Of a stretch of DNA of 32,143 bases, positions 1-32,143 are shown piece after piece. Made by a program: the position numbers and the translations under genes. Each line of letters opens with the position of its first letter. Within the stretch, counting starts at the first letter, position 1. The DNA comes from Saprospiraceae bacterium. GTDB taxonomy: Bacteria; Bacteroidota; Bacteroidia; Chitinophagales; Saprospiraceae. Location: contig JAHDIP010000045.1 of assembly GCA_020630735.1 (NCBI GenBank), positions 1 to 32,143 of the forward strand. Reading direction: 5' to 3'. Under the pieces are notes generated by a model. It searched no databases. It was not told where the DNA came from and saw only the letters and a program-made list of their open reading frames with translations.

Positions 1-853
1 CATCAGTTCCAAACATATATTCAGAAATCTCGAATTTTTGTTGTAGTTCTACAGGGTTTAAGGAGTTAGTAAAGCTCATTGTATATTCTCCCATGTCAAC
101 AGGCGTATAAGGGTCAAACATAACAGTTACCGTACTATCTACTAAAAGAGAAGGAACAAGAACACTAAAGTTTTCTACGTTACCATTCGGATCGGTAATA
201 TCCAAATTAACAGCGACATCAGTAGCATCAACACCAGTAGAGTTGACTAAAGAAACTTCGGTAATATCCAAAGGAACAATCTGACTTTGCGGAGTCGTAT
301 AGTGGTACAAGCCAAGCGCATCATAAAATGCAGGAACGAACATAGTAATGTTCACAGTTTCACCATTTTCCATAGCAGTTAGAATGGTTTGGCAATCTTC
401 TAAAGAAATACCACCAGACGGAATAGTAGCCAGTCCGCCAAAATCACCACCAGCAGCCATACCAAAAGCTCCATCACCAGGAACATTATTACAAATAACA
501 GCCGCAATCGCACCAGATTGTTGAGCACGATAAACTTTATCACTAAAGAAACAAGCTCCTCTACTGATTAAGGCAATTTTACCAGTAAGTTCCATATTAT
601 TTGTAACAGTATCACAAGCCATATTGGGTAAGTCACCATCAGCATTACCTAAAGTATCAGTAACTACTTCAACAAGATCACCAGTAACGGATTCACCAAA
701 AGTAAGATTACCACCAAAATCATCAGCAGGAGCACCAACTTCGATAGCTCCAGAAATACCTGAAGGTGCATTGATCTCAAAACGAAGACCATCTTGAGCA
801 CTAAGATTGAACGCTAAAACGGTACAAAAGAGGAAAGTAAAAATTCTTTTCAT
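1..853 (-). CDS. Secreted PA-domain protein, C-terminus cut by window edge
   Basis: The reading frame starts at the ATG at 853 and stays open to the window edge, giving 284 codons with the C-terminus missing. The first 19 or so residues (MKRIFTFLFCTVLAFNLSAQ) form a signal peptide ending at an Ala-Gln junction typical of Bacteroidota exported proteins. Residues of about 65-170 resemble a protease-associated (PA) domain: a cysteine in NMACDT, then GKIALISRGACFF, then a segment rich in Gly and Ala around AAVICNN, and SGGISLEDCQ. PA domains often sit in secreted peptidases or in large multidomain T9SS proteins, but no catalytic domain is visible in the part present. The tail looks like the start of an Ig/CARDB-like beta domain (DITEVSLVNSTG). 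It is transcribed away from another exported protein. A T9SS sorting domain probably lies beyond the edge; that is inference. Confidence 0.85.
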   Translation of the reverse strand, partial: MKRIFTFLFCTVLAFNLSAQDGLRFEINAPSGISGAIEVGAPADDFGGNLTFGESVTGDLVEVVTDTLGNADGDLPNMACDTVTNNMELTGKIALISRGACFFSDKVYRAQQSGAIAAVICNNVPGDGAFGMAAGGDFGGLATIPSGGISLEDCQTILTAMENGETVNITMFVPAFYDALGLYHYTTPQSQIVPLDITEVSLVNSTGVDATDVAVNLDITDPNGNVENFSVLVPSLLVDSTVTVMFDPYTPVDMGEYTMSFTNSLNPVELQQKFEISEYMFGTD

Positions 854-999
854 AATATCTTTTTTTAATTAAAAATAGAACAATTTATTTATATGATAAA
901 AAGTTAATAATAGATTTGTAATAAAGATTGCTATTAGACTAAGTTTTCTAGAAGAAATCTTAGATTACAGATTATTAAAATTAATCTATTATTAAGTCT

Positions 1000-1033
1000 C
1001 AAAAATAATATAAATTAATTGATTTTTATCAAA
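1000..1033 (-). promoter_or_regulatory. Candidate Bacteroidota promoter for the PA-domain gene
   Basis: Read on the minus strand, TTTG (1033-1030) is followed after 22 bases by TATTTTTG (1007-1000), matching the TTTG / TAnnTTTG pattern of the primary sigma factor in Bacteroidota. It would give a leader of about 140 bases. In DNA this AT-rich such matches arise by chance, so this is a candidate only. Confidence 0.35.
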
Positions 1034-1072
1034 GTGTTAAATTTAATTCGTCTGTATTGATACAATTATTAC

Positions 1073-1080
1073 TACTTTTG
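1073..1080 (+). promoter_or_regulatory. Candidate -7 box for the T9SS cargo gene
   Basis: TACTTTTG matches TAnnTTTG. The nearest upstream TTG (1057-1059) is only 13 bases away, shorter than usual, so the -33 element is uncertain. The leader to the ATG at 1203 would be about 115 bases. Confidence 0.25.
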
Positions 1081-1202
1081 GTCAATTATTCTCCAAATCG
1101 ACAAAGACAGGCATAATTAATTTCTTCGATATGATAATTTCTTATATTTTTAAGAGAAAATTGATTTTTTTGTCAAACGAACATTTATTAAATTCCTAAA
1201 AT

Positions 1203-3116
1203 ATGAAAAGAAGTTTAACCCTTTTTCTGATACTGCTAATGGGGTCCACCATGATTTTTGCACAATCTGTAATGACTAAAAGTCAAAATAGACACTTGAT
1301 AAAACGTAGTCTTAATATTCCTCCTGTAGTAGAATTAGAAACAAATCAATCTGCTGAAACACCAGATAATCAACCCGAACAATTAGTCTCGAATCGCTTT
1401 GAAACCATTGTCGGTAGTACCCGCTTTGACGTACAGACTTATGGAACTATGCCTAGCCGTATTGTTAATTATGGCGATAATCTTGTCTCACTTATTTGGC
1501 TAACAGGATTAGATGATGCTGGTGGTTTTGGAGACCGTGGTACAGGTTACAATCATTATGATGGTTCCTCTTGGGGGCCTGTAAGTGGCGATCGTATTGA
1601 ACCCGATATCCGCTCTGGTTTTCCTGCATTTACTGTTACAGGAAGTGGCAACGAAATAGTATGCAATCACAAAACTCCCGTTCCATATGAGCATCGTACA
1701 TATACTAAAGCGGCTGGTTCTACTGATTTTGTAGAGGCAACTGTTCCTAATAATGTACCAGGTGGTATGCTTTGGCCTCGTATTGCCGCTAGCGGAGATA
1801 ATGTACACGTAATTGGTGTTACTACGCCTGTCGAATTTGGCGGATCTGTATATGAAGGAGCCGATACTCATTTATTATACTATCGTTCTCAGGATGGTGG
1901 AGCTACTTGGGATATTCAAGATATGGTAATTCCTGGATTGGATACTGTTTCTTGGACTACTTTTCCGGCTGAATCTTACTCTATAGATGCAAAGGACGAT
2001 GTAGTAGCTGTACTTATGAATGACCAATGGGGAGATGTCGCTTTATTTAAGTCTGTGGATAATGGAACAACTTGGGAAAAAACAATCATTAACGATTTTC
2101 CATTAGACAAATACGTTGATGATTCTGGCTATACTTTTGCCGATATCGGAGGGTTTGATACGAATGGTCCTGGTGCTTTTGTCGAATCTCCTACCTTAAC
2201 AGACTCTTTGGCCATCCGAACAACTGATGGAACAGGGAATTTAATTATTGACGAAAATGATAAGGTGCATGTTTGTTTTGGTGAAATGTATGTAACAGAC
2301 GATTTTGCAGGTGCAGGTACCTTTTTCTATCCTTCTTGGAGTGGTTTATTGTACTGGAATGAGGATATTCCTACCGATTCTTTACGGTATATAGCTGATC
2401 TAGTTGATTATGGTGAAGATGAGGTTTTTGATTTTGCGGGTGATATAGCATTTTATGGCTCTAGCCAAACAAGTCATCCTTCTTTTGGAATAGATGTGGC
2501 AGGAAACTTATTTATCTCCTACTCAGGTGTTGCCGAAGGTTTTATATACGAAGATGATGATCAGAATTTTAGACACATCTATTTATTATCTTCTGAAGAT
2601 AATGGCGAAAACTGGTCAGCTCCAACAGATATCACTAGCCCAACTTATATTGAAGAATTTTATGAACTAATGGAAACAGTCTTTCCATCAATAGCACGTC
2701 ATGTTGATGATAAAGTTCACCTTGTCTTCGAACGTGACTTTAGACCTGGACTTGGCGTTTGGGGAGATGAAGATCCTTCTACTTTTAATGATATTTGTTA
2801 TATCGCTGTAGGAAAAGAGGATTTAGTAACTGTTAGCACGGAAAATATCATTAGTGCTGATAAGATCGAATTTACACTTAGTCCTAATCCAGCTAAAGCT
2901 TTTACTTCGATCAATTATACTTTAGATAAACAAGAGGAAGTGACAATTGAAGTATTTAATATTGCTGGACAAAGAATAAATACCATCTTTAAGGCTAAGC
3001 AACTAGTAGGCACACAGTCTCATATGCTTAACTTGGAAAACTATGCTACTGGTGTTTACTTTGTTAATATAACGCTAGGAGATAAAATTGCTACTCAAAA
3101 GTTGGTGGTAAAATAA
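1203..3116 (+). CDS. Secreted Asp-box (sialidase/BNR-like) repeat protein with T9SS sorting domain
   Basis: A 637-residue exported protein. Residues 1-20 are a signal peptide cut before Gln21. Three Asp-box motifs (SxDxGxxW type) are visible: SQDGGATW at 229-236, SVDNGTTW at 284-291 and SEDNGENW at about 464-471, each at a turn expected in a beta-propeller of the sialidase/BNR type. The last 80 residues carry a type A T9SS sorting domain: LSPNPAKAF at about 559-567, FNIAGQR at about 585-591, YATGVYFVNI at 614-623 and a final KLVVK. It is therefore probably exported to the periplasm by Sec, moved across the outer membrane by T9SS, and released or anchored at the surface. Asp boxes alone do not show sialidase activity; I see no Arg triad or FRIP motif. 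The gene is monocistronic, ending at a strong hairpin terminator. Confidence 0.9.
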   Translation: MKRSLTLFLILLMGSTMIFAQSVMTKSQNRHLIKRSLNIPPVVELETNQSAETPDNQPEQLVSNRFETIVGSTRFDVQTYGTMPSRIVNYGDNLVSLIWLTGLDDAGGFGDRGTGYNHYDGSSWGPVSGDRIEPDIRSGFPAFTVTGSGNEIVCNHKTPVPYEHRTYTKAAGSTDFVEATVPNNVPGGMLWPRIAASGDNVHVIGVTTPVEFGGSVYEGADTHLLYYRSQDGGATWDIQDMVIPGLDTVSWTTFPAESYSIDAKDDVVAVLMNDQWGDVALFKSVDNGTTWEKTIINDFPLDKYVDDSGYTFADIGGFDTNGPGAFVESPTLTDSLAIRTTDGTGNLIIDENDKVHVCFGEMYVTDDFAGAGTFFYPSWSGLLYWNEDIPTDSLRYIADLVDYGEDEVFDFAGDIAFYGSSQTSHPSFGIDVAGNLFISYSGVAEGFIYEDDDQNFRHIYLLSSEDNGENWSAPTDITSPTYIEEFYELMETVFPSIARHVDDKVHLVFERDFRPGLGVWGDEDPSTFNDICYIAVGKEDLVTVSTENIISADKIEFTLSPNPAKAFTSINYTLDKQEEVTIEVFNIAGQRINTIFKAKQLVGTQSHMLNLENYATGVYFVNITLGDKIATQKLVVK

Positions 3117-3594
3117 ATACTACGACTTTGAAGGTTTTTACTGTTTAAGGACCCTTATTTTTCTCAATGGTAGTTTGGTAAATTAAAGTTACTAAACCTT
3201 CAATTGGGTTAGGTCTGGAAATTGGATAAAACCTTAACAGGAGTCATACTGAATGTTTGAATAGATGATTCGGTATGACTCCTGTTTTTATACTTTTCAA
3301 ACAAAAGGAGTGGCAACACTACTCGTTTTAGTTAAAATTAAGTGTTAAAAACTGTTAAGTACAATATATAAGAAGCTTAATATGTTAAATTTGTAGAGAA
3401 ATTTAGACCTTTTTTGACATTTCCTGTGCAACCTTTCTTCATTTGATTTGTCTTTTATAGTAAGTGGTCGGTTTTTAGACGATTTTTGTCGAAAAAAATG
3501 ACCTTTTCATAAATTTTAACATACTTTATCATAAAGATCCCAAACGATTTATAACCCTAATTATTTGCTAAGATAAACTAAACCAAAACCACAG
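3117..3594. other. 478-base intergenic region
   Basis: The first part holds the terminator of the T9SS cargo gene at 3237-3290. The rest is AT-rich and holds no credible gene. A TAAATTTG box (3386-3393) and a GCAACC followed by TTTC (from 3428) could belong to promoters of the small downstream gene, but neither has a convincing partner element. Confidence 0.5.
3237..3290 (+). terminator. Strong hairpin terminator after the T9SS cargo gene
   Basis: An 18-base arm at 3237-3254 (ACAGGAGTCATACTGAAT) pairs with 3268-3285, with 17 Watson-Crick pairs plus one G-T pair and a 13-base loop. It is followed directly by TTTTTA. It lies 120 bases after the stop codon, so a long 3' tail is transcribed. Confidence 0.85.
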
Positions 3595-3810
3595 ATGAAA
3601 AAATCGACTCTCCAATACGTACTTTTTACTTGCTTACTCATATTAAGCTTAAGTTCTTATATCTTTATCAAAAAGGTTACTGTGGTACAGCCAACTGCTA
3701 CTGAAACAATAGAAGAAACCGCCGATCAAGATAATGATACGGTTTTACCAGATGTAAAAATCATTAAAAAGGTAATACAGAAAGGTAAAGATTATATTTT
3801 TATGTTTTAA
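3595..3810 (+). CDS. Small single-span membrane protein, function unknown
   Basis: A 71-residue product. Residues of about 5-25 (LQYVLFTCLLILSLSSYIFI) form one hydrophobic helix. An acidic linker (ETADQDNDT) and a basic C-terminal stretch (LPDVKIIKKVIQKGKDYIF) follow. The shape of helix, acidic spacer and amphipathic basic tail suggests a membrane-anchored small protein rather than a random frame, and the ATG follows a spaced AT-rich leader. Its last 11 bases overlap the end of the convergent hydrolase gene. I do not recognise a family with certainty and give no function. The gene could be spurious, but no longer frame competes in this stretch. Confidence 0.55.
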   Translation: MKKSTLQYVLFTCLLILSLSSYIFIKKVTVVQPTATETIEETADQDNDTVLPDVKIIKKVIQKGKDYIFMF

Positions 3811-4696
3811 CTTTTCCGACTTTCTTTTTCCAATAACGCATCAAACCTGTTACGCTCATCCAAGAAGGATTAGCCATTTCGTAACGTAGTAATCCATCTT
3901 TGTCAATACCTGCAGCGGTTAAAGTATCTGCAACATATTTCTGAAAAACAGGAACCACTTCTGCTACAGAAGCATCATCTTCCCAATAAGGTTTAATCCA
4001 GTTTGCCCAGTCTAATAAACATTTTTCTAATTCATTTAGATGGCGAGTAATATTTACGACTTTTCCAAAATGCGTTAGATACATGACTTCCAAATCGATA
4101 GACTTGATCAGTCGTATAGAACGTTGCCAATCCTCAATATTAATATCAGGAGGAGGACATGGAGGCATTACGATACCTTTTTCAATTTTTACACCAGCTA
4201 CATCTCCAGCAAATAGAGCCTTACCCACTTGCCAAGCAATATGATGAGTCGCATGACCAGGAGTATGCCAAGCTTTGAAGGTAGTATCTCCAACTTTTAT
4301 CGTTGTACCATGATCGATACTTTTCATTTGTTTTTCTGGTATTGCTTTCATTTCACCCCAAAGACTTTCCATTGCATCCTGATAGATACGCTTGGCTGAA
4401 TCCATTAATTTAGAAGGATCAAGTAAATGCTTATAACCAACAGGGTGTACATAAACTCTAGCCCCCATCTCAGCAAACTTCCAAGCTGCACCAGCATGAT
4501 CAAGATGAATATGCGTAAGGAAAACATGTTTTATATCTTCAACATTAAAACCTTTATCTTCTATAGCTTTTTTTAGCATAGGGTAAGTAGAGTAGGGACC
4601 TGTTTCAATTAAGGCTAATCCATTTCTTGTTTCCACCAAAAAAGCTCCTATGGCTTTTTTTACTTTTTGAAATTCTAAATCAATAATATGTATCAT
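3800..4696 (-). CDS. Metallo-beta-lactamase-fold hydrolase
   Basis: A 298-residue enzyme of the metallo-beta-lactamase (MBL) superfamily. The metal-binding motif THIHLDH is at 61-67 (His62, His64, Asp66, His67). Further ligands fit His148 in PGHATHH, Asp165 in FAGDVAG and His209 in LTHFG, so the two-metal site looks complete. The extra C-terminal helices (about 215-298) resemble glyoxalase-II-like or quorum-quenching-like MBL proteins rather than beta-lactamases. It has no signal peptide, so it is probably cytoplasmic. It is the last gene of the minus-strand cluster, 61 bases after the PLP-enzyme gene. The substrate cannot be told from the sequence; a thioester, lactone or phosphoester hydrolase is possible. 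Confidence 0.9.
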   Translation of the reverse strand: MIHIIDLEFQKVKKAIGAFLVETRNGLALIETGPYSTYPMLKKAIEDKGFNVEDIKHVFLTHIHLDHAGAAWKFAEMGARVYVHPVGYKHLLDPSKLMDSAKRIYQDAMESLWGEMKAIPEKQMKSIDHGTTIKVGDTTFKAWHTPGHATHHIAWQVGKALFAGDVAGVKIEKGIVMPPCPPPDINIEDWQRSIRLIKSIDLEVMYLTHFGKVVNITRHLNELEKCLLDWANWIKPYWEDDASVAEVVPVFQKYVADTLTAAGIDKDGLLRYEMANPSWMSVTGLMRYWKKKVGKVKT

Positions 4697-4757
4697 ATCT
4701 ACGAAGGTACCATTTTATTAAGAATTTTAAGAATATATATCCTTCTTCTTTATACGG

Positions 4758-5831
4758 TTAAAGTTTGGAAATGGTTCTGTTTGAAGTAGTTAAATATGAT
4801 TTTGTTAAGTTGGCACTCATACAAGAGTGTATGGGTAAAACGTATAAAAGGCTTCCGAGCGTACATTGTTTTATGAAATTTTCAGAACATTTTACAGTAC
4901 CATGCTCTTGAGAAATCTTTTTTAGATAGACTTCTTCTATCGGATTTCCCCATCCTTGATCGAGCTGTTGCACAATTTGACCATAATAGATCCCCAATTT
5001 ATCGTCTAATATTCTATCTTTTGAAAAATGTACACCACCTCCATAAATGATCACCTCATTTCGATCTGGATGTAAGGCTACTATAGGACAAGCAAGAGCC
5101 ACTGCAATATCGTCATAATGGCATACCCCTAAATGTTGCATCACTAGATCATAAAACACGAAATTTCCAGGTCGTATTTCGTCCACTCCACTAAAGTCTT
5201 CTACGATGCTGCAAGTGGGTGTATCTCCGATAGATAGCATTGCATTAGGATACCTTGATTTTAGTAATTGGAGTTTAGATACAGTATCTGCATGAATGCT
5301 GCTCAATTCCGCTGTGCTTTTGGCAGCATAACTATGACCTGGGTGGCACAGAAAACCATCAAAAGTCAGTTTTTGAGTAGCATTTATTACAGCCAAGATA
5401 GCATCGATTCGATCAGTAGAGCTAAAATGAATACCTGTTCTATGATAACCAGTATCTATTTTGATAAACAAGTGAATAGGATGCTTTAGTTTATCTTTTA
5501 TAAGATCCAAAGCATCAACAGATTCTACTAGAAGGTTTAATTTAATTTTAGAAGCTAAACTATTGATTTTGTCAATCTCTAAAATATTCATCGGAAAGGC
5601 TACAGTTATATCTTTCCAACCATCCTCCATAAAGTACAGTGCCATATTTAAAGAGGAAACGGTAATTTTATCGACACCATATGCTCTAAACCATCTTCCT
5701 ATTTCATGCGATTGGTGGGTTTTAAAATGTGGACGAAATATCAAATTATTCCTATTGGCCTTATCAGCCATACGTTGGATATTCCGCCTACATTTTTCTT
5801 CGTCTAAAATTAACGTTGGTTCTATAATCAT
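4758..5831 (-). CDS. D-serine dehydratase / D-threonine aldolase-like PLP enzyme
   Basis: A 357-residue fold-type III PLP enzyme. The N-terminal alanine-racemase-like barrel has the PLP lysine at Lys37 in RPHFKTH. IDTGYHRTGI (about 125-134) and GDTPTCS (202-208) are further family segments near the cofactor. The C-terminal beta domain carries EHG (309-311) and PIHSC (333-337); His335 and Cys337 match the zinc ligands known in eukaryotic D-serine dehydratase and in D-threonine aldolases. Family members break down D-amino acids, by dehydration of D-serine or aldol cleavage of D-3-hydroxy amino acids; which of these applies here cannot be decided. The gene starts only 5 bases after the stop of the acyl-CoA dehydrogenase gene, so the two are probably co-transcribed. 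Confidence 0.88.
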   Translation of the reverse strand: MIIEPTLILDEEKCRRNIQRMADKANRNNLIFRPHFKTHQSHEIGRWFRAYGVDKITVSSLNMALYFMEDGWKDITVAFPMNILEIDKINSLASKIKLNLLVESVDALDLIKDKLKHPIHLFIKIDTGYHRTGIHFSSTDRIDAILAVINATQKLTFDGFLCHPGHSYAAKSTAELSSIHADTVSKLQLLKSRYPNAMLSIGDTPTCSIVEDFSGVDEIRPGNFVFYDLVMQHLGVCHYDDIAVALACPIVALHPDRNEVIIYGGGVHFSKDRILDDKLGIYYGQIVQQLDQGWGNPIEEVYLKKISQEHGTVKCSENFIKQCTLGSLLYVLPIHSCMSANLTKSYLTTSNRTISKL

Positions 5832-5836
5832 AACTT

Positions 5837-7636
5837 CTACATAAAATATTCAGCCTTCATTTCTATAGTAAGATTATCTGAACTAGCCAATCGTTCGTGT
5901 AACGCTTTCGTTTTAGGTACCTCATATTCGAAGAAATAACGAAGAGTATGTAACTTACTTTGGTAAAAATTATAATCATCTTCAGGAAGTTCAGCTTGTA
6001 ATGCTTTATCTGCAACAATACCCTGTTTTAGCCACTGCCATGCAATCGTAATTGTTCCAAAATATTCTAAGTATAATGTCGCATCAGCCAAAAAGACTTC
6101 AGGTTTATTATTCATGGCAACTTGTATCAATTGCATAGTCAATTCATGGATAGCTTTCAATCGTTCAGCAAGTTTATCGGCAAAGGGCTTTAAAAATTCA
6201 GAAGACTGAGCTGCAACGATTTCTTTCTGAATTTCTGCCATAAATAATTTCACTGCTTTACCAGAATGCATCATTACTTTACGACCCAACAAATCCATCC
6301 CATGAATACCAGTAGTACCTTCATAAATGGCATTTACACGAATATCTCTGTAGTATTGTTCCAATGGAAAATCATCGCAATAACCTGCGCCACCCAAACA
6401 TTGCAAACCAGCACTGACAGAATGTATACCCATTTCTGAAGGATAAGATTTTGCAATAGGGGTTAGTAGTTCTAAGAGCAAATGAGCATTTTCTTTTTCT
6501 TCACCAGTACTTACAGAAGCAATATCAGCATAATAACTACATTGCAATAATAAAGATAAACTCCCTTCAGTGATTGCTTTTTGGAATAAAAGCATACGTT
6601 TCACATCTGCATGTTCAATGATGAGTACTTGAGGTAAATTCGGATCTTTTTTCGATAAATGTCTTCCTTGTGGGCGTTCTGTAGCATATTGTAATGCTGC
6701 GTAGTAAGCGGCGGTTGCTTGGGCATTGGCGATCATACCTGTAGCTATACGTGCTTCGTTCATCATTTGAAACATATAGGATAATCCTCGGTGAGGTTCG
6801 CCTACGAGATAGCCTCTACAATCATCATTTTCACCAGCCATAATATGAGCAGCTACATATCCTTTTTGTCCCATTTTGCCAAAAATACCAGCAGTGCTAA
6901 CATCGTTGGAAACTAGACGACCATTTTCATTTCGAAGTTTAGGAACGACAAAAAGAGATATTCCTTTTGTTCCAACTGCAGCACCTTTGATGCGAGCTAA
7001 ATATAAATGCACCACATTTTCAGTTGCTTCATGATCACCACCCGATATATAGATTTTTTGACCTTTTATTTTGTAATAACCTTCTTCCGTTTCTTCTGCC
7101 GAAGAGGTGATATCTGTAAGTGAACTGCCGGCCTGAGGTTCCGTAAGTGCCATTGTACCTTGCCAGTCACCTGCATACATTGGAGGTACATAGGTTGATT
7201 TTAATTCTGCTGTTCCGAAAGCTTGAATCAGATTAGAAGCTCCTTGGGATAAAAAAGCATAAGCAGCTGCATTGGCATTAGCAGCATAAAACACGAACAA
7301 GCCTGCATTCATAACTACAAAAGGCATTTGCTGACCACCGTTTTCATAAGTATCATGTGCCGATATCCATCCAGCTTCTGCTAACGTTTTGATAGCAGTT
7401 TTAAGACCTTTATGGACTTTTACAGCACCATCTTCATAGTAGGCTTTGTTTTTATCCATATCTGTATAAATCGGAAATAGATAAGTATCACCAATTTGCT
7501 TTGCAGCATCAAGCGACATATTTATGCCTTCTTTATCATAATCTTGGTAGTACTCAAAGCGATTGAGACTTGCTACATCAAAAACTTCATTTAAAAGAAA
7601 TTTTATGTTTTTTATGCTTACGTATTTTTCAGCCAT
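5837..7636 (-). CDS. Acyl-CoA dehydrogenase, long-form family
   Basis: A 599-residue FAD enzyme that oxidises acyl-CoA at the alpha-beta bond. It is about 200 residues longer than classical acyl-CoA dehydrogenases, as in the AidB/DmdC-type branch. LTEPQAGSS (164-172) and the flavin-contacting KIYISGGDH segment are visible. The expected catalytic base is Glu439 in IYEGTTG. A C-terminal helical extension follows. I chose the ATG at 7636, not the one at 7699, because MAEKYVSIKNIKFLL matches how relatives begin, while the extra 21 residues look like translated leader. It lies 70 bases after the VOC gene. With the divergent 3-hydroxyacyl-CoA dehydrogenase it suggests beta-oxidation of fatty or other acyl-CoAs. 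Exact chain-length preference is unknown. Confidence 0.92.
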   Translation of the reverse strand: MAEKYVSIKNIKFLLNEVFDVASLNRFEYYQDYDKEGINMSLDAAKQIGDTYLFPIYTDMDKNKAYYEDGAVKVHKGLKTAIKTLAEAGWISAHDTYENGGQQMPFVVMNAGLFVFYAANANAAAYAFLSQGASNLIQAFGTAELKSTYVPPMYAGDWQGTMALTEPQAGSSLTDITSSAEETEEGYYKIKGQKIYISGGDHEATENVVHLYLARIKGAAVGTKGISLFVVPKLRNENGRLVSNDVSTAGIFGKMGQKGYVAAHIMAGENDDCRGYLVGEPHRGLSYMFQMMNEARIATGMIANAQATAAYYAALQYATERPQGRHLSKKDPNLPQVLIIEHADVKRMLLFQKAITEGSLSLLLQCSYYADIASVSTGEEKENAHLLLELLTPIAKSYPSEMGIHSVSAGLQCLGGAGYCDDFPLEQYYRDIRVNAIYEGTTGIHGMDLLGRKVMMHSGKAVKLFMAEIQKEIVAAQSSEFLKPFADKLAERLKAIHELTMQLIQVAMNNKPEVFLADATLYLEYFGTITIAWQWLKQGIVADKALQAELPEDDYNFYQSKLHTLRYFFEYEVPKTKALHERLASSDNLTIEMKAEYFM

Positions 7637-7706
7637 TTTTATTGTTTGTTTTTTTGAAAGACCAAAGATAAAGAATGCTTTAAGAAATTCAAATACCATT
7701 ACTTAA

Positions 7707-8096
7707 TCAACTATGATCATCTTTTTTATGAGCTTCATGTTCTTGCGCAGATCTAAATCCAATTAAATTTCCATCAGGATCTCTAAACTTTGCAATAGTT
7801 CCCCAGTCGAATTCATAATAGTCGTATGGTATTGAATGTTCTTCTAAAACCTTACAGGCTTCTTTTACATCAGGAACATTTAAACGCAGACATGTCCGAT
7901 CTCGTTTAGGTAAAGTAACTACGGTTTCTGTAGTCTCATCATCCAATTCGACCATTAAATAACTACCGTGAAAATCGAAACAAGTAAGTTGTTCTCTACG
8001 ATAAAGGACGTCTAGTTTTAATACGTTTTCGTAAAACGCAACACACTTTTCGTATTCAATAGTGTACAATATAAATCCTGTTTGTTGAATAGTCAT
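7707..8096 (-). CDS. VOC (glyoxalase/bleomycin-resistance fold) protein
   Basis: A 129-residue single-unit pair of beta-alpha-beta-beta-beta modules of the vicinal oxygen chelate superfamily. The first module (about 5-55) includes TIEYEKCVAFYENVLKL; the second (about 70-118) ends with the diagnostic FRDPDGNLIGFRS. A likely metal ligand is the Glu in LMVELDD, but the usual N-terminal ligand position is occupied by Leu/Tyr, so metal binding is uncertain. Family members include lactoylglutathione lyases, epimerases and binding proteins, and nothing here picks one. It sits 34 bases after msrB in the same direction. Confidence 0.85.
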   Translation of the reverse strand: MTIQQTGFILYTIEYEKCVAFYENVLKLDVLYRREQLTCFDFHGSYLMVELDDETTETVVTLPKRDRTCLRLNVPDVKEACKVLEEHSIPYDYYEFDWGTIAKFRDPDGNLIGFRSAQEHEAHKKDDHS

Positions 8097-8130
8097 GTTG
8101 TATTAGTTTTATAGTTTAGGCAAATGATCC

Positions 8131-8532
8131 TTACACTTCTTTTGCATTGAACTTTAGTGATACAGAATTGATACAATAACGCTTGCCAGTAGGAGGGGGA
8201 CCATCATTGAAAACGTGGCCAAGGTGTCCGCCACAATTAGAGCAAACTAATTCTGTTCTAGTCATACCATGACTGTTATCCAATTTCTTTTCGATTGAAG
8301 CACTTTCCAATTCTCCCCAGAAACTTGGCCATCCGCAGCCTGAATTGAATTTCTGTTCCGAATCAAATAATTCAAAATCGCAGCCTGCACAAGTATAGGT
8401 GCCTATCTCTTTAAAATTATTGTATTCTCCTGTAAAAGCGCGTTCTGTTCCTTGTTGACGCAATACTCGATAAGCTTCAGGACTAAGTTGGTCCTGCCAT
8501 TCTTTATCCGTTTTTTTTACATTGTATTCCAT
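8131..8532 (-). CDS. msrB: Peptide methionine (R)-S-oxide reductase MsrB
   Basis: A 133-residue single-domain MsrB that reduces R-methionine sulfoxide in oxidised proteins. The structural zinc site is complete: Cys48 and Cys51 in CAGC, Cys97 and Cys100 in CSNC. The catalytic Cys120 lies in KRYCINS, and Cys66 in SGCGWPSFW is a likely resolving cysteine. HVFNDGP (106-112) is also a family signature. No signal peptide is present, so it acts in the cytoplasm, probably recycled by thioredoxin such as the one at 18330-18647. It is the first gene of the five-gene minus-strand cluster and diverges from the 3-hydroxyacyl-CoA dehydrogenase gene. Confidence 0.97.
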   Translation of the reverse strand: MEYNVKKTDKEWQDQLSPEAYRVLRQQGTERAFTGEYNNFKEIGTYTCAGCDFELFDSEQKFNSGCGWPSFWGELESASIEKKLDNSHGMTRTELVCSNCGGHLGHVFNDGPPPTGKRYCINSVSLKFNAKEV

Positions 8533-8569
8533 AATAATATTTTACTCAGTTAAAAAAATCTTGATATTA

Positions 8570-8577
8570 TATTTTTG
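8570..8577 (+). promoter_or_regulatory. Candidate -7 box for the 3-hydroxyacyl-CoA dehydrogenase gene
   Basis: TATTTTTG fits TAnnTTTG and lies in the msrB divergent spacer, giving a leader of about 125 bases. No clean TTTG lies 17-23 bases upstream. Confidence 0.35.
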
Positions 8578-8707
8578 CCTTTAAATCTGGCAGTAGTATA
8601 CTATAATTCTTATGCAAATTCAAAATAAATGCTTGGTTTCATGCCTTATTCTTTTAAAAATCTTTAAATTCGCAGGCATTTCTAAATCAATAAAAATAAA
8701 ACAAAAA

Positions 8708-9598
8708 ATGAAGAATATAGTTGTCATCGGAGCAGGAACAATGGGAAATGGTATAGCGCATGTTTTTGCCATGAAAGGTTTTAATGTTCGTTTAGTTGAT
8801 ATATCAGAAGCAGCTTTGGAAAAAGCATTAGCTACTATTTCCAAAAATCTAGATAGAATGGTGGCAAAAGAAAGAATTACAACAGAAGATAAAGCAGCTA
8901 CACTTGATCATATCAAAACGTTTACATCAATTAATGATGCAACTGAAGGTGCTGACTTAGTAGTAGAAGCGGCAACCGAAAATGTAGATTTAAAGTTAAA
9001 AATCTTCAAGCAAATAGATGAAGCTGCTCCTGCCAATGCCATTTTAGCAACCAATACTTCTTCTATTTCTATTACGAAAATCGCAGCCGTTACTAGTCGT
9101 CCTGAAAAAGTGATCGGCATGCACTTTATGAATCCAGTTCCAGTAATGAAACTGATCGAAGTTATTCGTGGTTATTCTACTACTGATGAAGTGACTTCGA
9201 CGATAATGGAATTATCAAAAACTTTAGGAAAGGTACCTGTAGAAGTAAATGACTATCCTGGGTTTGTCGCCAATCGTATTTTGATTCCAATGATCAATGA
9301 AGCAATTTATACACTATTTGAAGGTGTAGCAGGGGTGGAAGAAATTGATACCGTTATGAAATTAGGAATGGCACATCCTATGGGACCATTACAGTTAGCT
9401 GACTTTATTGGCTTAGATGTTTGCTTGGCAATCTGTAATGTCTTATACGATGGCTTCGGAAAATCACAATATGCACCTTGCCCTTTATTGGTGAATATGG
9501 TAACAGCTGGAAAGTTAGGAAGAAAGTCTGGAGAAGGATTTTATAAATATATAAAGGGATCAAAAGATATTGTAGTCGCTAGTACTTTTCAGAAATAA
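8708..9598 (+). CDS. 3-hydroxybutyryl-CoA (3-hydroxyacyl-CoA) dehydrogenase
   Basis: A 296-residue NAD(P)-dependent enzyme that interconverts 3-hydroxyacyl-CoA and 3-oxoacyl-CoA. The Rossmann motif GAGTMGNG begins at residue 8. NTSS (116-119) and GMHFMNP (137-143) are clear, with His139 and Glu151 matching the catalytic His-Glu pair. The C-terminal helical domain (about 185-285) contains GMAHPMGPLQLADFIGLD and GRKSGEGFY. The frame is open 32 codons further upstream, but I chose the ATG at 8708 because MKNIVVIGAG is where relatives start and the upstream part looks like leader. It is a stand-alone single-domain form like Hbd/PaaH, not part of a FadB fusion. Its role could be beta-oxidation, butanoyl-CoA or polyhydroxybutyrate-type metabolism. 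Confidence 0.95.
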   Translation: MKNIVVIGAGTMGNGIAHVFAMKGFNVRLVDISEAALEKALATISKNLDRMVAKERITTEDKAATLDHIKTFTSINDATEGADLVVEAATENVDLKLKIFKQIDEAAPANAILATNTSSISITKIAAVTSRPEKVIGMHFMNPVPVMKLIEVIRGYSTTDEVTSTIMELSKTLGKVPVEVNDYPGFVANRILIPMINEAIYTLFEGVAGVEEIDTVMKLGMAHPMGPLQLADFIGLDVCLAICNVLYDGFGKSQYAPCPLLVNMVTAGKLGRKSGEGFYKYIKGSKDIVVASTFQK

Positions 9599-9687
9599 CT
9601 TGGATTGGAAGGAACGGAAGTGCTCATCGTATTGTTTCCTTCATAAAAATAATTGAAACAAAGAAGCGAAAAAGATGATATATGTAT

Positions 9688-9727
9688 GATCATCCGATAA
9701 CCACTTTAGTTTCAAGCTTGATATAGA
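9688..9727 (+). repeat. Partial copy D of a dispersed intergenic repeat
   Basis: The words GATCATCCGATAACC and CCACTTTAGTTTC match the 3' half of the repeat copies at 17225, 19403 and 31118 (core ATCCGAAAACCA followed by TT and GTTTC). It lies between the 3-hydroxyacyl-CoA dehydrogenase gene and the first nucleotidyltransferase gene. Confidence 0.45.
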
Positions 9728-9751
9728 AAGGTCGCAAATAATATTGATGAT

Positions 9752-10516
9752 ATGGAAACTAAAATAATACAACACCTAAAGGAGCTTGAAGAAGAAAAGA
9801 AAATAAAAATCTTGATGGCTATTGAGAGCGGTAGTCGAGCTTGGGGATTTCCTTCGCCTGATAGTGATTATGATGTAAGGATAATTTATCTCCATACATC
9901 AGATTGGTATCTGTCCATTAATGACAAAAAAGATACAATGGATTATTTCCTTGGAAAGCTTTTGGATATTAATGGGTGGGATATTCGCAAAGCGCTACGT
10001 CTATTGCGAAAGTCTAATGCTACTCCTTTTGAATGGGTACAATCGCCGATGGTTTATTTTGAGGAAATTGGATTTCGAAATGAACTTTTAGATTTAGCCA
10101 GACAATATTTTCAACCTTATCATACGCTCAATCATTATAAAGGAATTGCTAGAAATAGTTATTATAAAAATTTACTTGATGGTAAAATCAAGCTAAAAAA
10201 ACTATTCTATGTCATCCGACCAATCTTTGCGATCAATTGGATTATTAAGAAAAAGACTGTTCCTCCAATGGACATTTTTAATTTGATGGAAGCTGTAGAT
10301 GATGAATCGATTAAAGCGGAAATAAAAAAGCTGATAAAAGTAAAAGAAACAGCAAACGAGGATTTTGTCTACACTATAGATCCTAACATTAAATCCTTTA
10401 TCGAAAATCAGTTTTCCTTAATTGAAAATGTTGAACTTGAGCAAGAACGTTCAACTCCTGATATTGAGGTATTGAATAATTATTATCGGAACTTGCTAAA
10501 GCGATACGATAGATGA
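9752..10516 (+). CDS. RlaP/YcgL-type predicted nucleotidyltransferase, first of a pair
   Basis: A 254-residue protein of the nucleotidyltransferase superfamily. The N-terminal motif is ESGSRAWGFPSPDSDYDVR: Gly27-Ser28 and the acidic pair Asp39 and Asp41 match the GS...DxD signature. FEWVQSPMVYF (about 93-103) and the helical Y...GIARNSYYKNLL segment resemble the predicted nucleotidyltransferase family PF10127, named RlaP for its association with RNA ligases in phages. Family members presumably transfer a nucleotide to RNA or protein, but their targets are not established. The gene overlaps the next, related gene by four bases (ATGA), which points to translational coupling. No RNA ligase gene lies nearby. 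Its Lys/Ile/Asn-rich make-up hints at transfer, though the whole window is AT-rich. Confidence 0.82.
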   Translation: METKIIQHLKELEEEKKIKILMAIESGSRAWGFPSPDSDYDVRIIYLHTSDWYLSINDKKDTMDYFLGKLLDINGWDIRKALRLLRKSNATPFEWVQSPMVYFEEIGFRNELLDLARQYFQPYHTLNHYKGIARNSYYKNLLDGKIKLKKLFYVIRPIFAINWIIKKKTVPPMDIFNLMEAVDDESIKAEIKKLIKVKETANEDFVYTIDPNIKSFIENQFSLIENVELEQERSTPDIEVLNNYYRNLLKRYDR

Positions 10517-11583
10517 CTATCCAAGATTTAAAAGACAACAAACTAATTGTACTGGAATGTATTTCTGGCTCTAAAGCTTATGGGCTTGACTTGCCAAGTT
10601 CCGATACAGATATCAAAGGTGTATTTGTATTGCCTCAAGATATGTTTTATGGCTTAGATTATATTCCTCAAATAGCAGACGAAAAGAATGATACGGTATA
10701 TTATGAATTGGGACGTTTTATTGATTTGTTGAAAAAAAATAATCCGAATATTCTGGAATTATTAGCGAGCCCATTCGATAAGACCTTAATAAAACATCCT
10801 CTAATCAATAAAATAACTTTAGACCTTTTTCTTTCAAAAAAATGTAAAGATACCTTCGGTGGTTATGCTTTTACTCAAGTAAAAAAAGCAAGAGGCTTAA
10901 ATAAAAAAATTGTTAATCCAATTGATAAAAAGAAAAAAACGGTTTTAGAATTTTGTTATGTTTTGTATGAACAAGGTTCAATTTCCTTATCTAAATGGTT
11001 GACTAAAAATGCTTATAAACAAGCGTATTGTGGCTTGGTAAATATTCCGCATGCTAAAGATGTGTTTGCTATTTTTTATGACACGAATCATCAATACAAC
11101 TACAAAGGAATTTTAAAAAAAGAAAATGCTACATCAGTGTTACTGAGTAGTATTCCAAAGTCTGAAAAAGTAGAGGCGTATTTATATTTTAATAGCAATG
11201 GTTACATAAAATATTGCAAAGAATATGCTGCTTATTGGAAATGGGTAGAAGACAGAAATGAAACTCGATATCAAAATAATATTGATCATGGTAAAAACTA
11301 TGATTCGAAAAATATGATGCACACTTTTCGATTGTTAGATATGGCGATTGAAATATTATCAACAGGTAAAGTAATCGTTAAGCGACCAAATCGAGACGAG
11401 CTATTATCGATAAGAAAAGGGGAGTGGCATTACGATGAACTAATAACGATGGCGGAACAGAAAATGCGAGAGGTAGAGCAAGCTCATTTAACCAGCACTT
11501 TGCAAGAAGCCCCTGACGAAGGTAGAATAGAAAAATTGTTAGTTTCGTTGAGAAAAGAATTCTATACTAAGTTTCATTTTTAA
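10513..11583 (+). CDS. RlaP/YcgL-type predicted nucleotidyltransferase, second of a pair
   Basis: A 356-residue relative of the gene just upstream, about 100 residues longer. The catalytic signature is SGSKAYGLDLPSSDTDIKG: Gly19-Ser20 and Asp31/Asp33 give GS...DxD. NPNILELLASP (about 77-87) corresponds to the FEWVQSP segment of the first protein, and a helical domain follows with FTQVKKARGL and SKNMMHTFRLLDMA, the latter typical of PF10127 proteins. The C-terminal helices (about 300-350) are charged. The start ATG overlaps the TGA stop of the first gene. The two proteins share only motif-level similarity, so they are old paralogs that may act as a heteromeric pair; that is inference. The molecular target is unknown. 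Confidence 0.83.
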   Translation: MTIQDLKDNKLIVLECISGSKAYGLDLPSSDTDIKGVFVLPQDMFYGLDYIPQIADEKNDTVYYELGRFIDLLKKNNPNILELLASPFDKTLIKHPLINKITLDLFLSKKCKDTFGGYAFTQVKKARGLNKKIVNPIDKKKKTVLEFCYVLYEQGSISLSKWLTKNAYKQAYCGLVNIPHAKDVFAIFYDTNHQYNYKGILKKENATSVLLSSIPKSEKVEAYLYFNSNGYIKYCKEYAAYWKWVEDRNETRYQNNIDHGKNYDSKNMMHTFRLLDMAIEILSTGKVIVKRPNRDELLSIRKGEWHYDELITMAEQKMREVEQAHLTSTLQEAPDEGRIEKLLVSLRKEFYTKFHF

Positions 11584-11647
11584 GAGACTGTTTTGACGTA
11601 TAGTGATAAAAGACGCATAAAAAAATTAGCGATATAATTTAAAACAG

Positions 11648-12667
11648 TTAAGACTTTAAATAAAAATCTTCCCCCATTCCAAAGATATTTTCAATCATGA
11701 TATTGCCCTCTTCCGTTTTGATTCGACCATTGATATAACCATATGGACCTTGATAATCACTTTTCATAATGAATACATTCAGATACACTGCATTTTGTTG
11801 AACAGGAGTAAATGTTAAATCAACTTTCCCTTTTTCATCTTTAATAATCCAATCTTTTTCATAACCATTTGGTCGAGTCATCTTGATGGCAGGTAGGAAG
11901 TATAAACGGCCATCTATCCAAAGACCGTTTTCATTGTAGACCTCCTTATTTTGAATTTGATTATCTGTAAAATTGAAACCGATGCGTCGACCTTGTTTAT
12001 CAAAACCTGCACCAGTCAACCAATCGTATTTCGTGACATAAGGATAGTAGCCTTTATGATCATCGATAATAAGATTACTAGTCGATACATTCAACAAAAT
12101 TTCTTTGTTGTCTATGTGTATACTTCCTTTCAGAGGCATCAAGCATTTGTGCGAATACATTCCTCGATCTGGATTGAAGGGGAGGCAAACAACAATTGGT
12201 GTAAATTGTTCCACATTATGTTGACCACTTAGTTTAGCTTTAATGCTTGGATGATTTTTACCTTTTTTGATGTCAACTATAATATCTAAAAGCCCCTGAT
12301 CAAGGTCGTGCGATACGTTCATTGTACAATCTGAAGATTGATAAACGGATTGAGTTTTAAATAACCCTTTAGCTATTTCTAGACTCCAAGGAGCTACTTT
12401 CTTTTCAAATTTGATTTTTCTTTTTTCATTAATATCATACAAGATAAATTGAACGAGGCTAATTTTTTTGGTATTGTAAATGGCCATGATTCCAAAAAAT
12501 CCATCCGTAAAAATTTGAAATGCTTGCCACTCTCTAAGGAAAAAAGATTTGATCGCATTTATCGGTGCACTCTTAGGAGCATCTAATAAATTTACATCAC
12601 GAAAAGGAGAATTGTAACGCCCAAAATTATATTGTTGATTGGAAACGACACTATGTGGAGCTTTCAT
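11648..12667 (-). CDS. DUF2804-like protein, function unknown
   Basis: A 339-residue protein without signal peptide or membrane helix. The N-terminal GRYNSPFRDVNLLD and LREWQAFQI, the central YYPYVTKYDWLTGAG and the RIGFNFTDN...ENGLWIDGRLYFLP segment match my memory of DUF2804 proteins. These are believed to be beta-rich proteins related in fold to carotenoid-hydratase/AttH-like (lipocalin-like) domains; no reaction is known. A single-copy lone gene, it converges with the nucleotidyltransferase pair, with 64 bases between the stop codons. It is probably cytoplasmic. The family call is from motif memory and has not been searched. Confidence 0.75.
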   Translation of the reverse strand: MKAPHSVVSNQQYNFGRYNSPFRDVNLLDAPKSAPINAIKSFFLREWQAFQIFTDGFFGIMAIYNTKKISLVQFILYDINEKRKIKFEKKVAPWSLEIAKGLFKTQSVYQSSDCTMNVSHDLDQGLLDIIVDIKKGKNHPSIKAKLSGQHNVEQFTPIVVCLPFNPDRGMYSHKCLMPLKGSIHIDNKEILLNVSTSNLIIDDHKGYYPYVTKYDWLTGAGFDKQGRRIGFNFTDNQIQNKEVYNENGLWIDGRLYFLPAIKMTRPNGYEKDWIIKDEKGKVDLTFTPVQQNAVYLNVFIMKSDYQGPYGYINGRIKTEEGNIMIENIFGMGEDFYLKS

Positions 12668-12679
12668 ATTGATTTATTT

Positions 12680-12775
12680 GGTATTCAGATAAAGGAGCAT
12701 TATTGGTAGCTTTCTTTGAATCTCATGAGCTTTAATTATTTGAAAATCCCATAACTATTTTGCTTTCAGAATAAC
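12680..12775 (+). repeat. Copy E of a dispersed intergenic repeat
   Basis: The words GGTATTC, GGTAGCTTT, GAGCTTTAAT and TTTGAAAATCC appear in the same order and spacing as in the copy at 31118-31229 (minus strand), ending with TTTTGCTTTCAG. The end overlaps the 3' end of the neighbouring lipoprotein gene and supplies its TGA stop codon. Confidence 0.5.
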
Positions 12776-13809
12776 TCGAAAAAAACTGCACGTCCTTTAC
12801 TTCCTGCAAGAAATCCTTTTTTAGTATTTCGATCAAAAGCAATCGTATGATATCCTGGTTGCTCAACGATATACTCCCAATGTTGGCCAGCATCTGTTGA
12901 TATAGAAGTACCTGAAGTGCCAGTAGCTAATATAATATCTTTTGTGAGAAATTGTACACAAGACATAAAAGCAATTTTTTTAGCATCAATAGGATTAGTC
13001 CATGATTCTCCATTAGTAGTAACGGAGACATTATCATTAGCTAAACTATCTTGAGCATAATTACCGCCTGCAGCAATTCCAGTTTTAGCATCCCAAAAAT
13101 CAATAGAGAAAATACCACTTGAAGGATTACCACTACGTATAGGAAGATTTTTTACCGTCCAAGTTTGTCCTTTATCAGAAGAACTAAAAAGTCGAGCTTT
13201 ACTACCACCCGTAACAATATCGATTGTAGTATTATTGGTAGTTATTATTCCAGTACCACTTGCAGCAAAACCATATTCGCCTTTTATAAGAGGAGGCAAA
13301 GACTGTTCGCCAATTCTATTCCAAGTCTCTCCAGCATCAGTTGTTGCAAGTAGGTATAATTTATCATCAATGGCATCACTAATGATAACGCCATTTTGTT
13401 CATCCCAAAAATCAAAACCATCAAAAAATGCTAGTTCAAAAGTATTAGTAAAAACGAGTCTCCATTTTTTGCCCTTGTCTGTCGATTTATAAATGGTAGA
13501 CTTATTGCTATTGCCAGCGCTCAGAAGCAGTAGGGTAGAGTCGTTCAAAATTGCAGCATCTCTAAAGTCAAGTGAGTCTGCGTTTGGAACAGAAAGTGCT
13601 TTCCATTTATTATTTTCTGACAGAAAAACGGTTCCATTACTGCCAGAAAGAAGCATCATTCCAAAACCAGTATCGGCACCTCGGAATGACGCTTCAGCCA
13701 ATACAGTTTCTTTATCGAAATGTAAAGAAGGCTGGTTGTTATTTTCTTTTTCAGCTTGGCAGGCTAATAGAAAAAGAAATAAAAGAAATGAAAAGTGAAG
13801 TCGTTTCAT
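12766..13809 (-). CDS. Asp-box (YCF48-like) beta-propeller lipoprotein
   Basis: A 347-residue lipoprotein. The leader is MKRLHFSFLLFLFLLACQ with the lipidated cysteine at Cys17. Five Asp-box turns are visible at regular intervals: STDKGKKW (109-116), TTDAGETW (156-163), SSDKGQTW (210-217), TTNGESW (264-270) and STDAGQHW (304-311). The paired GFDFWDEQNGVI and SIDFWDAKTGIA are typical of YCF48/HCF136-type and oxidoreductase-labelled propellers. No catalytic residues are apparent, so a binding or scaffold role at the cell envelope is likely. It has the same motif type as the T9SS cargo protein at 1203-3116 but is a lipoprotein and lacks the T9SS domain. It sits 10 bases after the end of the upstream mechanosensitive channel gene and may share its transcript. 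Confidence 0.88.
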   Translation of the reverse strand: MKRLHFSFLLFLFLLACQAEKENNNQPSLHFDKETVLAEASFRGADTGFGMMLLSGSNGTVFLSENNKWKALSVPNADSLDFRDAAILNDSTLLLLSAGNSNKSTIYKSTDKGKKWRLVFTNTFELAFFDGFDFWDEQNGVIISDAIDDKLYLLATTDAGETWNRIGEQSLPPLIKGEYGFAASGTGIITTNNTTIDIVTGGSKARLFSSSDKGQTWTVKNLPIRSGNPSSGIFSIDFWDAKTGIAAGGNYAQDSLANDNVSVTTNGESWTNPIDAKKIAFMSCVQFLTKDIILATGTSGTSISTDAGQHWEYIVEQPGYHTIAFDRNTKKGFLAGSKGRAVFFELF

Positions 13810-13819
13810 TTAGCTTGTT

Positions 13820-14635
13820 TTAAGCACCAATGTCACCTAATTCGATTCCTTCAGAATAAGCAACTTTCATATTGTTACTAGACATTGCAGCTTTTACATT
13901 TGTATATGTTTCAAAATACACATCCCAATAGTCTTCAGTTTTGGCATATGGTCGAACGACTAATTTGATATTATGCGAATCAAATTCTTCTATACCAACA
14001 AAAGGAGCAGGATCACTTAATACTTTAGGCGTCTTTTTTACAGCATCTAAAATCACTTGTCTTGCCTGTGGAAAGTCTTGAGCATAAGGAATTGTAACAT
14101 TTAAATCTACTCGCAATACTTCTTCAGTAGAAAGGTTAGTAATGATGCCACTAATAGCCAAACCATTTGGAACAATGCTAGTTTTATTATCTAACGTTTT
14201 TATTATCGTATTGAAAATTTGTACTTCTTGAACATGTCCCATTTCATCTTGTAGATTAACAAGATCACCAACTCTATAAGGTTTGAAAATAAGTATCATA
14301 ACACCAGCCGCAAAATTACCTAGGCTACCCTGCAAAGCCATACCTATAGCAAAGCCAGCAGCAGCAAGAACCGCAACAAAAGAAGTGGTTTCGATACCTA
14401 CAATTCCAGCTACACTGAAAATAAGCATTACTTTGAGTAATACACCTACTAAAGATTTTAAGAAAGGGCGAATGTCTTTGTCTAGTCCTGCTTTTTCCAT
14501 TGCATTGCCTAGAAAGCTAACAATATTATTAATTACCCAAAGACCAATCAAGAGTACGACTAAAGCCATTACAATTTTTGGAGCAAATTCTATTGCATTT
14601 TTTAATAATCCATCAAGTTTAGAAGTGATATCCAT
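13820..14635 (-). CDS. MscS-family small-conductance mechanosensitive channel, copy 1
   Basis: A 271-residue MscS-type channel, close to the size of E. coli MscS, which opens under membrane tension to release solutes in osmotic downshock. Three hydrophobic segments are visible at about 17-38, 62-82 and 84-115; the third is the pore helix, rich in Gly and Ala (AAAGFAIGMALQGSLGNFAAG). The conserved IFKPYRVGDLV and the beta-domain motif TSIVPNG follow. The C-terminal vestibule domain runs to about 260. It is 45-60% like its upstream neighbour at 14869-15699 by eye, with matching ends and motifs, so the pair is a tandem duplication. A terminator lies between them, so this copy needs its own promoter; CAAAATTA (14726-14733), read as TAATTTTG, is a possible -7 box. 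Confidence 0.95.
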   Translation of the reverse strand: MDITSKLDGLLKNAIEFAPKIVMALVVLLIGLWVINNIVSFLGNAMEKAGLDKDIRPFLKSLVGVLLKVMLIFSVAGIVGIETTSFVAVLAAAGFAIGMALQGSLGNFAAGVMILIFKPYRVGDLVNLQDEMGHVQEVQIFNTIIKTLDNKTSIVPNGLAISGIITNLSTEEVLRVDLNVTIPYAQDFPQARQVILDAVKKTPKVLSDPAPFVGIEEFDSHNIKLVVRPYAKTEDYWDVYFETYTNVKAAMSSNNMKVAYSEGIELGDIGA

Positions 14636-14811
14636 TTGTTTGTCGTTTTGAATAGTTTATTAGACTTTATGCTTAAGAAGTTTGTATGGTGCAAAAAACG
14701 TCTTTTTTTGCTCATAAAAATCTTGCAAAATTAAGCCTATTATAAAAAGGTTTTATTCTAATTTTTGCAAATATAATGAAAAAGTATCATGTGAATGAGC
14801 TAGTTAGAAAC

Positions 14812-14850
14812 AAAAAAGCCTTACATTATTTAATAATGTAAGGCTTTTTA
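14812..14850 (-). terminator. Perfect palindromic terminator between the two MscS genes
   Basis: AAAAAGCCTTACATTA pairs with its exact complement TAATGTAAGGCTTTTT around a five-base loop. It lies about 20 bases after the stop of the upstream (14869-15699) gene. The T-run on either side makes it able to work in both directions, but the minus-strand gene is the one it ends. Confidence 0.88.
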
Positions 14851-14868
14851 ATTTTAGCATTTATAGTT

Positions 14869-15699
14869 TTAGTTAGCAGAGACTAACTTGCCATCTCCAA
14901 CCATAACATCTCTTCTTGGGTAAGCCACTTTGATATTGTGCTTTCCTAGAGCTGCTTTTACGTTTTTGTAAGTACCGAAGTAAACATCCCAGTAGTCTGC
15001 AGTTGTCGCAAATGGACGAACACAAAGTAAAACATTGTGAGCATCAAATTTTTCAATTTCAACAACAGGTGCAGGATCTCTTAATACTTTAGGAGTCTGT
15101 GCGATTGCATCTAAAATTATTTTTTGTACTTTATCAAAATCTTCTTCATAAGGCATTGCTACATTTAAGTCTACACGAAGGTATTCGTTAGAAGAAAGAT
15201 TTGTCATAATACCGCTAGTAGCTATTCCGTTAGGAACGATAACTTTCTTGTTGTCTAAAGATTTGATAACTGTGTTGAATACTTGAATCTCTTCAACATG
15301 ACCTAATTGACCTTGTAAATCTACCAAATCACCAACACGGTAAGGTTTGAATATTAAAACCATTACACCAGCTGCAAAGTGGCTGAGTGTACCTTGTAAT
15401 GCCATACCGATAGCTAAACCAGCCATACCGATAAGTGCAACAAAAGAGGTGGTTTCGATTCCAACCATTCCAGCAACACTTAAAACAAGCATTACCTTTA
15501 GTAAAACACTGATCATAGAGCTTAAGAATGGAATTACGTCTTGATCAAGACCAGATTTTTCCATTGCTTTTCTGACCATACCTACAATCATACCAATGAT
15601 CCAAAGACCAATAAGTAATACGAGGATTGCACCGACTAATTTTGGTGCCCATGTTATTAGAGTATCTATCAAGAGACTCATTTTTCCTGCTACATCCAT
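14869..15699 (-). CDS. MscS-family small-conductance mechanosensitive channel, copy 2
   Basis: A 276-residue MscS-type channel. Hydrophobic helices are at about 17-38, 60-82 and 84-115, with pore helix GMAGLAIGMALQGTLSHFAAG, then IFKPYRVGDLVDLQGQLGHV and KKVIVPNG in the beta domain. The two copies agree closely from helix 2 through the vestibule and differ mainly at the N-terminal tail and at the C-terminal end, where this copy has YPRRDVMVGDGKLVSAN. Differences in the pore helix (GNFAAG in one, SHFAAG in the other) might change gating or conductance; that is inference. It is transcribed alone: a 265-base spacer lies upstream and a terminator lies right after it. Confidence 0.95.
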   Translation of the reverse strand: MDVAGKMSLLIDTLITWAPKLVGAILVLLIGLWIIGMIVGMVRKAMEKSGLDQDVIPFLSSMISVLLKVMLVLSVAGMVGIETTSFVALIGMAGLAIGMALQGTLSHFAAGVMVLIFKPYRVGDLVDLQGQLGHVEEIQVFNTVIKSLDNKKVIVPNGIATSGIMTNLSSNEYLRVDLNVAMPYEEDFDKVQKIILDAIAQTPKVLRDPAPVVEIEKFDAHNVLLCVRPFATTADYWDVYFGTYKNVKAALGKHNIKVAYPRRDVMVGDGKLVSAN

Positions 15700-15964
15700 A
15701 AAAGTTTCTAGTTTAATTTAGGAGCAAATATGCTTAATTAGATAATGTGAAAAATTATAAAAAATATGCATTTGTGACGTAGTAAAAAGGTAAAGTCACA
15801 TATAAAAATCAATGTTTTTATAATTTTATTACTATGAAAACTAAATGGATATTGTTATCGGCTAAATCTTGTGACATTAGAATTTTGAAAGGAATTATGA
15901 CAAATTATAATTTTCCAACATATGTTTAATATAGAGCATTTTATGAATTTAATAAAAACACATA

Positions 15965-16351
15965 TTAAAATTTGTCTTTAAATTCATCTATTTCTCGACG
16001 CTCTCTTTTGGTGGGTCTACCAGCGCCTTTTTCTCTTCTTTCGGGAGTCGCTTTTCCAATAAACCAATCCTTATATTTATTTAATTCTTCTGCGGGAGTA
16101 AGATTTTCGTAGCAAGGTTCAGCTAGAGTAGCAGATACTCTTTTTTCAAGTAAATCTACTACTTTAAAAGTAAGAATAAATCCATTTTTACGAACGCTAA
16201 TAATAGTATTTCGTTCTAAAAGGTAAGAAGGTTTTATATTGGCTTCACCAATTTTTACTTTACCACTTTTACAAGCTTCAGTAGCCATTGAGCGAGATTT
16301 GAAAATACGTACGCTCCAGAGCCATTTATCTATTCGTACTTTCTTAAGCAT
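15965..16351 (-). CDS. hslR: Hsp15-like S4-domain RNA-binding protein
   Basis: A 128-residue protein with an S4 RNA-binding fold at about 5-62: RIDKWLWSVRIFKSRSMATEAC begins it, and GKVKIGEANIKPSY continues it. The tail is strongly basic (REKGAGRPTKRERREIDEFKD), as in Hsp15. The family binds 50S subunits carrying a nascent chain after an aborted or stalled round, or acts as the RqcP-type factor in other bacteria. It is cytoplasmic. It lies 76 bases after the PPK2 gene in the same direction, so the two may be co-transcribed. The symbol is by family resemblance. Confidence 0.85.
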   Translation of the reverse strand: MLKKVRIDKWLWSVRIFKSRSMATEACKSGKVKIGEANIKPSYLLERNTIISVRKNGFILTFKVVDLLEKRVSATLAEPCYENLTPAEELNKYKDWFIGKATPERREKGAGRPTKRERREIDEFKDKF

Positions 16352-16427
16352 GATTATTTTAGTTTTTTACTTGCCGAAATTCGGCTTTGCATTCAGCATA
16401 GTAAACCATATTTTTTTCAAAATAGTT

Positions 16428-17168
16428 CTACTTTGCTTCAATAGTTGGGAGTTTCATATTTAAACTCTCTAAGGTTTCACAGACTTTCTGTGCAATGATA
16501 TAATTACGATACCAACGTTGATCTACAGGAACAATATGCCAAGGCACCGAAGAACGGTTAATTACATCTTCGTAGCACTCCATATATTTGTCCCAAAGTT
16601 TTGCTTCTTCCCAATCATTAGCATTGTGTTTCCAGTTCTTGGTAGGGTCATCAATACGTTCTTGCAATTTTTCTTGTTGACGTTCTCTAGAAAGATGCAT
16701 GTAAAATTTTAGAATCGTTGTATTATTATCAAAAACTAATAATTCTTCAAAAGCATTTATTGCTGCGATACGTTTGTTTACTTTTTCTTCATCAATCCAA
16801 CCATGTACACGTTGTATCAAAACATCTTCATAATGAGAACGATTAAAAATCTTTATCTCGCCTTTTCCAGGGACTTGCTTATGCACACGCCATAAAAAGT
16901 CATGAGCAAATTCTTCTTCAGTAGGTTTTTTGAATGAATATGCACTTAAGCCAGAAGGGCTACAATACCTGAATGTATTATGAGTCGCACCATCTTTACC
17001 ACTTGAATCCATTCCTTGAAAAACAACTAGTAAGCTATTCTTTTTTTCTGCAATAAGCGTTTCGTGTAGATCTGCTATTTTTTTTGTCAGTTCTTTTGTT
17101 TCTTTCTGAACGTCTTTTTTCTCTAATTTTTTTGGAGCATCAGTTGAAATGTCTGAAAGTTTTATCAT
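16428..17168 (-). CDS. PPK2-family polyphosphate:nucleotide phosphotransferase
   Basis: A 246-residue PPK2 enzyme that moves phosphate between polyphosphate and a nucleotide (ADP, GDP or AMP). Walker A is GMDSSGKDG (52-60), the lid region includes RVHKQVPGKGEI and the Walker B-like segment is FNRSHYEDVL (108-117), which also holds family-specific catalytic residues. VPVDQRWYRN near the C-terminus is a further family signature. The single-domain length is near that of class I and III enzymes; which nucleotide is used cannot be told from sequence. It is cytoplasmic. It may take part in stress energy balance together with polyphosphate stores; that is inference from the family. Confidence 0.93.
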   Translation of the reverse strand: MIKLSDISTDAPKKLEKKDVQKETKELTKKIADLHETLIAEKKNSLLVVFQGMDSSGKDGATHNTFRYCSPSGLSAYSFKKPTEEEFAHDFLWRVHKQVPGKGEIKIFNRSHYEDVLIQRVHGWIDEEKVNKRIAAINAFEELLVFDNNTTILKFYMHLSRERQQEKLQERIDDPTKNWKHNANDWEEAKLWDKYMECYEDVINRSSVPWHIVPVDQRWYRNYIIAQKVCETLESLNMKLPTIEAK

Positions 17169-17224
17169 AAGTCAAGAATCACTTTATAGAATGTTTAAGA
17201 ATGTAAAACTACGATATTCAGTTT

Positions 17225-17273
17225 AAGGATCATGTTACCGTTTGGGAACCCGAAAACCATTTTAGCCTCTAGA
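17225..17273 (+). repeat. Copy C of a dispersed intergenic repeat
   Basis: GGATCATGTTACCGTTTGGG and AACCCGAAAACCATTTTAG match the ends of the repeat at 19403-19486, with about 15 internal bases missing. It lies in the spacer between the PPK2 and DUF58 genes. Confidence 0.55.
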
Positions 17274-17284
17274 AGATAAAAATA

Positions 17285-18217
17285 TTAAGTACTCATTTTA
17301 CTTCGTTTTACTAAATAAGATTGAAGTATTGGGCGGAAGCCTTCATTGATGTCTGCTTCAACAAAATCTATTTGATATTGTAGACATTTAATTTTGAGTT
17401 GTTCTTTGAATTTCGCCATTTGCTCTACATAATAATCTTTTACTTGATTGGATTGCAAACGCACTTGTTCATTTGTTTCCATATCAATAAAAATGTAAGG
17501 TCTATTTTCAAACTCAAAATCTATTTCTTTCGATTTATCGACTACATGAAATAAAACGACCTCGTGTTTATTATGCTTCAAATGTTGTAGCGCTGAAAAA
17601 AGCTGGTCTGTTTCTTCTGATTGTTCAAACATATCACTAAAGATAATGATCATTGAACGACGGTGAACAGACTCTGCAATTTGATGTAAAGCTTCAGCTG
17701 CTGATGTTGTTTTGTTCCGCTCAGGATTTTGGATGAGCTTATCCAAATAAGTAAGCAATAGGCGATAATGCGCAGTACTAGATTTACATTTTGTATGTGT
17801 ATTGATCTCCTTATCAAAAATACTTAATCCAAAAGCATCTCGTTGTCGTTTCAACAAGTTCATCAGTGCAGCAGCAGAAAGGGCAGAGAAACGTAATTTA
17901 TTTATGCCATCTTTTCCGTTTTTACCATCTTCAGGAAAATACATAGAAGAAGAGGCATCAATGACTATTTGGCAACGTAAATTGGTTTCTTCTTCAAACC
18001 GTTTGACAAAGAGTTTGTCTGTACGAGCGTATACTTTCCAGTCAATATTTTTGGTTGACTCACCAGGGTTATACAATCGATGTTCTGCAAATTCGACTGA
18101 AAATCCATGAAAAGGACTTTTATGTAAACCAATAATAAAGCCTTCAACTACTTGTTTGGCAAGTAAATCAAGATTTCCAAGGTTTCTAACATCAAAATTA
18201 TCAAGTAAGCTATCCAT
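17285..18217 (-). CDS. DUF58 (vWA-like) protein
   Basis: A 310-residue cytoplasmic protein. The motif NPGESTKNIDWKVYARTDKL (about 50-69) is the DUF58 signature, and the following VIDASSSMYFP (87-91 for DASSS) looks like a von Willebrand A domain MIDAS loop. The C-terminal half continues that fold with SMIIIFSDMFE. I chose the ATG at 18217 over a TTG fifteen bases upstream because MDSLLDNFDV reads as a normal start. DUF58 proteins usually sit next to a MoxR AAA+ ATPase and vWA proteins (MoxR-DUF58-vWA systems) and are thought to help mature metalloenzymes or envelope proteins. No MoxR gene is nearby here, so this copy is isolated. Confidence 0.9.
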   Translation of the reverse strand: MDSLLDNFDVRNLGNLDLLAKQVVEGFIIGLHKSPFHGFSVEFAEHRLYNPGESTKNIDWKVYARTDKLFVKRFEEETNLRCQIVIDASSSMYFPEDGKNGKDGINKLRFSALSAAALMNLLKRQRDAFGLSIFDKEINTHTKCKSSTAHYRLLLTYLDKLIQNPERNKTTSAAEALHQIAESVHRRSMIIIFSDMFEQSEETDQLFSALQHLKHNKHEVVLFHVVDKSKEIDFEFENRPYIFIDMETNEQVRLQSNQVKDYYVEQMAKFKEQLKIKCLQYQIDFVEADINEGFRPILQSYLVKRSKMST

Positions 18218-18269
18218 ATAGTATTGAATCAACGTGTGAAAATAAAAACTGTTTCAACAAAAATACTAA

Positions 18270-18303
18270 AGCCCTTATTTCGAAAGTATTCAAAATAAGG
18301 GCT
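18270..18303 (-). terminator. Hairpin terminator after trxA
   Basis: AGCCCTTATTT (18270-18280) pairs with AAATAAGGGCT (18293-18303), 11 bp with a 12-base loop. Read on the minus strand it is followed by TTTAGTATTTTTG. It lies 27 bases after the trxA stop codon. Confidence 0.75.
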
Positions 18304-18329
18304 CCAAAATATTAATTTATTTTGATATA

Positions 18330-18647
18330 TTAGAGATGTGCTTGAATTTTTTGATCCAGCACTTGCTTTGTTGTAACACCAACATGCTTATCTACTACTT
18401 CTCCATTTTTAAGAATAAGAATGGTAGGAATACTTCTAATTCCATATTTAGTAGAAATATTTGGATTATTATCAACATTTACTTTACCTATGACAGCTTT
18501 GCCGTCATATTCAGCGGATAATTCTTCAATTATAGGTGTAATCATACGGCAAGGGCCACACCATTCTGCCCAAAAATCAACGACTGCAACACCTTCTTTA
18601 TCTAGTGCTGTTTCTTGAAAGTTCGTATCTGTGAATTCAAAAGCCAT
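18330..18647 (-). CDS. trxA: Thioredoxin
   Basis: A 105-residue thioredoxin. The active site WCGPC is at 29-33 and the conserved cis-proline lies in SIPTILI (about 76). There is no signal peptide, so it is the cytoplasmic dithiol donor for enzymes such as MsrB and ribonucleotide reductase. It appears to be transcribed alone: a -7 box lies just upstream and a hairpin terminator just after it. Length and motif order are those of standard bacterial TrxA. Confidence 0.97.
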   Translation of the reverse strand: MAFEFTDTNFQETALDKEGVAVVDFWAEWCGPCRMITPIIEELSAEYDGKAVIGKVNVDNNPNISTKYGIRSIPTILILKNGEVVDKHVGVTTKQVLDQKIQAHL

Positions 18648-18711
18648 AAAAATCTAAATTTAAATTGTTTTTATTAATGAACTTGAAACATTAGAGAATC
18701 AAGATTAGTTG

Positions 18712-18719
18712 CAAAGTTA
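18712..18719 (-). promoter_or_regulatory. trxA: Candidate -7 box for trxA
   Basis: On the minus strand it reads TAACTTTG, an exact TAnnTTTG match, followed by C. A TTTG (18735-18732) lies only 12 bases upstream, closer than usual. The leader would be about 57 bases. Confidence 0.4.
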
Positions 18720-18764
18720 GGCAAATTTATTCAAACATGTCTTACTTAGGACATTAAGAAAACC

Positions 18765-19367
18765 TTAAAGTAACAACGGTTCTAGTAAACTAATTAGTTC
18801 ATCATCAGTAAAGTTTTTCTGATAATTTAAATCTATACCATCAGTATTGTTTTTTAAGTAAAAAAACGGGAGTTGATTATTCCACTTATCAAATACGTTA
18901 TTTAAGTCTCCATTTGCTGTGTTTATATCAATTTGAAATACTTTAGCTGTGATATTATGTTCTCGAATGTAAGTATTTACTAGATTTACTTTTGCTTTAG
19001 AGTCAACATTTATCAAGATTAACTCTAGTTTGTCTTCCTTATTGTGTTCTATCTTCTGAAGTTGTTGATTCAGATTTAGACATTCTGAACAGCCTATTTT
19101 CCAAAAATTATAAATTCGCAATTTAGGATCATTTTCATTCACTATTGTACTTAAATCTTCAATACTTATATTTTGTACAGATCTACCTTTGGCACTTGCC
19201 AATTTTTCTTTTTCTTTTTTTGTTAATTGCTGTGAAGGAAGAGCAGCTCCGTGTGGCATAGCAGCTTCGAATGGATCAATTTCTTTTGGCTCTTTATTCG
19301 CTGATGGATTGCATGCTACGATACCTAAAAGCAAAAAACATAGGATATAAAACTGATTAGGAGACAT
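18765..19367 (-). CDS. Thioredoxin-like lipoprotein
   Basis: A 200-residue lipoprotein with the leader MSPNQFYILCFLLLGIVACN and lipidated Cys19. After an acidic and lysine-rich linker the protein has a thioredoxin-like fold: YNFWKIGCSECLNLNQQL carries a CxxC pair (Cys93, Cys96), and ELILINVDS and LPFFYLKNN resemble the central strand and the cis-proline strand. The CSEC active site differs from WCGPC, so it may be a dedicated reductase such as a TlpA/ResA-like protein in the periplasm. The neighbouring trxA gene is in the same direction, 117 bases downstream, and probably separate. The partner is unknown. Confidence 0.8.
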   Translation of the reverse strand: MSPNQFYILCFLLLGIVACNPSANKEPKEIDPFEAAMPHGAALPSQQLTKKEKEKLASAKGRSVQNISIEDLSTIVNENDPKLRIYNFWKIGCSECLNLNQQLQKIEHNKEDKLELILINVDSKAKVNLVNTYIREHNITAKVFQIDINTANGDLNNVFDKWNNQLPFFYLKNNTDGIDLNYQKNFTDDELISLLEPLLL

Positions 19368-19402
19368 AATGGTTTTTATTTGATTAGAGTGAGTAGGTAT
19401 AG

Positions 19403-19486
19403 CTACCAGTATTCGGTTGTCGGATCATTATCGGTTACTTTTATCGTTTGGCAATCCGAAAACAATTTTGGTTTCAGTATATAATG
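19403..19486 (+). repeat. Copy A of a dispersed intergenic repeat
   Basis: It contains TACCAGTATTCGG, GGATCATTATCGGTTACTTT and GTTTGGCAATCCGAAAAC, in the same order as the copy at 31118-31229. A G-T tolerant hairpin CCGAA/TTTGG is possible around AAACAAT. It lies upstream of the DUF3810 gene. Confidence 0.65.
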
Positions 19487-19601
19487 ATGTTGGGGAAGAA
19501 AATAGACGTTTTGGGCTGTACAAAATTATTCGTCATTCAATTCTTAAGATTAAACGTTATTTTTGGCTTTCTGTTTCGTCAAGTGAAAATACAATTAAAC
19601 A

Positions 19602-20672
19602 ATGGATAAAAGATGGATTTGGATCATTTTGGGTGTATTTAGTGTAGTTCTTCGGTTTTTGTTTGCTCATTTTCCAACTTTAACTGAACAGGTTTACAGT
19701 AGGGGACTTTTTGTAGTCATCAGAAATGCAGTAGATTATACCCTTGGGTTTTCTCCTATTCCATTAGTTTATTTCTTAGCACTATTTTTAATAGGTCTCT
19801 TGATTTACAAAATTAAAAACCGAAAGAAAGGTCTTACTATAGGACAGCGGGTAAAACAATTGCTATTTTCGACAGTCGCATTTGTTGGAGCTATTGTTTT
19901 CTTTTTTCTGTTTCTATGGGGCTATAATTATAGTCGAATTCCATTGGAAGAACAAATCGGTTTCGAAATGGAGCCCATGAGTATAGAAGAAGTAAAACAA
20001 GAACTTGATCGCAATACCACATTGATAACATCGCTTCGCCAAGAGATAAAAGGAGCGTCAAGCTATGCTTTAACAGACGCTTATTATCCAACTGATTTTG
20101 AACATTATCTTCGTGAAGATGTGAAGAGAACATTTAAAGAATTGGGCTATCCAACGCCAGGTCGTATAAGAGGTCGATGGTTGAGACCCAAAGGCATTTT
20201 ACTTCGTATCAGTACATCAGGTGTATACATCCCATTTACGAGTGAATGTCATATTGATGCAGGACTTTGTCCAATCCAAGTGCCCTATATTTTAGCGCAC
20301 GAGTTTTCGCATGGCTATGGAATAACGGATGAAGGTGTGTGTAATTTTTTGGGCTACCTTTCTTGTATTCAATCTGAAAACAAGTTCATTCAGTATTCTG
20401 GTCATCTAAGCTATTGGCGACATCTAGCGATAACTTACAAAAGCTATTTTCCTGAAGAATATGCTGAGTTTAGAGCTGCCTTGCCAGAAGGTATTTTAGC
20501 AGACTTAAATTCAATCAATGAATATCAAACGCGTTATCCAGATATTATGCCAAGGTATAGAGATATGGCCTATGATGCTTTCTTGAAAACTCAAGGTATC
20601 GAAGAAGGAATTAAAAGCTACGGCCGTCTGGGGATGTTGGTAAAAGCTTGGCGAAAAAAGAAAGGTTTATAA
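19602..20672 (+). CDS. DUF3810 membrane protein with a zinc-peptidase-like HExxH motif
   Basis: A 356-residue protein. Three N-terminal membrane helices are at about 5-22, 51-69 and 88-107. The soluble C-terminal domain holds LAHEFSHGYGITDEG: His233 and His237 with Glu234 form HExxH, and Glu244 seven residues on is a possible third ligand, so a gluzincin-like site looks intact. This matches DUF3810, a Bacteroidota-specific family with unknown substrate. The domain follows the membrane part, so it would face the periplasm if the N-terminus is inside; the topology was not computed. The nitrilase gene begins 21 bases after it, so the two are probably an operon. Confidence 0.85.
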   Translation: MDKRWIWIILGVFSVVLRFLFAHFPTLTEQVYSRGLFVVIRNAVDYTLGFSPIPLVYFLALFLIGLLIYKIKNRKKGLTIGQRVKQLLFSTVAFVGAIVFFFLFLWGYNYSRIPLEEQIGFEMEPMSIEEVKQELDRNTTLITSLRQEIKGASSYALTDAYYPTDFEHYLREDVKRTFKELGYPTPGRIRGRWLRPKGILLRISTSGVYIPFTSECHIDAGLCPIQVPYILAHEFSHGYGITDEGVCNFLGYLSCIQSENKFIQYSGHLSYWRHLAITYKSYFPEEYAEFRAALPEGILADLNSINEYQTRYPDIMPRYRDMAYDAFLKTQGIEEGIKSYGRLGMLVKAWRKKKGL

Positions 20673-20693
20673 CAAAAAAATCTACATACTATT

Positions 20694-21647
20694 ATGCAAA
20701 ATAATCACTTACTAAAAGTAGCACTTGCCCAAATTGCTCCTGTTTGGCTTAATAAGTTAAAGACAATCGAAAAAATAAAAAACTATATTTCTGAAGCAGG
20801 AGATAAAGATTGCGACTTAGTCGTTTTCGGAGAAGCCTTATTACCTGGTTATCCATATTGGGTGGCATTGACAGATGGAGCTGTATTTGAATCAAAAATT
20901 CAAAAAGAAATTCATGCCCATTATATTCGAAATGCAATTCAACTAGAAGCAGGAGATTTGGATAGTATTTGTGCTTTGGCAAAAGAACACAAAATCGCAG
21001 TTTATCTAGGAACAATTGAACGAGCTACAAATCGAGGTGGACATAGTTTGTACTGTTCGTTAGTGTATATCAATAAAGATGGAGAAATAAAATCAGTGCA
21101 TCGAAAACTACAACCTACCTACGAAGAACGATTGACTTGGTCGCCTGGTGATGGCAATGGTCTACAAGTACATCCGCTCAAAGATTTTACACTAGGTGGA
21201 TTGAATTGTTGGGAAAACTGGATGCCCTTATCTCGTACTGCTTTATATGCGATGGGTGAGAATGTGCATATTGCTGTTTGGCCTGGAGCAATTAGAAATA
21301 CAATAGACATTACTCGTTTTATTGCCAAAGAATCTCGTTCTTTTGTCTTGTCTGTTTCTGGCTTAATGCGAAAAGAAGATTTTCCGAAAGATACGCCACA
21401 TGTAGATTTAATTTTAGAAAAGGCTCCAGCTATTCTATCCGATGGCGGTTCCTGTATTGCCAAACCTACGGGCGAATGGCTTATCGAACCCATCGTAAAC
21501 CAAGAAGGGCTGTTTATAGAAACACTTGATATCAACAATGTTTACGAAGAACGTCAGAATTTCGATGTTGCTGGACATTACTCTCGGCCTGATGTTACAC
21601 AATTGACAATTAATAGAGACCGACAATCTATTTTAAAAATGAAGTGA
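20694..21647 (+). CDS. Nitrilase-type carbon-nitrogen hydrolase
   Basis: A 317-residue cytoplasmic enzyme of the nitrilase superfamily. The Glu-Lys-Cys triad is complete: Glu47 in VVFGEALLPGYP, Lys138 in HRKLQPTYEERLTW and Cys172 in LGGLNCWENWMPL. The PGYP and the CWEN contexts are those of branch 1 nitrilases, which convert nitriles to acids and ammonia, rather than amidases or ureidopropionases. Length is a little shorter than many nitrilases, with no C-terminal extension. It follows the DUF3810 gene by 21 bases; no functional link is obvious. A 13-bp hairpin terminator directly follows. Confidence 0.93.
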   Translation: MQNNHLLKVALAQIAPVWLNKLKTIEKIKNYISEAGDKDCDLVVFGEALLPGYPYWVALTDGAVFESKIQKEIHAHYIRNAIQLEAGDLDSICALAKEHKIAVYLGTIERATNRGGHSLYCSLVYINKDGEIKSVHRKLQPTYEERLTWSPGDGNGLQVHPLKDFTLGGLNCWENWMPLSRTALYAMGENVHIAVWPGAIRNTIDITRFIAKESRSFVLSVSGLMRKEDFPKDTPHVDLILEKAPAILSDGGSCIAKPTGEWLIEPIVNQEGLFIETLDINNVYEERQNFDVAGHYSRPDVTQLTINRDRQSILKMK

Positions 21648-21652
21648 TTTTA

Positions 21653-21690
21653 AGCCCCCAAGTATAGAACGATACTTGGGGGCTATTTTT
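21653..21690. terminator. Terminator between convergent nitrilase and DUF4349 genes
   Basis: AGCCCCCAAGTAT (21653-21665) pairs perfectly with ATACTTGGGGGCT (21672-21684) around a six-base loop, followed by ATTTTTTAT on the plus strand. It is six bases after the nitrilase stop and nine before the end of the opposing gene, so it may serve both. Confidence 0.9.
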
Positions 21691-21692
21691 TA

Positions 21693-22568
21693 TCATCTAA
21701 AACGACGAACATATTTGATTGCGAAAAAACCTACAATCATCAAGAAAAATAAAGAAGGCCATATAGACAGTAGGCTCAGTACAATATCCAAAATATTATT
21801 CCAACCATTCCCAACGGCGGCTAAAGCTTTGGTTAAAAATCCGTTAGGCTGAGCTTTAGCGATAGGTCGTTCGATTACTTCATACATTCGTAAGTTGATG
21901 GTACTAAGTCCTACTTGTTTCGTAAGGTAACGAAGTTGACCTTCCATCGCTTCGACTTCTTCTACGATTACTCTAATACGCTCCTCCATGTCCAATATTT
22001 CAGGAATTGTATTTGCTTTTTTCATGATCGAACGGTAACGTGCAACTACATCTCTTTTTGACTGAAGTCGAGCATTGATATCGACAAACTGTTTGCTAAC
22101 ATCTGCTGCGGTAGTTGTTTTACTATCTATTTTTGCAGCAATGCCTTCAATACCTTTTATGACATCTTCAAAATGTTCAGGTTGAACCATGATACTTAAG
22201 TTATTTGCCAACTGATAATTTTGATTACTTTCCATTTCACTAGAAAAATAGGCACCATAACTATTTACGATATCTCCCAACTCAGCCCGAGCTTCTTTAT
22301 AGTTATCAACTTTTATGGTTAAGTTTCCAGTTTTTATTATTTTCTTTGATTCTTCGATAGGGGAAGGCAAATGTTGACTTGTTGTTTTGTTTTTACTAAG
22401 GGGGCTATTTTCTGCTTGTTCAAAGTTCGTATCATAAGCTGCATCTTCTCCTTTAGAAGGAGCAGATTTTTTACTGCTAATCGAACTTGTAGCTTTTTCA
22501 CGATAGTTATCATTACTACTACAAGCTACTAATAATAGGGTACAAAGAAATAATAGTACATTTTTCAT
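21693..22568 (-). CDS. DUF4349-type lipoprotein with C-terminal membrane helix
   Basis: A 291-residue lipoprotein. The leader is MKNVLLFLCTLLLVACSS with lipidated Cys16. A Ser/Lys-rich linker follows, then KIIKTGNLTIKVDNYKEA (about 77-94), which is the start of the DUF4349 domain. A coiled-coil-like helical section (about 165-225, SKRDVVARYRSIMKKANT and DMEERIRVIVEEVEAMEG) precedes a hydrophobic helix at about 264-284, with a short basic tail. The order of lipid anchor, beta-rich domain, coiled coil and membrane helix is that of this family. Function is unknown; an envelope sensing or stress role is only a guess. Confidence 0.85.
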   Translation of the reverse strand: MKNVLLFLCTLLLVACSSNDNYREKATSSISSKKSAPSKGEDAAYDTNFEQAENSPLSKNKTTSQHLPSPIEESKKIIKTGNLTIKVDNYKEARAELGDIVNSYGAYFSSEMESNQNYQLANNLSIMVQPEHFEDVIKGIEGIAAKIDSKTTTAADVSKQFVDINARLQSKRDVVARYRSIMKKANTIPEILDMEERIRVIVEEVEAMEGQLRYLTKQVGLSTINLRMYEVIERPIAKAQPNGFLTKALAAVGNGWNNILDIVLSLLSIWPSLFFLMIVGFFAIKYVRRFR

Positions 22569-22683
22569 GTTATAAGGTATTAAGATTAAAGTGGTAAAAT
22601 TTTTTCTGACACCTTTATAGATGCAGCTACTATTTTTTTGGTGTGTTTAATCAGCCCGTTTGCAAATCGTTAACAACTGACAT

Positions 22684-22718
22684 TTTGACACTTTTTTTGA
22701 CAAAATTGTTTATCTTTG
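22684..22718 (+). promoter_or_regulatory. miaB: Strong Bacteroidota promoter upstream of miaB
   Basis: TTTG (22684-22687) and TATCTTTG (22711-22718) are separated by 23 bases and followed by CGCC. This is a near-ideal TTTG / TAnnTTTG promoter, with transcription expected near 22725 and a leader of about 35 bases. Confidence 0.8.
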
Positions 22719-22759
22719 CGCCGTAGAATGGGAATTTTAAGAAAATAAGAGTTAATAAA

Positions 22760-24181
22760 ATGTATAATGACAATCCTACTTTGAATATCAATAAAGAAAT
22801 TGATGAGTCAAAACAAGGTCAAGCTTTTTTTAAAGAAGGCATAAAAGGCGATAAAAAGTTTTATATAGAAAGCTATGGCTGCCAAATGAATTTTAGTGAC
22901 AGCGAAATAGTTGCTTCTATATTAGCCGATATAGGTTATCAACCTACTCGAAATATTGAAGAAACAAATTTGATCTTTATCAACACCTGTTCGATTAGAG
23001 AAAAGGCAGAAGATAATGTACGAAAGCGACTTCGCATATTTGATAAAATGAAGCGAAAGCGCCCAGATTTATTAGTTGGTGTTTTGGGATGTATGGCCGA
23101 ACGATTGAAGGAAAAGTTTTTGGAAGAAGAAAAACTGGTCGATATGGTTGTCGGACCAGATGCTTACCGAGACATTCCCAAATTAGTAGCCAATGCTTTT
23201 GATGGCGAAAAAGGTGTAAATGTGTTTCTTTCTCGTGAAGAAACGTATGCAGATATAAGCCCTTTGCGATTAGATGGCAATGGTATTTCTGCCTTCATTT
23301 CGATCATGCGGGGTTGTGATAATATGTGTTCGTTTTGTGTAGTGCCGTATACTAGAGGACGAGAGCGTAGTCGAAACTGTTTTACGGTTATAGCTGAAGC
23401 AAGAGATTTGTTCGAACGTGGATATAAAGAAGTTACGCTTCTGGGTCAAAATGTTGACTCTTATAAATGGGAAAACCCAGAGACCAAAAAAGTTGTCAGT
23501 TTTGCCGAATTACTAGTAATGGTCGCCAATGTAAGTCCAGAACTACGTGTACGATTTTCTACTTCTCACCCTAAAGATATTACAGAAGAAGTGATGTATG
23601 CTATTCGAGATCACGAAAACATTTGTAACTATATTCACTTGCCTGTTCAATCTGGCAATAGCCGTATTTTGAAGTTAATGAATCGGACCTATGATCGAGA
23701 ATGGTACATGAAGAAAGTTGACGATATTCGTCGAATTATTCCAGATTGTGCAATTTCTTCAGACATTATTACAGGCTTTTGTACAGAAACAGAAGAAGAG
23801 CATCAAGACAGCTTGAGTATCATAAAGTATGCAAATTACAGCCTATCTTATATGTTCTTTTATTCAGAACGACCAGGCACATTGGCACAGCGTAAGTATG
23901 AAGATGATATACCTTTAGCCGTAAAAAAACGTCGATTGGCAGAAGTAATAGAGGTGCAACGTGCGGTATCTATTGCCGAGAATGAAAAAGACATTGGAAA
24001 AGTTTTTAAAGTATTAATAGAGGGGAATTCTAAACGTTCGGATGATTTTTACAAAGGTCGAAACTCTCAAAACAAGATGACCATCTTTCAGAAAAAAGGA
24101 GACTTTAAACCTGGCGATTATGTACAAGTAAAAATAACTGAATCGACGATGGCTACACTAAAAGGAGAGATCGTTTTATAA
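22760..24181 (+). CDS. miaB: tRNA 2-methylthio-N6-isopentenyladenosine synthase MiaB
   Basis: A 473-residue radical-SAM methylthiotransferase that adds a methylthio group to i6A37 of tRNAs reading UNN codons. The N-terminal cluster domain has Cys41 ([12 protein letters not shown]), Cys77 ([10 protein letters not shown]) and Cys111 (VLGCMAERL). The radical-SAM motif CxxxCxxC is Cys186, Cys190 and Cys193 in [17 protein letters not shown]-like IHLPVQSGN and SSDIITGF are present, and the TRAM domain (about 405-473) ends the protein. All six cysteines for the two iron-sulfur clusters are present. It is the first gene of a plus-strand run behind a strong promoter. Confidence 0.98.
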
Positions 24182-24196
24182 ATTGAGAAAACAACT

Positions 24197-25471
24197 ATGG
24201 CAAATCTTTTATCAATAAAACAGCGTTTTGGTATCATTGGCGTATCTCAAGCACTAGATCAAGCTTTGGGTACTGCTGTCCGTGTGGCTAATACCGATTT
24301 GACTGTTTTAATAACTGGAGAAAGTGGAGTAGGGAAGGAAGTCTTTTCTAAAATTATACATTCTTTAAGTTCAAGAAAACACAACAACTTTATAGCAATT
24401 AACTGTGGTGCAATCCCAGAAGGTACCATTAATTCTGAATTGTTTGGTCACGAAAAAGGTGCTTTTACAGGTGCTAATTCTGAACGAAAGGGCTACTTTG
24501 AAACAGTTGATGGTGGTACTATATTTTTAGATGAAATCGGTGAAATGCCTCTAGATACGCAAGCTTATTTGCTTCGTATTTTAGAAAGTGGCGAGTTTAT
24601 GCGTGTAGGTTCATCTAAAGTAAATAAAACGGATGTGCGGGTTGTTGCGGCAACAAATGTAGACCTCGTTGATCGAGTTAAAAAAGGGAAGTTTAGAGAG
24701 GATTTATATTATCGACTGAATACAGTACCGATAAAGGTGCCTGCCCTAAAAGAGCGAAGAGAAGATATCCCTGTTTTATTCCGAAAATTTGCAGTAGACT
24801 TCGCCGAAAAATATAGAACTTCTCCGATTAATTTGGACGAAAAAGCGAATCTACTTTTAGTCAATTATCCTTGGCCAGGGAATATTCGAGAACTCAAAAA
24901 TATGACAGAGCAGATTTCTGTGTTGTCTGAAGAACGTGAAATTACTGCTGAAATGTTGATTGATTATTTTCCAAATATCATGAAACGAAACTTGCCCGCT
25001 ATTCAGAATGGGCAAGGAGAAGATTTTGCAGAACGTGAAATCTTGTTCAAGTTTTTGATTGATATGAAAAATGACCTCAATGACTTGAAGTCGCTTGTTT
25101 TTGAATTGATCAAAAGTAATAACTTGAATATGCCTGACCTTAAAGGCTTGCGACCATTCAATATGCAACGACCACCTGAACGGTCGTTTGATTCTAGTTT
25201 TGAACCAAACATTCCCAGTTATTATCCTGAAGATTCATCAATGCCTTCCGTCGTTGTTCCGAATAACGAAGATGGACCGATTATTATTACTGATGGTAAT
25301 CAAGATACCTCCTATAATATTGTCGAAGAAAATTTATCATTAGAGGACATGGAAAGAGATATGATTTCTAAGGCCCTCAAAAAGTATAAAGGTCGCAGAA
25401 AAGAAGCAGCCAAAGAATTAGGTATTTCTGAACGTACACTTTATAGAAAAATAAATCACTATAAGATTTAA
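24197..25471 (+). CDS. Sigma-54-dependent activator without sensor domain
   Basis: A 424-residue AAA+ enhancer-binding protein. The ATPase begins near residue 12; Walker A is GESGVGKE (41-48), the sigma-54 contact loop GAFTGA is 88-93, Walker B is GGTIFLDEIGE (106-116) and the arginine-finger area is YYRLNTVPI. An unusually long Pro/Asp/Ser-rich linker (about 265-380) leads to a Fis-type helix-turn-helix (LGISERTLYRKINHYKI, to the end). No receiver, GAF or PAS domain precedes the AAA+ part, so activity must be set by abundance, by partner proteins or by the linker. It starts 15 bases after miaB, and the next gene begins three bases after its stop. Confidence 0.95.
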   Translation: MANLLSIKQRFGIIGVSQALDQALGTAVRVANTDLTVLITGESGVGKEVFSKIIHSLSSRKHNNFIAINCGAIPEGTINSELFGHEKGAFTGANSERKGYFETVDGGTIFLDEIGEMPLDTQAYLLRILESGEFMRVGSSKVNKTDVRVVAATNVDLVDRVKKGKFREDLYYRLNTVPIKVPALKERREDIPVLFRKFAVDFAEKYRTSPINLDEKANLLLVNYPWPGNIRELKNMTEQISVLSEEREITAEMLIDYFPNIMKRNLPAIQNGQGEDFAEREILFKFLIDMKNDLNDLKSLVFELIKSNNLNMPDLKGLRPFNMQRPPERSFDSSFEPNIPSYYPEDSSMPSVVVPNNEDGPIIITDGNQDTSYNIVEENLSLEDMERDMISKALKKYKGRRKEAAKELGISERTLYRKINHYKI

Positions 25472-25474
25472 TCT

Positions 25475-26011
25475 ATGTGGAGTAAAATGGTTTGGTGTTT
25501 GTCTGTAGGTATCCTATTTATTTGTTCCTGTCAATCATCCGATACTATAAATTGGCTCACTTGGGAGCAATGGAACGAGGTTGCAAAACTTAAAGACAAA
25601 AAAGGATTGATCTGGATTCATTCGCCTAACTGTGGCGATTGTATTTCAATGGAAGAAGAGACCTTTCTACATCCCAAAATCATTGAATACCTTAATCAGC
25701 ATTTTTATGCCATAAAACTGGATAAAGATGAAAAAAATACAATAAATACTAAAGGTCGAGTATTCCGTTATGTGTCGGATATACATGGTGTGACTTATCA
25801 TGAATTGGCTGCTGCATTGAGCAAATCACCCACTGAAATAACAACTCCTACCTTAGTTTTTTTAGATGAAAATTTTGAATCGATAGTTCCTATTCCACAA
25901 GAGCTTAGTCCTGAGGAATTGGATTTGCTCATGCATTTTGTAAAGGAAGACGCTTTTAAGAAAATGAATGTAGACGAATTTAAGAAAACCTTTCAATCTA
26001 CGATCAAGTAA
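25475..26011 (+). CDS. Thioredoxin-fold lipoprotein
   Basis: A 178-residue exported protein; the leader MWSKMVWCLSVGILFICSC gives lipidated Cys19. The mature part is thioredoxin-like: GLIWIHSPNCGDC (CxxC Cys53 and Cys56), KLDKDE, and TTPTLVFLDEN with the cis-proline. It resembles the DUF255/thioredoxin-7-like proteins that keep only the core fold. The CGDC site is intact, so a periplasmic thiol role is plausible. It starts three bases after the sigma-54 activator gene, an arrangement that implies co-translation with it. The partner is unknown. Confidence 0.82.
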   Translation: MWSKMVWCLSVGILFICSCQSSDTINWLTWEQWNEVAKLKDKKGLIWIHSPNCGDCISMEEETFLHPKIIEYLNQHFYAIKLDKDEKNTINTKGRVFRYVSDIHGVTYHELAAALSKSPTEITTPTLVFLDENFESIVPIPQELSPEELDLLMHFVKEDAFKKMNVDEFKKTFQSTIK

Positions 26012-26076
26012 CTTAGCTTCCTAGGCAATTTTAGATAAGGCTTAATCGTTTAAATGTAAGTAAAAAAGTAAAAAAA

Positions 26077-26577
26077 ATGGCATCCAAAAATCTATTATAT
26101 ATCACCCTACTTTTTGTAGTTAGTCTGAGTAGTTGCTATTCATTTAAGGGCATTACAATACCCGTAACGGTCAATACCTTTTATGTCAATTTGTTTGATA
26201 ATGATGCTCAAAATGTTGTTCCAAACTTGAGTTTAGATTTTACTGAAAAGTTGAAGGATAAAATACGTTCAGAGTCACGTTTAGATGAGAGTAATACCGA
26301 TCCAGACATTGAGTTTAAAGGAACTATTACACAGTATAGAGTAAGTTCTGAAGCACCAACTACTGGCGAAACCACTGCATTTAACCGATTAACTATAACC
26401 ATTGCGGTAGAGTATATCAATAATCAGGATGAAGAAGATAATTGGAAACAAAACTTCTCCTTTTTTAATGATTTCCCGAGTTCACAAAATTTACTCTCTG
26501 TTCAAGATGAATTAATTGAAAATATAAATGATCAATTAGTAGAAGATATTTTTAATAAAGCATTTACTAATTGGTAA
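26077..26577 (+). CDS. lptE: LptE-family lipoprotein (LPS assembly)
   Basis: A 166-residue lipoprotein with lipidated Cys20 in SLSSCYSFKG. After GITIPVTVNTFYVNLFDN comes DFTEKLKDKIRSESRLDE and a beta-rich core, which matches LptE (LPS-assembly lipoprotein) of Bacteroidota. LptE plugs the LptD barrel and helps insert LPS into the outer leaflet. Family similarity is low in general and the call leans on the CYSF/KG start, the length and the position after the sigma-54 activator. I see no LptD gene in the window. Confidence 0.85.
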   Translation: MASKNLLYITLLFVVSLSSCYSFKGITIPVTVNTFYVNLFDNDAQNVVPNLSLDFTEKLKDKIRSESRLDESNTDPDIEFKGTITQYRVSSEAPTTGETTAFNRLTITIAVEYINNQDEEDNWKQNFSFFNDFPSSQNLLSVQDELIENINDQLVEDIFNKAFTNW

Positions 26578-26646
26578 AGATTATTTCGTACAACTTTCGA
26601 TAATATGTAAGAGATTTATATATTTTTAGTATATTAGCCTTTCAAT

Positions 26647-28158
26647 ATGGATGCAAAATCCTTCACATATTACATCAAACAGCCTGGAACTCTTTATCGG
26701 GTGTCTTATCAAGATTTGCTAAACTTGGTTGGACAATATCCTTATTGTCAAAACTTACGCTATCTATTAGTCAAAAAAAGTCAGTTTGATGAACACAAGG
26801 ATTTTCAAAAGAACCTCCAATTAGCGGCTACCTTTAGTGTAGATCGTAGCTATTTTTATAAACAAATCAAAAAAAGAAATTACGAAGCCACAAGTTCGGA
26901 TGATTTCCTCGAAGAGGATAAACTTGAACTCAAAAACATCAGCCACTTAAATCTCGACCCTTTAGAAAAAAAAATAGTACTCGACACTAATCCAAATTCT
27001 ATAGAACCCACACTTGATTCCACTCCAATCGAAGAAAAAGATAAGGTCTCTTTAGAGCCTCATTCTATTAGTGAAGAACCGTTAAATAATGAAACTGTGC
27101 GATCGACAGATAATGAAGTAATGCCTACACCTGATGAGGGAAATATTGATAATCTTGACAAACTTTTAACTAAAAAAGAGGTAAAAGATAAAGCTGTATC
27201 TATCAATGATTTACTCAAACAAAAAAAGGAAGAAAAAAAAGGCAAAAAAGAACCTAAGGATTCTATCAGTGGTCTATTAAAGGAGGAAGTAGTCGAAGAA
27301 GAGGTAACAGATAAAACGCTAACCGAAGCCGACCCAATAGTGGAAGTTGTAGAAATAGAAAAAGAAGCATTAACAACGGAACAACTTGATAAAGAGGCAG
27401 ATGATTTTTTTATTCTACTAGACGATAATGCAGTAATAAATAGCTCCGAATCAGTTAAATCAGAAGAGTCTAATGATCTAAATTTAATTGATGAATTAGA
27501 CGAATTCATACATCCAAAGAACGAGCAAAATACCAAAACACCTCTTGAAAGACTTACCGAAAGTGATCAATCATTAGATACTGCAAAAGAAAAAATTCCC
27601 TTTGAAGTAACCAATGAAGATGATAAGACGGAAGAATCGGTGCCTAAACCCAAATCTTCATTTAATAGCTGGTATGATAATTACAAAGCTTCTCAAATGG
27701 AAATCACTGATTTAGGAGTAGATAAACCTGCTTCTGAAACAAAGGACGATAAGATATCAAAAGTAGAAAAAATAATTATTGATACGGATCAAAACGAAGT
27801 GAAAGACAAAGAAGTGAAAGAAAAAAAGGCATCAAAAGAGAAGAAGAAAAAGAAGAAAAAAAACAAAGTCAAAACAGATAAAGTCATTCGTAAAGTAATA
27901 AAAGCGAAGGCTGCTAAAAAGAATAAAAAGTCTAAAGATGAAACGCCTAAAGTAAAAGGAAAGAAAAAAAGAATCAGACTAATTGCTCAAAAAAGCTTGA
28001 CAGAAAACTATGATATTGCTACAGAAACATTAGCAAAACTACACGTGGTACAAGGCAATAACGAAATTGCTATTAAGATGTATCAACAATTAATGCTCAT
28101 CAACCCAGAAAAAAGCGATTTCTACGAGGAAGAAATTAAGAAACTAGGAGATCAATAA
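26647..28158 (+). CDS. TPR-like protein with long charged, lysine-rich linker
   Basis: A 503-residue protein without signal peptide. Its N-terminus (about 15-90; LLNLVGQYPYCQNLRYLLVKKS, LAATFSVDRSYFYKQI) resembles a TPR-like fold seen in many Bacteroidota hypothetical proteins. A long middle (about 100-400) is low complexity and strongly charged, first acidic, then very basic with runs such as KEKKKKKKKNK. The C-terminus (about 445-503; TETLAKLHVVQGNNEIAIKMYQQLMLINPEKSDFYEE) is a single clear TPR motif. The conserved position between lptE and secG hints at an envelope or export link. The function is unknown. The coding sequence contains poly-A runs of 7 to 8 bases, possible sites of slippage. 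Confidence 0.85.
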   Translation: MDAKSFTYYIKQPGTLYRVSYQDLLNLVGQYPYCQNLRYLLVKKSQFDEHKDFQKNLQLAATFSVDRSYFYKQIKKRNYEATSSDDFLEEDKLELKNISHLNLDPLEKKIVLDTNPNSIEPTLDSTPIEEKDKVSLEPHSISEEPLNNETVRSTDNEVMPTPDEGNIDNLDKLLTKKEVKDKAVSINDLLKQKKEEKKGKKEPKDSISGLLKEEVVEEEVTDKTLTEADPIVEVVEIEKEALTTEQLDKEADDFFILLDDNAVINSSESVKSEESNDLNLIDELDEFIHPKNEQNTKTPLERLTESDQSLDTAKEKIPFEVTNEDDKTEESVPKPKSSFNSWYDNYKASQMEITDLGVDKPASETKDDKISKVEKIIIDTDQNEVKDKEVKEKKASKEKKKKKKKNKVKTDKVIRKVIKAKAAKKNKKSKDETPKVKGKKKRIRLIAQKSLTENYDIATETLAKLHVVQGNNEIAIKMYQQLMLINPEKSDFYEEEIKKLGDQ

Positions 28159-28261
28159 ACTTACCGTTTGTCGAAAGAGGGTACACCTCTATCTAAATAT
28201 ATTGTCATTTTCCATAAATACATTGTACTTGTTGTTTTTAACCACTTCAACAAAAAATGCT

Positions 28262-28489
28262 ATGATGTTATTAGGAACAACTTTTTTCATTGCCATGATC
28301 TCTATTCTTTTGATTGGCGCTATATTAATCCAAAGTCCCAAAGGCAGCAAAATCGATTCAACACTTGTTGGCGGAAAGACTACACAAACGCTGGGTGTTG
28401 CAAGATCTTCAAATTTCATCCAAAAACTAACATGGGGTTTAGCAATTGCATTATATTTGCTTTGTATAATCTCCACATTATCAATGTGA
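28262..28489 (+). CDS. secG: SecG-like preprotein translocase subunit, divergent copy
   Basis: A 75-residue two-helix protein. Helix 1 is at about 6-25, with ILIQSPKGSKIDSTLVGG, then ARSSNFIQKLTWGLAIALYLLCIIS forms helix 2. The match to SecG is clear: a glycine-rich loop after IQxPKG and the FIxKLTWGLAI pattern. SecG assists the SecYE channel in protein export. It is shorter than the second copy because it lacks a C-terminal tail (ends at STLSM). I chose the ATG at 28262; a TTG start 60 bases upstream is possible. It may be an old duplicate under weak constraint. Confidence 0.85.
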   Translation: MMLLGTTFFIAMISILLIGAILIQSPKGSKIDSTLVGGKTTQTLGVARSSNFIQKLTWGLAIALYLLCIISTLSM

Positions 28490-28524
28490 TAGGGTAGTTG
28501 TTGGTAAATGCGTGTAAAAAGAAG

Positions 28525-28556
28525 TTTGATTTTTGCGAAAAAAGCACGTTATTTGC
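28525..28556 (+). promoter_or_regulatory. secG: Weak candidate promoter for the second secG
   Basis: TTTG (28525-28528) is followed after 20 bases by TTATTTGC, one base off TAnnTTTG at the first position. It could supply independent expression of the second copy. Confidence 0.25.
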
Positions 28557-28588
28557 AGTGTAAAAGTAAAAACTCAAAAAATTAGAAT

Positions 28589-28852
28589 ATGGCTTTAGCA
28601 GGAATGACTGTACTTATTGCGCTGATTTGTGTCCTTTTGATGGGCGCTGTTTTAATCCAAAACCCAAAGGGTGGAGGTTTAGATTCTACTTTTGGTGGCG
28701 CAGGTGCTAACCAAATGTTAGGTGCAGCAAGATCAACAGATTTTATCGAAAAATTGACTTGGGGCTTAGCAATAGCTTTATACGCTCTTTGTGTATTAGC
28801 GACGTTCTTAGTAGGATCAGGTTCTACTGGAGAGCAATTATTGTCTCAATAG
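28589..28852 (+). CDS. secG: SecG preprotein translocase subunit
   Basis: An 87-residue two-helix membrane protein. Helix 1 is at about 4-23, then the loop VLIQNPKGGGLDSTFGGAG and helix 2 FIEKLTWGLAIALYALCVLA. A soluble tail (GSGSTGEQLLSQ) follows, which the first copy lacks. It is the more standard SecG of the two and probably the principal subunit. It belongs to the Sec translocase at the inner membrane. It closes the lptE gene run, and a strong terminator follows 18 bases after the stop. Confidence 0.93.
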   Translation: MALAGMTVLIALICVLLMGAVLIQNPKGGGLDSTFGGAGANQMLGAARSTDFIEKLTWGLAIALYALCVLATFLVGSGSTGEQLLSQ

Positions 28853-28870
28853 TCTGATTGATTATACATT

Positions 28871-28905
28871 CAAAAAGCCTAGTAGCACTGCTGCTAGGCT
28901 TTTTG
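28871..28905 (+). terminator. Long palindromic terminator after secG
   Basis: CAAAAAGCCTAG pairs with CTAGGCTTTTTG, and the inner AGCA pairs with TGCT after a single T/G mismatch. It is followed by TGTTTG. A strong intrinsic terminator. Confidence 0.88.
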
Positions 28906-29061
28906 TGTTTGTTCTATTCTCACCTTACTAGTTGACCAACCCATTAATTCTGTATTTGATCAAAAATGCAGAAACTAATTCCTTTCTACATCCTACAAAT
29001 TAACCATCACATTACAAATGGCAAAAGCTATTCTCTCCATATTATAAAAATAATAGCCTCA

Positions 29062-29089
29062 GGCAACCCTTTTGAAAGATTCTCCGTGT
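29062..29089 (+). promoter_or_regulatory. Possible ECF-type promoter upstream of the sigma factor gene
   Basis: GGCAACCC (29062-29069) followed after about 16 bases by CCGTGTT resembles the -35 (AAC) and -10 (CGT) elements of ECF sigma factors, as would fit self-activation. AGGAGG follows at 29091-29096, 30 bases before the start codon, so it cannot serve as a normal ribosome site here. Confidence 0.35.
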
Positions 29090-29126
29090 TAGGAGGTATA
29101 GATCAATAATTAGTATCTTAGAATTT

Positions 29127-29681
29127 ATGACAGAGAACGAATTACATCAATTAGTTTTGGCTTGTCGAAAAATGGATGCCCCAAGTCAAAAAAAGATTTA
29201 CCGACATTTCTATAATTACGGAATGACGGTCTGTTCTCGATATGCCAGTACAACAGAAGAAGCTAGAGAAATATTGAATGATGGTTTTGTAAAAGTTTTC
29301 ACAAAAATTGACAAATATTCTGCTAATCGTTCTTTCAAAGCCTGGATAAATAAAATACTCGTTAATACATCGATTGATCACTACCGAAAAAAGAAATCCG
29401 AACCGAAGACTATTGATTTGATTCATGCCCAATACGTAGAGACTTCCGCATCAGCCATCGAAATGCTTAGCGCAAAAGATTTATTAAAGATGGTTCAACG
29501 CTTGCCACCTTCTTATCGGATAGTATTTAGCTTGCATGCTGTAGAAGGTTTTACACATGTAGAGATTGCCAAAAAGTTAGGAATTAGTGAAGGAACATCT
29601 AAATCAAATTTAGCTAAAGCTAGAGTGAAACTAAAAGCAATGCTTCATTCTTCTAATGAGAAAAGAAATTACTATGGATAA
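29127..29681 (+). CDS. ECF-type RNA polymerase sigma factor
   Basis: A 184-residue sigma-70 family factor with only regions 2 and 4. Region 2 (about 20-90) includes EEAREILNDGFVKVFTKIDKY and the RSFKAWINKILVNTSIDHYRKKK -10 recognition helix. Region 4 (about 110-170) includes LPPSYRIVFSLHAVEGFTHVEIAKKLGISEGTSKSNLAKARVKL, an intact helix-turn-helix. It would direct RNA polymerase to a small regulon, often envelope or stress genes. The gene for a likely anti-sigma protein begins inside its last codons. Confidence 0.95.
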   Translation: MTENELHQLVLACRKMDAPSQKKIYRHFYNYGMTVCSRYASTTEEAREILNDGFVKVFTKIDKYSANRSFKAWINKILVNTSIDHYRKKKSEPKTIDLIHAQYVETSASAIEMLSAKDLLKMVQRLPPSYRIVFSLHAVEGFTHVEIAKKLGISEGTSKSNLAKARVKLKAMLHSSNEKRNYYG

Positions 29682-31053
29682 TAAGGAGTTTGATAAATTA
29701 TTTTCTGATAAACTCAACGAGACACAGTCTTTCGATTTTGATGAGTCGGGTTGGAATGAAGTTGCTGAGCAAATTCGTCCTGAGCAATCGAAAAAAAGAC
29801 CATTTCCATGGTTTTGGTTGTTCGCCTTTGCTTTATTATCATTAGGAGGAGTATGCGCATATTTGATGTACAGTTTGCATACAGCACACAATACTATTAA
29901 CAGCATAGAAGAAAAACTTTCTTTAAGAGAAAATACTAAAGAAGATAATAGCATCGAAAAAACGACTCTAGTACTTTATGATACCATTTATAAGACCGTA
30001 ATTATAGAAGAACAACAAATTAGCAATAAGTATTCAGAACATAAATCATCAAACAATAACCAGAATAAACGATTACTAACGTCTTCTGGATTTACACAGT
30101 ACTACCAAAATGCATTCAATTCGATACAGCGAATAGTAATACCAAGTAATACAATTTTTAAATCTCTTGAATCACAAGCACAAACACAAAAGGGGGCGAA
30201 TGCCATTGAGGAAAGAAATGAAGAAATAAAAAATATTAATCCAAGTGTAGCATCAGCTTTAACAAATACATACAAGTATCGTTTTGCAATGCCTATGCAA
30301 AAAATTGATCCCTTGTCTTTGACTTATTTGAAGACAACAATTAAAGATCCTATATTTTATTTTGATAGTCCAAAGAACATCATTAAGAAAAAAATAAGAG
30401 AACCATTTATTGATAAATTTTCGATAGGTCTGTTAGCAGGAGTGGCGCAAGTCAAGAACAACTTTGATATAAATGATCTCAACATCATTAAAAAAAGTAG
30501 TTGGAATGCTGGGTTACGACTAGCGTATCAATTTACAGATCATATCAATGTGTGGTCATCCATTAGCTATATGCAACAGAATTATCAAGAAACTGAGTTG
30601 GACAGTTTAAGTAGAGCCCCAGATGTTTATTATCCGTCATCATTTAATGAAATAGATCGACTTGAATTGATAAACGAAGCAATGCAAGTTCGTCTTGGAC
30701 TTAATTATAGATTTTTGCATACCAATAGGTGGCGAACCTATATTGGGTTATCAACAGAACTTGAGTACTTAATAAGACAAAATAGTACTGTTTATTATAC
30801 TGCTTCATATTCGCCAACTTTATTAAATATTTCTCAGGTTATCAAAACAGGGCTGAATGAACAATCGCCAATGGTCAACACAATTATACCAACTGCTGGC
30901 TTTGAGTTTGATATTACACCAAAACTAACATGGCGATGCGAAGCATGGTTCAAGCAAGAATTAAAAACAAATACCAATCACTTTTCTCAACCATTTGGTA
31001 TACAAACAGGAATATCTTACAACTTTTCAACAAAATATAAAGCTATGTACTAA
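29674..31053 (+). CDS. Anti-sigma-like protein fused to an outer-membrane barrel-like domain
   Basis: A 459-residue protein. The N-terminus MDNKEFDKLFSDKL then DFDESGWNEVAEQIRPEQ matches the cytoplasmic part of Bacteroidota anti-sigma proteins. One membrane helix follows (about 44-64 in this numbering, WFWLFAFALLSLGGVCAYLM), then a periplasmic Ser/Asn/Gln-rich linker of about 200 residues. The C-terminus (about 265-459) alternates aromatic and polar residues as in beta-barrels: FSIGLLAGV, SWNAGLRLAYQF, INVWSSISYM, TYIGLSTELEY, FGIQTGISYNF. I use the ATG at 29674 because MDNKEFDKLF is the usual family start and it overlaps the sigma gene by 8 bases; the ATG at 29656 adds six residues. It probably holds the sigma factor and reads an outer-membrane or periplasmic signal; that is inference. 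Confidence 0.82.
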   Translation: MDNKEFDKLFSDKLNETQSFDFDESGWNEVAEQIRPEQSKKRPFPWFWLFAFALLSLGGVCAYLMYSLHTAHNTINSIEEKLSLRENTKEDNSIEKTTLVLYDTIYKTVIIEEQQISNKYSEHKSSNNNQNKRLLTSSGFTQYYQNAFNSIQRIVIPSNTIFKSLESQAQTQKGANAIEERNEEIKNINPSVASALTNTYKYRFAMPMQKIDPLSLTYLKTTIKDPIFYFDSPKNIIKKKIREPFIDKFSIGLLAGVAQVKNNFDINDLNIIKKSSWNAGLRLAYQFTDHINVWSSISYMQQNYQETELDSLSRAPDVYYPSSFNEIDRLELINEAMQVRLGLNYRFLHTNRWRTYIGLSTELEYLIRQNSTVYYTASYSPTLLNISQVIKTGLNEQSPMVNTIIPTAGFEFDITPKLTWRCEAWFKQELKTNTNHFSQPFGIQTGISYNFSTKYKAMY

Positions 31054-31062
31054 AACATTCTT

Positions 31063-31372
31063 TAGAGCATGTTTAAAAATTTCAATTGGTGGAATACGAA
31101 TAATCAAAATCATTGACTATAAATATACAGAAACCGAAGTGGTTTTCGGATTGTCAAACGATTAAAGCTACTGATAATCAATCAAATGCTACTGACGATG
31201 ATCCTAAAACCGAATACCGGTAGGTATAGTTTATGCTTCCTCCTTTTCAAGGATTTATGAACCTGAGGTCGGCATGAAAATTTCATTTAGCCCGCTAAAT
31301 TCAATTTTAATCCCTTACTCAGAACCAAAAATCGTTGAAAATTAGTTCGCAAAATCTTTAAACAGACTCTTA
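31063..31372. repeat. Possible miniature inverted-repeat element
   Basis: The left end TTTAGAGCATGTTTAAAAAT resembles the complement of the right end, which reads TTAAGAGTCTGTTTAAAGAT on the minus strand (about 16 of 20 positions agree). The 310-base body has no gene and holds repeat copy B. No clear target-site duplication is seen, so the call is tentative. Confidence 0.35.
31118..31229 (-). repeat. Copy B of a dispersed intergenic repeat, the longest
   Basis: On the minus strand it reads TACCGGTATTCGG, GGATCATCGTCAGTAGC, GATTATCAGTAGCTTTAATC and GTTTGACAATCCGAAAAC, then CACTTCGGTTTC. The middle holds two tandem variants of a unit of about 22 bases (GATcATcgTCAGTAGC and GATTATCAGTAGC). The sequence CCGAA-AACCAC-TTCGG could form a hairpin. 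Confidence 0.65.
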
Positions 31373-31396
31373 ATTTTTTCAACAAAAAGAACAAGT

Positions 31397-32143
31397 ATGA
31401 AAAATGTAATTATTATCTGCTTACTACTCGTAAGCATGGCTTCTTATGCCCAAAATCTAAAGCTTAATTTTATTACAAGTGCTGAATACACGTATTCTAA
31501 GTATTCATATGACAGTGGTTTTATAGCCGAAAATAAAGGACAATCAATAGACTTAGGATATTCGACAGTCTTACAGTTAGAATATTCTTTCACAAACAAA
31601 GTAGCCCTTTATACAGGTCTTGGTTATCGTCAAATGAATTTTAAACCAAATCTAGTTTTAGGAAGTGCTTATGGGATTGTCGAAGATCCAACAGGAACTT
31701 TAAGTGATATTTTTTACCCCTATTTAGCGGAGCATTCGTTTGAGACAATAACGATCCCCCTTTTTATTAAATTTTATGCACTTCAGTCAGGAAAGGTTAA
31801 TCCTTTTATCGCTTTGGGCTTTGACACCAATATTCGATACACTGAAGTAGAAATGTACAAGTCATTATATGAGGATTTTAGACCGATAACTATTCCTGAA
31901 AACGGGGCAATATCTATAACCGAGAAAGGCTTTTCTTATTTTGGTACGAGCTTTAAAGTAGAGCTAGGAATGTCAATAGAGTTGACTAAAAAGATCAATT
32001 TTTTAATTAATACTCAGATTAGCTTATTAGAGTTTAGAAATGCAAACGAAAAGTTTAAGAATAATGATACCTATGTGTACGAAGATACCTTTTTACCCAC
32101 TAGTCAATTTGTAGGTGGTGCAGGACTTCAATATGAATTTTAA
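31397..32143 (+). CDS. Outer-membrane beta-barrel protein
   Basis: A 248-residue exported protein. Residues 1-18 are a signal peptide (MKNVIIICLLLVSMASYAQ) cut before Gln19. The mature part alternates as a small beta-barrel: TSAEYTYSKYS, TVLQLEYSFTNKVALYTGLGY, SFETITIPLFIKFYA, KVNPFIALGFD, FGTSFKVELGMSIELTKKI, NFLINTQISLL and a C-terminal FVGGAGLQYEF ending in Phe, as expected for a barrel recognised by the Bam machinery. It belongs to the PorT/OmpA-beta-barrel-like group common in Bacteroidota. It follows the anti-sigma-barrel gene by 343 bases and is a plausible target of the ECF sigma factor, which is inference. The stop codon is the last codon of the window. Confidence 0.88.
   Translation: MKNVIIICLLLVSMASYAQNLKLNFITSAEYTYSKYSYDSGFIAENKGQSIDLGYSTVLQLEYSFTNKVALYTGLGYRQMNFKPNLVLGSAYGIVEDPTGTLSDIFYPYLAEHSFETITIPLFIKFYALQSGKVNPFIALGFDTNIRYTEVEMYKSLYEDFRPITIPENGAISITEKGFSYFGTSFKVELGMSIELTKKINFLINTQISLLEFRNANEKFKNNDTYVYEDTFLPTSQFVGGAGLQYEF

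Follow-up and report, generated by a model that had tools for sequence, protein, structure and literature searches.

A putative Dma-type sigma/anti-sigma gene pair with a predicted barrel-ended anti-sigma protein in a Saprospiraceae bacterium

Results

Gene organization of the sigma/anti-sigma locus

The window, as we call the whole stretch of 32,143 nucleotides analysed here, carries an ECF sigma factor gene overlapped by the gene of a predicted Dma-type anti-sigma factor, with a putative promoter element upstream and a separate barrel protein gene downstream. The features of the region, with the predicted parts of the anti-sigma protein, are as follows.

28202-28489 and 28589-28852: secG genes in tandem (Pfam SecG, 9.3e-13 and 1e-18)
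29062-29090, + strand: predicted ECF-type promoter, GGCAACC (29062-29068), 16 nt and CGTGTT (29085-29090), 36 nt 5' of the sigma ATG
29127-29681, + strand: ECF sigma factor gene (das-type), 184 aa
29674-31053, + strand: predicted Dma-type anti-sigma factor gene, 459 aa
29674-29802, + strand: predicted anti-sigma head in the cytoplasm, residues 1-43, with two helices and a near-invariant Trp27 (model and alignments)
29803-29937, + strand: predicted inner-membrane helix, hydrophobic core at about residues 43-68, helical on to residue 88 (hydropathy and model helix 45-88)
29938-30402, + strand: predicted periplasmic tether, residues 89-243, mostly disordered (model pLDDT), with a YDTIY box at residues 102-106
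30403-31032, + strand: predicted C-terminal outer-membrane-type beta-barrel, residues 244-453 (predicted fold and structure matches)
31397-32143, + strand: gene of a separate OMP_b-brl barrel protein, 248 aa (Pfam OMP_b-brl, 1e-6)

The sigma factor matched Pfam Sigma70_r4_2 (4e-17) and Sigma70_r2 (2.2e-11), both above the cut-off, and among the 25 NCBIfam matches listed for it only that to the sigma70-ECF superfamily lay above the cut-off. The cut-off of TIGR02985, a sigma subfamily linked with FecR, was missed (85.8 versus 126.4 bits). The partner ORF as listed starts at position 29656, encodes 465 aa and overlaps the sigma gene by 26 nt. An in-frame ATG at 29674 yields a protein beginning MDNKEFDKLFSDKLNE, which aligns with the start of the partner in the relative G016 (locus L036), MDNQEFDKIFSDKLRQ, where the sigma factor is 58% identical to that of the window. 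Because the G016 partner begins at the equivalent ATG, with the same 8-nt overlap of sigma and partner genes, position 29674 is favoured over 29656 and is most likely the start of the partner gene. The preliminary description of an ECF sigma gene overlapped by an anti-sigma/barrel fusion gene was confirmed by the Pfam region 2 and region 4 matches and, with the start at 29674, by an overlap of 8 nt. The order of sigma gene and then partner gene was also found in relatives.

A terminator-like hairpin of 16 pairs (28871-28905) lies 3' of the preceding secG gene, and the sigma/anti-sigma pair is therefore probably a transcription unit of its own. Further upstream, a few genes 5' of the pair, an lptE gene was found (26077-26577; Pfam LptE, 7.3e-18). 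In G016, the gene immediately 5' of the sigma gene appears different from its counterpart in the window, and the gene following the pair appears different by sequence as well.

Predicted architecture of the anti-sigma protein

An AlphaFold2 model of the partner protein was computed from a 38-row alignment (A3) and was of moderate overall quality (mean pLDDT 68.7, pTM 0.50). The model placed two helices in the N-terminal head, at residues 3-15 and 24-34, and Trp27 in the second of them was shared by 90% or more of the sequences in each of the partner alignments, A2 (16 rows) and A3 (38 rows). The single predicted membrane helix coincided with the hydropathy peak (Kyte-Doolittle maximum of 1.98 over a 19-residue stretch starting at residue 47). 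The pLDDT then fell below 50 over most of residues 92-231, in agreement with a largely disordered periplasmic tether. The linker had at first been put at about 200 residues and is revised here to about 155 (89-243); taking ∼0.36 nm per residue, a simple calculation gives it a stretched reach of ∼50 nm, which exceeds what is needed to cross the periplasm.

In the C-terminal part the model showed nine strand segments between residues 249 and 450, with ten-residue pLDDT means of 60-96 over 241-460. Comparison of this part with solved structures by VIA-align gave OprF (4rlc; Z 17.3, 131 residues, 2.1 A), OmpA (1qjp; Z 15.8), NspA (Z 15.1) and OmpW (Z 14.6), and the top Foldseek match was OmpA (1bxw; 9.2e-9). 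Designed or soluble barrel-like proteins were also listed by VIA-align with lower Z values (6ohh 13.1, 8ah9 12.7, 5kew 8.5). A clear alternation of hydrophobic and other residues was seen in six of the nine strand segments and was absent from the other three. The Pfam OMP_b-brl match of the window protein (3.8e-5) stayed below the cut-off (PF13505, 24.4 versus 28.7 bits); at an E value of 0.01, PF13568 and PF13505 were matched by 24 and 12 of the 38 rows of A3 and by 9 and 8 of the 16 rows of A2, respectively. The window protein does not have the PLxGxGxGxVK motif that characterizes the consensus of A3. On the basis of the OprF/OmpA-type fold matches together with the strand alternation, the modelled C-terminal part is most likely a membrane barrel of the OprF/OmpA type. 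The combination of head, single inner-membrane helix and barrel-like C-terminal domain noticed earlier was in this way recovered in the model and the hydropathy profile, and the C-terminal part was predicted as a barrel, with true outer-membrane barrels as best matches, and not as a soluble beta-sandwich. A search of solved structures with a Dma profile returned 15 sequences at E ≤ 1, the best of which (2e-4) was a chain named lysostaphin, matched over helix and tether; none was judged a credible relative.

Distribution of sigma/anti-sigma pairs with long partners

Related loci were collected by a contig scan seeded with eight sigma sequences from close relatives, and the best 80 loci were analysed. 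The following ORF was at least 150 aa long at 78 of these and at least 380 aa long at 69. All the named loci among the best 80 were labelled Bacteroidota in the trees, the scan having been seeded with close relatives. G016 encodes a protein identical to one from a record with the label Saprospiraceae. A hydrophobic helix (threshold 1.4) began at residues 31-75 in 53 of the 69 long partners and lay within the first ∼250 residues in 64. The A3 profile matched 68 of the 69, a figure which is partly circular as 37 of the 38 A3 rows derive from the same loci. At nine of the best 80 loci the partner was short (235-306 aa), and eight of these nine matched the head profile at E < 1e-3.

A sigma tree of 102 rows was calculated which, as compared with an earlier 100-row tree, held the 12 Dma-like pairs of the bacterium's own genome (the borderline C296 being omitted) and three further relatives. 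Protein searches in 60 genomes, that of the bacterium itself among them, had yielded 15 new loci, and 10 pairs entered the 102-row tree; L040, L044 and L046 were left out for want of a complete or clear sigma ORF, L048 as it is the same place as L036, and L050 as its partner is identical to that of L089. The clade containing the window's sigma factor comprised 57 rows and was supported with 100/96 in the 102-row tree and 97/94 in the 100-row tree. The sister relation of the window and L036 received 99/85 in the 100-row tree and 99/57 in the 102-row tree, where bootstrap values were still somewhat unstable and two rows of the own genome sat on long branches. For the 51 in-clade loci that came from the best-80 scan, a partner was found in 49, each time 380 aa or longer, and none in two, and all nine short-partner loci fell outside the clade. 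The sigma clade, the long barrel-ended partner and the promoter element described below co-occur, and long partners occur outside the clade too.

These data bear on whether the C-terminal domain reaches the outer membrane at all. If it stayed in the periplasm or were cleaved off, head and helix would act as an ordinary one-membrane anti-sigma factor, as the existence of short partners with a recognizable head, and the disorder of the tether in the model, would allow. We regard this as quite improbable, in that the top fold matches are true transmembrane barrels and all 49 partners found in the clade are 380 aa or longer, the short ones all lying outside. The reading retained is that of an inserted barrel.

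Within the own genome, 48 sigma-region-4 matches were found, 41 of them above the cut-off, and a Dma-like protein (at least 380 aa, E < 1e-5) followed 12 of the 48. A paralogous sigma/Dma pair of this genome, on contig C149 (L002, 1102-2962), has GGCAACC-N16-TGTATAG upstream and a barrel end of the PLxGxGxGxVK type. In the 60-genome protein search, matches were obtained in 11 genomes, again with the own genome included, a low number that we think is due to fast divergence of tether and barrel. The DT[IVL][YFVI] box of the tether was present in 16 of 96 partner rows (the window protein being counted twice) as against 2.0% in shuffled sequences. It was scattered across the 100-row sigma tree and is therefore not a clade marker; it may be a general trait of periplasmic linkers in Bacteroidota.

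A conserved promoter element upstream of the sigma gene

The GGCAACC/CGTGTT pair had been taken to suggest autoregulation, a proposal that gained support from its spacing and distribution. With spacings of 13-19 nt allowed, the exact pair occurred three times in the 6.6-Mb genome, in each case with 16 nt, and the reversed control gave no match. Upstream of 79 sigma genes of the best 80 loci (L099, whose contig starts at the gene, being excluded here and from matrix scoring), GGCAAC was found in 29, against a background of 130-nt windows of which 3.7% contain it. The longer pattern GGCAAC-N16..18-CGT was found in 18, as compared with 0.32% of random windows. Counted on the 102-row tree, GGCAAC lay upstream of 30 of the 57 sigma genes in the window's clade and of 2 of the 45 outside it. 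Since the rows are related, no p-value is relied on for these motif counts.

Alignment of 29 in-clade sites (L143 was left out, its site lying too close to the start for the 34-nt window) placed the second block at a fixed distance, with C in 22, G in 24 and T in 16 of the 29. The leave-one-out matrix score of the window's site was 22.4, the threshold set at 1% of shuffles being 6.8. This threshold was passed by 37 of 56 in-clade upstream regions, 19 failing, and by 8 of 43 outside; both the scores and the 29-site alignment are based on the 100-row tree, one outside row of which was mislabelled, the other C215 sigma gene standing in for the C215:1624 pair. The sister sigma gene, that of G016 (L036), showed no trace of the element in its upstream region (best score −8.4).

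The lack of the element at this sister gene, and the position of one of the three exact copies inside a gene, would fit a chance match at 29062-29090 with no sigma-specific promoter. With the spacing fixed and the element enriched in the clade, we consider such a coincidence highly improbable. These sequence comparisons give good support to autoregulation through GGCAACC-N16-CGTGTT at the level of the clade and make it likely in the window.

Search for further targets of the sigma factor

The preliminary description had also called for a genome-wide search with this promoter. Apart from the window's own site, one exact copy lies within a gene (C259) and one 50 nt before the gene of a 417-aa protein on C140 (site L003 1150-1178; gene 1229-2482), which has a Por_Secre_tail domain (1.9e-10), a type IX secretion tail. 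When one mismatch was allowed, six matches were obtained versus two in the control, the three additional sites being located 15 nt before a 477-aa ORF, within a gene, and antisense within a long ORF. GGCAACC-N16..17-CGT gave seven matches versus five in the control. Beyond the exact pair the signal is therefore near background genome-wide. A looser pattern, sought in 150 nt, flagged four sigma upstream regions of the own genome. An association of GGCAAC with a Dma-like partner in the own genome was not significant (2 of 12 versus 0 of 36; Fisher 0.059). The C140 protein is the best candidate for the regulon and, like the tether box, a weak lead.

As had been noticed, a separate barrel gene follows the pair (31397-32143), but its suggested role as a target was not supported: GGCAAC, G.CAAC, GCAAC, CAACC and AACC-N15..19-CGT are all absent from the region 5' of it (31051-31400).

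Discussion

The gene pair, the architecture of the anti-sigma protein, its barrel fold and the conserved promoter are supported by sequence and structure prediction. Taken together, they very probably represent an autoregulated sigma/anti-sigma operon of the Dma/Reo kind in which a barrel-tethered protein would sense the state of the outer membrane. From the analogy with Dma/Das and EcfO/Reo, such a sensor is the most likely reading. We infer that the anti-sigma head would bind the ECF sigma factor and hold it at the inner membrane, while the chain would bridge the periplasm with its flexible tether and insert its C-terminal barrel into the outer membrane. Damage to that membrane, or a barrel that is perturbed or fails to assemble, would inactivate the head, most likely by proteolysis of tether or helix as general knowledge of anti-sigma factors suggests. 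The sigma factor so released would then use GGCAACC-N16-CGTGTT to transcribe the operon that encodes it, and probably a small regulon as well.

The barrel might instead serve as a ligand sensor that binds a surface glycan or another compound and passes a conformational signal inward, damage not being required. Such a role has a precedent in Dma2, for which sensing of a glycan at the outer-membrane surface is hypothesised in PMC13088901. A mostly disordered tether of ∼155 residues would, by contrast, be expected to relay a conformational change poorly, and a relative responds to a toxin and probably to envelope stress, according to PMC9308784. We hold ligand sensing to be rather unlikely, and prefer sensing of the state of the outer membrane. 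A more far-reaching idea, doubtful and offered as speculation, is that in this branch of the Bacteroidota the Dma design provides not a single vesiculation regulator but many side-by-side routes by which the outer membrane signals to transcription. The 12 Dma-like pairs of this genome would each have their own signal at the barrel and each sigma clade its own promoter code (GGCAACC-N16-CGT-like in the clade of the window), and the YDTIY box, just outside the inner membrane in the window protein and several relatives, would be a docking site for a protease or partner that triggers release.

The literature search returned no account of a barrel-ended anti-sigma factor in Saprospiraceae and none of GGCAAC in connection with a Bacteroidota sigma factor. 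The design itself is not new, having been published as Dma/Reo, and as its four-part architecture is already described the window's pair is a further member of a known design. What is added here is the promoter code at the level of the clade, the 12 Dma-like pairs in one genome, the C140 target candidate and the tether box, as well as the occurrence, by prediction, of the envelope-spanning design in a lineage distant from Bacteroides and Phocaeicola, the gut genera treated in the papers cited here; the published Dma1 survey of the spread of the family may already include part of this. The promoter code makes regulons predictable and testable. Should such pairs respond to barrel assembly or to damage of the outer membrane, they would constitute a direct outer-membrane stress response.

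In FecR-type signalling, a TonB-dependent transducer barrel and a one-membrane anti-sigma factor are two proteins; there too the state of the outer membrane is relayed to an ECF sigma factor, whereas in the window a single chain is predicted to do so. RseA, the anti-sigma factor of Escherichia coli sigma-E, is without a barrel, and in the DegS pathway it is a distinct protease that detects unfolded barrels. In that system, as in our reading of the window, an ECF sigma factor answers to the state of outer-membrane proteins.

The EcfO/Reo systems of Bacteroides fragilis and Phocaeicola vulgatus resemble the window in pairing a sigma factor with an envelope-spanning anti-sigma factor, the span being a prediction in the case of the window. 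According to PMC9308784, the Phocaeicola anti-sigma factor is predicted to cross the periplasm and to end C-terminally in a barrel; when it is lost the sigma factor becomes active, and expression of the sigma gene is 33-fold up under attack by the antibacterial toxin BcpT. In PMC13114119 and PMC9308784, Reo is said to span all five compartments and is proposed as an outer-membrane stress responder, and an EcfO recognition motif is mentioned as published in PMC7366714.

Closest are the Dma proteins, which PMC13088901 defines by an N-terminal anti-sigma domain, one helix, a disordered tether and a C-terminal beta-barrel, encoded beside an ECF sigma gene. For Dma1/Das1 and Dma2/Das2 of B. thetaiotaomicron, the same paper states that loss of the anti-sigma factor frees the sigma factor and raises vesiculation, and reports nigD1 and PUL genes as targets. 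The criteria of the family name group ECF21 for the adjacent sigma factor and confine the family to Bacteroidota. Dma1 and Dma2 belong to gut Bacteroides and the present pair to Saprospiraceae; the window protein is predicted to share these four parts, arranged alike, and its gene lies beside an ECF sigma gene in a member of the Bacteroidota. Placed by its modelled architecture and gene order against the published descriptions, it is most likely a Dma-type member.
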